Source: Actinopolymorpha singaporensis
GTDB taxonomy: Bacteria; Actinomycetota; Actinomycetes; Propionibacteriales; Actinopolymorphaceae
Direction of reading: 5' to 3'
NCBI RefSeq assembly: GCF_900104745.1
Contig: NZ_LT629732.1
Coordinates: 2,839,981-2,903,980 of the forward strand
Length of the DNA stretch: 64,000 bases
This document shows positions 1-64,000 of the stretch, one piece after another. The notes under the pieces are model-generated. The model had not been told where the DNA came from, did no database searches, and worked only from the letters and a program-made list of their open reading frames with translations. The translations under genes and the position numbers were made by a program. The stretch's first letter is position 1, and each line of letters opens with the position of its first letter.

Positions 1-3000
1 GTCCCGATGCGTACCGTCCTCCACCACCCGGCCGTGGTCGACCACGACGATCCGGTCGGCGCGTTCGGCAGTGGTGAGCCGGTGCGCGATGAGCAGCGTG
101 GTGCGCTGCCGGGCCAGCGTCTCGGTCGCCTGGATGACCAGTGCCTCAGTGCCGGGGTCCAGCGCCGCGGTCGCCTCGTCCAGCAGCAGGATGTCGGGGT
201 CGACGAGGTACGCCCGGGCCAGCGCGAGCAGCTGCCGCTGCCCGGCGGACAGGTTGCGCCCGCGTTCGCCCACCGTGTGCAGGTAGCCGTCCCGCATCCG
301 GGCGACCGCCTGGTGCGCGCCCACCGCCCGCGCCGCCGCCTCGACCTCGGCGTCGGTGGCCTCCGGCCGTCCGTACGCGATGGCGTCACGGACGGTGCCC
401 GGGAAGAGGAACGCCTCCTGGGGTACGTAGCCGAGCCGGTGACGGTATCCGTCGAGGTCGAACTCGCGGACGTCCGTGCCGTCCACCCGAACGCTTCCGC
501 CGGTCGGGTCGTAGAACCGGGCGACCAGCTTCACCAGCGTGGTCTTCCCGGCGCCGGTCTCGCCGACGAGCGCGACCGTCTCACCCGCGCGTACTCGCAG
601 GTTGACGCCCTGCAAGGCATCGCCCGCGGCGTTCTGGTAGTGGAACCGCACGTCGTCGAAGACGATCTCGCCGGTGAGCCGGCCGACCTCCTCCGGGTGC
701 TCGGCCTGCGGTGTGGTGGTGGGCGTACGCAGCAGCTCGCTGATCCGGCGCAGGCCAACCCGCGCCTGCTGGTAGCCGTCGAAGACCTGCGAGAGCTGCT
801 GGACGGGGGAGAAGAACAGGTCGAGGTAGAGCAGGTAGGCGATCAGCGCGCCGGCGGTGAGGCTGCCGTCGTGCACCAGGCCGGCACCGACGCCGAGGAC
901 TACCGATGCCGCGGCCAGGTTGAGGAACTGCACGAACGGGAAGTACGTGCCGATGTAGCGCTGGGCCCGCAACCTGCTGACCCGGTAGGCGTCGCTCTTC
1001 TCCTCGAACCGGTTGGCGTTGTGCTCCTCGCGGCCGAACGCCTGCGCCACCCGCATCCCCGCGACGTTCTCCTGCAAGCTGGTGTTGACGACGCTGATCC
1101 GCTCCCGCGCCTCCTGGTAGGCCACCGAGGACTTCGCCCGGAAGATCAGCGTGGCCACGATCAGCACCGGCATCAACGTGAGCACCGCGAGGGCGAGCTC
1201 CCAGTTGATCCACACCAGCGCGACCAGGACGCCGACGAACTGCAGGATCGCGACCACCGCGGTCAGGAGCGAGGTCTGCAGGAACGACGACAGTGCGTCG
1301 ATGTCGGTGGTCATCCGGGTCATGATCCGGCCACCCATCTCGCGCTCGTAGTAGTCGAGACCGAGGCGCTGCAGGTGGGCGAACAGCTTGACCCGCAGGG
1401 AGTACAGCACGCGTTCGCCGGTGCGGCCGGCCACCCTCGTCTGGCCGATGTTGATCACCCAGTCGGTGATCACGACGCCGAGCGCGACCGCGGCCGCCAC
1501 CAGAACGACCGAGACCGCGTGCCGCTGGACCCCGGCGTCCACTCCGTGCCGGATCAGCAGCGGCAGGCACAGCGAGGCGATCGCGTCCGCTGCCACCAGA
1601 ACCAGCGCCAGCAGCAACGGCCGGCTGAACGGCCGGAGGGCACGCGGCAGGGTGAACCCCGGGTCGGGTTTCTGCGCGTCCTCCATGCTCACCTCGGGGA
1701 CGTCGCGGACCGGTGGCAGTTTCTCCACCTGGGCCAGCACTTCCGGCGTCGGCGGCATGCTGGCCAGCCAGCCCCCGCCCATACCGCCGCCCATACCGCC
1801 ACCGCCGCGGCCCCCACCGCCACCGAACCCGCCGCCGAGTCCGGTCGCCTGCTGCACCCGGGTCAGGTGGCTGGGCGTGTCGTCTCCGCGGCGTACCCAC
1901 AGCTCGGGGGTGATCCCGTCGACCTGGGCAGCCGTGTCAACCTCGGCTTGCGGGGTGTCGATCTCGGCCTCGCCGGCCTCGATGCCCTCGGCGTCCTCGC
2001 CCGGCCCGGACAACAGCAGCCGGTAGAGCGCGCACCTGCTGGTCAGTTCCTCGTCGGTGCCGACGTCGACGACGCGGCCCTCGTCGAGCACCGCGATCCG
2101 GTCGGCCAACTGCAGGGTCGAACGCCGGTGGGCGATGATGATCGTGGTCCGCCCGGCCATCACCTGGCGCAGGGTGGCGTGGATCTCCGCCTCGGTCTGG
2201 GAGTCGACCGCCGAGGTCGCGTCGTCGAGCACCAGCAGGGTCGGGTCGCTGAGCAGTGCCCGGGCCAGTGCGACCCGCTGCCGCTGGCCGCCGGACAGCG
2301 TGAGCCCCCGTTCGCCGACCACGGTGTCGTAGCTGTCCGGGAGCGCCTCGATGAAGTCGGTGGCCTCCGCTGCCCGGGCCGCGGCGCGCACCTGTTCGTC
2401 GGTGGCGTCCGGACGTCCGTAGGCGATGTTGGACCGCACGGTGTCGGAGAAGAGGAAGCTGTCCTCGAACACCAGGCCGATCCGGGCCCGCAGCGAGCTG
2501 AGGGTCAGGTCGCGGACGTCGTGCCCGTCGACCAGGACCGAGCCCCGCTGTACGTCGTAGAAGCGCGGCAGCAGTTGGGAGATCGTCGACTTGCCCGATC
2601 CCGCCGTACCCACCAGCGCGACCGTCTCGCCGGCGTTCACCTTCAGGGAAAGGCCCGACAGCACCGGGTCGGAGGCGAGGTAGCCGAAGTGCACGTCGCG
2701 GAGTTCGACCGCGCCCGGGCCGACCGGAAGCTCGATCGCGTCCGGCTTCTCGGTGATCACCGGGCGGGAGTCGATCACCTCGAACACCCGGATCACGCTG
2801 GCCCGGGCCTGCTGGCTCATGACCAGGAAGTTGGACAGCATCCGCACCGGCGCGACGAGTTGGCTCAGGTAGCTGGAGAACGCCAGGAAGGTGCCGAGGG
2901 TGATGTTGCCGCGTACGGCGAGGTAGCCGCCCAGGGCGAGGATGCCGACCTGGCCGAGCAGCGGGACCGCCTGCAGCGTGGGGCCGTAACGACTCGTCAG

Positions 3001-3876
3001 CCGGATGGCCCGCAGCCGGGAGCCGAAGAGGTTGCGCGCCTGGCGTTCGAGGCGGCCGAGCTCGCGGCGTTCCTGGCCGAAGCCCTTGACGACCCGGACG
3101 CCGGTGACCGCGGAGTCGACGATGCCGGCGACCTCGGCCGCCTGCTGCTGTGCGTCCCACGTGGCCGGGAAGAGCCGGCTGCGACTGTGGTAGCCGATCA
3201 TCAGCAACGCCGGCGCCACCGCGAGCGCGACCAACGTGAGCAGCGGCGACAGCCACACCATGATGGACAGCGAAATGACGAACAGCAGCAGGTTGCCCAG
3301 CATCATCGGCAGCATCTGCAGCAGGCCCTGCACCATCATGATGTCGCTGATCGACCGGCTGACCACCTGCCCGGTGTGCAGCTCGTCCTGGCGGGCGCCG
3401 TCCAGCCGGGACAGCGCGCGGAACAGGTCGCCGCGGATCGCGTGCTGGACGTCGAGCGCCAGCCGGCCGCCGAGGTAGCGGCGTACGAAACCCGCGCCGA
3501 ACGTCGTCAGGCCCAGTGCGAGCAGTACGCCGATCCACGGCAGCATCGGCGCCGTCCGGGCGATGATCACGTGGTCGACGATCTGGCGCTGGACCAGGGG
3601 GACGAACGCGCTCGCGGCCATCGCCACGATCGCCCCGCCGAAGCTGGCGAACACCAGAGGCCTTGACCGCCAGCAGTAGCGGGCGAGGCGGCGTACCCAC
3701 CTGTCGGCGGAGGACTGACCGGGGGCTCCAGGGGCTCCGGGGGATCCCGGGGATCCGGGGGAGCCGGAGGTGCCGAGGTCGGGTCGGCCGGGCTGTTCGG
3801 CTTGGTGGTTGCCGGCGGAGGTGCGCCGGCCCGGCTGCTGGGAGCCGTTGGACGAGGCTGTCGTGGCGGCGGTCAT
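1..3876 (-). CDS. Fused full-length ABC exporter (TMD-NBD-TMD-NBD), C-terminus cut by window edge
   Basis: An efflux-type ABC exporter with both halves in one chain, likely pumping a drug, lipid or metabolite out across the plasma membrane. 1,292 codons are visible; the last few tens lie beyond the left edge. The first membrane domain spans about residues 55-350. NBD1 has Walker A GTAGSGKST at 423-431, signature LSGGQ at 527-531, and Walker B ending D551-D552, so Asp sits where the catalytic Glu is expected. A glycine/methionine-rich linker at about 678-702 leads to the second membrane domain (about 745-1020). NBD2 has Walker A GETGAGKTT at 1105-1113, an unusual signature LSAGQ at 1209-1213, and D1233-E1234. 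One site is therefore degenerate, as in heterodimeric exporters. The ATG start overlaps the stop of the upstream MarR gene (ATGA), implying translational coupling. The substrate cannot be read from sequence. Confidence 0.93.
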   Translation of the reverse strand, partial: MTAATTASSNGSQQPGRRTSAGNHQAEQPGRPDLGTSGSPGSPGSPGAPGAPGQSSADRWVRRLARYCWRSRPLVFASFGGAIVAMAASAFVPLVQRQIVDHVIIARTAPMLPWIGVLLALGLTTFGAGFVRRYLGGRLALDVQHAIRGDLFRALSRLDGARQDELHTGQVVSRSISDIMMVQGLLQMLPMMLGNLLLFVISLSIMVWLSPLLTLVALAVAPALLMIGYHSRSRLFPATWDAQQQAAEVAGIVDSAVTGVRVVKGFGQERRELGRLERQARNLFGSRLRAIRLTSRYGPTLQAVPLLGQVGILALGGYLAVRGNITLGTFLAFSSYLSQLVAPVRMLSNFLVMSQQARASVIRVFEVIDSRPVITEKPDAIELPVGPGAVELRDVHFGYLASDPVLSGLSLKVNAGETVALVGTAGSGKSTISQLLPRFYDVQRGSVLVDGHDVRDLTLSSLRARIGLVFEDSFLFSDTVRSNIAYGRPDATDEQVRAAARAAEATDFIEALPDSYDTVVGERGLTLSGGQRQRVALARALLSDPTLLVLDDATSAVDSQTEAEIHATLRQVMAGRTTIIIAHRRSTLQLADRIAVLDEGRVVDVGTDEELTSRCALYRLLLSGPGEDAEGIEAGEAEIDTPQAEVDTAAQVDGITPELWVRRGDDTPSHLTRVQQATGLGGGFGGGGGRGGGGMGGGMGGGWLASMPPTPEVLAQVEKLPPVRDVPEVSMEDAQKPDPGFTLPRALRPFSRPLLLALVLVAADAIASLCLPLLIRHGVDAGVQRHAVSVVLVAAAVALGVVITDWVINIGQTRVAGRTGERVLYSLRVKLFAHLQRLGLDYYEREMGGRIMTRMTTDIDALSSFLQTSLLTAVVAILQFVGVLVALVWINWELALAVLTLMPVLIVATLIFRAKSSVAYQEARERISVVNTSLQENVAGMRVAQAFGREEHNANRFEEKSDAYRVSRLRAQRYIGTYFPFVQFLNLAAASVVLGVGAGLVHDGSLTAGALIAYLLYLDLFFSPVQQLSQVFDGYQQARVGLRRISELLRTPTTTPQAEHPEEVGRLTGEIVFDDVRFHYQNAAGDALQGVNLRVRAGETVALVGETGAGKTTLVKLVARFYDPTGGSVRVDGTDVREFDLDGYRHRLGYVPQEAFLFPGTVRDAIAYGRPEATDAEVEAAARAVGAHQAVARMRDGYLHTVGERGRNLSAGQRQLLALARAYLVDPDILLLDEATAALDPGTEALVIQATETLARQRTTLLIAHRLTTAERADRIVVVDHGRVVEDGTHRD

Positions 3877-4415
3877 CTGGTGGCGGGCACCTCGGCTTCC
3901 GGCGACGGTGGGGTCTGGAGGTCTGTGGGTTCCTTCGCGGCGGCGGCTTCCTTCGCCGCTGTGGCTTTCGGGGCCTGGTCCTTCGCGGAGGGGGAGTGCC
4001 GGGCCCAGCGCGCGTCCATCGCGTCGTCGACCTCGGCGAGCTGGCCGAGGAGTGCGTCCGGGGCGGAGATCTCCGCCAGCAGCGGGCGCAACCGGTCGCC
4101 GTAGGCGATCTCGGCTTGAGCAAGCGCTTCCCGTCCCTCCGTGGTGAGGGCGAGGCGTACGACGCGGCGGTCACCGGGTTCCCCGCGCCGGGTCAGCAGC
4201 CCGGCGGCGACCAGTCCTTCGACGACGACGGTGATCGCGGGCTTGCTGGTGGCGAGGCGGGTCGCGATGTGGGTGGAGCGCTCGGTGCCCCGGGAGACCA
4301 GCTCCAGGATCCGGAACTGCGCCAGGCTCAGCCCCGCGTCGGCACGCTCCAGCAACCGCGCCAACCGGACGATGGCTCGCACGGCACGCTCGACCGAAGG
4401 TTCGTCATCTTTCAC
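3873..4415 (-). CDS. MarR-family transcriptional regulator
   Basis: A 180-residue winged-helix regulator. The N-terminal two thirds match the MarR fold: a helical dimerisation start, an HTH around the segment THIATRLATSKPAITVVVEG, and a wing with RRGEPGDRR before LTTEGREAL. From about residue 145 the protein carries an Ala/Glu/Lys/Pro-rich tail absent from most MarR proteins. The start is GTG with no clear Shine-Dalgarno sequence, and the leader is very short. Its stop overlaps the start of the downstream ABC exporter gene, so it probably represses or senses the substrate of that exporter. A palindrome just upstream of the start is a candidate autoregulatory operator. Confidence 0.9.
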   Translation of the reverse strand: MKDDEPSVERAVRAIVRLARLLERADAGLSLAQFRILELVSRGTERSTHIATRLATSKPAITVVVEGLVAAGLLTRRGEPGDRRVVRLALTTEGREALAQAEIAYGDRLRPLLAEISAPDALLGQLAEVDDAMDARWARHSPSAKDQAPKATAAKEAAAAKEPTDLQTPPSPEAEVPATR

Positions 4416-4416
4416 A

Positions 4417-4437
4417 GTTAAGGAGGCTAACCGTTAG
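4417..4437. promoter_or_regulatory. Palindromic candidate MarR operator
   Basis: CTAAC-C-GTTAG at 4427-4437 is a perfect inverted repeat, and GTTA at 4417-4420 also pairs with TAAC at 4428-4431. The cluster lies immediately upstream of the MarR start codon, where autorepressing MarR proteins usually bind. Binding is inferred, not shown. Confidence 0.4.
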
Positions 4438-4606
4438 GGCGGCGAATGTCCCGCCCGTCCGGCCTGATCCGGCCAGTCCGGGACATCCCTCCCTTCGCCA
4501 CGGCGGGGAGCCGGACGCTTCATGGACGACCGGGGCTCCCGCAGTGCTAATTTGGGCGAGTGACCAAATCGGCTGAACGATCCTTCTCGCGCGGCGAGGT
4601 CGCGTC

Positions 4607-5113
4607 ATGAAGGTGCTCGACACACCGCAGCCGCCGAGCGGGCTGCGCCGGCTCTTCTTCCGGCTGCCCGTCCACCTCTACCGGGCCCACCTCGGTCGCC
4701 TGCTGGGCGGCAGGTTCATGCTGCTCACCCACACCGGCCGGGTGTCGGGCCGTCCTCGCCAGGTGGTGATCGAGGCGATCGAACATGACCCGCGCGACGG
4801 GAGCTACGTCGGCCCGTCGGGGTACGGCCGGCGTTCGGACTGGTACCGCAACGTCCTCGTCAACCCGGACGTGACAGTTCAGGTCGGCGGGCGCGTGCGG
4901 GCGATGACCGCGGCCCCGCTGCCGCCGGCGGAGGGTGGGGAGCTGATGGCTCGGTACGCCGCCCGGTATCCGCGGCTCGCGCCCAGGCTTGCCCGCTTCA
5001 TGGGCTTCGAGGTGGACGGCAGCCAGGGTGACTACCGCGCGGTCGGCGAGCGCATTTCGTTCGTACGTTTCACTCCTCGGCACCTATCATCTCCGGGTGA
5101 CCGAGGGACCTGA
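4607..5113 (+). CDS. Deazaflavin (F420)-dependent nitroreductase family protein
   Basis: A 168-residue protein of the DDN/DUF385 split-barrel family, whose members use the actinobacterial cofactor F420H2 to reduce quinones, nitro compounds or other electrophiles. Family marks are the N-terminal amphipathic stretch, LLTHTGRVSGRPRQVVIEAIEHD, and the DWYRNVLVNPDVTVQVGG segment that forms the cofactor pocket. Length is normal for the family. It is divergent from the MarR/ABC operon, and its end overlaps the GTG start of the next gene by 17 bases, so the two are probably cotranscribed. F420 use is inferred from family. Confidence 0.85.
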   Translation: MKVLDTPQPPSGLRRLFFRLPVHLYRAHLGRLLGGRFMLLTHTGRVSGRPRQVVIEAIEHDPRDGSYVGPSGYGRRSDWYRNVLVNPDVTVQVGGRVRAMTAAPLPPAEGGELMARYAARYPRLAPRLARFMGFEVDGSQGDYRAVGERISFVRFTPRHLSSPGDRGT

Positions 5114-5657
5114 GCTGACCACCGAGCGACTGCTGCTGCGCAGGTGGCGGGAAAGTGACCGTGCGCCGTTCGCGGCGATGAACGCCGACCCGGCCGTGAT
5201 GGAACACTTCGTCAATCCGTTGAGCGAGGCCGACAGCGACGCCTTCGTCGACCGGATGGAGGCCGGCTTCGAGCGGGACGGCTTCGGCCTGTGGGCAGTG
5301 GAGGTCCGCGAGACCGGCGACTTCATCGGGCTCACCGGGCTGTCCCCGGTGGGTTTCGACGCGCCGTTCGTCCCGGCGGTGGAGGTCGGCTGGCGGCTCG
5401 CCCACCATGCGTGGGGTCGCGGGTACGCACCCGAAGCCGCCAGGGCGGCGCTCACATTCGCCTTCGAGACGGTCGGCCTGACCGAGGTGGTGTCGTTCAC
5501 CGCGCCGGTCAACGAACGTTCGCAGTCGGTGATGCGCAAGATCGGCATGCGCCGGGACCCGGACGGCGATTTCGACCACCCGCGCGTTCCGGAGGGGCAC
5601 CCGATCCGTTGGCACGTGCTGTGGCGGATCACCGTGGACGACTGGCGTACGGCGTGA
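5097..5657 (+). CDS. GNAT-family N-acetyltransferase (RimJ/RimL type)
   Basis: A 186-residue acetyltransferase of the Acetyltransf_3 group, which moves acetyl from acetyl-CoA to an amine, often a protein N-terminus or small molecule. It opens with the typical LTTERLLLRRWRESD and has the acetyl-CoA loop in the GWRLAHHAWGRGYAPEA region, followed by the NERSQSVMRKIGM motif. The frame stays open further upstream, but GTG at 5097 is chosen because homology begins a few residues later and the gene then overlaps its neighbour by only 17 bases. The stop shares bases with the next gene's GTG. Confidence 0.88.
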   Translation: MTEGPELTTERLLLRRWRESDRAPFAAMNADPAVMEHFVNPLSEADSDAFVDRMEAGFERDGFGLWAVEVRETGDFIGLTGLSPVGFDAPFVPAVEVGWRLAHHAWGRGYAPEAARAALTFAFETVGLTEVVSFTAPVNERSQSVMRKIGMRRDPDGDFDHPRVPEGHPIRWHVLWRITVDDWRTA

Positions 5658-6658
5658 GCCTTGGCGGCGTCGGGGACGTGACCGCGGGGCAGGTGGCCGA
5701 GGCGTTCGAGCTGGGTACGCCGACCGGGGAGCTGGTTCTCGTCCAGCACACGGTGTCGCGGACGTGGCGGCTGACCACGAGCGCCGGCCGCTTTCTGGTG
5801 AAGGAACTCTGGCCGGACGGGGACCCGCCGTGGGCCGGCGAGCTCAACCGGACAAGGGACTTCGAGGAACGCGTCGCGGCCGCGGGTATCCGGATCCCGG
5901 TGCCGGTGCCACCGCCGGCCAAGGCGTACGGCTGGACGTCGCGGGTCGCCGGACGCGGTGCGTACCGTGTCACCGAATGGATCGAGCACCGCAAGGTCAC
6001 CGCCGATGACGACCTCGGCGAATGGCTTGGACTCACGCTCGCGGCCCTGCACAGCCTCGAGCTCCACCCCGGTAACGGCGGCGACCTCGAGCCCTTCTAC
6101 TACGTGCACCCGGCCGGTCGCTGGCACGAGTGGGCAGCACAGGCACGGCGGCAGGGCCGTCCCTGGGCAGCGGAGTTCGACGGCCGGCTGGACGGCTACC
6201 TACGTCTGACCGAACGCGTGCGGACGACCTACTCCGGCATCGGCGACCACGTGCTGACCCACCGGGACATGGTTCCGTTCAACGTCCTGATGACACCGAC
6301 CGGGCCGGTACTCGCCGACTGGGACGTGATCGGCCCGGACAGCGCGAGCCTGGAGACCGGGTTCGCCGCCGTGACGTTCGCGTTCCGGGATCCCCACGCC
6401 GTCCGGCACACGCTCGCGTCCTACGCCGCGCACGGCGGCGTGCTCGTCGGCGGCCTCGGTGAGAACCTCTTCGCCCACAAGCTCGGCAGCGAACTCGGCC
6501 GGCTGGCGGACCTGGTCGACGCGGTTGTCACCGGCACTCCGCTGACCGGATGGATGACGCGGTACGCCGATCCGGCCGCGGGCGTCGCGGACGCGATGGC
6601 GGAGGTGGCGGCCGCGGAGGACCGGCTTCGGCGGCTGGCCGCGGACCTCGGCGTCTGA
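5654..6658 (+). CDS. Aminoglycoside phosphotransferase-fold kinase
   Basis: A 334-residue protein with the APH/choline-kinase fold. The nucleotide-binding half includes FLVKELWPDGD (candidate ATP-contacting Lys). The catalytic loop reads HRDMVPFNVL (HxDxxxxN type), and the metal-binding Asp follows in VLADWDVIG. These kinases phosphorylate hydroxylated small molecules; substrate and any antibiotic resistance role cannot be inferred here. The start is GTG at 5654, overlapping the TGA of the upstream acetyltransferase by GTGA. The reading frame is open far upstream, but that part is antisense-like sequence within the neighbour. Confidence 0.85.
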   Translation: MSLGGVGDVTAGQVAEAFELGTPTGELVLVQHTVSRTWRLTTSAGRFLVKELWPDGDPPWAGELNRTRDFEERVAAAGIRIPVPVPPPAKAYGWTSRVAGRGAYRVTEWIEHRKVTADDDLGEWLGLTLAALHSLELHPGNGGDLEPFYYVHPAGRWHEWAAQARRQGRPWAAEFDGRLDGYLRLTERVRTTYSGIGDHVLTHRDMVPFNVLMTPTGPVLADWDVIGPDSASLETGFAAVTFAFRDPHAVRHTLASYAAHGGVLVGGLGENLFAHKLGSELGRLADLVDAVVTGTPLTGWMTRYADPAAGVADAMAEVAAAEDRLRRLAADLGV

Positions 6659-6672
6659 CGTCGGCCGCCGGG

Positions 6673-7071
6673 TCAGGGCCGCGGGGGTTCGCGGCGCAGC
6701 GACACCCGGCGGTGGGCGATGCGCCAGCCGTCCGGCGTACGCCGCACCACGTCCTCGTAGACCCCGCTGCCGACGGATCCGTCGCGCCGTACGCCGAGGA
6801 ACTTCGAGCGGGCCGTCACCTCGCCGTCGTGCTCGGCCACGACGACGTTGGTCACCAGATGCGCGACGGGATTCCGATCGCCCAGGTCGAGCGCGGAGGC
6901 GCGGATCGCCTGTATGCCGTTCAGGGTCTCACCGCCCATCGGTGTCAGGTCGTAGCCGACGTCGTCGGTGAAGACCTCGCCGAGGCGGTCCAGTGCGCCG
7001 TCGTCGACGAGATGGCCGTGCAGGGCGAGGAGTTCGTGGATGGCGAGCCGGTCCTCGGTCGTCAGGGTCAT
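6673..7071 (-). CDS. SnoaL-like / NTF2-fold protein
   Basis: A 132-residue single-domain protein of the NTF2-like superfamily (SnoaL_4 type). It begins with LTTEDRLAIHELLALHGHLVDDGALDRLGEVFTDD, the helix-strand pattern typical of the family, and ends with a strand containing DGWRIAHRRVSLRRE. Members act as small hydrolases, isomerases or ligand binders, so no specific reaction is assigned. It lies 58 bases after the GH92 gene on the same strand and may be cotranscribed, and it converges with the phosphotransferase. Confidence 0.8.
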   Translation of the reverse strand: MTLTTEDRLAIHELLALHGHLVDDGALDRLGEVFTDDVGYDLTPMGGETLNGIQAIRASALDLGDRNPVAHLVTNVVVAEHDGEVTARSKFLGVRRDGSVGSGVYEDVVRRTPDGWRIAHRRVSLRREPPRP

Positions 7072-7129
7072 GCGCGGATCCTGCCCTGCGCCGAGCAGGG
7101 ACTCGCCGACCGCCTCGCGAACGCACCGG

Positions 7130-10100
7130 TCAGCTCGGGGTCACCGGGGCGGTGGGGGAGGAGGCTGGGCCGGTGCCGAGCAGGTTCGTGGCCGCGACGG
7201 TGAAGGTGTACGCGACACCGGCGGAAAGGCCGGGCACCGTCGTCTCGGTGACGTCCGCGGCGACGGTTGCCGGATCCAGCGCGGTGCCGTCGCGGTAGGG
7301 CGTCACGACGTACCCGGTCAGCGGAGCTCCGCCGTCGAACGCCGGCGGCCTCCACGTCACCGTGGCACTGCGTGCGTCCGCTGCCGCCGACACCTGTGTG
7401 GGCGCGTCCGGTGGCGAGGGCAGCGCGTACACCTCGAACTCCGCCAGCCCCACGTTGGGACCGCTCCCGCCCTCGACCTGGAAACGTACCCACCTGAAGG
7501 TCTTCGGGGCGAACGTCACCGTCGCGGCCGCGCCGTCCGGCGGGACGTCGCGCACCGCGACGGTGCTTCCGTCGTCGAAGGTCAGCGTCCCTCCGTGCAC
7601 GTCGTCGATGCCGGCCCGGTCGTGCAGGACGATCCGGTCCGCGGTGACCGCTCTCTCCCAGCTCAGCCGCACCCACGGGTTCTGTTCGCCTGCCGACGCC
7701 CAGTCACCCGCGTCGGGGCTGCCGACCACGCCGTCACGTACCTTGTCCGGCCCGTAGTTGTCGTTGTAGGAGGACGAGGCCGTCGCGGTCACCCCCGGCC
7801 AGCGGGCGGCGTTCCCGCGCAGCAGTCCCACGTCGAGCGCCAGTCGGATCCGTTTCGTCGCCCGCACGCCGGACCCGTCGGTGGCAGTGGCCGACACGAG
7901 CACGTCGCCGTCGCGGTCCCGGACGGTCAGCACGCCGTCGGCGTCGACCGAGGCCTTGTCGGTCGGCGGGCCGCCGGGCTCGGTGACGGCCCAGACGGCC
8001 TTGTGCAGCGAGCGTTCCGGGCTGAAGGTTGCGGTCAGCCGCACCGAGGAGTAGGGCTCGGCGATGACGTCCGGCCCGGCGATCTCGATGCGTCGCACGG
8101 GCAGGCACAGGCCGAGATCCTGGCCGTCAAGGGCGGCTTGCGCCGCGCCGGCGATCAGCGCGTGACCGGCGTCGTTGGGATGTACGCCGTCCGCCGCGAT
8201 GTGCCGCGACGCCGACCACGTGCCGCGTACGTCCACCGCGTGCGCGTTCGGGAACTCCCGCGCCACGTCAAGCACGACTTGCGCGTATGCGTCGGCGACC
8301 TCCTGGCTGCCCTTGTCGTACGGCGCGTACTGGTCCCAGGCGGTGGGAGCGATCCCGGGATCGGCCACCAACACCACCGGGACGGGCCGTCCGGTCTCCG
8401 CCGTGCGTGCGTGGGACACGATCGACCGCAGGTGGCTGCGATACTCGCTCAGCCGCTGGGGGTCGGATCCGTACAACCGGACGTCGTTGATGCCGGTCTC
8501 CACCACGACCACATCGGTGGGCCGGAGGTCCGGTGCCGCCAGCAGGAACTGCTCCTCGGTCTGGGCGGAGAGGCTGCTGGAGACGGCCCGGTTGGTCAAC
8601 GGGCGGCAGGTCTGCGCCGCCACGATCGCCGGCCAGGCCCGGTCCGGCCGGGACGCGCCCAGACCGGCGACGTAGGAGTGGCCGAAGGCCAGCACCCGCC
8701 CGGTCGTCTCCCGAGCAGCCGTCTCCCGGTCAGCCGTCTCCCGGACAGCCGGCTCCCGGCTCACCGACGCGACGGCCGTGCCGGCAGGGATCACGACCGG
8801 GTCGGTGCGGGCGGACGCGGGACCGGTGCCGACGACGTTCGTGGCCGCCACCGTGAACTCGTACGCCTGACCGGCGGCCAGGCCGGGCACGCGGGCGCTC
8901 TCCACTCCCGCCTCCACCCGCACCGGGTCCAGTGCGGTGCCGTCGCGGTAGGGCGTGACGACGTAACCGGTCAGCGGCGTGCCGCCGTCGAACGCGGGCG
9001 GCACCCACGAGACCGTGGCCGCGCCCTCCGTGCCCGCGGCGGGAGTGGCGGTCACGTCGAGCGGGACGGTCGGCACCGACGGCCGGGCGGAGACCTCGAA
9101 CTCGGCCAGGCCCACGTTGGGGCCGGATCCACCCTCGACCTGGAACCGCACCCAGGTGAACGTCCTTGCCGCGAAGTCCACCGCCAGCGGCTTCCCGTCG
9201 CCGGGCAGGTCACTGACCCGCACGGTGCTTCCGTCGCTGAAGCTCAACGTGCCGCCGTTCGCGTCGTCGACCCCGGGCCGGTCGTACAACGTGATCCGGT
9301 CGGCAAGGACAGGTTGCGCCCATGCCAGTTGCACCCAGGGGTTCTGTTCACCGGCGGAGGCCCACTCTCCGGAGCCCGCGCCGAATCCGTCGTGCACCCG
9401 GGCGGGACCGTAGTTCGCGTCGTACCGCGACGAGGCGGTTGCGGTGACGCCCGGCCACCGGGCGGCGTTGGCGCGGGCGAGCTCCGGGTCGAGTGCGATG
9501 GTCACGGCGGCGGTGGCGCTGACGTGGCCCTCGTCCGCCGCGGTGGCCCGGACGAGCAGGTCGCCGTCGCGGTGATTGACGGTGAGCAGACCGTCCTGGT
9601 CGATCTCGGCCTTGTCGGTGGGCGACCCGTCCGGTTCGGTGACCGCCCAGGTGGCTTCCTTCCGGGTGGTGTCGGCGGGGGTGAACTCAGCAGTGAACCG
9701 CACCGAGCCGTACGGCTGGGCCACCTCCCTGGGGCCGGCGATCTCGATACCCGTGGCAAGGACGGGCTCACCGCGTTCGGGTCCGGTGCCGACGAGGTTG
9801 CGGGCCGCCACGGTGAAGTCGTACGCCTTCGGGTCGGACAGTCCGGTCACCACCGCCTCGTTCGCGGTCTCGGGCACCTCCACGGTGTCGGTGACCTGCC
9901 CGCCGCGGTAGGCCCGCACGACGTAGCCGGTGATCGGCGCGCCGCCGTCGAAGGCCGGCGGCCGCCACGAGACGCTCGCCTGCGTTCCCGAGCGCTCGAC
10001 CGAGACGTCCCTCGGCGCGTCCGGCGCGGAGGGCACGGCGTACACCTCGATCTCGGACATGCCCGGGTTGAGCCCGGTGCCGCCCCGGATCTGGAAACGT

Positions 10101-13100
10101 ACCCAGGTGAACGTCTTCTGCTCGAACGTCACCGTCTTCGGCCCGCCACCGACGGGCAGGCCCGACACCGGGATGGTGCTGCCGTCGCTGAACGTCAGCG
10201 TGCCGGCATTGGCGTCGTCGTCGCCCGGCCGGTCGTAGAGAACGATCCGGTCCGCGCGGATCGGTTTGTCCCAGTCCAGCTGCACCCACGGCTCGCGCTC
10301 GCCGCGCGAGGCCCAGTCACCGCCGTCCTTGGAGCCGATCACGCCGTCGCGCACCTTGTCGGCCCGGTAGCCGTCGCTGTACTCCGACGACGCGGTCGCG
10401 GTCACTCCCGGCCACCGTGCCGCGTTGCCACGCAGCAGTCCGACGTCCAGGTCGAGCGTCACCTTCCTCCACGCGCGGATCGTGGGCCCGCTGTCGGAGT
10501 TCGTCGCGGTGACCAGCACCTGGCCGTCGCGGCGGTTGACCGTGAGCAGACCGTCCTGGTCGATCTCGGCCTTGTCGGTGGGTGAGCCGTCCAGTTCGGT
10601 CACCTTCCAGTACGTCCGCTGCCAGGTGGTGTTCTCGGGGGTGAACACCGCGTCGTAGCGCACCTTTCCGTAGGGCTCCCGGATGGAGTCCGGCCCCTCG
10701 ATCGCGATGCCGGTCGCGTAGGTCGGCCGCTTTCCCTGCGACGGTGACTCCGACGGGGGGAGCTTGCCCGTGCCCCACCGCTTGTCGGGAGTCGCCCCCA
10801 GCCAGAGCTCGAGCGTGCCGCCGTCGGCGAGTTGACTGTGCCGGAACCACGACGACGTGAGCAGGCGGTCGTCCAGCTTCGCCTGCTGGATGTAGGGATG
10901 GTCGGCGCTGTTGCCGTGGGTGAGGATCCGGAACCGCTTTCCCTTGTAGTACTTCTGGTTCAGCGTGATGGTGATCTCGTCGAACACCGGCGAGGTGATG
11001 TCGTACACCGGATCGGCGTGCCCGCCACCGGTCACCTCGAACAACCCCATCGCCATCAGGGCGCTGATCGCACCCATCTGACCCTGGTCCTCGTCGTGGT
11101 GGCCGTACCCGTCCGTGGTGGAGGTCGCGCCATACGTGTGTTCCTTCACCTGGCGCACCCAGTACTGCGTCAACCACGGCTTGCCGACGTAGTTGAACAG
11201 GTGCGCGACCTGCAGGCCTGGCTGGTTGCCGTAGCTCACGTAGCCCTGCCCGTAGACGCCGATGAAGTTCGCCGGGCGGGAGCGTTCGAACGCGTAGTTG
11301 AGTCGGTCGGCGTACGCGGTCTCCCCGCCCATCAGGTTGGCCAGGCCCATGACGTCGTGGGAGGTGAACCACGTCGCCTGCCAGGAGTTCGCCTCCACGA
11401 AGTCGCTCGGGCTCAACGGATCGAAGTCGGCGAGGAACGTGCCGTCGGCGTTCTTCGGCCGGATGAACCCGGTGGCGGCGTCGAACAGGTTGCGCCAGTT
11501 GCTGGAACGCTCCCGCAGGTAGGTGTAGGCGTCGGTGTCGTCCCACGCCTCGATGTCGTTCAGCCCGACACCCGGACCGGCCGACGGCCCCGAGCCGCCC
11601 ATGGCCTCGAACCGGACCCAGGACGCCTTCCGCCCACCGACGTCCACCCGAAGCGGCTCACCGTCGTCCGGCACGTCGGCGACGTCGAGGGAACTGCCGT
11701 CGCTGAACGTCAACCGCCCGGAGTTCACGTTCGCGTCCGGGTTCGCCCGGTCGCTCAGCACGATCGTGCGCAACGTCCGGGGCCGGTCCCAGCGCAGTTC
11801 GACCCACGGGTGCTGCTCGCCGGCCGACGCCCACTCGACGTTGCGCCCGTCCTTGCCGCCGGAGCGGATCGGGCGACCGTCGATCGCCCGTTCGGCCGCG
11901 TAGTCGGCGTCGGAGGCCTGCGTGGACGCGCGCACCTTCGCGTACTGTGCGACGTTCACGCCCTTCTCACCCAGCTCGCGGGCGAACTGCGCCAACGTCC
12001 AGTCCTGGAAGGCGTACTCCAGGGTCTGACCGGCCCCGCCGTTGAGCCCGGCACCGGACCGGTACGGGACGTATCCGCGGTCGAGGTAGCTGCGGATTCC
12101 GCCCGCACCGCTCCACCCGGAGTACTCCAGGGCACCCTTGTCGAACAGGCCGCCCACCGACTGGGCGTCCATCATCGCGCGGTAGGCGAGCTGGGGGTCG
12201 AAGTCGCGAATCCCCTTGTTCCACGCGCCGACGATGAACGACGTCACGGGTGAACCCGTCATGATCAGCGAGTCGTTGCCGGCGACGGGTCCGCGAGGGA
12301 GCAGCCCGCCGTCCTCGTACATCCGCAACTGCGACTTGACGAAGCTGCTGTAGATTTCCGGGTAGGCCAGGCCGAGGACGGAGTTGAGGTTCCACTGGGT
12401 GAGCCAGAGCGCGTCGTAGTTGTACATCGCGAAGTCCGGCCGGCCGTCGTCACCCAGCGGGATCTGCCTGACCGAGTTGTGGTTCCAGGTGTCGTCCATG
12501 TACTTGCCGTCGACGTCGCTGACGACGCTGCGCCCGCACAGTACGTGGAACAGGTCGGTGTAGAACTTGACCTGCTGCTGGTGGGTGCCGCCCCCGACGT
12601 CGATCCGGCCCAGCATGTCGTTCCAGTGCCGCTGGGAGGCGTTCTTCACCTCGTCGAACGACCAGCCCGGGAGCTCGGCCCGGAGGTTCTTCCGCGCACC
12701 GGCGGTGCCGGTCAGCGACAGCGCCACCTTCAGCTGCACCACGTCGCCCGCCGAGAGCTGGTTGTACCGGACGTACACACCCATGTTGTCGCCGGATAGC
12801 TCCTCGAGCGGAGCGCCGCCACGGGCCAGGCTGCCGTCCGCCCACCCCCGCATGGAGTCGAACGCCCGGTCGAAGGAGATCACGAAGAACAGCCGGGTGT
12901 CGTGCTCCGCGTAGGCGCCGCCGTGCTGGTCGACGTATCCCTCGATCTCGTGGTCGTTCACCTTGGTCACATGGGCGTCCTTCATCACCGCCTCGCCCAG
13001 CAGGCCGCCGAGGTTGACGATGATCTCGCTCTGCCCGGCCCGGCCGAACGTGTACCGGTGCATGCCCACCCGGTCGGTGACGGTGAGCTCGGCGTCCACG

Positions 13101-13672
13101 TCGTACCGGTCCAGACGGACCTTGTGGTAGCCGGGTTCGGCGACCTCGGTCGTGTCGTGTTCCACATGCGACTGCCAGCCGGTGTCACCCTCGGTCTTCG
13201 GCACGCTCGCACCCGAGGTCGGCATCACCTGGACACCGGAGAACTGCCAGTCGTGGATGTGGCTGAAGCCCTTGACCTCGTGCTCGGTGGTTCGGTAGCC
13301 GGTGCCGCCGCTGCTGTTCGTGCTGGTGTCCGGGCGCAGCTTCACGAAGCCGAACGGGTTGCTCGCGGACTGGAAGAAGAAGTAGCGGGCGATGTCGGCC
13401 TCGACCCACGGGTCGACCAGGCTCACGTAGTCGCGTTGGCCCGGCGCGGTCCGGGCGGCCGCCGCCTCGGTGGCGGGGACGCGGCTGGTCGCGGCGTGCG
13501 CGGACGTGGCGCCGGTGGGCGCGAGGTGCGCGGTCGCGGCCGTCGCGGTCGGGACGTGTGCGGCCGCGGAGCCGGCGATGGTGCCGAAGAGGAGGGCGAG
13601 CACGGTGCACACGGCGAGCAGGTGCCGACGCGGGGGAGTCGGCGTGAGGATCGAGGCGAGTGAGCGCGGCAT
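7130..13672 (-). CDS. Secreted GH92 alpha-mannosidase fused to SGNH esterase, with discoidin/Big/FnIII modules
   Basis: A 2,180-residue exported protein. Signal peptide about 1-38, then a Thr/Ala-rich stretch. GH92 N-terminal and catalytic parts run from about 80 to 975: SHIHDWQFSGVQVMP, GSPVTSFIVGAWNKGIRDFD, candidate general acid E760 in VEANSWQATWF, and acidic D860/D862 in HDEDQGQMGA. A discoidin (F5/8C, CBM32-like) domain at about 575-712 lies inside the catalytic region. Three modules follow, each Big-like, discoidin, FnIII: 987-1300, 1305-1622 and 1860-2178. Between the second and third sits an SGNH/GDSL esterase (1660-1858) with S1666, N1729, D1828 and H1831. GH92 enzymes are Ca-dependent exo-alpha-mannosidases; the esterase could deacetylate mannan. 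These functions are inferred from family. The start has a normal secretion leader. Confidence 0.92.
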   Translation of the reverse strand: MPRSLASILTPTPPRRHLLAVCTVLALLFGTIAGSAAAHVPTATAATAHLAPTGATSAHAATSRVPATEAAAARTAPGQRDYVSLVDPWVEADIARYFFFQSASNPFGFVKLRPDTSTNSSGGTGYRTTEHEVKGFSHIHDWQFSGVQVMPTSGASVPKTEGDTGWQSHVEHDTTEVAEPGYHKVRLDRYDVDAELTVTDRVGMHRYTFGRAGQSEIIVNLGGLLGEAVMKDAHVTKVNDHEIEGYVDQHGGAYAEHDTRLFFVISFDRAFDSMRGWADGSLARGGAPLEELSGDNMGVYVRYNQLSAGDVVQLKVALSLTGTAGARKNLRAELPGWSFDEVKNASQRHWNDMLGRIDVGGGTHQQQVKFYTDLFHVLCGRSVVSDVDGKYMDDTWNHNSVRQIPLGDDGRPDFAMYNYDALWLTQWNLNSVLGLAYPEIYSSFVKSQLRMYEDGGLLPRGPVAGNDSLIMTGSPVTSFIVGAWNKGIRDFDPQLAYRAMMDAQSVGGLFDKGALEYSGWSGAGGIRSYLDRGYVPYRSGAGLNGGAGQTLEYAFQDWTLAQFARELGEKGVNVAQYAKVRASTQASDADYAAERAIDGRPIRSGGKDGRNVEWASAGEQHPWVELRWDRPRTLRTIVLSDRANPDANVNSGRLTFSDGSSLDVADVPDDGEPLRVDVGGRKASWVRFEAMGGSGPSAGPGVGLNDIEAWDDTDAYTYLRERSSNWRNLFDAATGFIRPKNADGTFLADFDPLSPSDFVEANSWQATWFTSHDVMGLANLMGGETAYADRLNYAFERSRPANFIGVYGQGYVSYGNQPGLQVAHLFNYVGKPWLTQYWVRQVKEHTYGATSTTDGYGHHDEDQGQMGAISALMAMGLFEVTGGGHADPVYDITSPVFDEITITLNQKYYKGKRFRILTHGNSADHPYIQQAKLDDRLLTSSWFRHSQLADGGTLELWLGATPDKRWGTGKLPPSESPSQGKRPTYATGIAIEGPDSIREPYGKVRYDAVFTPENTTWQRTYWKVTELDGSPTDKAEIDQDGLLTVNRRDGQVLVTATNSDSGPTIRAWRKVTLDLDVGLLRGNAARWPGVTATASSEYSDGYRADKVRDGVIGSKDGGDWASRGEREPWVQLDWDKPIRADRIVLYDRPGDDDANAGTLTFSDGSTIPVSGLPVGGGPKTVTFEQKTFTWVRFQIRGGTGLNPGMSEIEVYAVPSAPDAPRDVSVERSGTQASVSWRPPAFDGGAPITGYVVRAYRGGQVTDTVEVPETANEAVVTGLSDPKAYDFTVAARNLVGTGPERGEPVLATGIEIAGPREVAQPYGSVRFTAEFTPADTTRKEATWAVTEPDGSPTDKAEIDQDGLLTVNHRDGDLLVRATAADEGHVSATAAVTIALDPELARANAARWPGVTATASSRYDANYGPARVHDGFGAGSGEWASAGEQNPWVQLAWAQPVLADRITLYDRPGVDDANGGTLSFSDGSTVRVSDLPGDGKPLAVDFAARTFTWVRFQVEGGSGPNVGLAEFEVSARPSVPTVPLDVTATPAAGTEGAATVSWVPPAFDGGTPLTGYVVTPYRDGTALDPVRVEAGVESARVPGLAAGQAYEFTVAATNVVGTGPASARTDPVVIPAGTAVASVSREPAVRETADRETAARETTGRVLAFGHSYVAGLGASRPDRAWPAIVAAQTCRPLTNRAVSSSLSAQTEEQFLLAAPDLRPTDVVVVETGINDVRLYGSDPQRLSEYRSHLRSIVSHARTAETGRPVPVVLVADPGIAPTAWDQYAPYDKGSQEVADAYAQVVLDVAREFPNAHAVDVRGTWSASRHIAADGVHPNDAGHALIAGAAQAALDGQDLGLCLPVRRIEIAGPDVIAEPYSSVRLTATFSPERSLHKAVWAVTEPGGPPTDKASVDADGVLTVRDRDGDVLVSATATDGSGVRATKRIRLALDVGLLRGNAARWPGVTATASSSYNDNYGPDKVRDGVVGSPDAGDWASAGEQNPWVRLSWERAVTADRIVLHDRAGIDDVHGGTLTFDDGSTVAVRDVPPDGAAATVTFAPKTFRWVRFQVEGGSGPNVGLAEFEVYALPSPPDAPTQVSAAADARSATVTWRPPAFDGGAPLTGYVVTPYRDGTALDPATVAADVTETTVPGLSAGVAYTFTVAATNLLGTGPASSPTAPVTPS
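8706..8765 (-). repeat. Four 15-bp tandem units encoding the linker before the esterase
   Basis: Units of 15 bases (gtctcccggtcagcc and close variants) at 8706, 8721, 8736 and 8751 encode an Arg-Glu-Thr-rich linker at about residues 1636-1658 of the GH92 protein, joining the second FnIII module to the SGNH domain. The in-frame period suggests growth by slippage. Confidence 0.7.
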
Positions 13673-14041
13673 GGGCGGGCCCTCTTTGGATGTCGGCCGA
13701 GGATGCGGACAGGCATGTCCTGGGCGGCGCCGAACGTACGGCGCGCCGACCCGGACCAGGCGAAGCGTGGTGGCGGCGATGCGGCGATGCGGCGAGATGC
13801 GGCGTGGCGGCGGGGCTACTTCGGGAACACGGTGCGAGCAAGACGTGCCGCGTTGGTCGCCGAACGTACAAGAGTGATCGCGGAACGCGTAGTACCCGTG
13901 ACCATCTCGACCGGGACCGGCCGCGGGGTGCGAGGACGTGGCGACACTCGGATGCGGCCCGGTGGAAGAACCGCAGCCGCCAGGTGGTTGGCTCGATCAG
14001 TACGCCACCGACGTGGTGTTTCCCCGAGGGAAGGAGTTGCC
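13673..14041. other. Divergent intergenic region, 369 bases
   Basis: Lies between the GH92 gene (minus) and the PPOX-class gene (plus), so it should hold both promoters. It contains GATGCGGC three times (13778, 13786, 13796). A ribosome binding site GGGAAGGAG precedes the GTG start at 14042. I could not identify convincing -10/-35 pairs or a small gene. Confidence 0.5.
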
Positions 14042-14434
14042 GTGCCGAAGCCGCCCGTGCCCGCCGACGTCGAAGAGATCCTGAAGAGGCCCAACCCGGC
14101 CGTGATGGCCACGGTGCGCCCGGACGGTACGCCGGTGTCGGTGGCCACCTGGTACATCTGGGAAGACGGACGGGTCCTGCTCAACCTGGACGCGACCCGC
14201 AAGCGCCTCGAGCACCTGCGCGCCGACCCGCGGGTCTCGCTGACCGTCCTGGACGGCGACTCGTGGTACCGCCACGTGAGCCTGCAGGGCACGGTGACGC
14301 TGGAGCCGGACCCGGAGCTGGCCGTCATCGACCGGCTGTCCAGGCACTACACGGGCAACCAGTATCCCAACCGCGACCACCCTCGCGTGACCGCCTTGAT
14401 GGACGTCGAGCAGTACCACGTCTGGGGCTTCTGA
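14042..14434 (+). CDS. PPOX-class F420-dependent oxidoreductase
   Basis: A 130-residue split-barrel flavin/deazaflavin-binding protein of the pyridoxamine-phosphate-oxidase superfamily. Typical features are the start ILKRPNPAVMATVRPDGTPVSVATWYIWEDGRVLLNLDATRKR, the Arg-Lys cofactor contact, and the LRADPRVSLTVLDGD strand. The GTG at 14042 is chosen because GGGAAGGAG lies five bases upstream and homology begins about ten residues in; an in-frame extension to 13703 has no family similarity. A perfect 19-bp hairpin follows. Cofactor choice (F420 rather than FMN) is inferred from family similarity. Confidence 0.87.
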   Translation: MPKPPVPADVEEILKRPNPAVMATVRPDGTPVSVATWYIWEDGRVLLNLDATRKRLEHLRADPRVSLTVLDGDSWYRHVSLQGTVTLEPDPELAVIDRLSRHYTGNQYPNRDHPRVTALMDVEQYHVWGF

Positions 14435-14484
14435 CCGGCATCGACAGCCCTGAACTCGATGCCCTGAAGAACAGAGCCCACACA

Positions 14485-14524
14485 GCAGAACGCCCGGCGG
14501 TCACCTGACCGCCGGGCGTTCTGC
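14485..14524. terminator. Bidirectional terminator hairpin
   Basis: A perfect 19-bp stem (GCAGAACGCCCGGCGGTCA and its complement) with a two-base CC loop, placed between the converging PPOX gene and aldo/keto reductase gene. There is no long T-run, as is common in high-GC actinobacteria. Confidence 0.85.
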
Positions 14525-14548
14525 GTACGCCGGCCCGGGTAACCGGAC

Positions 14549-15523
14549 TCAGCGCAGTGACAGCGACGTCAGTGCGGTGTCGATCTCGGCCATCTGCTCC
14601 GCGGACAGCGGACCGTGGCGGAGCGCACCGGCGTTGTCCTGCGCCTGGGCCACCGTGCGGATACCGGGGATCGGGACGAACGCCTCGCTGCGAGCGAGCA
14701 GCCAGCCGAGGGCGCCCTGGGCGAGCGTACGGCCGCCGGAGGTGAGCACGTCGCGGATGTGCTCCAGCGCGTCCAGCGTGCGCCCCTCCTTGCCGGCGAA
14801 GTCGAACCGCCGGCGTACGTCGTCGTCGGCGAACTTCGTGTCCCGGTTGAACTTCCCGGTCAGCGCGCCCATCGCCAGCGGCCCGCGGTTGATGCCGGCG
14901 AGGTTCTCAGACTCGATCAGCTTCACCATCTCGGGGTTGTCGTCGATGACGTTCGCGTGCAGCTGGATCGCGGCGCAGTGCTCGCTGCGGGCGAACACCG
15001 CCGCCCGCCGCGGGTCGTCGGTGCTCCACCCGAACGACCGGATCTTGCCGAGCTGGACCAGCTCCTCCAGTGTGGCCACGACGTCCTCGGCCTGCTCGGG
15101 GTCGTAGTCACCGATGTGGAACTGGTAGAGGTCGATCACGTCGGTGTCCAGGCGGGCAAGGCTCTCGTCGCACTGCGCGCGGATCGAGGCGGGGGAGGCG
15201 TCCCGGCCGACGGCCTGCTGAGCCCCCTCGTCGATCAGGTTGCCGAACTTCGTGGCGATCACCACGCGGTCCCGCTTGCCGGCCAGCGCCCGGGCGAGGA
15301 CGCGTTCGCTGTGGCCCGCGCCATAGACGTTCGCGGTGTCGAAGAACGTGATCCCGGCGTCCAGGGCGGCCTCGATCGCCGCCACCGACTCGTTGTCGTC
15401 GACCTTCCCCCAGCCGATCGGGTTGCCGTCGCGGAACGCCGGCCCGCCGATCGCCCAGCAGCCGAAGCCGATCGGGCTCACGGAGATGCCGGAGCGTCCG
15501 AGGGTACGTGTGGGGATCGTCAT
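14549..15523 (-). CDS. Aldo/keto reductase
   Basis: A 324-residue NADPH-dependent carbonyl reductase with the AKR (alpha/beta)8 barrel. The catalytic tetrad is visible as D62 and Y67 (FFDTANVYG), K92 (IATKFG) and H136 (LYQFHIGDY). The C-terminal cofactor loop contains PIPGIRTVAQAQDNAGAL. It starts MTIPTRTLGRSGISVSPIGFG, standard for the family. It is divergent from an MFS transporter gene, which might bring in its substrate, but nothing in the sequence identifies the substrate. Confidence 0.92.
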   Translation of the reverse strand: MTIPTRTLGRSGISVSPIGFGCWAIGGPAFRDGNPIGWGKVDDNESVAAIEAALDAGITFFDTANVYGAGHSERVLARALAGKRDRVVIATKFGNLIDEGAQQAVGRDASPASIRAQCDESLARLDTDVIDLYQFHIGDYDPEQAEDVVATLEELVQLGKIRSFGWSTDDPRRAAVFARSEHCAAIQLHANVIDDNPEMVKLIESENLAGINRGPLAMGALTGKFNRDTKFADDDVRRRFDFAGKEGRTLDALEHIRDVLTSGGRTLAQGALGWLLARSEAFVPIPGIRTVAQAQDNAGALRHGPLSAEQMAEIDTALTSLSLR

Positions 15524-15817
15524 GTCGTCTCCATCGGTGCGGTGGTGGTTCGGTGGTGCTTCGGTGGCGCTTCGTGGTACGTCGCCTGCCTACCAGGTCC
15601 TTACCAGAACCGGCGCCGGCTCGAACCCGTGACGGCGTCCGTTCCCGGCCGCGGTGCGCCCTCACTGCGCTGACCGGCACCGGCCCGCTGTCCTCATCCG
15701 GCCGGACAGTCCGGCGCCCAGGGCTCGCGCCAGTTGGTCGGTCCGGCGCTAGCCTCGCCTACGCCCGGGGGTGGGAATCCGGAGTCCGACGTACCTCGAC
15801 CAACCCGAGGAGTCGCA

Positions 15818-17188
15818 GTGGAACCACGACAGGCGCGCGGTGAGCACCAGGACGGTCACCACAACCAGCACCAGAACCAGCGCCGGAACGAGCGCCCGCG
15901 CGAGCAGGAGCGCGGCGAGCAGGCCGACGGGGCCGTCAGCCGCCAGCAGTGGACCTGGTCGGTCCTGGCCGGGATGGCGTCCTATCTCGACGCAGGCTCG
16001 ATCGTTGCCCTCGGCGCCGGGCTCGCGTTGTTCCAGAGTTACCTGCACCTGAGCAGCGGTGCGGTGGGAGCGCTGGCCGCGATCGGTCCGAACGCCATCG
16101 GCTGCGCGATCGGCGCCTTCATCGGCGGACGGCTCGGTGACAAGCTCGGCCGCAAACGCATCTACAAGTACGACCTGCTGGTGTACGCCCTCGGCATCCT
16201 GTGCATCGCGCTGGCGTTCAACGCACCGATGTTGTTCGTCGGGACCCTGGTGGTCGGCATCGCTGTCGGCGCCGACGTGCCGACCTCGCTCGCCCTGGTG
16301 GCGGAGTTCTCCCCGGCGAAGGCCCGCGGGAAGCTGCTCGGCTTCACCCAGGTCGCCTGGGGCGCCGGGCCGCTGATCGTGCTGATCCTCGCTTACCTGC
16401 TCGCGCCGCTGGACCTGCTGGGCATCCGGATCGTCTTCCTGCACCTGTTCGTCGTCGCGCTGGTCACCTGGGCGCTGCGCCGGCGGCTCACCGAGTCGCC
16501 GCGCTGGCAGTCGGCCTCCGACGGCGGTAAGCAGGTGCCGCCACACCACCGGGTGCGGGCGCTGTTCGGCGGTGCCAACCTGCGGGCGCTGGTGTGGACC
16601 GCGACGATCTACGTGTTCTGGAACATCGCCGCCGGCACCGGCGGGATCTTCACTCCGTACATCATCAAGACGTTGCACGCGGGCAGCCAGGCGGCCAGCG
16701 TCGCGTTGTCAGCCGTGGGTTTCGCCATCGGGATGATCGCCACGCCGTTGCTGTTCATGAAGTACGCCGACCACTCCCACCGGGTGCGGCGCATCATGTG
16801 GGGTGCCGGCGGTGTCATGCAGGTGGTGGCGTACGGCGCATACCTGGTGTTCCCGTTCACCGTGCCGGTGATCATCCTCAACATCGTGCTCTTCGCCGTG
16901 GGCGGTGCGTTGGCCGGCGAGGCGTTCTACAAGGTGTTCAGCCAGGAGCTGTTCCCGACCATGTTGCGGGGTACGGCGCAGGGCATCACGTTCGGTGTCG
17001 CGCGTACCTGTCTGGGCGTGTGGAGCCTGTTCGTCCCCACGCTCGCGACCGCGGGGATCCGGCCGGTCGCGGCGTTGCTGTCGCTGTTCTTGTTGGTCAG
17101 CGCAGTCGTGGGGTACTTCTTCATGCCCAACACGTCCGGTAAGTCGCTGGAGCAGATCGAGTCCGAACGCTCGACCGCGCCGGGCTAG
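15818..17188 (+). CDS. MFS transporter, sugar-porter-like
   Basis: A 456-residue, roughly 12-segment major facilitator permease. The conserved loop between helices 2 and 3 reads GRLGDKLGRKRIY, and the central loop after helix 6 reads RRLTESPRWQ, as in sugar and aromatic-acid porters. The soluble N-terminus is rich in His, Gln and Arg and the C-terminus in acidic residues (SLEQIESE). GTG at 15818 is preferred: CGAGGAG precedes it by five bases. An earlier in-frame start at 15734 would add a low-complexity tail with no ribosome binding site. The substrate is unknown. Confidence 0.85.
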   Translation: MEPRQARGEHQDGHHNQHQNQRRNERPREQERGEQADGAVSRQQWTWSVLAGMASYLDAGSIVALGAGLALFQSYLHLSSGAVGALAAIGPNAIGCAIGAFIGGRLGDKLGRKRIYKYDLLVYALGILCIALAFNAPMLFVGTLVVGIAVGADVPTSLALVAEFSPAKARGKLLGFTQVAWGAGPLIVLILAYLLAPLDLLGIRIVFLHLFVVALVTWALRRRLTESPRWQSASDGGKQVPPHHRVRALFGGANLRALVWTATIYVFWNIAAGTGGIFTPYIIKTLHAGSQAASVALSAVGFAIGMIATPLLFMKYADHSHRVRRIMWGAGGVMQVVAYGAYLVFPFTVPVIILNIVLFAVGGALAGEAFYKVFSQELFPTMLRGTAQGITFGVARTCLGVWSLFVPTLATAGIRPVAALLSLFLLVSAVVGYFFMPNTSGKSLEQIESERSTAPG

Positions 17189-17287
17189 CGGCTGCTCGAC
17201 CTCTCCGGCTTCGCGTCAAGGCGCGATTGCGCAAGGGCTGCGGTTTTTTACAATCGCCGCGCCGGGCCGGCGGGCGATGATGGAGCC

Positions 17288-17686
17288 ATGACCTACCAGA
17301 ACCTGTTGCCCAGACTGATCGTTTCCGACGCGAACGCGGCCATCGACTTCTACCGCAAGGCGTTCGGCGCAGAGGAGGTCGCTCGGTTCGCCGACGACGA
17401 CGGGAAGATCGTGCACGCCGAACTCCGGTTCGGGTCGGTGGCGATCACCCTGAAGGACGAGGATCCCGGCTCTCCCGACATGGGGCCGGCCGGGCTGGAA
17501 GGCTCGCCGGTGATCCTCACGCTGTATGTCTCCGACGCCGACACGGCGTCGGCACAACTGGAGGGTGCCGGCGCCACTGTGGTCTTCCCGGTCGGCGACT
17601 CGCCCTACGGACGGATGGGCCGCCTGCGGGATCCATTCGGCCACGTGTGGATGCTCCACCAGGACCCACCCGACTTCGCCGGCTGA
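17288..17686 (+). CDS. VOC-superfamily (glyoxalase/PhnB-like) protein
   Basis: A 132-residue protein of two beta-alpha-beta-beta-beta repeats. Family marks are LPRLIVSDANAAIDFYRKAFGAEEVARFADDDGKIVHAELRFG, and RLRDPFGHVWMLHQDP at the end. PhnB-like members include dioxygenases, fosfomycin-type resistance enzymes and uncharacterised binders, so no reaction is assigned. It stands alone between an MFS gene and a converging LLM-class oxidoreductase gene. Confidence 0.85.
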   Translation: MTYQNLLPRLIVSDANAAIDFYRKAFGAEEVARFADDDGKIVHAELRFGSVAITLKDEDPGSPDMGPAGLEGSPVILTLYVSDADTASAQLEGAGATVVFPVGDSPYGRMGRLRDPFGHVWMLHQDPPDFAG

Positions 17687-17735
17687 GAGGGCCCGGGCCC
17701 GCTGAACGGTTAGCGGATCGGCCCTCCGGTCCCGC

Positions 17736-18563
17736 TCACACCCGCGGCGGGCCCGCCAGGATCGCGTCCTCGATCCTGGCGGGGTCGCCGGGCGCCAGCC
17801 AGCGTCCCCACCAGGTGGCGCCGGCGTCGGCGAGCGCGGCGATCCCGTCCGGATCGTCGATGCCGCTGACCTTCACGTCGAAGTCTTCGCAGTGCCCGCG
17901 TTCGCGGGCGACGAACGCCAGGAGGTCCCGGACGTCGGCGGGAGTGATCGGGCCTTCGCTCGCCTGCGGCGGCCCCTTGTAGGCGCAACACCCGTCCCAG
18001 CGGGCGATCCGCCGGCGAACGCCCGGCGCCAGCAGGTCGCCACCGATCCACACCGGGATGCGCGGCCGCTGGACCGGCCTGGCGGCGTAGCGCAGCCCGT
18101 CGACGCGGTAGTGCGCTCCCTCGTGGCGAACGGCCCGGCCGGTCCACAACCCCGTGATGATCGCCAGCCCCTCGTCGACCCGCTCGGCTCGCTCGCGCGG
18201 GTGCACCGGCTCGCCGACAGCACCGAAGCCGGGTTCGTTCCCGTCGCCGCTGCCGACTCCGAGGATCAGCCGGCCACCGGACAACACGTCCACCGACACC
18301 GCCTCACTCGCGAGCTTCCACGGACGGCGACGGGGGAGTGGGGTGACGGTCGTGCCGAGCCGGATCCGGGTCGTGGCCACCGCCATCGCGGCCAGGCAGA
18401 TCCACGGATCGTAGGTCGGCACGTCCGTTCGCCCCTGGTATACGAGGTAGTCCTCGAGGAAGAACCCGTCCCAGCCTGATCGCTCGGCCTGCGCCGCCAG
18501 CCGGGCGAGTCCGGCCGGGTCGAGTCCGGGCCCGGCAGCTCCGGTCGTCACCGAGAATCGCAT
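17736..18563 (-). CDS. LLM-class flavin/F420-dependent oxidoreductase
   Basis: A 275-residue luciferase-like monooxygenase-fold enzyme. It begins MRFSVTTG, contains the WDGFFLEDYLVY and TTRIRLGTTVTPLPRRRPWKLA segments, and the GGRLILGVGSGDG loop that binds the flavin or deazaflavin phosphate. ATG at 18563 is chosen because homology starts there; an upstream in-frame extension of 39 residues lacks similarity. It is divergent from the rhamnonate dehydratase operon. The substrate is unknown. Confidence 0.87.
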   Translation of the reverse strand: MRFSVTTGAAGPGLDPAGLARLAAQAERSGWDGFFLEDYLVYQGRTDVPTYDPWICLAAMAVATTRIRLGTTVTPLPRRRPWKLASEAVSVDVLSGGRLILGVGSGDGNEPGFGAVGEPVHPRERAERVDEGLAIITGLWTGRAVRHEGAHYRVDGLRYAARPVQRPRIPVWIGGDLLAPGVRRRIARWDGCCAYKGPPQASEGPITPADVRDLLAFVARERGHCEDFDVKVSGIDDPDGIAALADAGATWWGRWLAPGDPARIEDAILAGPPRV

Positions 18564-18694
18564 GCGCGGAAGATAGCGGCCACCATCGACACCGACATCG
18601 GCAGCCAGTCCTGCTCGGCCACCTGTTGCCGCCGCCGGTCCAGCTACGGCCAGCACCCTGGACAGGGTGAGAGCAGCCAACGAACAGTGGCACC

Positions 18695-19912
18695 GTGACA
18701 GCTGACCGCATCGTCGACGTCCGTACGTCGTTCGTCCGCGCCGAGAAGTCCGAGTCCGCTCGCCACGACGGTGGTGACCGGGAGCCGGTCCGGCGAGATC
18801 ACTGGCTGGGCGGCAAGGTCGCCAACCCGATGACGAAGTACGCGGAGTTCCGCGACAACCGCGACGCGGGCATCGGCGCCGCCGACGGTGGCACGGTCGT
18901 GGTGGAGGTGGAGTCGGAGTCCGGGGCGGTCGGTGTCTCCACGACGGCGGGGCTGGCGACGGCCGCGGTCATCCAGCAGCATCTCGCCCGGCTGGTCGTC
19001 GGCGAACGTGCGAGCGCCCACTCGCGTACCTGGGACCGGATGTTCTCCAGCACCCTGCGCTACGGCCGCAAGGGCCTTGTGCTGCACGCGATCTCGGCCG
19101 TCGACCTGGCCATCTGGGACCTGCACGGCAAGGTCGTAGGCGAACCCGTGCACGCATTGCTGGGCGGCCGGATCCGGGGCGCCGTCCAGGTCTACGCGAC
19201 CGGCCCGCGGCCGGAAACCGCCGCCCGGTTGGGGTTCGCGGGTGCCAAGCTGCCGCTGGTGTGGGGCCCGTCGGAGGGTGAGGCGGGGTTCCGGAACAAC
19301 GTCGCGCTGGCCCGCGAGGCCCGCGACGCGGTGCCCGCCGACTTCCCGTTGATGTACGACTGCTGGATGGCGCTGGACGTCGACTACGCCGTCCGCCTCG
19401 CGCACGCCGTCGAACCGCTGGGCTTCACCTGGATCGAGGAGCCGCTGCCACCCGACGACTACGCGGGCCTGCGCCGGATCCGGGACAGGATGCCGCCGAC
19501 GATGACGTTGAACACCGGCGAGCACGAGTACACCGCGAACGGGTTCCGGCTGCTCTGCGAGGCAGGGGTGGACGTCATCCAGCCCGACCTCGGCTGGTGC
19601 GGCGGGATGACGGAGGTGCTGCGGATCGCCGCGGTCGCCCGCGTGTACGGCGTACGGGTGATCCCGCACACGTGCGGCATGCCCAACTACCACTTCGTGG
19701 TGACCCAGCCCGGCGGCGACCTGGCGGAGTTCCCGGTGTTGTCCGCCGACGGTGAGCACCTGGCGCCCCAGCACGCCCCGCTGCTGCTCGGTGAGGACGT
19801 TCCTGACAAGGGCTGGTTGACAGTGGGCGAGAAACCCGGCTTCGGGCTGGCGCTCAACCCCGACGTCGAGCTCGTGCCGGCCGTACCCGAGCTGCCGGGA
19901 TTGGCGCGATGA
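18695..19912 (+). CDS. rhmD: L-rhamnonate dehydratase-like enolase-superfamily enzyme
   Basis: A 405-residue mandelate-racemase-type enolase superfamily enzyme resembling L-rhamnonate dehydratase, which removes water from L-rhamnonate to give 2-keto-3-deoxy-L-rhamnonate. The family signature HWLGGKVANPMTKYAEF is near the start. Metal ligands are seen in LMYDCWM (Asp), WIEEPLPP (Glu) and NTGEHEYT (Glu); the catalytic His of the RhmD type is in VIPHTCG. The start is GTG. It overlaps the downstream Gfo/Idh/MocA gene by ATGA. Related acid sugars (for example lyxonate or mannonate) remain possible substrates. Confidence 0.85.
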   Translation: MTADRIVDVRTSFVRAEKSESARHDGGDREPVRRDHWLGGKVANPMTKYAEFRDNRDAGIGAADGGTVVVEVESESGAVGVSTTAGLATAAVIQQHLARLVVGERASAHSRTWDRMFSSTLRYGRKGLVLHAISAVDLAIWDLHGKVVGEPVHALLGGRIRGAVQVYATGPRPETAARLGFAGAKLPLVWGPSEGEAGFRNNVALAREARDAVPADFPLMYDCWMALDVDYAVRLAHAVEPLGFTWIEEPLPPDDYAGLRRIRDRMPPTMTLNTGEHEYTANGFRLLCEAGVDVIQPDLGWCGGMTEVLRIAAVARVYGVRVIPHTCGMPNYHFVVTQPGGDLAEFPVLSADGEHLAPQHAPLLLGEDVPDKGWLTVGEKPGFGLALNPDVELVPAVPELPGLAR

Positions 19913-20988
19913 CGAAGCCGCGCGTGGGTGTGGTGGGCACGGGCTGGTGGGCCAGCACGGCACACCTTCCCGCACTGGCCGCCCACCAGGGATCGCAGCT
20001 GACCGCGATCTGCGAGCCGAAACCCGAACGGGCACGGGAGGTCGCCGCGCGGTTCGGCGTACGCCATGTCTTCGTCGACCTCGCCGACCTGCTCGCCGCG
20101 GATGTCGTCGACGGCCTGGTGATCGCCACCCCGCACACCACCCACCACGCCCTCGCACGCGCCGCGCTGGAGGCAGGCGTACACGTGCTGGTGGAGAAGC
20201 CGCTCACCACCAGCGCGGCCGAGGCGTTCGAGCTCGTCGACCTCGCGGAGTCCCGCGGACTGCAGCTGACCGTCGGCTACACCTACCACCACACCCCGGC
20301 CGCCGCGTTCGTGCGCGACGCGGTGCGCGAGGAGATCGGCGAGCTCGTCTGTGTCGCCGCCCAGTTCAACTCCGCCACTCAGTCGCTGTTCGGAGGCGGC
20401 GAGGACCCCGCTGACGCGGACGTGCCGCACCCGACGACGTACGCCGACCCGGCCAGTTCCGGCGGCGGACAGGGCCACACCCAGGTGACGCACCTGATGG
20501 GTGCGGTGATCTGGGCGACCGGCCGGGAGGTCGAGGAGGTGTTCTGCTACCAGGACGACCGCGGGCTGCCCGTCGACCTGGTGGACGTGATGGCGTTCCG
20601 GTTCGCCGGCGGCGGCCTCGGCACCGTCACCTCGACGGGGACCGCCGTGGACGGCCAGCCGCCCCGGCACCGCATCCACTACGACGGCACCCGGGGCACG
20701 GCGTTCCACGATCTCGCGACCGGGGCGGCCACTCTGGTGCGCGCCGGCGGGCAACGGGTCGAGTGCCCGGCGCCCAGCGAGGGCCCGGCGTACCCGACAG
20801 GCGCGCCGGCTCGCGCGTTCGCCGAGCTGCTCGCCGGCCGTGGCGCCAACCGTGCGCCCGGTGACCTCGCGGCCGCCACCGTGGCGTTCCTGGATGCGGC
20901 GTACCGTTCGGCGGCGACAGGGCGGGCCGAACGCGTGCCACGCCGAGGTGAGGCCTGCAGGTCTCTCGCGCAGCGCACCGACCGTTGA
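19909..20988 (+). CDS. Gfo/Idh/MocA-family oxidoreductase
   Basis: A 359-residue NAD(P)-dependent sugar dehydrogenase-like protein. The Rossmann motif VGVVGTGWWASTAHLPAL is at the N-terminus and the EKP motif (VLVEKPLTTS) follows at about residue 100. The C-terminal half is the alpha/beta substrate domain. Its ATG overlaps the stop of the rhamnonate dehydratase gene, so both are translated from one message and probably act in the same sugar or sugar-acid route, for example oxidising the sugar upstream of the dehydratase. The substrate is not visible. Confidence 0.88.
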   Translation: MTKPRVGVVGTGWWASTAHLPALAAHQGSQLTAICEPKPERAREVAARFGVRHVFVDLADLLAADVVDGLVIATPHTTHHALARAALEAGVHVLVEKPLTTSAAEAFELVDLAESRGLQLTVGYTYHHTPAAAFVRDAVREEIGELVCVAAQFNSATQSLFGGGEDPADADVPHPTTYADPASSGGGQGHTQVTHLMGAVIWATGREVEEVFCYQDDRGLPVDLVDVMAFRFAGGGLGTVTSTGTAVDGQPPRHRIHYDGTRGTAFHDLATGAATLVRAGGQRVECPAPSEGPAYPTGAPARAFAELLAGRGANRAPGDLAAATVAFLDAAYRSAATGRAERVPRRGEACRSLAQRTDR

Positions 20989-21218
20989 CCGCGCCGTTCA
21001 CGGCTGCCGGCCTGGCCGGCGCACCCGAGTCCGGGCCGGCGAGGCGCTGCCCGGCGACGGACCTGCCCACCACGTCTGGCGGACCGAGACGTAGGTGAAC
21101 GCAGGGCCTGATGCTGACTGATGCTGTGCCGAACGGCTGAGGTGGCGGACGTTCACGGGCACTGGGTTCTGCCCTTCGGCCGATCCGGGCACCTGCGCGT
21201 GCGGCCACGATCGACCGT

Positions 21219-22322
21219 ATGAGTCCTTTTGCAGAGCAAGTGACGGTTGACGCTCGGCCGTCGCTGTGGGCGCGGTGGCCCGCGTGGGCGGGATGGGCCG
21301 CGGCCGGATGGTCGCTGGCGTACGGCTTGCTGGGAGTGTTCTGGGCGCTCGGCGGCGCGGGCTTTCCGTTCGGGGCCGACCCGTACAGCGTGGGCGTCTC
21401 GCCGTTGGAGAACGCCAGTGCCGGAAGCCTGGCACCGGTGATCGCCGTCGTCTGCCTGTCCGGTGTGGTCGTCGCCGCGGCGATGGCCCGGACCTGGCCG
21501 CGCGGCAGGGCGGGTATCCCGTCGGTCTGGTTCGGCTGGGCGATGGCCGTGCCTCTCGCCGTCGGTGTACCGGACGTGCGCCCGTTGATGGGGGTGGCGA
21601 GGTTGCCCCTGCTCGCCGTGGGCGCGCCGTTCGGCTGGCCCAAGGGCGTCAGCGTGTTCGGGCCGGGCATGTTCACCTGGCCGGTGCTGAACCAGCTGCT
21701 GCTGATGCTCGGTGGTCTTTGCTGGGCGGCCGCCACGCTCGCGTACCAGCGCCGTCGGCGACACAACTGCGCACACTGCGGCCGTGGCCGGGGCGCGGCC
21801 TTCTGGACGACGCCGGCCGCCGCGGCCCGCTGGGGGCGCTGGGCCGTGGGTGCCGCGGTCATCATGCCGCTCTTCTACGCGGTGATCCGATGGTCGTGGT
21901 TCCTCGGCATCCCCTTCGGTGTGACAGCGGAGTTCCTGCGGGTGGAGGCCGAGGACACTCCGGACATCTGGCTGGCCGGGGCCATGGAGGGCACGCTGGC
22001 GTTCGGTGGAGCGGTGCTCACCCTCGGGCTGGTGCAGCGGTGGGGCGAGGTGTATCCCCGTTGGATTCCGTCCCTGCGGGGCAGGCCCGTCCGCCCGCGC
22101 ACCGCCGTCATCCCCGCGGCCGTCGTCACCTTGCTGATCACCACCGCGGGACTGGGCAATCTGCGGGCGCTGACCGGCGGGGTGTACCCGGCCGACGTGG
22201 GGGAGAACTGGGGGACGATCGCACCCGGGTTGTTGTGGCCGCTGTGGGCGGTCGGTCTGGGCGCCGCCACGCTCGCCTACCACCTGCGCCGGCGAGGCCG
22301 CTGCCGATCCTGCGCCGCATGA
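21219..22322 (+). CDS. Membrane protein of unknown function with two CxxC tails
   Basis: A 367-residue protein with about eight hydrophobic segments. The two halves look like a tandem duplication: each ends in a hydrophobic helix, AATLAY, a basic run and a CxxC pair (RRRRHNCAHCG near residue 185, RRRGRCRSCAA at the C-terminus). The two CxxC pairs would lie on the same side of the membrane, probably cytosolic, and could bind one metal together or form thiol pairs. No family with known function is recognised. It overlaps the downstream DUF402 gene by ATGA. Confidence 0.75.
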   Translation: MSPFAEQVTVDARPSLWARWPAWAGWAAAGWSLAYGLLGVFWALGGAGFPFGADPYSVGVSPLENASAGSLAPVIAVVCLSGVVVAAAMARTWPRGRAGIPSVWFGWAMAVPLAVGVPDVRPLMGVARLPLLAVGAPFGWPKGVSVFGPGMFTWPVLNQLLLMLGGLCWAAATLAYQRRRRHNCAHCGRGRGAAFWTTPAAAARWGRWAVGAAVIMPLFYAVIRWSWFLGIPFGVTAEFLRVEAEDTPDIWLAGAMEGTLAFGGAVLTLGLVQRWGEVYPRWIPSLRGRPVRPRTAVIPAAVVTLLITTAGLGNLRALTGGVYPADVGENWGTIAPGLLWPLWAVGLGAATLAYHLRRRGRCRSCAA

Positions 22323-22714
22323 CAGTGCCGTACGGACAGGGCTGGGCGGCGCGCTGGTATGCCAGGCAGGCGGCCGCCGGACGGGCTTCGCGTTACTCCT
22401 GTTACGTCGACATCACCACCCCTGCTCGGGTGGACGAATGCGGAGTCCACCTGGTCGACCTGGACCTCGACGTCGTACGTACGTGGGACGGCGACGTGGA
22501 GGTCCTCGACGAGGAGGAGTTCGAGGAGCATCGCTTCGCGCTCGGCTACCCCGAGGCCATCGCCAAGGCGGCCTTGCGTTCGGCCAGGAACGTGCGGGAG
22601 GCAATGACGGCCGCGACGTGTCCCTTCGACGGGGAGGTCGCCGGCAGGAGAGTTTCGTCATTCACCGCGTACGAAGAAATCCGGCTGGGACACTCGGACG
22701 CACCTCTGTCATAA
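22319..22714 (+). CDS. DUF402 (FomD-like) protein
   Basis: A 131-residue protein of the DUF402/FomD barrel family, with the typical YVDITTPARVDECGVHLVDLDLDVV and EVLDEEEFEEHRFALGYPEAIAKAA segments. Characterised relatives hydrolyse nucleoside di- and triphosphates or nucleotidyl-phosphonate intermediates with divalent metal; which activity applies here is unknown. The ATG at 22319 overlaps the TGA of the upstream membrane protein gene, so the two proteins are made from one message. Confidence 0.75.
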   Translation: MTVPYGQGWAARWYARQAAAGRASRYSCYVDITTPARVDECGVHLVDLDLDVVRTWDGDVEVLDEEEFEEHRFALGYPEAIAKAALRSARNVREAMTAATCPFDGEVAGRRVSSFTAYEEIRLGHSDAPLS

Positions 22715-22733
22715 CGACCTTGTTGAGGTTGAG

Positions 22734-24182
22734 ATGCCCGGAATGCGGTCGGTCTCCCGGCGGGTGTGGGCGACGTCAATCGCGGCTTGCCTTCCCACGG
22801 TGATGGTCGGCGCGGCGGCGATCGCCACGCCGGCCGCGACACCCACACCGGCACTCACACCCGCCAGGGTGGCTGCGCCCAGCGACTTCAACGGCGATGG
22901 TTCCGTCGACCTCGCACTCGGCTCGCAGGCGACCGTCGCCGGGTTCCCGTTCGCGGGCATGGTTCCCACCGTCTACGGCACCGGCACCACCCTCAACCCG
23001 GCCAAGCGGCAGCGCATCGACGAGTCGCTGCCCTGGGTGCCGGGGACCCCGCAGCAGGACGAGGGTTTCGGATCCACACTCGCCTCGGCCGACTTCAACG
23101 CCGACGGTTTCGCCGACCTGGCGGTGTGTGCGCCCACCGAGACCGAGAACGGATTTGGGGGAGTCGGGGCCCTCTACATCCTGTTCGGCACCTCCAAGGG
23201 ATTGACCCGCGCCTCCCGCGTGGTCTCCAACTGCGACGAGGTGGCGGCCGGAAGGTTCAACGGGGACGGCCTCCCCGACCTCGCGATTCTCGGCGACCAG
23301 CCCAAGGTGATGTACGGAAGTGCGACGCTGAGCAATCCCGGTGGCATCGTGCTGAAGAACTTCGGGGCCACCGGCGGAGCCCTGTTCGGGCGCGCCGCGC
23401 TCGCGTCCGGTGATCTCAACCACGACGGTTTCTCCGACGTCGTCTACACCGTCTCCCGTACGCGTGGGGTGGTCCTGCAGGTCTACTTCGGCGGCGCCGG
23501 CGGCCTCGGCAGCTCGCCGTCGCAGCTGATCGCCACGTCGCTGTCCACCGCTGCCTCTATCGGCGACATCAACGGCGACGGCTTCGGTGATCTGGCGGTG
23601 GGCAGCCCCACCGAACCGGTCGGCGGGCATATTCTCGCCGGGCAGGTACGCGTCTGGTACGGCAGCGCGTCCGGGCTCAACCTGACCCGCGGTGTCACGG
23701 TGATCAACCAGGACTCACCCGGGGTCCCGGGCGGCCCGGAAGCGGGCGACTACTTCGGCTACAGCGTCGCCCTCGGCGACGCCACCGGCGACCGCCGGGC
23801 CGACCTCGCCATCGGGGTGCCGTTCGAGGACATCGGCACGGTCGTCGACGCCGGGTACGCGACCGTGATCCTCGGTGCCGCCGGCGGCCTGAACCTCACC
23901 ACGGCCAAGCCGTACCAGCAGGGCACCGGGGGCGTGCCGGGCACGGTGCGGGCCGGTAACGAGTTCGGGTGGGCCATGGTTTTCCGGGACTTCAACCGGG
24001 ACAACCGCGCGGACCTCGTCGTAACGGCCGTGGGTACGAACGCCAACCAGGGCCTTGCCATGGTGCTGACGGGAACGACGACCGGTGTGGTCGGCCCCGG
24101 TGTGTTCCCGGTGCTGACGCCGCAGACGCTGGCTTTCCCGGCGCCGGCCCGGGCGTTCTTCGGCGTCTCGCTCTCCAGGTAG
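22734..24182 (+). CDS. Secreted FG-GAP repeat beta-propeller protein
   Basis: A 482-residue exported protein. A signal peptide covers about residues 1-37 and is followed by a Pro/Thr/Ala-rich stretch. Seven calcium-loop motifs of the DxNxDGxxD type follow at regular spacing (DFNGDGSVD, DFNADGFAD, RFNGDGLPD, DLNHDGFSD, DINGDGFGD, DATGDRRAD, DFNRDNRAD), with FG-GAP strands such as GFGSTLASADFN and YFGYSVALGD. The layout predicts one seven-bladed integrin-alpha-like propeller. No catalytic domain is attached. It starts 19 bases after the DUF402 gene. The ligand is unknown. Confidence 0.85.
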   Translation: MPGMRSVSRRVWATSIAACLPTVMVGAAAIATPAATPTPALTPARVAAPSDFNGDGSVDLALGSQATVAGFPFAGMVPTVYGTGTTLNPAKRQRIDESLPWVPGTPQQDEGFGSTLASADFNADGFADLAVCAPTETENGFGGVGALYILFGTSKGLTRASRVVSNCDEVAAGRFNGDGLPDLAILGDQPKVMYGSATLSNPGGIVLKNFGATGGALFGRAALASGDLNHDGFSDVVYTVSRTRGVVLQVYFGGAGGLGSSPSQLIATSLSTAASIGDINGDGFGDLAVGSPTEPVGGHILAGQVRVWYGSASGLNLTRGVTVINQDSPGVPGGPEAGDYFGYSVALGDATGDRRADLAIGVPFEDIGTVVDAGYATVILGAAGGLNLTTAKPYQQGTGGVPGTVRAGNEFGWAMVFRDFNRDNRADLVVTAVGTNANQGLAMVLTGTTTGVVGPGVFPVLTPQTLAFPAPARAFFGVSLSR

Positions 24183-24191
24183 TGGAGCTCA

Positions 24192-24223
24192 GCCGGAGGG
24201 ATGTGTGCGAAACCTCCTCCGGC
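24192..24223. terminator. Hairpin between converging genes
   Basis: GCCGGAGG at 24192-24199 pairs perfectly with CCTCCGGC at 24216-24223 around a 16-base loop. It sits in the 42-base gap between the converging FG-GAP and pentapeptide genes, where a shared terminator is expected. Confidence 0.55.
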
Positions 24224-24224
24224 G

Positions 24225-24884
24225 TCACCCGGCGGGCTCGAGGTGACCGACGCAGGTCTGCGGCTGGCCCGACGACCGCGAGCCGTCCGGGCACACCACG
24301 TCCGACCACACAGTGCCGGAGAGGTCGGCGTCCTCCAACCGGGCGCCGGTGAGGTCGGAGTCGACCATCCGGGCGCCGGACAGGTCCGCCTCGCGCAGGT
24401 CTGCACCCGTCGCATCCGCCCGGGTGAGCGTCACCTGACTCAGGTCCGCGGCGTTCAGCCGCGCCCGGATCAGTCCCACCGCGGACAGGTAGGCGCCGTG
24501 CAGGCCGGCCCGGCGCAGGTCCGCGCCGCCCAGGTCGACGCCCCGCAGCGTCGCGGTCTCGAGGACCGCGTCGGTGAGGTCGGCGCCGGAGAGGTCGACG
24601 TGGCTGAGCCTCGCCGCGGCCAGGCTCGCCCGGTGCAGGTTTGCCCGGCGCAGGGTGGCCCGGCTCACGTGCTGGCCGTCGAGGGTGGTCCCTTCGAGAT
24701 TCGCGCAGCGCATCGTCCGGCGGGTGAGCGAGGAGCCGGACAGCGTTCTGTCGGACAGATCGGGGCCCGCCTGAGCCCGGGGACAGTTGCGCCCGTGGCT
24801 GCCGGACGCGCAGGCCGCGAGGCCCGCGGTCAGGGCGGCGAGAACGACCAAGGCGGCCACCGCGCGCCTTCCCCCGTACCGCAC
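24225..24884 (-). CDS. Pentapeptide-repeat lipoprotein
   Basis: A 219-residue protein. A lipoprotein signal (hydrophobic stretch ending LTAGLAAC, cleavage before Cys25) is followed by about 25 tandem A(D/N)LxX-type pentapeptides such as ANLHR, ADLTD, ADLRR, ADLSQ and ADLRE, which build a right-handed beta-helix. A short non-repeat tail contains two Cys (VCPDGS, TCVGH). GTG at 24884 is chosen because it places the lipoprotein signal at the N-terminus and avoids overlap with the upstream hydrolase gene. Extracytoplasmic membrane anchoring is inferred; the role is unknown. Confidence 0.82.
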   Translation of the reverse strand: MRYGGRRAVAALVVLAALTAGLAACASGSHGRNCPRAQAGPDLSDRTLSGSSLTRRTMRCANLEGTTLDGQHVSRATLRRANLHRASLAAARLSHVDLSGADLTDAVLETATLRGVDLGGADLRRAGLHGAYLSAVGLIRARLNAADLSQVTLTRADATGADLREADLSGARMVDSDLTGARLEDADLSGTVWSDVVCPDGSRSSGQPQTCVGHLEPAG

Positions 24885-24915
24885 CTGACCAGTATCGACG
24901 CCACGCCCGGACCCG

Positions 24916-25473
24916 TCACAGCCTCGCCACGAAACCGTCCACCGTCGCCACCACCTCGCGAAGGATGTCGGCCGAATTGACCGGATCGGCCTTGGTTTCC
25001 AGACCGTGGTCGGCACCGGGGATCTCCAGCACCTGCGCCTTCGTGGAGCGGGCGAGGTCGCCGTTCCAGGTCGGGTCGCCGGTGCCGCCGACCAGCAGGG
25101 TCGGCGCCGTGGTCGCGGTCAGGGCTCCGGTCACGTGCCGCTCCCCGCACAAAGGGGTCAGCCAGATCGCCGGGAGGTTCCGTTCGACCGCGACCGGAGC
25201 GGCGAACGTACCGAGCGACTTGCCCACCAGCAGCAGGCGTTCGGCCTTCTCCTGGTCCAGCGCCGCGACCGCCTGGTCGCACACCCAGCCGGACGCCGCC
25301 GCGCGGTCGGACAGTGCGCGGGGCTCCCACCACACCTCCTGCACCGTCCACCCCCGGGCGAGCAGCACCGCGCGGGCGAAGTGCAGCAGCGGGCGGGCCG
25401 GCGTGTAGTACGCGCCGGGCAGAACGATCGCGACCCGGGCGGGGTCGGCCTCGAACCGGTTCTGATCAGCCAT
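24916..25473 (-). CDS. Small alpha/beta hydrolase
   Basis: A 185-residue cytosolic alpha/beta-hydrolase-fold protein. The nucleophile elbow is LLLVGKSLGTFAAP (Ser within GKSLG), the acid is probably Asp in GGTGDPTW, and the base is His in PGADHGLE. No lid domain is present. ATG at 25473 starts the recognisable domain; an earlier in-frame start adds 15 basic residues without support. It lies 31 bases upstream of the pentapeptide lipoprotein gene on the same strand. The substrate is unknown. Confidence 0.82.
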   Translation of the reverse strand: MADQNRFEADPARVAIVLPGAYYTPARPLLHFARAVLLARGWTVQEVWWEPRALSDRAAASGWVCDQAVAALDQEKAERLLLVGKSLGTFAAPVAVERNLPAIWLTPLCGERHVTGALTATTAPTLLVGGTGDPTWNGDLARSTKAQVLEIPGADHGLETKADPVNSADILREVVATVDGFVARL

Positions 25474-25632
25474 GCCCCATTGTCGCCATCGGCGGTGCGG
25501 GTGTGCTCGCCCTCGCACTGGAGAGCGTGGCGTATCCGAGTCCGGCCACTTGGCGGCGATGATCTTGTGGGCACACGCGGACCGCGCCTAGGTTCGCCGG
25601 GACTGTCCGAGTCCTGCACACAGGAGGCACTC

Positions 25633-27222
25633 GTGTCCGAAACACCGTCCCGGTCCTCGCACCTGCTGCCGCGGGTGCTGGCAGCGGCCGGCACGCTCGC
25701 GCTCGGGTTCGGTGTCCTGACCGGCACCGCGGCGGCGGCACCGCAGCCGGTCCGCGGCACACCCGCGCACCCGGCGGCGGTGGCGGCCAAGCCCGCCACA
25801 GCAGCGAAACCTGCCGAGCCCGCCACCGCGACCCTCGCCGCCCCGGTCTGCGGGACGCTGTGCGACGGTGCTCCGGTGAGCGACGCGCGCGAAGACCGGT
25901 TGGCCGACGGAGCGACCATCTACGGACGCTCGATCGAGCTGCACATGTCCGACCTGGACGCGATGGGCTGGGCGAGCATCAACAACGGCGACCCCACCGA
26001 CGAGGTGTGGCTGGACCGGTCCTACGACGGCGGAAAGACGGTCGCCGACACCAAGCTCGGCGGCGCGACCATCCCCGCGGGCAAGCGCGGCACCACCACC
26101 GCGATGTTCAACGTGAACGACCCGGCCAACCAGCGCACCGGCGTACTCCGCGCCTGCGGCAAGGCCGGCAACCGCGACGACGTGCGGTGCACCGCCTGGA
26201 CCGGCGTGGAACGCCCGAACCTCGAAGGGACACCCACCAAGCGTGCGGTGCAGGCACTGGTCAAGCTGTACAACCGGGACACCGGGCTGTGGAAGACCAC
26301 CGGCTGGTGGAACTCCGCGAACGCGCTGACCGCCGTCCTCGACTACCAGCTGGCCACCGGCGACCGGTCCTACGACTGGATCATCGCCAACACCTACGAC
26401 AAGAACCTGCACGCCCAGGGCGGCAACTTCACCAACGACTACGTCGACGACACCGGCTGGTGGGCACTTGCCTGGATCAGGGCGTACGACCTGACCGGAC
26501 AGGAGCGCTACCTGCAGACGGCGAAGTACGACGTCGACTACATGTGGAGCACCCGCGACGACGTCTGCGGCGGCGGCGTGGTGTGGAACGTCAACCAGCG
26601 TTACAAGAACGCCGTCACCAACGAACTGTTCATCAAGGCCGCGGCGAGTCTGCACAACCGCATCCCCGGGGACAGCGAGTACCTCGACCGGGCGCTGAAC
26701 ATCTGGCAGTGGTTCCGGGCCAGCGGGATGATCAACGCGGACAACCTGATCAACGACGGCCTGAACGGTACGACCTGCCAGAACAACGGCCAGACGACCT
26801 GGACCTACAACCAGGGCATCGTCCTCGGGGCGCTGACCGAGCTGGCCGCGGCGACGAAGGACAACTCCTACCTCACCCAGGCGCGTGAGCTGGCCGACGC
26901 CTCGACCGGCAGCGAGTACCTCAACCCGAACGGCGTGCTGACCGAGCCGTGCGAGCCGAACGGTTGCGGCGCGGACGGGCCGACGTTCAAGGGCGTCTAC
27001 GTCCGCAACCTCGGCGAGCTGAACGCGGTGCTGCGCGAGCGGCCGTACCAGCGTTACCTGCAACGGCAGGCGACCGTGTCGTACCTGCGTGACCGGAACC
27101 GCTTCGACCAGTACGGCGTGCACTGGGCCGGGCCGATCGAGGCGATCAGCGCGGCCACCCAGCAGAGCGCGACGGAGGCGCAGATCGCGCCGCTGTGGGG
27201 CCGCGGTCCCAGCCGGGGCTGA
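25633..27222 (+). CDS. Secreted GH76-family alpha-1,6-mannanase-like glycosidase
   Basis: A 529-residue exported protein. The signal peptide covers about residues 1-36; an Ala/Pro/Lys-rich linker and a Cys-containing beta-rich region (about 70-190) come before the (alpha/alpha)6 GH76 barrel (about 200-515). The family's adjacent catalytic aspartates appear as D272-D273 in NDYVDDTGWWALAW, and TWTYNQGIVLGAL and FKGVYVRNL are further family motifs. GH76 enzymes cut alpha-1,6-mannose backbones of fungal mannan or related glycans. GTG at 25633 has GGAGG five bases upstream. Together with the GH92 protein it suggests alpha-mannan degradation. Confidence 0.87.
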   Translation: MSETPSRSSHLLPRVLAAAGTLALGFGVLTGTAAAAPQPVRGTPAHPAAVAAKPATAAKPAEPATATLAAPVCGTLCDGAPVSDAREDRLADGATIYGRSIELHMSDLDAMGWASINNGDPTDEVWLDRSYDGGKTVADTKLGGATIPAGKRGTTTAMFNVNDPANQRTGVLRACGKAGNRDDVRCTAWTGVERPNLEGTPTKRAVQALVKLYNRDTGLWKTTGWWNSANALTAVLDYQLATGDRSYDWIIANTYDKNLHAQGGNFTNDYVDDTGWWALAWIRAYDLTGQERYLQTAKYDVDYMWSTRDDVCGGGVVWNVNQRYKNAVTNELFIKAAASLHNRIPGDSEYLDRALNIWQWFRASGMINADNLINDGLNGTTCQNNGQTTWTYNQGIVLGALTELAAATKDNSYLTQARELADASTGSEYLNPNGVLTEPCEPNGCGADGPTFKGVYVRNLGELNAVLRERPYQRYLQRQATVSYLRDRNRFDQYGVHWAGPIEAISAATQQSATEAQIAPLWGRGPSRG

Positions 27223-27266
27223 CGCGGGATCCAGTCGGTCTGCCAGGCCCTCAGCGCCTCAGCCCC

Positions 27267-28475
27267 TCAGTCGTCGAGGGCCTGGTAGACCGAGGTCCAG
27301 AAGTCGAGGTAGATCTCCGACAGTTGCGGGAAGCCCGACCGCTGGGTCATCAGGATCGCGGTGAGGTCCTCGCGCGGGTCGGAGTACCACGACGTGCCGA
27401 GGCCGCCGTCCCAGCCGAACTGCCCGGGCACGGCCGACGGTGAGTCGCGGCGGGTCACCACGGCCAGACCGAGTCCCCAGCTCCTGCTGTCGAAGTAGCC
27501 CGGGAAGAAGCCCGACTCCTCCTTCACCCGCGGCGTGAGGTGGTCGGTGACCATCGCCTGGACAGTGGTGCGGGACAGGATCCGCTCGTCGCCGTACCGC
27601 CCGCCGGCCAGCATCATCTGGCCGAACGCCGCGAAGTCGTCGACGGTGGAGACGAGCCCGCCGCTGCCGGACTGGAACGCCGGCGGGCTCGACCACTGGC
27701 CACCGACGGCCGGGTCGTACACCCGCAGCGCGCCGGTCTGCGGATCGGGTTCGTAACTGGTGGCGAACCGGTCCAGCTTGACCGCGGGAACGCTGAAGGC
27801 GGTGTCCTTCATGCCGAGGGGCTCGAAGATCCGGCGGCGGCAGAACGTCTCCAGCGACTGACCGGAGGCGCGCTCGATCAGCACGCCGAGGATGTCCGAA
27901 CCCGTGTTGTACATCCACCGCTCGCCGGGCTGGTGCATCAGCGGCAGGGTGCCGAACCGGCGGATCCACTCGTTCGGCCCGGGCAGCTCGGCCGGCCGCG
28001 GAGGTCCGTCACCGATGCCCGCCTCGGCGATCGCGTCCTGGATCGGGAAGGTGCCCGGTGGTGCGAAGAACACCCCGAATCCGAGCTGGAAGGTGAGCAG
28101 GTCGCGCACGCTGATCGGCCGGTTGGCCGGCACCGTGTCGGTGACCGACCCGTCCAGCCGCCTCATCACCTGGCGGTCGGCGAGCTCGGGCAGCAACGGG
28201 TCGACCGGGTCGTCAAGACGGAGTTGGCACTCCTCGACCAGGATCATCGCCGCCACCGCGGTCACCGGCTTGGTCATGGAGGAGATCCGGAAGATCGTGT
28301 CCCGCGCCATCGGGGTGCGGCCGTCCACCTCGGTGAGCCCGATCGCGTCGACGTGGGTCTCGCCGCGCCTGCTGACCAACGTCACCACACCGGGTGCGGC
28401 GCCGCGCGCGACGTGGCCGGCCATCGTCTCGTGCATCCGGGCCAGACGCGCCTTGGACAGGTTTCCCGTACTCAT
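27267..28475 (-). CDS. Serine hydrolase, class C beta-lactamase/esterase fold
   Basis: A 402-residue protein of the beta-lactamase-related (pfam Beta-lactamase, EstB/PBP-like) family. The active-site SxxK motif is S66-M-T-K69 in IFRISSMTKP, and the second-motif Tyr is in RWMYNTGSDILG. It lacks a signal peptide, so it is probably a cytosolic esterase rather than a secreted beta-lactamase. It is divergent from the hydroxyproline operon, and a functional link is not evident. Confidence 0.88.
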   Translation of the reverse strand: MSTGNLSKARLARMHETMAGHVARGAAPGVVTLVSRRGETHVDAIGLTEVDGRTPMARDTIFRISSMTKPVTAVAAMILVEECQLRLDDPVDPLLPELADRQVMRRLDGSVTDTVPANRPISVRDLLTFQLGFGVFFAPPGTFPIQDAIAEAGIGDGPPRPAELPGPNEWIRRFGTLPLMHQPGERWMYNTGSDILGVLIERASGQSLETFCRRRIFEPLGMKDTAFSVPAVKLDRFATSYEPDPQTGALRVYDPAVGGQWSSPPAFQSGSGGLVSTVDDFAAFGQMMLAGGRYGDERILSRTTVQAMVTDHLTPRVKEESGFFPGYFDSRSWGLGLAVVTRRDSPSAVPGQFGWDGGLGTSWYSDPREDLTAILMTQRSGFPQLSEIYLDFWTSVYQALDD

Positions 28476-28510
28476 GTGCGGCCTCCTCGTGCCATCTGCC
28501 GGACCATTGT

Positions 28511-28525
28511 GGTGCGTACGGCACC
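28511..28525. promoter_or_regulatory. Palindrome in the control region of the hydroxyproline operon
   Basis: GGTGC-GTACG-GCACC is a perfect 5-bp-arm inverted repeat in the 170-base divergent region between the serine hydrolase gene and the operon. It is a plausible operator for the GntR-type regulator encoded at the operon's end, by position only. Confidence 0.3.
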
Positions 28526-28645
28526 GATGTGGCTACCGAGGCGCACCACTCCCTCACCGTGCGGCCGACCCGCTGAACGGCCGGATCCTGCCAGCTCGTC
28601 CGGCCGGCCAGGTGCGTGGCCACTGTGATGTGACATGGTACTGCG

Positions 28646-29848
28646 GTGGCTGATCTTGGACCGCCCGCCGACGTGGTGATCGTCGGTGCCGGCGTGGTGG
28701 GCGCTGCCTGTGCCTACTACGCCGCACGGGCGGGACTGTACGTCGCGGTGGTCGAGGCCGGCACGATCGCGGGCGGCACCACCGGGTCGGGGGAGGGCAA
28801 CCTGCTGGTCTCGGACAAGGAGCCCGGCCCCGAACTCGACCTCGCGCTCGCGTCGTTGCGGTTGTGGGCCGAGCTGGCCGAGGACATCGAGGCCGACGTC
28901 GAGTACGAACCCAAGGGTGGGGTCGTCGTGGCCGAGACGCCGGACGGCCTTGCGGCGTTGACGAAACTGGCCGACTCGCAACGGTCGTACGGCGTCCTCG
29001 CCGAGCCGGCGGACGGCGCGGACCTGGCCGAGTTGGAGCCGCATCTCGCACCCGGCCTCGCCGGTGGCGTGCACTACCCGCAGGACGCCCAGGTGCAGCC
29101 GATGCTGGCGGCGGCGTGGCTGCTGCGCCGGGCACGCGAAGAAGGCGCACAGGTGCACACCGGGGTACGGGTCGTCGGCATCGACCGGGGTGCGGGCGGC
29201 CGGGTGATCGGGGTCACCACCTCGGCCGGACGACTGGCCGCCGACGCCGTCGTCAACGCGGCCGGCACGTGGAGCGGCGAGGTGGCCGCCCTCGCCGGTG
29301 TCGCGTTGCCGATCCAGCCCCGCCGGGGCTTCATCCTGGTCACCGAGCCGTTGCCGCCGCTGGTTCGCCACAAGGTCTACGACGCCGACTACGTGGCCAA
29401 CGTCGCCAGCAGTTCGGCCGGTCTGGAGACGTCCACAGTCGTCGAGGGAACGCGCGGCGGCACCATCCTGATCGGAGCCAGCCGCGAGCGCGTCGGGTTC
29501 GACCGCACCCTGTCCGTACCGGTGCTGGCCCGGCTCGCCGCCCAGGCGGTGCGGCTTTTCCCTTTCCTGGAGAGGGTTTCCGCCATCCGGGCGTACCGCG
29601 GGTTCCGGCCCTACCTGCCCGACCACCTGCCGGTCATCGGCCCGGATCCGCGGGTGGAGGGCCTGTTCCACGCCTGCGGGCACGAGGGCGCGGGCGTGGG
29701 CCTGGCGCCGGTCACCGGGTCGCTGGTCGCGGCGGCGCTCACCGGGACCGAACCCGCGGTGGACCTCCGGGCTTTCCGCGCGGACAGGTTCGACGACGAC
29801 TCGCCGCCGCGCGGCTCACTCTCGTACGAAGAACAGCAGGGGCGGTAG
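28646..29848 (+). CDS. FAD-dependent D-hydroxyproline dehydrogenase beta-type subunit (DAO family)
   Basis: A 400-residue glycine/D-amino-acid oxidase-type flavoprotein. The dinucleotide-binding motif VVIVGAGVVGAACAYYAA is at residues about 9-26, the Glu of the beta-2 strand is in VVEAG, and the C-terminal half has the GFRPYLPDHLPVIGPDPRVEGLFHACGHEGAGVG signature of HcnC/OoxB-like subunits. Such subunits work with a 2Fe-2S/FAD partner, encoded four bases downstream. Gene context with a hydroxyproline epimerase and a deaminase points to oxidation of cis-4-hydroxy-D-proline to pyrroline-4-hydroxy-2-carboxylate. The start is GTG. Confidence 0.85.
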   Translation: MADLGPPADVVIVGAGVVGAACAYYAARAGLYVAVVEAGTIAGGTTGSGEGNLLVSDKEPGPELDLALASLRLWAELAEDIEADVEYEPKGGVVVAETPDGLAALTKLADSQRSYGVLAEPADGADLAELEPHLAPGLAGGVHYPQDAQVQPMLAAAWLLRRAREEGAQVHTGVRVVGIDRGAGGRVIGVTTSAGRLAADAVVNAAGTWSGEVAALAGVALPIQPRRGFILVTEPLPPLVRHKVYDADYVANVASSSAGLETSTVVEGTRGGTILIGASRERVGFDRTLSVPVLARLAAQAVRLFPFLERVSAIRAYRGFRPYLPDHLPVIGPDPRVEGLFHACGHEGAGVGLAPVTGSLVAAALTGTEPAVDLRAFRADRFDDDSPPRGSLSYEEQQGR

Positions 29849-29852
29849 GCCC

Positions 29853-31751
29853 ATGACCAGAGAAGCCGGTACGCCGGGTGCGCCGGTACCCGACGGGCTC
29901 TCCGAGCACCTCGTCGTGGACGGGCAGCCGGTGGCGTTCGCTCCCGGGCAGACCATCGCCGCTGCGCTGCTCGCGGCCGACCGGACGTCGTGGCGCACGA
30001 CCCGCGCAGGCCGCTCGCGCGGGATCTTCTGCGGCATCGGGGTGTGCTTCGACTGCCTGGTCACCTCGAACGGCCGCCGGGTGCGCGCCTGCCTGGAACC
30101 CGCCCGCGCCGGGGACGTGGTGACCACCGGGCCGGTGAGCCCCGACGTCGCCGGGGTGTGGCAGGAGACCCCGCACAGGGCCGGGCGCAGGGCCCCGCGC
30201 CGGGCCTGGCTCGCAGCGAGCGGCCCACCCGGGCCGGCACGGCTCACGAGGTGCGACGCCGTGGTGGTCGGCGCGGGACCGGCCGGCCTCACCGCCGCGA
30301 ACGCGATGGCCGAGCACGGGCTGTCTGTCGTCCTGATGGACGCCGGGGAGCGGCCCGGCGGGCAGTACTACCGCCATTCCGTCCGTGGCGGGTCGCCCGA
30401 GGCCGCGAGCCACCGCTTCCGTACGCTGCGGGCTGACCTGGACCGGCACGTGGTCGCCGGGCGAATCGACTACCGCCCCCGCCACCAGGTGTGGACGCTG
30501 GAACGAACGCCGGCACCGATTCCCGCGACTGCGGCGGTGCGGCCGGCCGACCCGACCTGGACGGTGCATGCACTGGCGGAGGGTCCCGAGCCCACCGCAT
30601 GCCGGGTGGTCGCGCCCGCCGTGGTGGTGGCGACCGGCGCGTACGACCGCCAGCTTCCATTCCCTGGTTGGGATCTGCCCGGTGTCGTCGCGGCCGGCGG
30701 GGCCCAGGCACTGCTCAAGGGAAGCGGCGTCGCGCTCGGCGGGGTCGACGGCCGGGCGGTGGTCGCGGGCAGCGGTCCGTTCCTGTTGCCGGTGGCCACC
30801 GGGCTGGCGCGGGCCGGCGTACGAGTCGCCGGGGTGTACGAGGCGAGCCGGGCGCGCGACTACCTGCGTCATGCGCGGACCCTGGCGTGGCAGCCCGGCC
30901 GGTTCGCCGAGGCCGCAGGATATGCCCGCAAGCTTGCCTTGCACCGTGTGCCGTACCGCACCGGCCACGCCGTGGTCGCCGCACACGGGGACGAACGGCT
31001 CACCGGTGTCACGGTCGCCCGGCTGGACGCGCGGCGCCGCCCGGTCGCCGGCGGCGAACGCCACGTCGCCTGCGACACGCTCGCGGTCGGGTACGGCTTC
31101 ACCCCGCAGCTCGACCTGCTGGTGGAGGCCGGCTGCGACGTGCGAGCGGACGCGGGCGGCACGCCGGCGGTGCTGGTGGACGACGACCAGCGAACGACGT
31201 GCGCGGGGCTGTACTCCGCCGGTGAGACGACCGGTGTCGGCGGCGCTTCCCTGGCACTGGTGGAGGGCGAACTCGCCGGGCTCACGGTGGTGGCTGCGGT
31301 CGGCCGGCCGGTCGAGGAGCCGCGCAAGGCCCGGTTGCGGCAGCGCAAGGACAGGTTGCGCGCCTTCGCCGACGTGCTCGACGCCGTACATCCGTTGCCT
31401 GCGGACTGGTTGCGCGACGTACCCGACGAGACGGTGCTGTGCCGGTGCGAGGAGGTGCCGGTCGGCGCGGTACGGGAGGCGGTCCGCGACCTCGGGTCCG
31501 GCGATCCACGCTCGGCGAAGCTGCTCACCCGAGCCGGGATGGGCTGGTGCCAGGGGCGCACCTGCGCGGCGGCCACCGCGGCATTGGTCGGCCGGCTGAC
31601 CGGTTCGCCGCCGGACGTCACCGACGTGGCGGCGCTGGCCCGCCGCCCGGTCGCCCAGCCCGTGCCGCTCGGCGTACTCGCCTCCCTCCCCGACTCCGAG
31701 CCCACTGACGCCACGCCCGCCGACGAAACCTCGCGAGGAGAAGTCCGATGA
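29853..31751 (+). CDS. Fused 2Fe-2S/FAD subunit of D-hydroxyproline dehydrogenase (gamma+alpha type)
   Basis: A 632-residue protein joining what are often two subunits. Residues about 15-110 are a ferredoxin-like domain with C60, C65, C68 and C80. Residues about 130-500 are a pyridine-nucleotide-disulfide-oxidoreductase-type FAD domain (VVVGAGPAGLTAANAMAEHG, GERPGGQYY). The C-terminal part is a BFD-like 2Fe-2S domain with C530, C532, C566 and C571 (CRCEEV, CQGRTC). This matches HcnA/HcnB and opine oxidase A subunits. It carries electrons from the DAO-type partner to an acceptor. Its stop overlaps the ATG of the next gene. Confidence 0.88.
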   Translation: MTREAGTPGAPVPDGLSEHLVVDGQPVAFAPGQTIAAALLAADRTSWRTTRAGRSRGIFCGIGVCFDCLVTSNGRRVRACLEPARAGDVVTTGPVSPDVAGVWQETPHRAGRRAPRRAWLAASGPPGPARLTRCDAVVVGAGPAGLTAANAMAEHGLSVVLMDAGERPGGQYYRHSVRGGSPEAASHRFRTLRADLDRHVVAGRIDYRPRHQVWTLERTPAPIPATAAVRPADPTWTVHALAEGPEPTACRVVAPAVVVATGAYDRQLPFPGWDLPGVVAAGGAQALLKGSGVALGGVDGRAVVAGSGPFLLPVATGLARAGVRVAGVYEASRARDYLRHARTLAWQPGRFAEAAGYARKLALHRVPYRTGHAVVAAHGDERLTGVTVARLDARRRPVAGGERHVACDTLAVGYGFTPQLDLLVEAGCDVRADAGGTPAVLVDDDQRTTCAGLYSAGETTGVGGASLALVEGELAGLTVVAAVGRPVEEPRKARLRQRKDRLRAFADVLDAVHPLPADWLRDVPDETVLCRCEEVPVGAVREAVRDLGSGDPRSAKLLTRAGMGWCQGRTCAAATAALVGRLTGSPPDVTDVAALARRPVAQPVPLGVLASLPDSEPTDATPADETSRGEVR

Positions 31752-32680
31752 CGACGCAGATCCAGCCCAGCCCGCCGACCGAGCCCTGGCACGGGGTCCT
31801 GGTGGCGACCGCGCTGCCCTACCACGACGACCTGACCGTGGACCACGACCGGTACGCCGAGCACGTGCGCTGGCTGGTCGACAACGGCTGTGCCGGGGTG
31901 ATCCCGAACGGCTCGCTGGGGGAGTACGCCTCGCTCACCGACGAGGAGCGGTCCGCGGTCCTGCGGACCGCGCTCAGGGCCGTGCCCGACGCGGCGGTCG
32001 TCCCCGGGGTGTCCGCCTACAGTGCACAGGCTGCCCGGCGCTGGACCGAGGACGCCGCGGAGGCCGGAGCGCCGGCCGTACTGTGCCTGCCACCGAACGC
32101 CTACCGCGCGGACGAGCGGATCGTGCTGGCGCACTTCGCCGAGGTGGCCAAGGTGGGCCTGCCGGTCGTGGCGTACAACAACCCCTACGACACCAGGGTC
32201 GACCTCACCCCGGAACTCCTTGCCCGCTTGCACGGTGAGGGCCACATCGTCGCGGTGAAGGAGTTCAGCGGCGACGTGCGGCGGGCCTACCAGATCGCCG
32301 AGCTCGCGCCCGACCTGGACCTGATCATCGGCGCCGACGACGTGGCGCTCGAACTCGCGGTAGCCGGCGCGGTCGGCTGGATCGCGGGCTTCCCGAACGC
32401 CTTCCCCCGCGAGTGTGTACGGATGTACGACGCCGCACGAGCCGGTGACCTGGGCACCGCTCTGCCGCTCTACCGAACGCTGCATCCCTTGCTGCGCTGG
32501 GATTCGAAGACGGAGTTCGTGCAGGCGATCAAGCTGTCCATGGACATCGCCGGCCGTTACGGCGGCCCGTGCCGGCACCCGCGACTGGCGCTGACCTCCG
32601 AGCACGAGGCGGTCGTAGGGGCGGCGACCGAGCGGGTGCTCGCCGACTTCGAGGTGGCGTCCGGGCGGGCCGGCCGATGA
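31748..32680 (+). CDS. DHDPS-family pyrroline-4-hydroxy-2-carboxylate deaminase (probable)
   Basis: A 310-residue class I aldolase-type lyase of the dihydrodipicolinate synthase/N-acetylneuraminate lyase family. The Schiff-base Lys is in HIVAVKEFSGD, the Tyr that supports it in VVAYNNPYDT, and the carboxylate-binding loop in VIPNGSLGEYASLT. In hydroxyproline catabolism the family member converts pyrroline-4-hydroxy-2-carboxylate to alpha-ketoglutarate semialdehyde with loss of ammonia. The assignment rests on placement between the dehydrogenase subunits and the epimerase; ATGA overlaps join it to both neighbours. Confidence 0.85.
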   Translation: MTTQIQPSPPTEPWHGVLVATALPYHDDLTVDHDRYAEHVRWLVDNGCAGVIPNGSLGEYASLTDEERSAVLRTALRAVPDAAVVPGVSAYSAQAARRWTEDAAEAGAPAVLCLPPNAYRADERIVLAHFAEVAKVGLPVVAYNNPYDTRVDLTPELLARLHGEGHIVAVKEFSGDVRRAYQIAELAPDLDLIIGADDVALELAVAGAVGWIAGFPNAFPRECVRMYDAARAGDLGTALPLYRTLHPLLRWDSKTEFVQAIKLSMDIAGRYGGPCRHPRLALTSEHEAVVGAATERVLADFEVASGRAGR

Positions 32681-33678
32681 GGACCCGGCACGTCTTCCAC
32701 GCCGTCGACTCCCACACCGAGGGGATGCCGACGCGGGTGATCACCGGCGGTGTGGGGGTGATCCCCGGGACGACGATGTTCGAACGCCGGCAGCACTTCG
32801 TGGAGCACCTCGACCACCTGCGCACGTTGCTGATGTACGAGCCGCGCGGGCACAGTGCGATGAGCGGGGCGATCCTGCAGCCGTCCACGCGCCCGGACGC
32901 CGACTTCGGCGTGCTCTTCATCGAGGTGTCGGGCTGCCTGCCGATGTGCGGGCACGGAAGCATCGGGGTGGCCACCGTCCTGGTGGAGACCGGCATGGTC
33001 GCGGTGGTGGAGCCGGTGACGCAGGTTCGGCTTGACACCCCGGCCGGCCTGGTGGTGGCCGAGGTAGCGGTGGCCGACGGGGTGGCCCGCGGCGTGACGT
33101 TGCGCAACGTGCCCGCCTTCTCGGCGGGACTGGACCTGTCGGTCAAGGTGCCCGGGCTGGGGGAGGTGTCCTACGACCTGGCGTACGGCGGCAACTTCTA
33201 CGCCATCGTGGAGACCGAACGCATCGGGCTCACCTTCGACCGCTCGAACAAGCAAGCACTGCTTGACGCCGGGCTCGCGATCATGGCGGCCATCAACGAG
33301 GCGGCGCCGCCCCGCCACCCGGAGAACCCCGACATCGCCGGATGCCACCACGTCTACCTCGCCGCGCCCGGCTCGAACGCCAACCGCTCCCGGCACGCGA
33401 TGGCGATCCACCCGGGCTGGTTCGACCGTTCGCCCTGCGGCACCGGGACGTGTGCCCGGATGGCGCAACTGCACGCCCGCGGGCTGCTCGGGCTGGACCG
33501 CGACTTCGTCAACGAGTCCTTCATCGGTACGACGTTCACCGGCCGGCTGCTGGCCGAGACGAGCGTCGGTGGCCTTCTCGCCGTGGTCCCGACGGTGACC
33601 GGGCGGGCCTGGCTCACCGGCACCGCGCAGTACTTCCTCGATCCGGAGGATCCGTTCCCGCACGGGTTCTCGTTGTGA
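32677..33678 (+). CDS. 4-hydroxyproline 2-epimerase (proline racemase family)
   Basis: A 333-residue cofactor-independent epimerase of the proline racemase family. The two catalytic cysteines are C91 (LPMCGHGSIG) and C254 (DRSPCGTGT), both present, which separates it from the Thr-containing dehydratase group. It should interconvert trans-4-hydroxy-L-proline and cis-4-hydroxy-D-proline, the first step of the pathway encoded here. The ATG overlaps the upstream deaminase stop, and the stop overlaps the GTG of the regulator. Proline racemase activity is an alternative, less likely given context. Confidence 0.88.
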   Translation: MRTRHVFHAVDSHTEGMPTRVITGGVGVIPGTTMFERRQHFVEHLDHLRTLLMYEPRGHSAMSGAILQPSTRPDADFGVLFIEVSGCLPMCGHGSIGVATVLVETGMVAVVEPVTQVRLDTPAGLVVAEVAVADGVARGVTLRNVPAFSAGLDLSVKVPGLGEVSYDLAYGGNFYAIVETERIGLTFDRSNKQALLDAGLAIMAAINEAAPPRHPENPDIAGCHHVYLAAPGSNANRSRHAMAIHPGWFDRSPCGTGTCARMAQLHARGLLGLDRDFVNESFIGTTFTGRLLAETSVGGLLAVVPTVTGRAWLTGTAQYFLDPEDPFPHGFSL

Positions 33679-34391
33679 ACGCGGGGAACGCCGCGAACAC
33701 CGGAAACGGTGGGAACGCGAACCAGGAGGGCGCCCCGGATCTGCCGTCCCTGCGTGGGTTTCGCAGCCTGCGGGACGAGGTGTCCGCTGCGCTGCGGGCT
33801 GCCCTGGTGTCCGGTCAGATGCGCCCGGGCGTGGTGTACTCCGCGCCCGCACTGGCCGCGCGGTTCGGGGTGTCCGCGACGCCGGTACGGGAGGCGATGC
33901 TCGACCTGGCCCGGACCGGCCTGGTGGAAGTCGTACGAAACAAGGGGTTTCGGGTCACCGAGGTATCCGAGGCCGAGCTGGACGACATCACCGAACTCCG
34001 TCGGCTGATCGAGGTGCCGACCATGAGCGGGCTCGCGGGCGAGGTCCCGCCCGGGGCGTACGCCGAGCTCCGGCCGCTCGCCCGGGCGATCGTGGACGCC
34101 GCGCGGGCCGGTGATCTGATCGGCTACGTCGAGGCGGACCGGCGGTTCCACCTCGACCTGTTGCGGCTGGCCGGGAACGCCACCCTGGTGGACACAGTGG
34201 CCGACCTACGGGAACGCACCCGACTCTTCGGTCTGGAAAACCTGGCCGAACGCGGTGTGCTGGAGGCCTCGGCCCGCGAACACCTCGCCCTGCTGGATCT
34301 ACTGGAAGCCGGAGACGGCGAGGCCGTGCGGGTATTGATGCACCGGCACCTCGGCCATGTCCGCGGCACCTGGGCCGGCCGCGCCGAGTAG
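33675..34391 (+). CDS. GntR-family regulator, FCD type
   Basis: A 238-residue regulator. After an Asn/Gly-rich N-terminal tail of about 25 residues comes a GntR winged helix (SLRDEVSAALRAALVSGQMRPGVVYS, ARFGVSATPVREAMLDLARTGLV). The C-terminal FCD effector domain has metal-binding His in DRRFHLDLL and RHLGH. GTG at 33675 overlaps the epimerase stop (GTGA), so it is the last gene of the operon and probably autoregulates it in response to hydroxyproline or an intermediate. Confidence 0.88.
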   Translation: MNAGNAANTGNGGNANQEGAPDLPSLRGFRSLRDEVSAALRAALVSGQMRPGVVYSAPALAARFGVSATPVREAMLDLARTGLVEVVRNKGFRVTEVSEAELDDITELRRLIEVPTMSGLAGEVPPGAYAELRPLARAIVDAARAGDLIGYVEADRRFHLDLLRLAGNATLVDTVADLRERTRLFGLENLAERGVLEASAREHLALLDLLEAGDGEAVRVLMHRHLGHVRGTWAGRAE

Positions 34392-34509
34392 CGTCGCCAC
34401 GAAGGTGGGGCGGTCGCCGCGAGACTCGTCGCAACGGCTACTTGCGCGGCGTGGTGGCAGTGCCGTTAACCGCTCGCGCGCGGGCGTCGGCCGCTGTCAT
34501 CATCGGGGG

Positions 34510-35502
34510 ATGACAGCCGCGCAGGACCAGCCGCACGTCGACACGTTGCACGTCGACACCTTGCACGGGCGAGGCGGCAACCGCCTGGTGTGGGCGGACC
34601 TTCCGGACGCGCTTCGCGCCGAGATCGAAAGCCGGCTCGGGAGTTCGGTGGTCGCCGCGGCCAGCAAGGCGGGCGGATTCTCGCCGGGGCTGGCCTCGGT
34701 GCTCCGGCTCGCCGACGGGTCGCAGGTCTTCGTCAAGGCGGTCAGTTCCGCACAGAACCCGGTGTCGCCGGGCATGTACCGGCGCGAGGCCGCGATCGCG
34801 GCACAGCTGCCCGCGTCCGCCCCCGTCCCGAAGCTGCTGTGGTCACACGACCACGGCGACTGGGCGGTACTGGTGTTCGAGGCGCTGACCGGCGATCCGC
34901 CCGTGCTGCCGTGGATCCCGGCCGAGCGCGACCGCGTACTCGCGGCTCTCACCGATCTCGGTTCCGCGATGACCCCGGCGCCGCCCGGGTTGGACGTACC
35001 CGCGATCGACCTCCTGGACGAGGAGTTCTCCGGCTGGCGCGGCCTGGCCGAGCGGCCCGATCCGCGGCTGGCCGACGTCGACTCGTGGGCCGCGGAGCGC
35101 CTCACCGACCTGGCGGCCTTGGAGACGCACTGGCTGACCGCCGCCCGAGGGGAGACCCTCCTGCACGGAGACATTCGCGCGGACAACGTTCTCCTCACCG
35201 ACGACCGGGTGTACTTCGTCGACTGGCCGGCCGCGACGGTGGGCGCCGCCTGGGTCGACCTGGTGCTGATGCTGCCGAGCATGGCCATGCAGGGCGCGGG
35301 CGAACCCGAGGAGTTGCTGGCTACTCATCCGCTGGCCCGAGCCGCGGACAAGGATGCGGTCACCGCCGTGATCGTGGCGTTGGCGGGCTACTTCGTGTCG
35401 AAGTCCCTGCAGCCACCCCCGCCGGGCATCCCGACGGTGCGGGCGTTCCAGCGCGCTCAGGGCATCGCATGTCTGCGCTGGCTGCGTCAGCGCGGGCTGT
35501 GA
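34510..35502 (+). CDS. Aminoglycoside phosphotransferase-fold kinase
   Basis: A 330-residue kinase-like protein. The ATP-binding Lys is probably in QVFVKAVSS, the catalytic loop is LLHGDIRADNVLL (HGDxxxxN), and the metal-binding Asp is in VYFVDWPAATVG. The N-terminus repeats HVDTLHVDTLHG, where the reading frame has a short tandem repeat. The ATG is supported by GGGGGA immediately upstream. The 3' end overlaps the converging TetR gene by 16 bases. The substrate is unknown. Confidence 0.83.
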   Translation: MTAAQDQPHVDTLHVDTLHGRGGNRLVWADLPDALRAEIESRLGSSVVAAASKAGGFSPGLASVLRLADGSQVFVKAVSSAQNPVSPGMYRREAAIAAQLPASAPVPKLLWSHDHGDWAVLVFEALTGDPPVLPWIPAERDRVLAALTDLGSAMTPAPPGLDVPAIDLLDEEFSGWRGLAERPDPRLADVDSWAAERLTDLAALETHWLTAARGETLLHGDIRADNVLLTDDRVYFVDWPAATVGAAWVDLVLMLPSMAMQGAGEPEELLATHPLARAADKDAVTAVIVALAGYFVSKSLQPPPPGIPTVRAFQRAQGIACLRWLRQRGL

Positions 35503-36119
35503 TCCTGCGCGCCCAGGAGGCGGACCAGGCTGACCCGCAGCGCGGCGGTGGCGGCCCGCGCTGACATGCGCCCGCTCCGCACCTCCTCCCCGGCCGCGTG
35601 GCCCAGCGCGATCACCGCCGTGACCAGCCAGGCCGGGCGCAGACCGCGATCGATCTCACCGGCCCGTTGTCCACGGCGGATCAGGCGCAGCAGTCGGTCG
35701 GCGACCGGCTCGTGCCGTTCGTGGTCGGCGCTCGGGTCGAGTTCACCGGGTGCGATCCGCAGGAGCAGGGGATACCGCTCGAAGGTCTGCCAGCTTGCCT
35801 CCACCAGGCGCAGCAACGCGTCGACGGCCGGCCCCTCGTCCAGCCCCACCGCGTCGATGGCGGCCAATGCCTCGGCGCTGATCCGGTCGACGACGGCTGC
35901 CAGCAGCACTTCCCGCGACGGGTAGTGCGCGTAGACCGTCTGACGCGTCACGCCGGCCGCCGCGGCGATCGCGTCCATGCTGGCGTCCGGTCGCTCGCCG
36001 AGAAGCTTCGTGGCGGCGTCCAGGACGGCGGTGCGGCTGCGTTCGGCGTCGGCCCGGCGGCGTCGCCCGGCCGACGCCGGCTCCCCCGGCGAGGATCTGA
36101 TCTCGGACATCCTTGTCAA
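35487..36119 (-). CDS. TetR-family transcriptional regulator
   Basis: A 210-residue repressor-type protein with an N-terminal TetR HTH (AVLDAATKLLGERPDASMDAIAAAAGVTRQTVYAHYPSRE) and a variable helical ligand domain. The TTG at 36119 is preferred over the ATG three codons later because GGAGG (36128-36132) lies eight bases upstream of it, against seventeen for the ATG. It is divergent from the NTF2-like and copper-chaperone-like genes, which are its likeliest targets. Its 3' end overlaps the converging phosphotransferase gene. Confidence 0.88.
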   Translation of the reverse strand: MTRMSEIRSSPGEPASAGRRRRADAERSRTAVLDAATKLLGERPDASMDAIAAAAGVTRQTVYAHYPSREVLLAAVVDRISAEALAAIDAVGLDEGPAVDALLRLVEASWQTFERYPLLLRIAPGELDPSADHERHEPVADRLLRLIRRGQRAGEIDRGLRPAWLVTAVIALGHAAGEEVRSGRMSARAATAALRVSLVRLLGAQDHSPR

Positions 36120-36141
36120 GACTAGTGCCTCCGCATATCTT

Positions 36142-36149
36142 TGACGTCA
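36142..36149. promoter_or_regulatory. TGACGTCA palindrome between divergent genes
   Basis: A perfect 8-bp palindrome in the 110-base region between the TetR gene and the NTF2-like gene. Position fits a TetR operator, but the element is short and could occur by chance. Confidence 0.25.
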
Positions 36150-36229
36150 CTGTAAGAGTTGTTCTTGGGTCCGAGAGCAGGCGCAGACCTGGGGATCGTG
36201 GAACTCCGACCAGAGAAGGCGGAACGAAG

Positions 36230-36673
36230 ATGACCGTACGTACGAACCGTGGCGAACGCCGGCCGTCGGGACCGCCCGGGCCGCCCGATCCGGCCGTCGG
36301 CACCCCCGAGCAGTTCGTCGCCGACTTCTTCGCCTCGTTCACCCGTGACGTCCTCGGCGAGGAGGATGTCGAGACGGTGCACGATCGCTACCACACCGAG
36401 GACGTTGTCGAGGTCGTGGACGGAAACCGGCTGGATCGGGACAGACTGGTCGCCCACCTGCGACCGGTGCGCCGCAATCTCGGAGACTTCTCCTTCGACG
36501 TGCACGAGGCGGTGCGGTCGGGCAACCGGGTCGCGGCGAGGTTCACGGTCCATGGTGTGGTGCGCGGAAACCCGATCGACACCGAGATCGCCATGTTCGG
36601 TGAGTTCACCGAGGACGGCCGGCTACGCCGCTCCCACCAGTTCACGCGGACGCTGACGGCCGCTCAGGACTGA
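36230..36673 (+). CDS. SnoaL-like / NTF2-fold protein
   Basis: A 147-residue single-domain protein. After a Pro/Gly-rich N-terminal tail, the domain runs PEQFVADFFASFTRDVLGEEDVETVHDRYHTEDVVEVVDGNRLDRDRLVAHLRPVRRNL, a SnoaL-type pattern used by polyketide cyclases and small ligand binders. ATG at 36230 follows AGAAGGCGGAA and is preferred to an open upstream extension that would run through the control region. It sits 21 bases before a copper-chaperone-like gene and opposite a TetR regulator. Confidence 0.78.
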   Translation: MTVRTNRGERRPSGPPGPPDPAVGTPEQFVADFFASFTRDVLGEEDVETVHDRYHTEDVVEVVDGNRLDRDRLVAHLRPVRRNLGDFSFDVHEAVRSGNRVAARFTVHGVVRGNPIDTEIAMFGEFTEDGRLRRSHQFTRTLTAAQD

Positions 36674-36694
36674 CGGCCGAGGAAGGGATCTGTC

Positions 36695-36910
36695 GTGTAC
36701 GAGTCGACGTTCACCGTGAGCGGCATGGTGTGCCGCAACTGCGAGGTCATGGTCAGCTCGGCGATCGAGCGGATCGAGGGCGTCACCGGCGTAACCGCGT
36801 CGCCGGGGTCCGGACTGGTCGTCGTGACCAGCGAGCGCCCCGTGGATCGTGCGCGCGTTCGCGCCGCGGTGGCCGACGCCGGCTACGAGGTCGCCACCGG
36901 TCCGGACTGA
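36695..36910 (+). CDS. Heavy-metal-associated (CopZ-like) protein
   Basis: A 71-residue HMA domain. The metal-binding loop is GMVCRNC with C13 and C16, and the rest follows the ferredoxin-like beta-alpha-beta-beta-alpha-beta pattern (MVSSAIERIEGVTGVTASPGSG, VRAAVADAGYEV). Such proteins carry Cu(I), usually to a P-type ATPase; none is present in this window. The GTG start has GAGGAAGGGA seven bases upstream. Its 3' end overlaps the converging gatD gene by 28 bases. Confidence 0.88.
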   Translation: MYESTFTVSGMVCRNCEVMVSSAIERIEGVTGVTASPGSGLVVVTSERPVDRARVRAAVADAGYEVATGPD

Positions 36911-37650
36911 CGACGACCAGGCGGGACGTTCTTGCCGCGTGCGGCGAGCGCCGTCAACCGTTCGTTGCGCAGTTTGTCGTGCCAGGTGTCGTCCAACGGT
37001 TCGAGGGAGTCCCGGCCGGTCGCCCACCGCAGCACCAGGTCGGCGAGCGCCGGGTTGCGGGAGAGCGCCGGTCCGTGGGCGTACGTCCCGATGAAGCCCT
37101 TCGTCCAGGCCCCTTCGGTCTGGCCGTCGTTGCCGACCCCGACCGAGACGGTGGCCAGCGGGCGCACGCCCGGCCCGAGGTGGGTGCGGCCGCCGTGGTT
37201 CTCGAAGCCGGTGAGGAGCGGCAGCGCCAGCTCTGGGTCGACCGGCCCGGCGAGTTCGCCGACGGCCCGGCTCGGCCCGCGGTCCGAGCTCAGGTCGTAC
37301 AGATCCAGTCCGGCGTACTGCCGGCCGCGTGCCGCGAACGTCGAACCCACCAGCTGGTAGCCGGCGCACACCGCGAAGACGATCGCGCCGTGCTCGACCG
37401 CCCGCCGCAGCCCGCCGTCGGCGAGCATGCGTTCGGCGGCCAGCGTCTGCGGCGCGTCCTCCCCGCCCGCGAGCAGGTAGACGTCGGCGCCGGTCGGGAT
37501 CGCCTGGTCGGTACGAACTTCCTCGGTCTGCACGGGAACTCCGCGCAGGCGGGCCCGCTGGGCGAGGATCAGCAGGTTGCCCCGGTCACCGTACGTCGAC
37601 AGCAGATCGGGGTACACCCACACGATGCGCAGTGCACTCTCAGTCGACAC
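36883..37650 (-). CDS. gatD: Lipid II isoglutaminyl synthase, glutaminase subunit GatD
   Basis: A 255-residue class I glutamine amidotransferase of the CobB/CobQ-like group. It hydrolyses glutamine and passes ammonia to MurT, which amidates the D-glutamate of the lipid II stem peptide. The nucleophile is C95 (FAVCAGYQL) and the catalytic His is H192 (TYAHGPALSRNP); ENHGGRTHLG is also family-typical. The GTG start lies inside murT, overlapping it by 11 bases, so the two subunits are made in step. The family is common in Gram-positive bacteria. Confidence 0.95.
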   Translation of the reverse strand: MSTESALRIVWVYPDLLSTYGDRGNLLILAQRARLRGVPVQTEEVRTDQAIPTGADVYLLAGGEDAPQTLAAERMLADGGLRRAVEHGAIVFAVCAGYQLVGSTFAARGRQYAGLDLYDLSSDRGPSRAVGELAGPVDPELALPLLTGFENHGGRTHLGPGVRPLATVSVGVGNDGQTEGAWTKGFIGTYAHGPALSRNPALADLVLRWATGRDSLEPLDDTWHDKLRNERLTALAARGKNVPPGRRQSGPVATS

Positions 37651-38887
37651 GATTCAGCTCCGCTCTGATCTGCTGGAAGGCGGTGTAGTTGGCGATCACC
37701 TCCGCCCGCCCGTCCGGCATCGTCGCCAGTGCGTCGGTGAAGGAGCGGACGTGGACGAAGTCGATGTCGTTCACTGCCAGCCGGACGCCCAGGTCGTACG
37801 CGCGTTCGCCGCTGATCAGCACCCGGCAGCCGCGCAGGGGCGCGAAGTCCACGTCGAACAGCCAGGACGTGTCCAGGCCGTCGGGGTCGCGGGCGTTGAT
37901 GCACAGCAGTGTCGGTGCCTGCTCGGCCATGTCGAATGCCTCCAGCCAGCCGGCCGGGTTCTTCGCCAGCAGCAGCCGGATGGCCTTGCCGTCGCGTTCC
38001 ACCACGGCGTAACGCCCGGCGACCGAGGTGACCTCGGCCAGCCGCGGCAGTGCTTCGTTCGGGCGTACGCCGAACCGCGCCGCGACCGCCAGCGCCATCA
38101 TCGCGTTGGCCCGGTTGACCCGGCCGGGCAAGCTCAGCTTGACATCGTGGCGGTTCCCGTCCGGATCGATCACGGCCTCGTCGTCAAGTGTCCATTGCGG
38201 GTTGGGCCGGGCCAGCGCACAGCCGGTGCACCGCCAGTGGATCGCCGTACCGTTCGCGTGAGGGACGCGTTCGATGGCGCTGCCGCACTCCGGGCAGACC
38301 TCGGAGTCGTCGTGCCAGCGTTGACCGGCAGCCACCCAGCTGACCTCCTCGGCCGCGTCCGCCGCCCACACCACCAGCGGGTCGTCGGCGTTGGCCACGA
38401 CGTGCAGGTGGCGACCGCGCACCGTGTCCCGCCACAGCCTCGCGATCATCGCCACTTCCATGGCCCGGTCCAACTGGTCGCGAGTGAGGTTGAGCATCGC
38501 GATCACCCGTGGCCGGGCGGCGTCGCAGGCGTGCGGGAGGTAGTGCTCGTCCACTTCCAGGGCGGCGTACGAGGTGTGAGGGGCCAGCGCCAGCGCGGAG
38601 ACGTGACCGTTCGGCAGGTTGGCGCCGAACGGATTGCTGGCCACCTGGCCGAGTACGCCGATCGCCGCCGCGGTGAGCCGGGTGGTGGTGGTCTTGCCGT
38701 TGGTGCCGGACACCAACGCGACCTGGCGGCCGGCCGCGAGCCGGCGAAGCAGGCGGGGATCGATGCCGAGTCCGACGCGGCCGCCGATCACCGATCCGTC
38801 ACCGCGCCCGGTCGCCCGGGAGACGGCGGCCACGCCACGGGTGGCCGCGACCGCGAGCCTGGCTCGCACTGGCAACTGTGTGCTCAC
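37640..38887 (-). CDS. murT: Lipid II isoglutaminyl synthase, Mur ligase-like subunit MurT
   Basis: A 415-residue Mur-ligase-type ATPase that activates lipid II D-glutamate for amidation with ammonia from GatD. The P-loop GTNGKTT is at residues 61-67. A four-Cys ribbon (C198, C201, C220, C223) is inserted in the central domain, as in known MurT proteins, and a DUF1727 C-terminal domain ends the chain. GTG at 38887 is chosen because homology starts there. No Shine-Dalgarno is evident; TAGCGT lies 9-14 bases upstream, so a short-leader or leaderless message is possible. Confidence 0.95.
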   Translation of the reverse strand: MSTQLPVRARLAVAATRGVAAVSRATGRGDGSVIGGRVGLGIDPRLLRRLAAGRQVALVSGTNGKTTTTRLTAAAIGVLGQVASNPFGANLPNGHVSALALAPHTSYAALEVDEHYLPHACDAARPRVIAMLNLTRDQLDRAMEVAMIARLWRDTVRGRHLHVVANADDPLVVWAADAAEEVSWVAAGQRWHDDSEVCPECGSAIERVPHANGTAIHWRCTGCALARPNPQWTLDDEAVIDPDGNRHDVKLSLPGRVNRANAMMALAVAARFGVRPNEALPRLAEVTSVAGRYAVVERDGKAIRLLLAKNPAGWLEAFDMAEQAPTLLCINARDPDGLDTSWLFDVDFAPLRGCRVLISGERAYDLGVRLAVNDIDFVHVRSFTDALATMPDGRAEVIANYTAFQQIRAELNRVD

Positions 38888-39005
38888 GACTGGTGACGCT
38901 AGTCGCACGCGGATGCACGGGAGGGCGGTTTTCCGTTGCACACAAAGCCCGAACCGCCCGCGAACACGTGTTAGGGATGACGAAACGTGAGCTGCCCGGA
39001 TGCCT

Positions 39006-39062
39006 CCTTGTCCGGACTGGTCCGGTGGTGAATCCGGGGTGGAGACCGCGAACCGGACAAGG
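39006..39062. repeat. Inverted repeat downstream of the DUF488 gene
   Basis: CCTTGTCCGG at 39006-39015 is repeated in reverse complement as CCGGACAAGG at 39053-39062, with 37 bases between. It lies in the 196-base gap after the minus-strand DUF488 gene and before murT, and may form a transcription-stopping stem. Confidence 0.4.
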
Positions 39063-39083
39063 GGCAGGGCGAGGATTCTCGGC

Positions 39084-39653
39084 CTAGTCGAGGTCGTCGA
39101 ACACGCTGGCCTGCCCACCGTCGTAGACGAGCAGGCCGTCGGAACGCACCCGCACGCCCGGGCCGAGCTGGTGCGCAGCAACCGAGCCGTCCGGGAACAG
39201 GTGCCGGACCTGCACTCCGCGCACCAGCTGGAGGAAGTCGGCGATCATCCGCCGGTGGCACCGCCACCACAGGCTCTCGCTGCACATGATCGCCGTCCCG
39301 CCGGAGCTGTCCTCGGCCACCTCGGCGAGCAGGTCGTCGATGCCGGCCAGGAACTCGGCTGTGCGCATGTGTCCGGCGTACCCCCGGAAGGCGTCGTTGC
39401 GCCAGGCCGAGTCCGGTGAGTCGGGTGCCACCTTGCGGAAGCCGCCGAGCCGGCGTTCCCATCGGTATCCGATCCCGTGTTCGGGCAGCCAGCGCTCGAG
39501 TTCGGCCCGGGAGAACTGCGGGTGGCGGCGGCTGCCAGGTGCGGTCCGGACGTCCACCACCGCGGTGATCCCGGCGCCCCGCAGCAGCTCGACGGTCGCG
39601 TCGGCGGTTGCGGTGCCGTGGCCGAAGGTCGTTGTCCGGGTGGTCGGTGTCAT
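39084..39653 (-). CDS. DUF488 family protein
   Basis: A 189-residue protein of the DUF488 family, with TTFGHGTATADATVELLRGAGITAVVDVRTAPGSRRHPQFSRAEL at the start and the conserved Cys/Trp/Arg motif CSESLWWRCHRRMIADFL. Function of the family is not established; the conserved Cys/His residues suggest a redox or metal role. ATG at 39653 is preferred; GTG at 39662 in the same frame is a close alternative. It is divergent from the ankyrin-repeat gene. Confidence 0.8.
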   Translation of the reverse strand: MTPTTRTTTFGHGTATADATVELLRGAGITAVVDVRTAPGSRRHPQFSRAELERWLPEHGIGYRWERRLGGFRKVAPDSPDSAWRNDAFRGYAGHMRTAEFLAGIDDLLAEVAEDSSGGTAIMCSESLWWRCHRRMIADFLQLVRGVQVRHLFPDGSVAAHQLGPGVRVRSDGLLVYDGGQASVFDDLD

Positions 39654-39878
39654 CGGGCTCACCGGGTTCGTGGGGTCGTCGGTGTCGTCGCGGTCATCGT
39701 CTCGTGGTCGGCCAAGGGGACTGGCGCGGTGGAGCTGCCCGTGTGTACGGTGTGGTCGCGCGTCGGGGCGCATCCGGTCCGCGGGAAGGGCACAGCCCAC
39801 CTGAGTTGGTCTCCCAGCCGAGGTTCCTCCTTTTCGGCCTGATCATGCGGACATCGGGCGTGAGAGAAGGAGGCCGCC

Positions 39879-41378
39879 GTGCCGACTCGTCCGCTCCCCG
39901 ACAATCCCAGCCTCGAGCATCTCAGGAACCAGGCCAGGTCGCTGCAGCGCAGGGCTCAGGCCGGTGAGGCCGAGGCGCTCGCGGAGTTCGAGGAGTTCGA
40001 TCCCCGCCGTGACGTCTCCGGCGGATGTTCCCTCAGCGACGCGCAGTTCGTCGTCGCCCGAAGCTACGGATTCCCAAGCTGGCAACGGCTCCGTGCGCAT
40101 CTCGACGTGGTCGCCGAGTACTCGTACTGGCCGCGGCCGGTGGACGCCGACGAGGCCGACCTCCCCGACGGCCAGGACCTGGCGGCCCTCGCCGACCGGT
40201 TCCTCGATCTCGCCTGTCTCAACTACACCCGCGACACCCCGCATCGGCCCGCCCGGGCCCGCGATCTTCTGCGCGCCCATCCGGAGGTTGCGAGGTTCTC
40301 CCTGCACACTATGGCGGCCGCAGGTGACGCGGCCGGACTCCGTGAGGCACTGGGACGGGATCGTTCCCAGGTCGACCAGGGCGGCGGCCCGTACGGCTGG
40401 CCACCGATCATGTACCTGACGTACGCACGACTCGACGTGGGCTCACCGGTCGAGGCGGCGGAGGCGCTGCTGACCGCGGGCGCCGACCCCAACGCCGGGC
40501 GGCTGTGGCAGGGGATGACCTCGGCGTTCACCGCGCTGACCGGGGCGTTCGGCGGGGGTGAGCAGGGGCAGCCGCCGCACCCGCAGGCGACGTCCCTGGC
40601 TCGGCTGCTGCTGGGGGCCGGCGCGGACCCGAACGACAACCAGGCCTTGTACAACAGGCAGTTCACCCCCGCGAACGACCACCTGGACGTGCTGTTCGAG
40701 TTCGGGCTGGGCCGCGACCACGACAGTCCGTGGCGCCGCCGGCTGAGCCACACCTATCCGTCGACGACCGCGATGGTGGAGGAGCAGCTTCGGTGGGCGG
40801 CCGACCACGGGATGACCGCCCGCGTCAGGTTGCTGCTCGACCACGGTGTCGCCCCCGACGGCCGCGGCTACCACCCGAACTACCGTGACCTCACCGCCTT
40901 GCAGCTGGCCACGCTGGCGGGCGAGCGCGAGATCGCCCGGATGCTCGTCGACGCCGGCGCCGACCGCGGCCGGGTGGACGCGGTGCAGGAGTTCGTCGGC
41001 GCGTGCGTGGCCGGTGACCGGGCCGAGGTGGAGCGACTGACCGCTGTCAACCCCGCCTTGCCCGCCCGCGCCCGGGAGCAGTTTCCGGACGCGGGAGTCC
41101 TGGTGGCCCGCACCGGCCGCGTCGAGGCCATGCGGCTCCTGCTGGAGCAGGGGTTCGACGTGAACGCCGGCGCACGCGGGGACGTGCTCGGCCCACCGCT
41201 GCGGCGCACAGCGCTGCACGAGGCCGCGCTGGCCGGAAACCTCCCGCTCGCACGGTTCCTGGTGGAGCAGGGCGCGGATCCCAGCCTGCGCGACGCTTCC
41301 TTCGACGCGACGCCGCTCGGCTGGGCCGAGCACTCCGGTGAGGCGGAGACCGCGGCGTACCTTCGCGGCCGGAGCTGA
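39879..41378 (+). CDS. Ankyrin-repeat protein
   Basis: A 499-residue cytosolic protein. Residues about 8-75 form an N-terminal helical region seen in actinobacterial ankyrin proteins (SLEHLRNQARSLQRRAQAGE, ARSYGFPSWQRLRAHL). From about 145 onward there are at least seven ankyrin-type repeats, for example EALLTAGADPNAG, RLLLGAGADPNDN, RLLLDHGVAPDGR, RMLVDAGADRGRV, RLLLEQGFDVNAG and RFLVEQGADPSLR. Such repeats bind proteins; the partner is unknown. The GTG start has AAGGAGG six bases upstream. A strong hairpin follows. Confidence 0.85.
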   Translation: MPTRPLPDNPSLEHLRNQARSLQRRAQAGEAEALAEFEEFDPRRDVSGGCSLSDAQFVVARSYGFPSWQRLRAHLDVVAEYSYWPRPVDADEADLPDGQDLAALADRFLDLACLNYTRDTPHRPARARDLLRAHPEVARFSLHTMAAAGDAAGLREALGRDRSQVDQGGGPYGWPPIMYLTYARLDVGSPVEAAEALLTAGADPNAGRLWQGMTSAFTALTGAFGGGEQGQPPHPQATSLARLLLGAGADPNDNQALYNRQFTPANDHLDVLFEFGLGRDHDSPWRRRLSHTYPSTTAMVEEQLRWAADHGMTARVRLLLDHGVAPDGRGYHPNYRDLTALQLATLAGEREIARMLVDAGADRGRVDAVQEFVGACVAGDRAEVERLTAVNPALPARAREQFPDAGVLVARTGRVEAMRLLLEQGFDVNAGARGDVLGPPLRRTALHEAALAGNLPLARFLVEQGADPSLRDASFDATPLGWAEHSGEAETAAYLRGRS

Positions 41379-41424
41379 CCCGCGGCCCACCGCTGACGTA
41401 CCGATGACGGCTCTCAGGAACGCA

Positions 41425-41459
41425 AGGGGCGGCCGGGCCATCTCGGCCCGGCCGCCCCT
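41425..41459. terminator. Bidirectional terminator hairpin
   Basis: A 15-bp perfect stem (AGGGGCGGCCGGGCC and its complement) around the loop ATCTC, midway between the converging ankyrin and ABC exporter genes. Confidence 0.85.
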
Positions 41460-41482
41460 CCCGACTCGCCTCAGCTACGCGG

Positions 41483-43456
41483 TCAGTCCACCTCGGCCAC
41501 TGCCTGGGCGAACTGCGCCGCGTACAGCCGGGCGTACGCGCCGTCGGCAGCCAGCAGCTTCTCGTGGTTGCCCTGCTCGACGATCCGGCCGTTCTCCATC
41601 ACCAGGATCACGTCGGCGTCGCGGATGGTGGACAGCCGGTGGGCGATGACGAAGCTGGTACGCCCGGCCCGCAGCGAGGTCATCGCGTGCTGGATGAGCA
41701 CCTCGGTGCGGGTGTCCACCGAACTCGTCGCCTCGTCCAGCACCAGGATCGACGGCTCGGTGAGGAACGCGCGCGCAATGGTGATCAGCTGCTTCTCACC
41801 GGCGCTGACGTTCGCGCCCTCCTCGTCCATCACGGTGTCGTAGCCGTCCGGCAGGGTCCGGATGAACCGGTCGGCATGGGTTGCCTGCGCCGCCGCCACG
41901 ATCTTCTCCCGCGGCACGTCGCCGGCGCCGTAGGCGATGTTCTCCGCGATCGTCCCGCCGAACAGCCAGGTGTCCTGCAGGACCATGCCGATCCGGGCGC
42001 GCAGGTCGTCCCGCGACATCTCGGTGACGTCCACGCCGTCGAGAGTGATCCGCCCGCCGGTCACCTCGTAGAAGCGCATGAGGAGGTTGACGAGCGTCGT
42101 CTTGCCCGCGCCGGTCGGGCCGACGATGGCCACCGTGTGGCCGGGTTCGACCACCAGCGAGAGGTCCTCGATCAGCGGCTTGTCCGGTTCGTACCGGAAG
42201 GAGACGTGCTCGAACGCCACCTTTCCGGTCACCTGCTGCGGCCGCCGCGACGGCGACGGGTCGGCCTGCTGCTCCTCGGCGTCGAGCAGGTCGAAGACCC
42301 GCTCGGCCGAGGCGACACCCGACTGCAGCAGGTTGGCCATCGAGGCCACCTGCGTGATCGGCTGGCTGAACTGCCGGGAGTACTGGATGAACGCCTGCAC
42401 GTCGCCCAGCGACAGTGTCCCGGACGCGACCCGCAGCCCGCCGATCACCGCGACCAGGACGTAGTTGAGGTTGCCGATGAACATCATCGCGGGCTGGATG
42501 GTGCCGGAGATGAACTGCGCCCGGAAGCTGGAGACGAACAACGCCTCGTTCTGCTCGGCGAAGGTCCGCGCGGCCTCCCGCTGCCGGCCGAACACCTTGA
42601 CCAGCGCGTGACCGGTGTACATCTCCTCGATGTGGGCGTTGAGCGTTCCCGTGGTCGCCCACTGCTTGATGAACTGCGGCTGGGCGCGCTTGCCGATCAC
42701 CGCGACGACGAGCACCGACACCGGCACGGTCACCAGCGCGATGACCGCGAGGAGCGGTGAGATCCAGATCATCATCACCAGGACACCGACGATGGTGAGC
42801 ACGGACGTGACGATCTGGCTCAGCGCCTGTTGCAGCGTCTGGGCGATGTTGTCGATGTCGTTCGTCGTACGCGAGAGCACCTCACCGCGCGGCTGCCGGT
42901 CGAAGTAGCCGAGCGGGAGCCTGGCGAGTTTGGTCTCGGCCTGCTCGCGCAGCCGGAACGCCAGCTTCTGTACGACCACCGCTGTCAACCTGCCCTGGAC
43001 AAGGGCGAACAGCGACGCCACCACGAAGACGCCCAGCGCGGCCATCAGGACCATGGCCACCGCGTGGAAGTCGATGCCCTGTCCGGGTACGACGTCCACC
43101 GTGCGGAGCAGGTCGGCGATGTCGCCCTGCCCGCGCGCCCGCAGGCCCTCGATCGCCTGTTCCTTGGTGATCCCCGACGGGAGTTGGCGCCCGACCACTC
43201 CGGCGAAGATCAGGTTGGTGGCGTGGCCGAGGATCTTCGGCCCGAGCACCGACAGCCCGACACTGATCGCGCCGAGGACGAGAACGGTGAGGACCACGGG
43301 GCGCTCGGGACGCATCATGGCGAGCAGCCGCCTGCTGGAGCCGCGGAAGTTCATCGCCTTCTCGGTGGACATCCCGCCGCCCATCATCGGGCCGTGGCGG
43401 CGGTCCGGTCCCAGCCCGCGTTTGGGTGGACTGGCCGGCTTCACCTGCGTGCTCAT
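41483..43456 (-). CDS. ABC exporter half-transporter, catalytic-site partner
   Basis: A 657-residue half-transporter with an N-terminal tail of about 50 residues (basic, Gly/Met-rich), a six-helix membrane domain and an NBD. Walker A is GPTGAGKTT, the signature is the unusual VSAGEKQ, and Walker B ends LDEATSS with the catalytic Glu present. It pairs with the product of the preceding gene, which has a normal signature but Asp instead of Glu. The ATG overlaps the stop of that gene (ATGA). It is related to heterodimeric multidrug exporters of the BmrCD/TM287-288 kind. The substrate is unknown. Confidence 0.92.
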   Translation of the reverse strand: MSTQVKPASPPKRGLGPDRRHGPMMGGGMSTEKAMNFRGSSRRLLAMMRPERPVVLTVLVLGAISVGLSVLGPKILGHATNLIFAGVVGRQLPSGITKEQAIEGLRARGQGDIADLLRTVDVVPGQGIDFHAVAMVLMAALGVFVVASLFALVQGRLTAVVVQKLAFRLREQAETKLARLPLGYFDRQPRGEVLSRTTNDIDNIAQTLQQALSQIVTSVLTIVGVLVMMIWISPLLAVIALVTVPVSVLVVAVIGKRAQPQFIKQWATTGTLNAHIEEMYTGHALVKVFGRQREAARTFAEQNEALFVSSFRAQFISGTIQPAMMFIGNLNYVLVAVIGGLRVASGTLSLGDVQAFIQYSRQFSQPITQVASMANLLQSGVASAERVFDLLDAEEQQADPSPSRRPQQVTGKVAFEHVSFRYEPDKPLIEDLSLVVEPGHTVAIVGPTGAGKTTLVNLLMRFYEVTGGRITLDGVDVTEMSRDDLRARIGMVLQDTWLFGGTIAENIAYGAGDVPREKIVAAAQATHADRFIRTLPDGYDTVMDEEGANVSAGEKQLITIARAFLTEPSILVLDEATSSVDTRTEVLIQHAMTSLRAGRTSFVIAHRLSTIRDADVILVMENGRIVEQGNHEKLLAADGAYARLYAAQFAQAVAEVD

Positions 43457-45186
43457 GCGGCCTCCTGCTCGGTGAGCTGGGAGAGCACGATCTCCCGGTA
43501 GGTCTGGTTGGTGTCCATCAGCTCGGTGTGAGTCCCGGTCCCGACGACGCGGCCCTCGTCGAGTACGACGATCCGGTCGGCGTCGCGGATGGTGGACACC
43601 CGCTGGGCGACGATGACGATCGTGGCGTCACCGATCTCCCGGTGCAGCGCGGCGCGCAGGGCAGCGTCGGTGGCGTAGTCCAGAGCGGAGAACGAGTCGT
43701 CGAAGAGGTAGATCTCCGGGCGGGCCACCAGCAGCCGGGCGATCGCCAGACGCTGCCGCTGCCCGCCGGAGACGTTGCTGCCGCCCTGTCCGATCGGCGC
43801 CTCGAGCTGGTCCTCCATCGCCTCCACGAAGTCGCGCGCCTGCGCGATCTCCAGGGCGTTCCACAGCTCCTCGTCGGTCGCGTCGGGGTTTCCGTAGCGG
43901 AGGTTGGAGGCGACGGTGCCGGAGAAGAGGTACGGCTTCTGCGGCACCAGGCCGACGGTGCGCGACAGGACCGCCGGGTCGAGCTCGCGGACGTCCACGC
44001 CGTCGACGAGTACCTGACCGCCGTCGGCGTCGAACAGGCGCGGGACGAGGTTGAGCAAGGTGGTCTTGCCCGCGCCCGTACTCCCGATGATGGCGGTGGT
44101 CTGACCCGGGCGGGCGGTCAGGTCGACGCCGGAGAGCACGAGCGCCTCCGCACCCGGGTAGCGGAAGTCCACACCCCGCAGGTCGAGCTGACCGTGCCCA
44201 CGAAGCCGGCGTACCGGCGAGGCGGCCGGCCGCACGCTGGTCTCGGTGTCCAGCACCTCGCTGATCCTCTCGGCGCACACCGACGCCCGCGGCACCATGA
44301 CGAACATGAACGTCGCCATCATCACCGACATGAGGATCTGCATCAGGTAGCTGAGGAACGCGGTCAGCGCGCCGATCTGCATGGAGCCGCTGTCGATCCG
44401 GTGCGCGCCGAACCACATGACGGCCACGCTGGAGAGGTTCATCACGACCATGACGACCGGGAACATGCACGCCATCAGCCGGCCGACGCCGAGGGAGACG
44501 TCCATCAGGGAGTTGTTGGCGTCTGCGAACCGCGCCTGCTCGTGGGAGTCACGTACGAACGCACGAATCACCCGGATGCCGGTGATCTGCTCGCGCATCA
44601 CGCGGTTCACGGTGTCAATGCGTTCTTGCATCTGGCGGAACAACGGGTGCATCCGGCGGATGATCGCGCTCACCGCGAGGATCAGCACCGGCACGATCAC
44701 CAGCAGCAGCGCCGACAGCGGGACGTCCTGGTTCAGGGCCAGCAGCACGCCCCCCACGCACATGATGGGTGCCGACACCATCAGGGTGAGCGTCATCAGG
44801 ACCAGCATCTGCACCTGCTGGACGTCGTTGGTCGTGCGGGTGATCAGTGACGGTGCCCCGAACTGCCCGACCTCGCGGACGGAGAACTCCTGCACCCGGT
44901 CGAAGATCGCGGCCCGCACGTCGCGGCCGAGCGCCATCGCCGTCCGCGCACCGAAGTAGACCGCGGCGGCGGCGCACAGGATCTGCACCAGGGTCACCGC
45001 GAGCATGACGCCACCGGTGGACATGATGTAGCCGGTGTCGCCCTTGACCACGCCGTTGTCGATGATGTCGGCGTTCAGGCTTGGGAGGTACAGGGTGGCG
45101 AGGGTCTGCACGAGCTGCAGCACCACGACCAGGGCGATCGGCCTGGTGTAGGGGCGCAGGTGAGCGCGCAGGAGAGGGATGAGCAC
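43453..45186 (-). CDS. ABC exporter half-transporter, degenerate-site partner
   Basis: A 577-residue half-transporter: six membrane helices (about 1-320), then an NBD with Walker A GSTGAGKTT, signature VSGGQRQ and Walker B ending FDDSFSALD, so Asp replaces the catalytic Glu. GTG at 45186 (VLIPLLRAHLRPY) is chosen over a start 42 codons upstream because AGGAAGG lies five bases before it, homology begins there and the length matches the family. With the next gene it should make a heterodimeric exporter with one active and one degenerate ATP site. Confidence 0.9.
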   Translation of the reverse strand: MLIPLLRAHLRPYTRPIALVVVLQLVQTLATLYLPSLNADIIDNGVVKGDTGYIMSTGGVMLAVTLVQILCAAAAVYFGARTAMALGRDVRAAIFDRVQEFSVREVGQFGAPSLITRTTNDVQQVQMLVLMTLTLMVSAPIMCVGGVLLALNQDVPLSALLLVIVPVLILAVSAIIRRMHPLFRQMQERIDTVNRVMREQITGIRVIRAFVRDSHEQARFADANNSLMDVSLGVGRLMACMFPVVMVVMNLSSVAVMWFGAHRIDSGSMQIGALTAFLSYLMQILMSVMMATFMFVMVPRASVCAERISEVLDTETSVRPAASPVRRLRGHGQLDLRGVDFRYPGAEALVLSGVDLTARPGQTTAIIGSTGAGKTTLLNLVPRLFDADGGQVLVDGVDVRELDPAVLSRTVGLVPQKPYLFSGTVASNLRYGNPDATDEELWNALEIAQARDFVEAMEDQLEAPIGQGGSNVSGGQRQRLAIARLLVARPEIYLFDDSFSALDYATDAALRAALHREIGDATIVIVAQRVSTIRDADRIVVLDEGRVVGTGTHTELMDTNQTYREIVLSQLTEQEAA

Positions 45187-45310
45187 GCGGGCCTTCCTGA
45201 GGTCGAGGGCGGGGTCGGGCGGTAGGAGCTCGGTCAGGTTCCGGGCCGGTTCCGGGCCCGGGCGGGATCGGCGGCGGGCGCGACCGGCTACGTTCGGTGT
45301 CGCCCACGGC

Positions 45311-45339
45311 AATCTAGGTGGTACCCGACCGCCCGTCGA
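45311..45339 (-). promoter_or_regulatory. Candidate promoter for the two-gene ABC exporter
   Basis: Reading the minus strand, TCGACG (-35-like, 45339-45334) is followed after 17 bases by TAGATT (-10-like, 45316-45311). Initiation would give a leader of about 120 bases before the GTG at 45186. Confidence 0.35.
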
Positions 45340-45437
45340 GACGATTCCCGAGCGTTGGCACAGCGCGGCCCGCCGCCGTCCACCCCGGCGTCACCGAGGA
45401 TGGCTCCGGCCGCTGAGAGAGCCCGCACAGATCGCTG

Positions 45438-46265
45438 TCAGCCCCGGTCAGCTCGGTCCGGTTCGCTGTCCCGGCCCGCGGTGAAGGCGGCCCGCCGGCC
45501 GGCCCGGCGCAGGGTCGCCAGCACCGGCCGCCCGGCGACCAGGACGAGCACTCCGCCCAGCAGCGCCCGCGCGGTGTCCCAGCCGAGGGAGGTGGTGGCG
45601 TAGAAGACGGCGTAGTGGTGCAGGTTGGTGCCGAGCGATGCGCCCGGGACGTACGCCGCCCCGTCCGGTAGGTACGCCGCGGCCGGCCAGAACCACAGGT
45701 TGAGCAGCGCGCCGTAGCCGAAGCCGCTCAGCCCGGCGTACACCGCGAGCAGCCCACGCTCGGCCCAGCCGGAGGCAGCGGGCAGGCAGCCGGCGAGCAG
45801 GCCCACCCAGGCCAGCCCGATCATCTGGAACGGCAGCCAGGGGCCCGCCCCGCCGGTGAGCAGGGAGGTGGCGAGCATGGTCACCACGCCGAGCGCGAAG
45901 CCGAACCCCGGACCGAACACCCGCCCGGCCATGACCAGCAGGAAGAACGCCGGGTCGAACCCGCCGGTGCCCGGGCTGAGGGTCTGCAGCCCGGCGCCCG
46001 CGGCGGCGAGCACACCGAGCATCGCCACCGCCTTGACGTCCATGCCTCCGCTGCCGAGTTCGGCCCAGACCAGGCCGAGCAGCAACGGCAGCAGAGCCAC
46101 GAACAGGTAGCCAGCGTCCTGCCCGTGGCTCGCGCCGGTTCCTGCGGGCGTCACCACCAGGAACGGCCAGCCGAAGCCGACCAGGCCGACCGCTGAGGCC
46201 AGCAGCAGGACCAGGGTGCTCCTGGACCGCAGCCGGACCGGGGCGAAGGAGGTGCTGGCTGACAT
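45438..46265 (-). CDS. ECF transporter substrate-binding (S) component
   Basis: A 275-residue membrane protein with about six hydrophobic segments, of the kind that binds a vitamin in energy-coupling-factor importers. Segments such as GMDVKAVAMLGVLAAAGAGLQTLSPG and PAFFLLVMAGRVFGPGFGFALGVVTMLATSLLTGG are S-component-like. It follows cobS by about 100 bases in a cobalamin-riboswitch operon, so cobalamin or cobinamide is the likely ligand. No EcfA or EcfT gene is in the window, so it would share an energising module encoded elsewhere. Confidence 0.82.
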   Translation of the reverse strand: MSASTSFAPVRLRSRSTLVLLLASAVGLVGFGWPFLVVTPAGTGASHGQDAGYLFVALLPLLLGLVWAELGSGGMDVKAVAMLGVLAAAGAGLQTLSPGTGGFDPAFFLLVMAGRVFGPGFGFALGVVTMLATSLLTGGAGPWLPFQMIGLAWVGLLAGCLPAASGWAERGLLAVYAGLSGFGYGALLNLWFWPAAAYLPDGAAYVPGASLGTNLHHYAVFYATTSLGWDTARALLGGVLVLVAGRPVLATLRRAGRRAAFTAGRDSEPDRADRG

Positions 46266-46364
46266 GTCGGCTCCCGAGTGTGGGCCCAGTGTTGATCGGC
46301 ATGGCGTACGGCACTGTGGCCGGGGTGACTGTGGTCGGTGGTCCCTGGTCTGTGGTCCCTGATC

Positions 46365-47198
46365 TCAGCGCAGGAGTACGGCGGCGAGCAGTCCCGCGGC
46401 GGCGCCGAGTTCCACGACCGAGCCGAAGACGTCCCCGGTCACCCCGCCGAGCCGGCGGACGACGTGCCGACGCCACGCCACGGCGGTAGCGAGACCGGCG
46501 GCCAGCGTGCCCAGGAGCGCTCCGGTGAGCCGGGGCTCGTCCCAGCCGAGCGGGGCGAGGCACCCGGCGACGACGGCCGAGGTCAGCAGGAGGTGGGTGG
46601 GCCGGGTCGTCGTACCGGCCACCAGCGCTCCGAACCCACCGGGCCGAGCGGACGGCACTCCCGCGCCGGTGGCCCACACGACGCCCAGGCGCCCCACGCA
46701 CTCGGCCGCCGCGAGCGCGAGCAGTGCGGCCACCGGTGCGTGGTTCGCCAGTGCCGCCAGGGCTGCCACCTTCACCAGCAGCAGGAGTACGACGGTCACC
46801 ACCCCGAACGGCCCGATGTCCGGCTGCCGCATGATGGCCAGCGCGCGTTCGGCCGGCGCGGAACTCCCCAGTCCGTCCACGGTGTCGGCCAGGCCGTCCA
46901 GGTGCAGGCCCCGGGTGGCGAGCGCCAGCGTGGCGACGGCGAGCGCGGCGCCGAGCAGAGCGCCGGTGCCATCGGGTACGAGGGCGGTGGCGGCGAGCAG
47001 GGGGAGTCCGGCGACCGCGCCGAGGACAGCGCCGACGAACGGCAGCCAGCACACCGCCCGGCCCGCGGTGTCGCGGTCCACCGACGCCGCGGCCCAACGG
47101 CCCGGCACCGGCACGGCGGTGACCATCGTCACCGCCAGCGCCAGGCCGCGTCCTTTCGCCGCCTTCTCGCCGAGGGCGGCGCTCGTCGGGCCGCTCAT
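46365..47198 (-). CDS. cobS: Adenosylcobinamide-GDP ribazoletransferase CobS
   Basis: A 277-residue integral membrane enzyme that joins adenosylcobinamide-GDP to alpha-ribazole phosphate, the last joining step of cobalamin assembly. The family motif GLHLDGLADTVDGLGS is at about residues 95-110, followed by IMRQPDIGPFGVVTVVLLLLVK; at least five hydrophobic segments follow. The ATG at 47198 overlaps the stop of the upstream CobT-CobU gene (ATGA), coupling their translation. Confidence 0.93.
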   Translation of the reverse strand: MSGPTSAALGEKAAKGRGLALAVTMVTAVPVPGRWAAASVDRDTAGRAVCWLPFVGAVLGAVAGLPLLAATALVPDGTGALLGAALAVATLALATRGLHLDGLADTVDGLGSSAPAERALAIMRQPDIGPFGVVTVVLLLLVKVAALAALANHAPVAALLALAAAECVGRLGVVWATGAGVPSARPGGFGALVAGTTTRPTHLLLTSAVVAGCLAPLGWDEPRLTGALLGTLAAGLATAVAWRRHVVRRLGGVTGDVFGSVVELGAAAGLLAAVLLR

Positions 47199-48937
47199 CG
47201 CAGCCGCTGGGGGATGCCGGCGGTGAGCAGCCACACCTCGTCGGACGCGGCGGCGATCCGGGCGTTGAGTACGCCGAGTTCGTCGCGGAAGAGCCGCCCG
47301 GAGGTGGTCGCGGGCACGACCCCGCCGCCGACCTCGTTGCTGACCGCGACGACCGTACGGCTCGTCGACTCCCACGCTGCGACCAGCGCGTCGACCTCGG
47401 CCGCCAGCGCGGCGGCCGGGTCCTGTGCCGTGACCGGCTCCTGTGCGGGGGAGTGGTGCTCGGTGCCGAAGCAGCCCGCCTCGTCCATCATCCGGGTGAG
47501 CCAGGTGGACAGGCAGTCGATCAGCAACGGCTCCGTGCGTTCGGGCTCGTCGGCCTTCAGGTGGGTCACCAGGTCGGCGGTCTCCACGGTGGTCCAGTCC
47601 GGCGGGCGGCGTTCACGGTGCGTGCGTACGCGCTCGGCCCACTCGGGATCGTCGGCGGTGGGCCGCGGTCCCGTGGCGAGGTAGGTGACAGGACCCGTCC
47701 CGGCCTCTCCGGCAAGCCGTTCGGCGGTCGTGGACTTGCCCGACCGTGCACCTCCCAGTACCAGGATCCGCCGCGGTCGCCGGGCGCGCCGGCCGTCCGC
47801 TCCGCCGGCGGCAACGTCGTCCAGCGTGGCGACGTCGTCCAGCGTGGCGACGTCGTCCAGCGTGGCGACCTCGTCCAGCGTGGCGACCTCGGTCAGGACG
47901 GCGGCCGCGGCCCGTATCACCGGCAGCGCGAGGACGGCGCCGGACCCTTCGCCGAGCCGCAGGTCGAGGTCGAGGACGGGACGCAGTCCCAGCGCCGTCA
48001 GCGCCAGCCGCGCGGCCGGCTCCGCGGACACGTGCCCGGCGACGAACGCGCCCACCGCCTCGGGTGCGAGCGCCCGGGCCACCAGGGCGGCCGCGCCGGC
48101 CGCGATGCCGTCCAGTACCACCGGAATCCGGGCGGCGGCCGCCCCCAGCAGGAAGCCGACGGTCGCGGCGTGTTCGAGGCCGCCGAGCGCGGCGAGGACG
48201 CCGAGTGGGTCCGCCGCGTCGGGGCGGTGCAGGTCGAGGGCCCGGCCGACGACGGCGACCTTGCCGGCCCAGGTGGCGTCGTCGATTCCGGTGCCGCGGC
48301 CGGTCACCTGCTCCGGCTTACCTCCGGTGAACGCCGCGACCAGGGCCGCCGCGGGAGTGGTGTTGGCGATGCCCATGTCGCCGGTCAGCAGGCACCGGCA
48401 GCCGCGGGCCACCAGGTCGTCGGCGACCTCGATGCCGACCTCGACCGCCGCCACCGCCTCGCCCCGGCTCATCGCGGGCCGCTCGCTGAGGTCGTCGGTG
48501 CCCGCGCGCACCTTGCGGTCCAGCAGCCCCGGCGCCGGCGGAAGGTCGGCCGCGACCCCGACGTCGACCACCAGCACCCGGGCACCCGCCTGCCGGGCGA
48601 GGGCGTTGACGACCGCGCCGCCGGACAGGAAGGTCGACACCATCGCGGCGGTGATCTCCTGCGGCCACGGCGAGACCCCCTGCCGGTGGACGCCGTGGTC
48701 ACCGGCGAAGACGGCCAGGCCGGCGGGTTCGGGCGCCGGCGGCGGGCAGGTTCCGGCGAGCCCGGCCAGCTGCGCGCCGAGGTCCTCCACGACACCGAGC
48801 GCGCCGCGCGGCTTGGCCAGCGCGTCGTGCCGGGCGCGGGCTCTGGCGACAGCTTCGGCGTCCGGCGGACCGACGGCGCGCAGCGTACGGTCCAGCACCG
48901 AGCCGGCGGTGTTCCCGGCAGAGTTCACGGCAGCCAC
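47195..48937 (-). CDS. cobT-cobU: Fused CobT-CobU: DMB phosphoribosyltransferase and cobinamide kinase/guanylyltransferase
   Basis: A 580-residue fusion. Residues about 10-350 are CobT, which makes alpha-ribazole phosphate from nicotinate mononucleotide and dimethylbenzimidazole; the catalytic Glu is E330 in RLGEGSGA, with VFAGDHGV and TGDMGIANTTPAAAL as family motifs. Residues 350-377 are a repeat linker (DDVATL units). Residues about 388-580 are CobU, with P-loop GGARSGKST at 395-403 and candidate guanylylated H440. Both products meet in the CobS step encoded next. GTG at 48937 has GGAGG eight bases upstream and lies just after a cobalamin riboswitch. The frame is open further upstream, but that part is the riboswitch. 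Confidence 0.93.
   Translation of the reverse strand: MAAVNSAGNTAGSVLDRTLRAVGPPDAEAVARARARHDALAKPRGALGVVEDLGAQLAGLAGTCPPPAPEPAGLAVFAGDHGVHRQGVSPWPQEITAAMVSTFLSGGAVVNALARQAGARVLVVDVGVAADLPPAPGLLDRKVRAGTDDLSERPAMSRGEAVAAVEVGIEVADDLVARGCRCLLTGDMGIANTTPAAALVAAFTGGKPEQVTGRGTGIDDATWAGKVAVVGRALDLHRPDAADPLGVLAALGGLEHAATVGFLLGAAAARIPVVLDGIAAGAAALVARALAPEAVGAFVAGHVSAEPAARLALTALGLRPVLDLDLRLGEGSGAVLALPVIRAAAAVLTEVATLDEVATLDDVATLDDVATLDDVAAGGADGRRARRPRRILVLGGARSGKSTTAERLAGEAGTGPVTYLATGPRPTADDPEWAERVRTHRERRPPDWTTVETADLVTHLKADEPERTEPLLIDCLSTWLTRMMDEAGCFGTEHHSPAQEPVTAQDPAAALAAEVDALVAAWESTSRTVVAVSNEVGGGVVPATTSGRLFRDELGVLNARIAAASDEVWLLTAGIPQRLR
47815..47888 (-). repeat. 18-bp tandem repeats encoding the CobT-CobU linker
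   Basis: About four copies of an 18-base unit (cgtccagcgtggcgacgt and variants, plus strand) encode repeated six-residue units DDVATL/DEVATL between the two enzyme domains. The copies are nearly identical at the DNA level, suggesting recent expansion. Confidence 0.9.
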
Positions 48938-48945
48938 GAGTTGTA

Positions 48946-48957
48946 CCTCCACAGGAG
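48946..48957 (-). promoter_or_regulatory. Ribosome binding site in a possible sequestering hairpin
   Basis: On the minus strand CTCC-TGT-GGAG lets the GGAG of the ribosome binding site (GGAGG, 48950-48946) of cobT-cobU pair with CTCC just upstream. This would allow the riboswitch to control translation. It is a short stem and inferred only. Confidence 0.4.
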
Positions 48958-48978
48958 TCCGCGCCCTGGATGGTCGTA

Positions 48979-49162
48979 CCGGCGACCGGAGTGTCCTGGC
49001 TCCCAGATCGTCGCGTCCGCTCCGGCCTTCCCACCGCGCTCGCGCGGCAGTGGCGGCTACGCGGAGAGCCTCCTGTGCGGATGCTCCTGCGTGGAGAGGT
49101 CGCTTCCTGGTGACAGTGGCGGGACCGCCCCGGATTCGCACCGGGTTCCTCCCTGTCGCCGG
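48979..49162 (-). promoter_or_regulatory. Cobalamin riboswitch
   Basis: On the minus strand, CCGGCGAC (49162-49155) and GTCGCCGG (48986-48979) form the closing P1 helix. Inside lie the highly conserved GGAACCCGGTGCGAATCC, GGGGCGGTCCCGCCACTGT and, near the 3' end, a B12-box-like GAGCCAGGA segment. Length (184 bases) and order fit the AdoCbl-type riboswitch. It ends 41 bases before the GTG of the CobT-CobU gene and should shut the operon off when cobalamin is plentiful. Confidence 0.95.
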
Positions 49163-49269
49163 CGACCAGAATGGCACATGATCACGAGCGGGCCGGTTCG
49201 ACGGGTCGGCCGGACGGATCAGCCGGGGGAACCGGGACACCGAACGAGCGGACGGTAAGCGAGGCGGCG

Positions 49270-50133
49270 ATGGAGTACACCACTCTCGGCGGGACCGGAG
49301 CGAAGGTCAGCCGGATCGGCTTCGGCGGGGCGACTCTCGGCCTGACGAACTACCTCGGGCGGTTCGACCCCGACGACGCGGGCGACCGGGCGGCGATGTT
49401 CGCGGCGATCGAGGTGGCGCTGGAGGGCGGCATCAACTACTACGACACCGCGCCGGGCTACGGCGCCGGAGCGAGCGAACGGGTGCTCGGCCAGGCTCTG
49501 CGCGGAGTCGAGTCCAGCGGCGGGTGCCCGTTGTTCGTGGCCACCAAGGTGCCGTACGGCGTGGACGTGCGTACGTCGCTGGAGGCCAGCCTGGAACGCC
49601 TCGGCCGGCCCCACGTCGACCTGCTGCAGATCCACGGCGACTCGTTCACCACCGAGCAGACCGACGCCATCCTCGCGCCCGGCGGCGTAGCCGAACGGTT
49701 ACATTCCGTCAAGGCTGAGGGCTTGACCAGGCATGTCGGCTTCACCACCGAGGACAACAACGACTCGGTCTACCGGCTGATCCGCAGCGGTCGGTTCGAC
49801 ACCGTGCAGGTTTGTTACAACCTCCTCTTCCAGCACCCGTACGACCCCACCCGGCCGTTCGGCAGCCTGCTCGAGGCCCGCAGCCACGGGCTCGGCACGC
49901 TGACGATGCGCACCACCACGTCGGGGACGTTCCAGCGCTGGCTGGCGATGGTGAACCCGGCCGACACCTTCGACTACTCGAGCGCGCTGGTGCAGTTCGT
50001 GCTGTCGAACCCGCACGTCGACGTGGCGTTGGTCGGAATGCGGGACCCGGACGTCGTACGCGCCAACCTCGCCGTCGCCGACGACCTCGCGGGCCGGATC
50101 GACCTGGCCGCGCTGCACGAGCGGTACGTGTGA
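49270..50133 (+). CDS. Aldo/keto reductase
   Basis: A 287-residue AKR-barrel oxidoreductase resembling L-galactose/D-threo-aldose 1-dehydrogenase-type members. The tetrad is D59 and Y64 (YYDTAPGYG), K93 (VATKVPYG) and H122 (LLQIHGD). It starts MEYTTLGGTGAKVSRIGFGG; ATG at 49270 is preferred, because an open extension to 49171 has no similarity and would run into the control region of the divergent cobalamin operon. It is followed 12 bases later by an aminotransferase gene, possibly in one transcript. Confidence 0.88.
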   Translation: MEYTTLGGTGAKVSRIGFGGATLGLTNYLGRFDPDDAGDRAAMFAAIEVALEGGINYYDTAPGYGAGASERVLGQALRGVESSGGCPLFVATKVPYGVDVRTSLEASLERLGRPHVDLLQIHGDSFTTEQTDAILAPGGVAERLHSVKAEGLTRHVGFTTEDNNDSVYRLIRSGRFDTVQVCYNLLFQHPYDPTRPFGSLLEARSHGLGTLTMRTTTSGTFQRWLAMVNPADTFDYSSALVQFVLSNPHVDVALVGMRDPDVVRANLAVADDLAGRIDLAALHERYV

Positions 50134-50145
50134 TGGAGTGACGCC

Positions 50146-51408
50146 ATGGCCGTCTCTGCGACCCTCGCCATCAACCAGCTCACCGCGGAAAGGCTGGCGG
50201 CCGGGCGGCCCGTCCTGCCCCTCGGGTTCGGCGAGGCGGGGCTGCCGGTGCATCCCGACCTCGTGGCGGCGCTGAGGGTGGCCGCGGCGAGCGGGTCCTC
50301 CGGTGGATACGGACCGGTCACCGGCCTTCCCGCGTTGCGCGAGGCCGCAGCCGGTTACTGGCGCCGGCGATGCCTGCCGACGACCGCCGGGCAGGTGATC
50401 GCGGGCCCGGGCAGCAAGCCGCTGCTGTACGCCGTGCTGCGGGCGAGCGTCGGCGGCGTCGCGCTGCCGCGGCCGAGCTGGGTGACCTACGCCGCACAGG
50501 CCCAGCTCCTCGGCCGCGAGGTGCACCATGTGCCCACGCTCGACGGGCAGGGTGGCGTACCCGATCCCGACCTGCTCGACGCGGCCGCCGCCTCCGCGAG
50601 CGCCGCCGGCCGTCCGATCGGGCTGGTCGTGCTCACCCTGCCCGACAACCCGACGGGGACGCTGGCGGGCAGCGGCACGATCCGGTCCGTCGCCGACGTG
50701 GCCCGCCGGCACGACCTGCTGATCGTGTCCGACGAGATCTACCGGGACCTCGTACACGACCCGGTGCGTGAGTTCCTCAGCCCGGCCGAGCTGGCACCCG
50801 AACGCACTGTCGTGACCACCGGCCTGAGCAAGAACCTCGCCCTCGGCGGCTGGCGGATCGGCGTCGCGCGGATGCCGGAGGGGCCGCTCGGCGACCGGCT
50901 CGGTGCCGAGGTCGCCGCTGTTGCCAGCGAGGTGTGGTCCAGCCCGGCGAACCCGGTGCAGCAGGCCGCCGCCTGGGCGTTCGAGGAGCCGGAGCAGCTG
51001 ACCGAACGCATCGCCGCCAGTCGCTCGCTGCACGCGCGGGTGGCAGGCGCGGTCGCCGACCGGTTCGCCGCGGCGGGTGCGTCCGTGCACCCGCCGACCG
51101 CGGCGTTCTACCTCTACCCGGACTTCTCCGCGTACGCCGACCTGCTCGCCGAGCGGTGGTCGGTCCGTACCGGGACCGAGCTCGCGAACCTCCTGCTGGA
51201 CTCCTTCGACGTGGCGACGCTGCCCGGCGCGGCGTTCGGCGACCCGGACGAGCGGCTGAGTCTGCGGATCGCGACGAGCATGCTGTACGGCGAGGGTGAG
51301 CAGCGGGAGAAGGCGCTGACCGCTGCCGATCCGGTGGAGCTGCCCTGGGTCGCGGACCGGCTCGACCAGTTGAGCGCCGCGCTGGGACGCCTGTTCGACC
51401 GCGGCTGA
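50146..51408 (+). CDS. PLP-dependent class I/II aminotransferase
   Basis: A 420-residue fold-type I aminotransferase. The cofactor Lys is K229 (TTGLSKNLALGGWRIG); the ring-nitrogen Asp is D196 and the phenolate contact Y199 in IVSDEIYRDL; PDNPTGT is the standard Asn-containing loop. A C-terminal Arg for the substrate carboxylate is likely in RLSLRIATS. The substrate amino acid cannot be inferred. It is 12 bases downstream of the aldo/keto reductase gene. Confidence 0.9.
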   Translation: MAVSATLAINQLTAERLAAGRPVLPLGFGEAGLPVHPDLVAALRVAAASGSSGGYGPVTGLPALREAAAGYWRRRCLPTTAGQVIAGPGSKPLLYAVLRASVGGVALPRPSWVTYAAQAQLLGREVHHVPTLDGQGGVPDPDLLDAAAASASAAGRPIGLVVLTLPDNPTGTLAGSGTIRSVADVARRHDLLIVSDEIYRDLVHDPVREFLSPAELAPERTVVTTGLSKNLALGGWRIGVARMPEGPLGDRLGAEVAAVASEVWSSPANPVQQAAAWAFEEPEQLTERIAASRSLHARVAGAVADRFAAAGASVHPPTAAFYLYPDFSAYADLLAERWSVRTGTELANLLLDSFDVATLPGAAFGDPDERLSLRIATSMLYGEGEQREKALTAADPVELPWVADRLDQLSAALGRLFDRG

Positions 51409-51495
51409 TTCGTCCGGCTGATTCGTCCGGCAGATTCATCTGATGGGTGCCACCTCGGGGGTAGGCTGCGCCGACCGCGCGTGGCACGATGTCTT

Positions 51496-52347
51496 ATGCG
51501 CTTCACGTACTCGGTGCGTACTCACGTCGGTCTGGTCCGCGGCAACAACGAGGACTCCGCGTTCGCGGGGCCGCACCTGCTGCTGGTCGCGGACGGGGTT
51601 GGTGGGCACGCCGCCGGCGAGGTCGCCTCGGCGAGTGTGGCGCATCTGTTCGGTTCGATGTCGCTGCTGCCCAAGCCGGCACCCGGCGAATCCACGACTC
51701 CCGGTGCCGACCTTCCCGACCTCTCCGAGGTCCTCCGCGGATGGATCGACCGCGCCCACCGGCTGCTGGTCGAGGGGGTGGCCGCCGACCCGGCCCGGGA
51801 GGGCATGGCCACGACCCTCACCGCGGTCCTGACCGACGGTCACACCTTCGCGATGGCGCATGCCGGCGACTCCCGGGCGTACGTGCTGCGGGACGGCACT
51901 ATGCGGCAGGTGTCGGTCGACCACACGCTGGTCCAGTCGCTGCTCGACCAGGGAAGAATCACCCCGGCGCAGGCCAGGGTCCATCCGTACCGCTCGGCCG
52001 TCACCCGGTTCGTCGACGGGGGCGACCGCCCGGACGCCGACATCGTGCTGCTCGACCTGCAACCGGGTGACCGGCTGCTGCTGTGCAGCGACGGGCTCAC
52101 CGACTTCGTGGACGAGGACGAGATCCGCTCATGTCTCGTCGATGCGACGCCGGAGGAAGCCACGGACAACCTCGTCCGGGCGGCACTGGTCGCCGGTGGC
52201 CGCGACAACGTCACCTGCGTGGTCGGCGACGTCCTCGACGGCGACCTGATGCCGTGGCACCGGCGTCCCTACTTCTGCCGCATGGAGGGCGCGGTCACCG
52301 ACCTCGCCAACCTCATCGATCCGGCCGGCCACGGCCACGCGGCGTAG
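51496..52347 (+). CDS. PP2C-type serine/threonine phosphatase
   Basis: A 283-residue soluble PPM/PP2C phosphatase that removes phosphate from Ser/Thr (or related) residues using two metal ions. Motifs in order: RGNNEDSAF, LLVADGVGGHAAGEVAS, AHAGDSRAYVLRDG, LLCSDGLTDFVDEDEI and GGRDNVTCVV, which together hold all metal-ligand aspartates. There is no membrane segment, unlike PstP. ATG at 51496 starts exactly at the conserved N-terminus. The cognate kinase is not in the window. Confidence 0.93.
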   Translation: MRFTYSVRTHVGLVRGNNEDSAFAGPHLLLVADGVGGHAAGEVASASVAHLFGSMSLLPKPAPGESTTPGADLPDLSEVLRGWIDRAHRLLVEGVAADPAREGMATTLTAVLTDGHTFAMAHAGDSRAYVLRDGTMRQVSVDHTLVQSLLDQGRITPAQARVHPYRSAVTRFVDGGDRPDADIVLLDLQPGDRLLLCSDGLTDFVDEDEIRSCLVDATPEEATDNLVRAALVAGGRDNVTCVVGDVLDGDLMPWHRRPYFCRMEGAVTDLANLIDPAGHGHAA

Positions 52348-52374
52348 GGTTCGCACACACCCTGGGAGGCGGCG

Positions 52375-52992
52375 ATGACGCTGCAGGTGATCGGTGCCGG
52401 CTGGGCACGTACGGGCACCACCTCCATGAAGCGTGCGCTGGAGATGCTCGGGCTGCCCTGCCACCACATGCACGAGGTGTTCGACCACCCCGAGCAGGCC
52501 GATCTCTTCCTCGAGGCGGCGAAGGCCGGACCGGACTTCGACTGGGAGCGGATCTACGCCGACTATGCGGCGACCGTCGACTGGCCGGGCAGCGTGTTCT
52601 GGCGGGAACTCCTCACCGCCTATCCCGACGCGAAAGTCCTGCTCACGGTGCGCGACCCGGAGCGGTGGTTCGCCAGTTACCACGCCACCGTCTACCGCCC
52701 GATCGCCCTCGGTTGGGACGACCCGAGGGCCGAGAGGTGGAACGCCATGGCGCAGGAGGTGGTCGTCCGGCGCCTTCTGGACGGCGAGCCGCACGACCGT
52801 GCGCGGCTGGTCGCGGCGTTCGAACGCCACAACGCCGAGGTGCGGGCGACGGTCCCGGCGGACCGGCTGCTCGTCCACCACGTCGGCGACGGCTGGGAGC
52901 CGTTGTGCGCCTTCCTGGACCGGCCGGTGCCCGCGGAGCCGTACCCGCATCTGAACGAAAGTGCCACCTGGGGGAACCGCCCCGCCGACTGA
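52375..52992 (+). CDS. Sulfotransferase-family protein
   Basis: A 205-residue P-loop protein of the NAD/PAPS-binding sulfotransferase group often annotated as sulfotransferase family. The phosphosulfate-binding loop is GAGWARTGTTSMKRALE and the second motif is VLLTVRDPERWFASYHATVY. It is short for a true sulfotransferase, but the architecture matches a common actinobacterial and fungal subgroup of unknown acceptor. It lies 27 bases after the PP2C gene and may be cotranscribed. Confidence 0.85.
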   Translation: MTLQVIGAGWARTGTTSMKRALEMLGLPCHHMHEVFDHPEQADLFLEAAKAGPDFDWERIYADYAATVDWPGSVFWRELLTAYPDAKVLLTVRDPERWFASYHATVYRPIALGWDDPRAERWNAMAQEVVVRRLLDGEPHDRARLVAAFERHNAEVRATVPADRLLVHHVGDGWEPLCAFLDRPVPAEPYPHLNESATWGNRPAD

Positions 52993-53157
52993 GGGTTCCT
53001 GCGAAGCGGTCTCGCCGGTGCTAGCGTCCGATGGCCGCACCGGCGCGGTCGCAGCTGGCTGTGCCCTGCCGGTGACCGAACGACGCACTCTCCTGCGGGC
53101 CGCTCGGCAACGGTGCGTGGGCAGATCGGGCCGAGTGCTCGAACACCGGAGGTCCAG

Positions 53158-53994
53158 ATGGGCACAGGGATCGTCATCGCCGTGATCGTGGTGGTCGCGC
53201 TGATCGTCGTCGGCGTGGTGGTCGCGTTGCGACTGCGGGCGAAGAAGCAGGAGGAACGCCGGATCGCGGCGCAGGAAGCCCGCGACCGTGCGGTGGAGAT
53301 CAGCCGCCAGGCGGCGGTGCACGACCGCGAGGCCGGACAGCTGGGCGACCGCGCGCAGGAGGTGCGCACCGCCGCGGAGCAGCAGCTGGCCGAGGCCAAG
53401 CGGCTGGAGGAGGAGGCCCGGGCACGTGGGGAACGCGCGCACTCCACCCGCGCCGAGGCGGAGGAGCACCTGCGCCGGGCCGACGAGCTCGACCCCGACC
53501 TGCGCGACAAGGACCGGGCGGACGACCGCGCCGACGGCCGCGAGGACGTAGCCACGGACGGCCGTGAGGACGTAGCCACGGACGGCCGTGAGGACGTAGC
53601 CACGGACGGCCGCGAGGACCTACGCGCAGACGACCGGACCCGCAACCTGGCCGACGACGGATCCGACGGTGGGCACCAGCCGCACGGTGAGCACGTGGCC
53701 GCGGTGCCGGTCGACGAGGGCGACCAGCACCTGACCGGCGGCGAGCGTCACCGGGGTCCACGGGGTTCCGTCGAGCACATGCGGGGCAGCGACCATCCGG
53801 GCGAGGAGCAGGCGTACGAGCAGGGTCGCGACGAGCGGGCCGGCTACGACCAGGCGGGTCAGGAGCAGGCGGGCTACGACGAGCGGGCGTACGACGAGGG
53901 CCGCGACGAGCGGGCGTACGACCAGGCAGGCGACGTCGACCCCGACGGCCGCCGTCGGGACCAGCGGGCACTGCACCCCGACCAACCCGCCTGA
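53158..53994 (+). CDS. Membrane-anchored coiled-coil, repeat-rich protein
   Basis: A 278-residue protein with one N-terminal membrane helix (about 5-25) and no obvious signal cleavage site. A charged helical stretch (about 28-115) with Ala/Glu/Arg heptad character predicts a cytosolic coiled coil. Residues 126-156 are three-plus copies of DGREDVAT, encoded by 24-bp DNA repeats. The C-terminal third has Tyr/Asp/Gln-rich units such as AYDQAG and GYDERAYDEG. It resembles actinobacterial membrane proteins described only as hypothetical. The start is ATG with GGAGG upstream. Confidence 0.72.
   Translation: MGTGIVIAVIVVVALIVVGVVVALRLRAKKQEERRIAAQEARDRAVEISRQAAVHDREAGQLGDRAQEVRTAAEQQLAEAKRLEEEARARGERAHSTRAEAEEHLRRADELDPDLRDKDRADDRADGREDVATDGREDVATDGREDVATDGREDLRADDRTRNLADDGSDGGHQPHGEHVAAVPVDEGDQHLTGGERHRGPRGSVEHMRGSDHPGEEQAYEQGRDERAGYDQAGQEQAGYDERAYDEGRDERAYDQAGDVDPDGRRRDQRALHPDQPA
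53534..53619 (+). repeat. 24-bp tandem repeats within the coiled-coil protein gene
   Basis: About three and a half copies of a 24-base unit (gacggccgtgaggacgtagc followed by cacg), encoding DGREDVAT. Units differ mainly by a silent T/C, so copies are recent. Confidence 0.9.
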
Positions 53995-54001
53995 GGCAGC
54001 A

Positions 54002-54039
54002 CGTGTCCTCGCGCCGCTTCGACGCGGCGCGAGGACGCG
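54002..54039. terminator. Terminator-like hairpin
   Basis: GTCCTCGCGCCGC (54005-54017) pairs with GCGGCGCGAGGAC (54024-54036) around TTCGAC, extendable by three pairs, one of them a wobble. It follows the coiled-coil protein gene by eleven bases and precedes the sugar transporter gene. Confidence 0.7.
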
Positions 54040-54119
54040 GCCGGATCGCTCGGTTACGGTGAGTCGTGAGCTGAGGTGATCCGGCCCGGCTCGCCACCCC
54101 GCCGGGTGAGGAGACCGGG

Positions 54120-55529
54120 ATGAGCCGACCAGATCCCGATGTTCCGGGCGCCTCCGACGCCGGGAGTTCGGGCCACACCGTGCTGGTGGCCATGGTCGCC
54201 GCCCTCGGTGGTTTCCTCTTCGGTTACGACACCGCGGTCATCAACGGCGCGGTCGCGGCGGTTCGGGACACCTTCCACGCCTCGCCCGGAGTGCTCGGGT
54301 TCGCGGTCGCCGCCGCGCTGCTCGGATCGGCCCTCGGCGCGTGGTTCGCCGGGCCGCTGGCCGGTCGGATGGGCCGGATCCGGGTGATGGTCGTCGCCGC
54401 CGTGTTGTTCCTGGTGAGCGCGCTGGGGTCGGGGTTCTCGTTCTCGATCTGGGATCTCGCGGTCTGGCGGTTCATCGGCGGCATGGGCGTGGGTGCGGCG
54501 TCGGTGATCGCACCGGCGTACATCGCGGAGATCTCGCCCGCCCGGATACGCGGCCGGCTCGGTTCGCTGCAGCAGCTGGCGATCGTGACCGGCATCTTCA
54601 TGGCACTGCTGATCGACTTCGGGCTGGTGGCGGCCGCCGGCGGTGCGACCAGGGAACTGTGGTTCGGGCTGGACGCCTGGCGCTGGATGTTCCTGTCCCT
54701 GGGAGTGCCCGCACTGGCGTACGGCATCCTGGCGCTGCAGATCCCGGAGTCGCCGCGCTACCTGGTCGCCCGCAGACGGCTGGTCGAGGCGCGGGACGTC
54801 CTGGCGCAGTACGTCGGCGGCGACGTCGACGCGAAGGTCGTGGACATCCAGCGCACTCTCGGCGCGGACCGGCGTTCCCGGTTGGGCGACCTGCGCGGTC
54901 CGCGGCTCGGCCTGCTGCCGATCGTGTGGGTCGGCATCCTGCTGTCGGTGTTCCAGCAGTTCGTCGGCATCAACGTGATCTTCTACTACTCGTCGGTGCT
55001 GTGGCAGGCCGTCGGCTTCAGCGAGAAGGACTCGCTCATCATCACGGTCATCACCTCGGTGACGAACATCATCACCACCCTGATCGCGATCGCCACCATC
55101 GACCGGATCGGCCGCAAGCCGCTGCTGCTGATCGGCTCGGTGGGCATGGTCATCACGCTGGGGACGCTGGCGTACGCGTTCGGGACCGCGCCCCTCGTGC
55201 ACGGCAAGCCCGCCCTGGAAGGGATCATGTCGCCCCTGGCCCTGATCGCGGCGAACGTCTACGTCGTGTTCTTCGGCCTGAGCTGGGGGCCGGTGGTGTG
55301 GGTGCTGCTCGGCGAGATGTTCAACAACCGCATCCGCGCGCAGGCGCTGGCCGTCGCGGCCGCCGCGCAGTGGCTGGCGAACTTCACGGTGTCGACGACC
55401 TTCCCGGTACTGCAGCAGATCGGGCTGGGGTTCGCGTACGCGCTCTACACGTTGTTCGCCATCCTGTCGTTCCTGTTCGTCGCCCGCGCCGTGCGGGAGA
55501 CCAAGGGCAGGGAGCTGGAGTCGATGTGA
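54120..55529 (+). CDS. Sugar-porter MFS transporter
   Basis: A 469-residue, 12-helix MFS permease of the sugar porter family (XylE/GLUT type), probably a proton-coupled sugar importer. All family marks are present: GGFLFGYDTAVINGA in helix 1, GRMGRIR between helices 2 and 3, PESPRYLVARRR after helix 6, QQFVGINVIFYYSS in helix 7, DRIGRKPLLL, and ETKGRELE near the C-terminus. The sugar cannot be told from sequence. It stands alone and converges with the LLM oxidoreductase gene. Confidence 0.94.
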   Translation: MSRPDPDVPGASDAGSSGHTVLVAMVAALGGFLFGYDTAVINGAVAAVRDTFHASPGVLGFAVAAALLGSALGAWFAGPLAGRMGRIRVMVVAAVLFLVSALGSGFSFSIWDLAVWRFIGGMGVGAASVIAPAYIAEISPARIRGRLGSLQQLAIVTGIFMALLIDFGLVAAAGGATRELWFGLDAWRWMFLSLGVPALAYGILALQIPESPRYLVARRRLVEARDVLAQYVGGDVDAKVVDIQRTLGADRRSRLGDLRGPRLGLLPIVWVGILLSVFQQFVGINVIFYYSSVLWQAVGFSEKDSLIITVITSVTNIITTLIAIATIDRIGRKPLLLIGSVGMVITLGTLAYAFGTAPLVHGKPALEGIMSPLALIAANVYVVFFGLSWGPVVWVLLGEMFNNRIRAQALAVAAAAQWLANFTVSTTFPVLQQIGLGFAYALYTLFAILSFLFVARAVRETKGRELESM

Positions 55530-55538
55530 CGTGCCGCC

Positions 55539-56465
55539 TCAGCTGCCCGCCGGGGTGGCGAGGCCGGCGTCGAAGAGCGCGTTCGCGACCTTCTCCAGCA
55601 GCCGCCAGTCCTCCTCGAGGGGGCGCCGCAGCGACGGATTCTCGAGAACGGTGTCCAGTACGACGTACTCCGCGCCGAGGTCCGCAAGATCCGCCACGTC
55701 GTCCAGGATCTGCGACATGGTGCCCTCGCCGGTCAGCCGTTCGGCGTCGTCGCGCCGGGTGGCGCCCGGGTTGGCCCTGATCCGTACGGCCAGCATCGGC
55801 ACGTCACGTCCGGCGGCGTCGGCTTCCGCCCGCAGGCCGGGCATGCCCTTCGTACGCAGCCAGCCCGGGCGCGGGTTGATCGGGTGCCAGGCGTCGCCGT
55901 AGGTCACCGCCCGCCGCAGGCCGGCCCGGCTGGAGCCGCCCACCCAGATCGGCGGGTGCGGCCGGCGTACCGGCGGAGGGCCGGTGTACACGTCGCGGAA
56001 GGACACGAACTCGCCCTCGTACGTGGCGCGTTCGGATGTCCAGAGCGCCTTGACAGCGGCCAGGTACTCGTCGGTGACGTCGCCCCGGCGCTTGAACGGC
56101 GGCGCGTTCAGTGCGGCGAACTCCGGCGCCGACCAGCCCACGCCGACCCCGAGCACGACCCGCCCCCTGCTGAACTGGTCGATCGCGGTCGTCATCCGCG
56201 CTGTCAACAGCGGGTTGCGGTAGGGCGCGACGGCCACGGAGGTGCCGAGCTCCAGATGCTCGGTGACCCCGGCCAGCCAGGCCATCGCGGTGAACGGCTC
56301 GTAGAACGGCTCGGGGTACAGGTCGGCGACGTCCTGGGTGACCGCCGCGTGGTCGGAGATCATCGCCAGGGAGAAGCCTGCCCGCTCGGCGAACCGTGCC
56401 CAGCCGAGCAGGGCGTCCGGGCCCGCGCCCGCGCCGAAGTTGATGACGTTGACGCCGAGCTTCAC
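55539..56465 (-). CDS. LLM-class F420-dependent oxidoreductase
   Basis: A 308-residue luciferase-like oxidoreductase of the F420-type subgroup. It starts MKLGVNVINFGAGAGPDALLGWARFAERAGF and includes ISDHAAVTQDV, LELGTSVAVAPYRNPLLTARM, FSRGRVVLGVGVGW and PPIWVGGSSRAGLRRAV. Its ATG overlaps the stop of the upstream nucleoside deaminase gene (ATGA), so the two enzymes may act in one route on a nitrogen heterocycle; this is an inference from arrangement. The cofactor is inferred from family. Confidence 0.88.
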   Translation of the reverse strand: MKLGVNVINFGAGAGPDALLGWARFAERAGFSLAMISDHAAVTQDVADLYPEPFYEPFTAMAWLAGVTEHLELGTSVAVAPYRNPLLTARMTTAIDQFSRGRVVLGVGVGWSAPEFAALNAPPFKRRGDVTDEYLAAVKALWTSERATYEGEFVSFRDVYTGPPPVRRPHPPIWVGGSSRAGLRRAVTYGDAWHPINPRPGWLRTKGMPGLRAEADAAGRDVPMLAVRIRANPGATRRDDAERLTGEGTMSQILDDVADLADLGAEYVVLDTVLENPSLRRPLEEDWRLLEKVANALFDAGLATPAGS

Positions 56466-57004
56466 CGGCCCTCACCTTTCGACGCGACCACTGCCAGGTA
56501 GCGCTCGAACGGTTCCCGCGCTCCCGGCGTCGGCTGGTGCTCGACTGTCTCCGGCGCGGCGTCGCGCAGGATTCCCTGCAGGCGGGTGAGGTCCGGGCGC
56601 GGCGTACCGTCGAAGTCGGGGACGTACTCCTTCGGTGCGGCGTACACGATCCGGGCCGCGCCGGCCACCAGCGCCGCCGTGTGGCACATCGCGCATGGCT
56701 CACAGCTGGACACGACGACCGCTCCGGCGAGGTTGCCGTCGCCGAGCTTTCGGCAGGCGTCGCGCACCGCCTCGACCTCGGCGTGCGCGATCGGGTCGGA
56801 GTCGCGGCCGGCGGTGTTGACGCCGGTGCCGAGCACCTGGCCGTCGCGGACCACCACGGCGGCGAACGGCAGTTGACCCGCTTCCGCGTTCGCCGTGGCC
56901 AGGTCGAGCGCCTGGCGCAGATAGGGGAGCAGGTCGTCGTCCGTGCCGTGCTGGGGTCGGCCGGGGTCGGGGGACTGGTTCGGGGAGGCCGGTGTCGTCG
57001 TCAT
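56462..57004 (-). CDS. Zinc-dependent nucleoside/guanine-type deaminase
   Basis: A 180-residue cytidine/deoxycytidylate deaminase-superfamily enzyme. Zinc ligands are H74 (in HAEVEA), C104 and C107 (PCAMC), and E76 is the proton shuttle. The sequence TANAEAGQLPFAAVVVRDGQVLGTGVN is typical of guanine deaminase/tRNA-deaminase-like members. It hydrolyses an amino group from a base or related ring; the actual substrate is unknown. It is the first gene of a two-gene operon divergent from a MerR gene, with a MerR-type promoter ending just before its start codon. Confidence 0.87.
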   Translation of the reverse strand: MTTTPASPNQSPDPGRPQHGTDDDLLPYLRQALDLATANAEAGQLPFAAVVVRDGQVLGTGVNTAGRDSDPIAHAEVEAVRDACRKLGDGNLAGAVVVSSCEPCAMCHTAALVAGAARIVYAAPKEYVPDFDGTPRPDLTRLQGILRDAAPETVEHQPTPGAREPFERYLAVVASKGEGR

Positions 57005-57012
57005 GAGCCCAG

Positions 57013-57044
57013 ACGCTAAACCGTGACGTCGGCGTGAGGGTCAA
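57013..57044 (-). promoter_or_regulatory. MerR-type promoter with 20-bp spacer
   Basis: On the minus strand TTGACC (-35, 57044-57039) and TAGCGT (-10, 57018-57013) are separated by 20 bases. The spacer holds an imperfect dyad, CCGTGACG-TCGG-CGTGAGGG (57021-57040). Overlong 19-20 base spacers with a central dyad are the mark of promoters that MerR proteins activate by untwisting DNA. The start of transcription would fall at or next to the deaminase ATG (57004), so the message may be leaderless. Confidence 0.6.
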
Positions 57045-57071
57045 GGCTTGATCGGAGCTACGCTCTCCCGC

Positions 57072-57455
57072 ATGCGCATCGGTGAGTTGTCCAGGCGAAG
57101 CGGGGTCAGCGTGCGCGCGCTGCGCTACTACGAGGAGCAGGGCCTGCTGGCGTCGCGGCGTTGCCCGAACGGCTACCGGGAGTACGACGAGTCGGCCGTC
57201 GCGCGGGTCGGCCAGATCCAGTTGCTGTACTCCGCGGGCCTGTGCAGTTCGAAGATCGTCGAGCTGCTGCCGTGCGTCCGGTCCGACGGTGAACGCGTGA
57301 TCCCCTCCGCCGGCCTGGTGGGCGACCTGCAGGTGGAACGCGCCCGCATCCTGCGCCAGATAGAGGAGATGGCCGCGTCGCTGCACGTCCTGGACGGCGT
57401 GATCGCCGCGGCCGAGCCGAGCGAGTCCCCGGCTGTCCCGGCCTCCTCTGGCTGA
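57072..57455 (+). CDS. MerR-family transcriptional regulator
   Basis: A 127-residue regulator. The N-terminal winged helix MRIGELSRRSGVSVRALRYYEEQGLLASRRCPNGYREY is classic MerR, followed by a helix pair (AVARVGQIQLLYSAGLCSSKIVELLPCV) and a dimerisation coiled coil (VERARILRQIEEMAASLHVLDGVIAAA). There is no metal-binding Cys cluster near the C-terminus and no large effector domain, so the signal is probably a small molecule. It is divergent from the deaminase/LLM operon and likely controls it. Confidence 0.9.
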   Translation: MRIGELSRRSGVSVRALRYYEEQGLLASRRCPNGYREYDESAVARVGQIQLLYSAGLCSSKIVELLPCVRSDGERVIPSAGLVGDLQVERARILRQIEEMAASLHVLDGVIAAAEPSESPAVPASSG

Positions 57456-57583
57456 CTCCTCGGCGTGACACGATGGAAAGAGGCCGGTCGCCTGCCCGTG
57501 CCGCCGATCGGGTGATTCGCTCCGGATGCCGGGTCCGCGCCGGACGACGTACGACGACGTACACAGCGCGGCGAGGGGGAGTC

Positions 57584-58156
57584 ATGGGAGCAAGCCACTG
57601 GATGTTCGAGCCGGGGCACACCGGTGCGGAGTTCACCGCGAGGCACATGATGGTCACCTATGTGCGGGGACAGTTCAAGGACGTGCACGGCTCGCTCGTC
57701 GTCGACCCGGAGCACCTCGACCGTACGCGGATCGAGGCGACGATCGACGCCACCAAGGTCTACACCGGTGAGCCGACGAGGGACGCGCACCTGCGCAGCG
57801 CGGACTTCTTCGACGTCGAGCACCACCCGACCTGGACGTTCGTCGGCGGGGAGGTCGAACGCATCGGCGCCTCGGCGTTCGAGGTGACCGGCGACCTCAC
57901 GATCCGCGGTGTGACCCGGCCGGTCACCTTGCACGTCAGCTACCTCGGCCAGTGGGACACGCCGTGGTGGGAGGAAGGGCGTGACCTCGGACCGCGGCGC
58001 AGGGCCGGGTTCGTGGGGCGTACGAGCATCAACCGGCACGACTTCGGCGTCAGCTGGAACGACTCCGTCGACCGGGGCGGTGTGGTGGTGAGTGACCTGG
58101 TGGACGTCACCGTGGACGTCGAGGCGGTGCTCCAGCCCGAGCTCGCCGGCGTCTGA
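57584..58156 (+). CDS. YceI-family lipocalin-like protein
   Basis: A 190-residue YceI-fold protein, an extended beta-barrel that binds isoprenoid-like or amphipathic molecules in characterised members. Family marks: GHTGAEFTARHMMVTYVRGQFKDVHGSL, RTRIEATIDATKVYTGEPTRDAHLRSADFFDVEHHPTWTF, and GDLTIRGVTRPVTLHV. There is no signal peptide, so it is probably cytosolic. The ATG has GAGGGGGAG upstream; a long upstream extension lacks similarity. Confidence 0.9.
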   Translation: MGASHWMFEPGHTGAEFTARHMMVTYVRGQFKDVHGSLVVDPEHLDRTRIEATIDATKVYTGEPTRDAHLRSADFFDVEHHPTWTFVGGEVERIGASAFEVTGDLTIRGVTRPVTLHVSYLGQWDTPWWEEGRDLGPRRRAGFVGRTSINRHDFGVSWNDSVDRGGVVVSDLVDVTVDVEAVLQPELAGV

Positions 58157-58364
58157 GTCCGTGGCGCCGCTCGTCGGCCGCCGGTTGGCGACCGGTTGGC
58201 GGCCCGGCGCCGAAACGCCAATGACCGTTGGTGTCCGAACGTCGTGCGACGCCGGCGGCATGCCGGCCTACGTGATCTCCGAGGTCGACATCGTCGACGA
58301 TGCCGCCGCCGGCTGCCCTTCGTCGAGGGTGTGGAGAGGCCTGTGATCGACTAGCCTGCGGGCC

Positions 58365-59336
58365 ATGCCGACATCGATGCCTTACGTCGTCGCGATCGAC
58401 GCGGGCGGAACGCAGACCAGGGTCGGCTGTTTCGCCCTCGACGGAGCGCTGCTGGCCCGTCAGGTCGGAGCAGGTGGGTCGCCCTCCCACAACCACACCG
58501 CCGCCGCGAACGTCTGCTCGACGATCGCTGCCGCGGTGACCGGTGGCAGGCTCGCGGTCGAGGATGCTGTCGCGATGACGGCGGGCGTGGCCGGCTATCC
58601 CATCGACGGCGAGGTGAGCTGGATCGGCACGTTCTTCGAGGATGCCGCCCTGACCTGTCCGCAGCAGGTGGTCAACGACGCGGTGATCGCCCACCGAGGT
58701 GCACTCGCCGGAGCGCCGGGGATCATCGTCGTGGCCGGCACCGGTTCGATGATCGCGGCCGTCACCGTGGACGGCACGGTGATCGAGAGTGGGCGGTTCC
58801 AGCACTACGCGGGCGGAGCACGGCACCTGGTCTTCGACGTGATGCACCGCGTTCTGCTCGGCGACCACGCCGACGGCGATCGGAAGCTGATCGAGACGGT
58901 GCTGGCCTGGTGGGAAGCCTGCGATGTCGCGGACCTGCGGCGGATCGTCCTCGGTCTTGGCGGCCTGGACCACAACGACGTGAAGCGCCGCTACGGCGGT
59001 CTGGCGCCGGCGATCACCGCCGCCGCGGACGACTCTCCGCTCGCCGATGCGGCGGTGACGCGTCTGGCCGAGAAGACCGCGTCCGGCGTACGGCTGCTGG
59101 CTCCGTTGGTCAGCGATGTCGACGTGCCCTTGGCGTTGGCGGGCGCATTGGCGACCGCCCCCAAGTTCGTCGACCGGATCAGCTGCCTCCTGGCCGCCGG
59201 ATCCGCGCCGACCGTCAGCATCGCCGGCGCGGCGCTCGATCCGCTCGGCGGTGCTGCACTGATGGCGTTGCAGTCCGTCGGCGTACCGGTCACATCCCAG
59301 CTCCTCAGCCGACTCCAGGCCTCGACCGTCCGCTGA
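58365..59336 (+). CDS. BadF/BcrA/D-type ATPase family kinase (N-acetylglucosamine kinase-like)
   Basis: A 323-residue protein of the acetate/sugar-kinase/HSP70 fold. The phosphate-1 loop is AIDAGGTQTRVGCF, the phosphate-2 region includes VVAGTGSMIAAV, and the adenosine loop is near SIAGAALDPLGGAAL. This family includes N-acetylglucosamine and glucosamine kinases. The sugar is not identifiable. The 208 bases upstream hold no recognised element. Confidence 0.85.
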   Translation: MPTSMPYVVAIDAGGTQTRVGCFALDGALLARQVGAGGSPSHNHTAAANVCSTIAAAVTGGRLAVEDAVAMTAGVAGYPIDGEVSWIGTFFEDAALTCPQQVVNDAVIAHRGALAGAPGIIVVAGTGSMIAAVTVDGTVIESGRFQHYAGGARHLVFDVMHRVLLGDHADGDRKLIETVLAWWEACDVADLRRIVLGLGGLDHNDVKRRYGGLAPAITAAADDSPLADAAVTRLAEKTASGVRLLAPLVSDVDVPLALAGALATAPKFVDRISCLLAAGSAPTVSIAGAALDPLGGAALMALQSVGVPVTSQLLSRLQASTVR

Positions 59337-59451
59337 TCCGGGTGGGCTGTGCCCGACCGGCATGCGTGGGTGTGCCGAGCCGACGGCAGCTTCTCCGGTA
59401 GGCGTCACCGGGCCGGGAGTGGCTTCCTCCGAACGGTGTGGCGCCAGCTTT

Positions 59452-59501
59452 TTGTCCACAGGTGTCGGGCCGGCGTCGCATCGGGATCTCCTTGTGGACA
59501 A
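59452..59501. repeat. Inverted pair of DnaA-box-like sites
   Basis: TTGTCCACA (59452-59460) and its exact reverse complement TGTGGACAA (59493-59501) lie 32 bases apart, 38 bases before the start of the DUF222/HNH pseudogene. TTGTCCACA is a preferred DnaA box of Streptomyces. The pair could also pair as a 9-bp stem. Confidence 0.6.
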
Positions 59502-59538
59502 CGATCATGATGGCGGCGCCGGCCGGTAGGCTTCGAAC

Positions 59539-61359
59539 ATGCATTCGACAGAGCAGGATCTTCCCGGTGCAGGCGGCGGTGGTGCGGTCGCCCGGTTGAG
59601 GGCTGCGTTGGCGGCGAGCGTGTCGGGTTGGACGAGGCCCTGGCGACGCCGACCACGTTCGTGGAGGGGGTGAGTTGGGGGAGCTGATCGGTGAGCTGGC
59701 GGTGGAGAAGGCCCGGGTCGATGCGCTCACTCTCTGCTGGGTTCGCCAGGCCGAGGCGCGCGAGGTGGGGAAGGCGACCGGTGCGGCGACCACGGCTGTG
59801 TGGCTGCGGACCGCGCAGCGGATGTCGAAGAACGATGCTTCCGCGGCGGTGGTGCTGGCGCGGGACCTGGACCGTACGGTGACGTTGACTGCCGCCGCTC
59901 TTGCGCGGGGTGAGGTGTCGTTTCGGCATGCGCAGGTGATCGCCGCCGCGATCAAGGACCTGCCCCGATGGATCGGCCTGGAACAGCGGGTGCAGGGTGA
60001 GGAGTACCTGATCGAGGAGTCGCGGCGGCGTAGCCCTGACGATGTGCGGCTGCTGGGGCGGCATCTGCTGCTGGTGCTCGCCCCGGAGGAGTGGGAACGG
60101 CGGCTGGGTGAGGAACTCGACGCCGCCGAACGCGCCGCCGAACGCAGACGCTCCCTGAAATACCTGGCGAACGGGATCCCGGGGTCCGAAACCATGATCG
60201 TCAAGCTGCCGGTGCTGGAGATGGAAGCTCTCCGCAAGATCATCGAGGCGCTGATCGCGGCCGACAACGGTCCCGAACCGGACGAGCGGCCGCTGGACCA
60301 AAAACGGGGGGACGCGTTCGCCGAACTCGTGGCCAGGATGGCCGAGTGGCAGGCGTCGCCGAACCGTGGCCGTGGACGCGACTGCGTGACCGTCACGATC
60401 GGCCTGGACCAGCTCCTACAAGGCACCGGGTTCGGCACCATCGACGACACCACCCCCGTCCGTCCATGCCCTGCGGCTGCCAGACCACCGACGCCACACG
60501 ACAGGCCGAGCGCAGGAAGTGCAGGCCCGGCGAGGGTGCCGCTGGCAGTGGGGGCGGGAAGCCCACAGCGGGGTCCAAGGGGAGGCCCGTCGCGGCCGGG
60601 GCGGTCAGGTCCACGGACTCCATGCCCGGCCGGAACACTCAACTGGACAAGGAGAAACGACGAGCCGAGCCACCTGACCCGGCTGGGTTCGCGGAGCGGA
60701 TACCCGGACCACGAGAACCCCGGCAGCACCCACAACCGAACACCGCAACCGGAACGGGTCCAAGCCCCGACGCCGAACCGGCAGCAGATCCCGAACCCGA
60801 AGATTGGGAGCTCGAGCCGGAAGACGACGCCGACACAGACGCTGGACCCGAATCAGAGAAGGGGGCGGCGGGGCCGGACGCTGCCAACGACTCCAACAAC
60901 CAACTCGATCTCCACGACGGCTGCACCAAGTGCGGCGGCGGAGGGTCGGCCCGGATCCTCCGCCTGCGCGGAGAACCGCTCTCGGTGGCGACGATCCGGC
61001 GGATGGCGTGCGACGCGAACATCATCCCCGTCGTCCTCGGCGGCAACGGCGAAATCCTCGACATCGGCATGGCCGACCGGTTCTTCACCGAACCACAACG
61101 CCGCGCCCTCGCCATCCGCGACGGGTCCCACTGCCACTTCCCCGGCTGCCACGTCCCCGAACGCCGCTGCATCGCCCACCACATCACCGCCTGGGAAGAC
61201 TTCGGCCCCACCGACCTCGCCAACGGAGTACTGCTCTGCAAAACCCACCACACCTACGTCCACCACAAAGGCTGGCAAGTGCGCATGGGCAACCACGGCC
61301 ACCCCGAATACACCCCACCCGAATGGGTGGACCCGCAACAGAAAGTACGCCGACCGTGA
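59539..61359 (+). pseudogene. DUF222 / HNH endonuclease family gene, frameshifted
   Basis: A 13E12-type DUF222-HNH gene broken by at least three shifts. It opens in one frame from ATG at 59539 (MHSTEQDLPG, then AARLRAAL-like) and stops at 59673 if unshifted. Near 59622 the family sequence GLDEALATPTTFVEGVSW continues in another frame, and at the GGGGG run (59677-59681) it shifts again to GELIGELAVEKARVDALTLC, which runs to about 60460. After a Pro/Asp/Glu-rich region the HNH part is in the original frame: CHFPGCHVPERRC, AHHITAW, LLCKTHHTYVHH. Each change matches one missing base. Sequencing error in GC runs is an alternative for some. Confidence 0.8.
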
Positions 61360-61380
61360 GGCCCCGAAGACTGGTTCCAA

Positions 61381-61403
61381 ACTGTCAAGGTTGCCTTGAC
61401 GGT
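61381..61403. terminator. Hairpin between converging genes
   Basis: ACTGTCAAGG-TTG-CCTTGACGGT forms a 10-bp stem with one wobble pair, in the 68-base gap between the HNH pseudogene and the converging NUDIX-GNAT gene. Confidence 0.6.
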
Positions 61404-61427
61404 CGGGGAGCGATATGCCCTGTGGCC

Positions 61428-62411
61428 CTACGCCGAGCAGCGAGACGCCGTGCGGTCAGCCGCGTACAAGGCGAAGACCGCGTCGTCGTGAACGCCCTCG
61501 CGGCCTTCCTGCAGGCCCGGCGAGGTGAACTCGCGGACGAACCGCATGCCGATGCGTTCCATCACTGCGCGCGACCGCTGGTTGTGCCGTTCGGTGAATG
61601 CCACCACCTCGTCGGCGCCGAGCTGGTCGAACGCGAACGTCAGCCCGGCCCGGCCGATCTCGCTCGCGTACCCATGCCCCCAGAAACGGTCCCGGAGGTT
61701 CCAGCCCAGCTCGAGACACTCCGCGCCGTCGACGACCGCGCGGGACAACCCGCCCCGCCCGATCAGCTCGTCGCGGCGGGCAGGCCCACTGTCGGCCCGC
61801 GCGTAGGCGACCCACTTGTGCACTCCGTCGCGTTCCCACGCCGCGCCCCACTCGGCTGCGTTCGCCTGCGCGGTCTCCATGGTCCACCGGCCGGCGTGCC
61901 ATTCCGCGAGCGCTGCGTCCTGGTGCATCGTCCACAGATCCCCGGCATGCTCGGGGCCGACGGGTTCGAGCCGCAGGCGGTCGGTGAACCTCGTACGAAT
62001 GGCCTTGGCCACCACGTCGCGCAGCCGCCGGTCGCCGTCGGTGCGGTCGACCATCATGAGATCGAGGTCGGCTGGTCCCACCCAGGCATACGCGTCGTGC
62101 TTGCCCTCCTCCAGCCGGGGAGCGGTGAGGTCGCCGTCCACATCGACGAGGTAGTCGAGTTCTCGGCGTACTACACCCTCGTGGGACCACTCCCAGTCGG
62201 CGACCACCGCCTCGACACTGCGCAGGCGCCAGCCGGTCTCCTCCTCGACCTCCCGGGCCAGCGCCTCCTCGGGCGTCTCGCCGGCCTCGACGTGGCCGCC
62301 CACAACGTCCCAGATCCCGGGCAGCAGCCGGCGGTCGGGGCTCCGGCGCTGGGCGTAGACCCGGTGCTGGGAGTCGCGGATCAGGGCACCGACGCAGGCA
62401 GGTTCACGCAT
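61428..62411 (-). CDS. NUDIX hydrolase-GNAT acetyltransferase fusion
   Basis: A 327-residue two-domain protein. Residues about 5-140 are a NUDIX hydrolase with an exact Nudix box at 39-61 (GHVEAGETPEEALAREVEEETG), which would cleave nucleoside diphosphates linked to other groups. Residues about 145-315 are a RimJ/RimL-like acetyltransferase (RLRLEPVGPEHAGDL, GWNLRDRFWGHGYASEIGRAGL, NQRSRAVMERIGMRFVREF). Both parts look intact. A joint substrate is not evident. It is convergent with the HNH pseudogene. Confidence 0.9.
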   Translation of the reverse strand: MREPACVGALIRDSQHRVYAQRRSPDRRLLPGIWDVVGGHVEAGETPEEALAREVEEETGWRLRSVEAVVADWEWSHEGVVRRELDYLVDVDGDLTAPRLEEGKHDAYAWVGPADLDLMMVDRTDGDRRLRDVVAKAIRTRFTDRLRLEPVGPEHAGDLWTMHQDAALAEWHAGRWTMETAQANAAEWGAAWERDGVHKWVAYARADSGPARRDELIGRGGLSRAVVDGAECLELGWNLRDRFWGHGYASEIGRAGLTFAFDQLGADEVVAFTERHNQRSRAVMERIGMRFVREFTSPGLQEGREGVHDDAVFALYAADRTASRCSA

Positions 62412-62482
62412 CCCGCAAGGCTATCCAGCCATCGGCCGGCGAACGCAAGTCACGACTTCGTCGGCGCGTGTCATCCGGGCGC

Positions 62483-64000
62483 CTACCGCGTGGGCAGGGG
62501 ACGCGGCCGCAGCCCGCCGGCACACGACGCGGAGGGCGACTGGTCGCGGCCTACGACGACGGACTGCCCGAGGTCGTTGTAGCCGGTACGCGAGTTCCAC
62601 ACGCCGGTGTTGGCGAGCTGGATCGCGTACGCCGCGTGGTAGCTGGTGTCGGTGCCTGGGAGCAGCGCCTGCGACCGCAGCCGCGCTTCGGGTGCGGGCA
62701 GGTCGAGGGACAGGGCGTACCTGCCCGGCGGGAGGCCGGCGCAGACCCGGGCGTTCACCTCGATCGACGTGCCGGGCTCCCAGCGGCGCGGGTCGACCGC
62801 CAACGGCACCTCGTACGACCGGTGTTCGCCGGTGAGAATCAGCCGGACCGAGCGCGGGTTGTACGGCGCGGCGAAACCGTCGTTGCGCAAGCCGAGGTTG
62901 ACAGTGAACGATCGGCCCGGGCGTACGCCGTCGGCGAAGCTGCCCGTGGCGAGCCGCAGCCGATAGCCGAGCCGCTGCCGGGCCTCCTCGAGGTTCGCGC
63001 CCCAGCTGCCCAGCACGTTCTTGTTGTAGTCGGAGTTGAGGTAGCTGTAGTGGTAGCGCGCCATCTCCGCCTCGGCGCTCGGCCACTCCGAACGCGGCGG
63101 GTCGACGTTGCAGGTCTCACCGCCGACCGGGACGAACCTCGATTCCTGGGCGAGGTACTCCTGGTCCAGCGTGATCGGGTCGGACAGGAAGGTGCCGAAG
63201 TCGTCCGGGCTGGCGAGGAAGCAGTCGTTGTGGTGCCCGATGCGCGCGACCGGCGTGCCCGAGTACGCCTCCGCAGGCGGGAGTGCACCCTCCTTGCCGG
63301 TGGGCCGATCGACGGTCTTCTGCTTCATCAGCATCGTGCGCACCTGGACGGTGCGGGTGGTCGGCAACGCGCGCAGCAGGGCGAGGAACACCTCGCGCCG
63401 GTTGGCCCAGTCCTGCGGCGTGACGTTCTCCGGGTGGAGCGGGTCCGCGACGAAGTGGTCGGTGTAGTAGCCCTCGCCCCACAGTCCGATGAAGCCGGCC
63501 TGCACGGTGGCGATCACGTCCGCGTTCGCCCGCAGGACCGGCGTGAGCTGCGCGACGTGGCGCAGGACACGTTCCTTCGGAGCGTCACCGTACGGCGGCT
63601 GGTAGGGCCAGTCGTCCTTCGGCTGCGCGTACGCGAACCGCACGATCACCTTCACGCCGGCGGAGCGGGCGGTGGCGAAGTCGGCGCCGACGCGGGACAG
63701 GTACGCCTGGTCGATCGTGTCGGTGCCGGCGAACTTCTCCAGGTAGAAGACCCGCAGGATCTGGGTGACGTGCTCGCGTTCCCGCCAGCCGCGCAGAGTG
63801 GCCGGGTCCAGCGCCTCGTACCCCGAACCGTCGGCGCGGAAATGCGTCTCGGTGTGGTGGTAGAAGCCGCGCTCGGGGTTCGCGATGTTCTGGGTGCTCG
63901 CCGCGTAGGTCCGCTCGGTGCGGTTCCCCTCGGCGGAGGTGGCGGCGCGCGTGGCCGTCGACGACCCTATGGCGGATGACCCGGTGGCGAAGGACCCGGC
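62483..64000 (-). CDS. DUF4874/DUF4832 domain protein, N-terminus cut by window edge
   Basis: The C-terminal 505 residues of a probable glycosidase-like protein. An Ala/Ser/Thr-rich lead (presumably after an export signal beyond the edge) is followed by NPERGFYHHTETHF and a TIM-barrel-like region of the DUF4874 type (TQILRVFYLEKFAG, GVKVIVRFAYAQP, VIATVQAGFIGLWGEGYYTDHF), then the DUF4832 part (TMLMKQKTV, ARIGHHNDCFLASPDDFGTF, RYHYSYLNSDYN). Glu in GLWGEGYY is a candidate active-site residue. A beta-sandwich-like tail ends the protein. Family function is not established. Confidence 0.85.
   Translation of the reverse strand, partial: AGSFATGSSAIGSSTATRAATSAEGNRTERTYAASTQNIANPERGFYHHTETHFRADGSGYEALDPATLRGWREREHVTQILRVFYLEKFAGTDTIDQAYLSRVGADFATARSAGVKVIVRFAYAQPKDDWPYQPPYGDAPKERVLRHVAQLTPVLRANADVIATVQAGFIGLWGEGYYTDHFVADPLHPENVTPQDWANRREVFLALLRALPTTRTVQVRTMLMKQKTVDRPTGKEGALPPAEAYSGTPVARIGHHNDCFLASPDDFGTFLSDPITLDQEYLAQESRFVPVGGETCNVDPPRSEWPSAEAEMARYHYSYLNSDYNKNVLGSWGANLEEARQRLGYRLRLATGSFADGVRPGRSFTVNLGLRNDGFAAPYNPRSVRLILTGEHRSYEVPLAVDPRRWEPGTSIEVNARVCAGLPPGRYALSLDLPAPEARLRSQALLPGTDTSYHAAYAIQLANTGVWNSRTGYNDLGQSVVVGRDQSPSASCAGGLRPRPLPTR

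Follow-up and report, generated by a model that had tools for sequence, protein, structure and literature searches.

A putative secreted fusion of a GH92 mannosidase and an SGNH hydrolase in Actinopolymorpha singaporensis

Why would a predicted α-mannosidase of family GH92 and a domain of the SGNH/GDSL hydrolase type share one polypeptide, and how did the two come together? The window, i.e., the whole 64,000-nucleotide stretch analyzed here, derives from the soil bacterium Actinopolymorpha singaporensis and harbors such a combination in a single open reading frame at positions 7130..13672 of the minus strand. The ORF list and its translation give a product of 2180 amino acids, in agreement with the sequence-only reading, which had placed GH92, repeated modules, and SGNH in one frame.

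Layout of the open reading frame

From its N terminus, the protein consists of a signal peptide, a GH92 enzyme with an F5/8C domain inside it, modules 1 and 2, a linker, the SGNH domain, and module 3, all encoded on the minus strand. A Pfam scan identifies GH92N (residues 86–319), GH92 in two stretches, four DUF7402 matches overlapped by F5_F8_type_C, three fn3 matches, and Lipase_GDSL_2 (residues 1662–1839). By inspection, residues 1 to about 38 (13559..13672, minus strand) form a putative Sec-type signal peptide with a charged start, the hydrophobic core LAVCTVLALLFGTI, and an Ala-rich end, reaching a maximum hydropathy of 2.5.

The GH92 N-terminal domain (PF17678, residues 86–319, 12716..13417, minus strand) scores 180.8 bits against a cut-off of 34.5, while the catalytic domain (PF07971) scores 435.7 bits against 24.6. 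TIGR01180 is matched with 411.9 bits (cut-off 249.55). On the basis of the two Pfam stretches and an alignment with GH92 of known structure, the catalytic domain is divided into part 1 (residues 320–572, 11957..12715, minus strand, borders approximate) and part 2 (residues 716–983, 10724..11527, minus strand). Between them lies the F5/8C (DUF7402) domain (residues 573–715, 11528..11956, minus strand, borders approximate), which is supported by profile matches and, in a GH92 model of only fair confidence (pLDDT 74.5), appears as a beta-rich segment flanked by a helix on either side.

The general acid and base are retained in the alignment as E760 and D862, the latter within a DED triplet (residues 860–862). 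They correspond to Glu533 and Asp644 of BT3990 (2wvx chain numbering plus 19), which act as acid and base, respectively, according to excerpts of PMC12858847. The DED triplet is frequent in the α-1,2 subgroup. Other features of that subgroup are missing; the window protein has a gap at the His-Glu pair of the 580-loop, and Asp-Trp replaces Pro-Trp. The same excerpts tie the His-Glu pair and the 580-loop to α-1,2 specificity (PMC12858847), such that this specificity is unsupported for the window enzyme. The GH92 part is predicted to be a Ca-dependent exo-α-mannosidase.

Module 1 (Big-like, F5/8C, FN3; residues 984–1303, 9764..10723), module 2 (Big_2, F5/8C, FN3; residues 1304–1628, 8789..9763), and module 3 (Big-like, F5/8C, FN3; residues 1859–2180, 7133..8098), all on the minus strand, share 57.8–64.4% protein identity with one another and are not the near-identical copies first perceived. 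The module tree gives 36/52 for the module 3 group. With DUF7402 matching four stretches and F5_F8_type_C matching as well, the protein has four predicted F5/8 type C (CBM32-like) discoidin domains. The earlier picture of a secreted mannosidase and esterase with four binding domains thus stands with respect to the signal peptide, the GH92 acid and base, the SGNH Ser, Asp, and His, and the discoidin count; it is amended in that one of the four lies inside the GH92 catalytic domain.

The SGNH/GDSL domain (PF13472, residues 1656–1858, 8099..8707, minus strand) is matched with an E-value of 5e-22; its score of 79.6 bits exceeds the cut-off of 32.9. Its motifs are GHSY (1664–1667), GINDV (1727–1731), and DGVHP (1828–1832), which supply the block I serine S1666, the block III asparagine N1729, and the block V pair D1828 and H1831. 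S1666, D1828, and H1831 had been named from the sequence alone; all four residues are kept in 8/8 rows of the SGNH alignment. The block II glycine is absent and Ser1699 takes its place. Since this glycine is replaced, the assignment made here is that of a PF13472 domain with one exception and not of a full S-G-N-H set. Across the alignment, the block II residue is Ser in the window protein and in the congeneric genomes G001 and G003, and Gly in the relative G005 and four outgroup SGNH proteins.

The AlphaFold2 model of the SGNH part has a pLDDT of 95, and its fold matches (best Foldseek E-value 2.6e-9, best VIA Z 21.6) place it with esterases, carbohydrate acetylesterases among them. A phmmer search of this part against PDB sequences gave no match at E 0.01, and no NCBIfam model came close to its cut-off. 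SGNH folds act on many acyl esters, and transferases are also found among them. Between the window and G005, the domain is under purifying selection (dN/dS 0.24), while the 27 codons of the linker give 1.13.

Gene order in Actinopolymorpha and joined chains in Bacteroidota

In G005, the same single ORF occurs with 87–89% identity between flanking genes that are 88–98% identical; the identical layout and flanks rule out an assembly accident confined to one genome. In G001 and G003 (Actinopolymorpha pittospori), SGNH and module 3 form a separate gene directly downstream of the GH92 gene, with a hydrophobic, signal-peptide-like leader of its own. A stop codon and this second leader peptide lie where the window protein has its R/E/T/A-rich linker (residues 1629–1655, 8708..8788, minus strand). 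Two further family members, G006 and G007, encode an orthologous GH92 that carries one or two modules but no SGNH, and neither genome yielded an SGNH match.

Since the genes are separate in G001 and G003, and GH92 occurs without SGNH in G006 and G007, a fusion of two neighboring secreted genes best accounts for the single-chain proteins of the window and G005, the direction of change presumably being from separate to fused. Likewise, module 3 is best assigned to the esterase half, since it forms one gene with SGNH in G001 and G003. The sequence-only reading had pictured an SGNH domain spliced between modules 2 and 3; insertion into a three-module mannosidase is ruled out by the separate leader-bearing gene. 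A GDSL scan of 22 Actinomycetota GH92 proteins found the domain in the window protein only. For this set, the top 20 by length were taken from the 42 GH92 rows that lie outside the source genome (G000), and the window protein and L097 were added; the other 22 frames, all of ≤960 aa, and L036, a second GH92 encoded in the source genome, fell outside the scan.

Outside Actinomycetota, a Pfam scan of 20 Bacteroidota GH92 proteins chosen as long frames found, among the matches listed, a C-terminal SGNH in 2/20, namely L132 (genome G750) and L133 (G734); 17 lack GDSL, and the remaining protein of the set is L134. Uniqueness of the GH92–SGNH combination is thereby ruled out. Of the earlier suggestion that the combination is undescribed, what holds is that no description was found in the literature searched for GH92 with SGNH or GDSL. 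The GH92 parts of L132 and L133 are 39% identical to that of the window over ~790 aa and fall in the same starred clade, which holds 9 of the 50 rows of the GH92 tree (built without the partial L097 and L115 and without L108, L109, L111, L114, L119, and L141–L151). Their SGNH parts belong to another SGNH branch, with a GDSI motif, and neither protein has an F5/8C, Big, or FN3 match in Pfam at E 1e-4.

Because L132 and L133 carry an SGNH of another branch on a GH92 of the same clade, the comparison suggests convergent fusion in Bacteroidota and Actinopolymorpha, with a common acylated, mannose-containing substrate. L131 and L134, Bacteroidota proteins of this clade, show no SGNH, either fused or in their 20-kb loci, with two home-made SGNH profiles. 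Among 15 further Bacteroidota proteins (L141–L155), 0/15 match the SGNH parts of L132 and L133 in a comparison by BLASTP only, which a differing SGNH type would escape. The L132 locus includes SusC/D-like genes, a ROK kinase, an MFS transporter, and a sub-threshold phosphomannose-isomerase match. DUF4185 neighbors of L132 and L133, with 1/3 matches above cut-off, are a weak lead toward D-arabinan; neither “mannosidase” nor “esterase” occurs in the main text of two arabinan papers.

Proposed function and its rivals

The protein is rather probably a secreted two-enzyme fusion whose SGNH half deacylates an α-mannose glycan for the GH92 half. In this proposal, two neighboring secreted genes, one for GH92 with its discoidin insert and two modules and one for SGNH with a single module, would have fused. 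The SGNH half would act on a glycan ending in α-mannose and strip it of an O-acyl substituent (probably acetyl), after which the Ca-dependent GH92 half could free mannose. The discoidin, FN3, and Big modules may tether the enzyme to this glycan and set the distance between its catalytic domains. The acetylated mannan named in the sequence-only reading is a reasonable guess for the substrate; a literature search on GH92 or acetylated α-mannan with SGNH, GDSL, or esterase gave no result. The xanthan cluster of B. intestinalis, in which excerpts of PMC12827396 describe GH92 together with a carbohydrate esterase and a xanthan inner mannose that is often acetylated, is counted as a printed precedent for the pairing. 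GH76 and PL8 genes are present in 6/6 genomes of the genus irrespective of the GH92–SGNH locus and therefore do not name the substrate.

It is conceivable, though unlikely, that the SGNH half targets a different bond in the same material and not the mannose glycan, such as acyl groups of neighboring polysaccharide or lipid, and that the fusion simply co-locates two secreted enzymes. The fold leaves the SGNH substrate unassigned, the distant SGNH relatives L032 and L033 in genomes of the same order adjoin an MGH1-like glycosidase and not GH92, and no SGNH was found close to L131 or L134; however, the adjacency in G001 and G003, the single ORF in G000 and G005, and the Bacteroidota chains better suit a shared substrate. 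There is a small chance that the domain works as an acyltransferase, or has decayed into a binding domain, instead of being an esterase. The block II serine of the window, G001, and G003 recurs in SpOatA, an acetyltransferase with an altered oxyanion hole that a review, as excerpted, counts within the SGNH superfamily (PMC9487903). Against this stand the Gly of G005 and the outgroups, the retention of S, N, D, and H under the low dN/dS, and a Streptomyces rimosus SGNH lipase in which, according to PMC10779480, Gly54Ala costs ~10–40% of activity depending on substrate.

Improbable, too, is a local accident in which a stop codon was lost and the SGNH half became a passenger of no selected function. 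The freely evolving linker and the occurrence of the fused ORF in only two, related, genomes would fit such an event, but in the comparison of the window with G005 both halves keep an open frame and show purifying selection, and GH92–SGNH chains exist in Bacteroidota too.

Building on the preferred two-enzyme reading, a wider proposal is possible but doubtful: Actinopolymorphaceae and a few Bacteroidota may share a new GH92 subfamily for O-acylated α-mannosides, to which an SGNH deacylase was recruited at least twice by independent fusion in two phyla. The neighboring genes of close relatives and the apparently independent joining in Bacteroidota suggest that mannosidase and likely esterase belong together. 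Characterized GH92 mannosidases are mostly single catalytic domains according to excerpts of PMC10167667, and no fused esterase on GH92 was found in the literature searched. The genomes of one family display the likely steps, from one module to two, to an esterase gene alongside, to fusion. The second joining in another phylum poses the testable question of whether acylated α-mannosides are closed to GH92 without a deacylase; if such α-mannosides exist, they would be an overlooked substrate, and the protein a ready two-enzyme reagent.

Comparison with known systems

A near counterpart, also among the PDB matches of the window GH92, is NnGH92 from Neobacillus novalis (PDB 7nsn), a multi-domain α-1,2-mannosidase with two CBM32 domains. 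Like the window protein, it combines a GH92 core with F5/8C-type (CBM32) domains and a conserved acid and base. In contrast to the window protein, NnGH92, as far as excerpts of PMC10167667 describe it, has no esterase, carries its CBM32s outside the catalytic domain, and has a C-terminal four-helix bundle in place of Big/FN3 modules. BT3990 from Bacteroides thetaiotaomicron (2wvx) shares the acid and base but differs in having the His-Glu pair and 580-loop of α-1,2 specificity (PMC12858847, excerpts) and in consisting of the catalytic core only (PMC10167667, excerpts). The best PDB match of the window GH92 is 6f8z.

L132 and L133 resemble the window protein in joining GH92 and SGNH in one chain, with SGNH at the C terminus, and differ in phylum, SGNH branch, and accessory domains. 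The SGNH half has the same fold as the carbohydrate acetylesterases Est24 (5hoe), Axe2 (4oap), and CEX (6hfz, “active on acetylated mannans”). These are separate enzymes, with 18–24% identity to the window SGNH in structural alignments. The target of CEX is presumably a plant-type β-mannan.

Domain architecture and catalytic residues

The GH92-SGNH gene of the window (7130-13672, minus strand) is a single ORF encoding 2180 aa. Pfam places GH92N at aa 86-319, GH92 in two stretches, DUF7402 in four stretches together with F5_F8_type_C, fn3 in three matches, Big_2 in one match, and Lipase_GDSL_2 at aa 1662-1839. DNA repeats of 61-88% identity mark the three Big-F5/8C-FN3 modules, of which modules 1 and 2 follow GH92 and module 3 follows SGNH. 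A sequence-only reading had called them near-identical, which is too strong for modules with pairwise protein identities of 57.8-64.4%.

Of the GH92 structures in the PDB, 6f8z matches the GH92 half best (E 8e-78). E760 aligns to Glu533 and D862 (within DED 860-862) to Asp644 of BT3990, which are the general acid and base, respectively, in the available text of PMC12858847 and PMC10167667. A His-Glu pair of the 580-loop, tied there to α-1,2 specificity in GH92 (PMC12858847), is absent from the window GH92 in the alignment with family members of known structure. With the acid and base kept and this pair missing, the sequence leads us to expect an active exo-α-mannosidase, to which no linkage is assigned. 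The catalytic domain harbors a discoidin insert of ~140 aa (window 11528-11956, minus strand), present in all five Actinopolymorphaceae rows of a 14-sequence alignment and in none of the nine others. In the structure model of the GH92 part, which is fair (pLDDT 74.5), the insert forms a beta-rich block flanked by two helices.

In the SGNH half, the catalytic residues S1666, D1828, and H1831 had been named correctly, as the translated ORF confirms; N1729 is also present, and all eight aligned SGNH sequences keep S, N, D, and H. In the same alignment, the block II Gly position is occupied by Ser1699 in the window protein and by Ser in two congeners (G001 and Actinopolymorpha pittospori), while Gly is kept in a third congener (G005), three same-order genomes (f3/g5), and Microlunatus speluncae. 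The three same-order genomes are presumably Kribbella. Ser at this position is known in SpOatA (available text of PMC9487903), and a Gly54Ala exchange in a Streptomyces SGNH lipase is described as lowering activity by ~10-40%, depending on the substrate (PMC10779480, in part). The AlphaFold2 model (pLDDT 95) matches SGNH esterases including carbohydrate acetylesterases (Foldseek; VIA Z up to 21.6); Est24 is one of these, and another is a two-domain esterase with the title "active on acetylated mannans". No one substrate is singled out by the fold.

Separate and joined genes in relatives

G005 carries the same single ORF (2203 aa) with the same neighbours. Between the two proteins, dN/dS is 0.24 for SGNH, 0.11 for GH92, 0.23 for module 3, and 1.13 for the linker. 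In G001, the GH92 ORF ends after module 2, and a second ORF of 573 aa, beginning 36 bases on, encodes its own signal-peptide-like leader, SGNH, and module 3. The SGNH ORF of A. pittospori (593 aa) has a hydrophobic leader and overlaps the GH92 stop by four bases. The A. pittospori GH92 gene (L031 3507-8211) is split over three reading frames, through either decay or sequencing error; its SGNH gene is open. In two further genomes of the genus (G002, G004), the matches are limited to a distant GH92 and a weak SGNH hit. Among family members, G007 encodes an orthologous GH92 with two modules and G006 the same GH92 with one; the window SGNH has no match in either genome.

In the module tree, modules 1 and 2 group by position. 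The module 2 group is starred; G006 lowers the module 1 group to 59/9; the module 3 branch has no firm placement. In the simplest order, the GH92 gene would have acquired modules, an SGNH gene carrying its own module would have arrived downstream, and the ancestor of the window and G005 lineages would have lost the stop and the second leader, both turning into linker. The reverse direction, in which a fused gene was later split into two, is less likely, as it would require a new leader peptide. The window protein is a real, conserved two-enzyme protein, and its origin is best explained by the joining of adjacent genes.

Frequency and Bacteroidota counterparts

GH92 occurs in 31 of 396 genomes sampled from the window's phylum, the window genome counted (E 1e-20). 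Of the 42 GH92 rows that this phylum sample gave beyond the window genome, the 20 longest were scanned with Pfam together with the window protein and L097, a further protein of the genus; of these 22, the window protein alone has GDSL. Of 198 genomes of Bacteroidota (the phylum of a Chitinophagia MAG), 74 have GH92, and two of 20 long frames among the matches listed, L132 and L133, combine it with GDSL in one chain (Pfam). BLASTP found their SGNH type in none of 15 further Bacteroidota proteins. GH92-SGNH chains are rare across these samples, and a second phylum has them too. Another Bacteroidota chain, L120 1262-4798 (plus strand), fuses two mannosidase families, GH92 and GH47.

The window GH92 is matched best, of all compared sequences from outside its family, by L132, L133, and L134 (39% identity over ~790 aa for L132/L133). 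In a 50-sequence GH92 tree, these three, L131, and five Actinopolymorphaceae rows form one clade (100/100). In the SGNH tree, which is weakened by long branches, the window protein groups with f3/g5 and Microlunatus proteins (99/97), and L132/L133 group with Granulicella and a Chitinophagia MAG (88/89, below star). From these different SGNH branches, the fusions in the two phyla look independent. Pfam finds no GDSL in the L131 and L134 proteins and two home-made profiles find no SGNH in the surrounding 20-kb loci, which speaks against a strict GH92-SGNH link.

The L132 locus encodes SusC/SusD-like proteins, GntR, MFS, and a ROK kinase, and a phosphomannose isomerase match there stays below threshold (17.8 bits; cut-off 22); such a neighbourhood would be expected if mannose is used. 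DUF4185, the family of GH183 endo-D-arabinanases (PMC10115798, available text), directly follows both Bacteroidota GH92-SGNH genes (L140 4485-5726 and L137 18050-19255; 43.7 and 38.8 bits, cut-off 39.5).

Proposed action and known systems

A two-enzyme function is plausible. The four discoidin domains with their FN3/Big spacers would tether the enzyme, SGNH would strip an acyl group, and GH92 would then cut off the freed terminal α-mannose. A GH76-type gene of the endo-α-1,6-mannanase family (25006-27222, plus strand; 738 aa) lies ~11 kb from the GH92 gene, and G005 also has a GH76 match ~11 kb away. PL8 genes are present in the genus. The GH76 and PL8 genes are context, not proof, for this scheme. 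In same-order loci (L032 3604-7137, L033 4063-5990), an SGNH relative precedes an MGH1-like glycosidase, followed in L032 by the sugar-binding protein of a transporter.

No GH92-SGNH protein was found in the titles and opening abstract lines of the literature searched for GH92 with SGNH/GDSL, outside of which most subscription papers lie. GH92, SGNH, and esterase all occur in PMC10434189 as separate genes, as far as its available text covers. A xanthan cluster of B. intestinalis encodes a GH92 together with a carbohydrate esterase, and xanthan often bears an acetyl group on its inner mannose (PMC12827396, in part).
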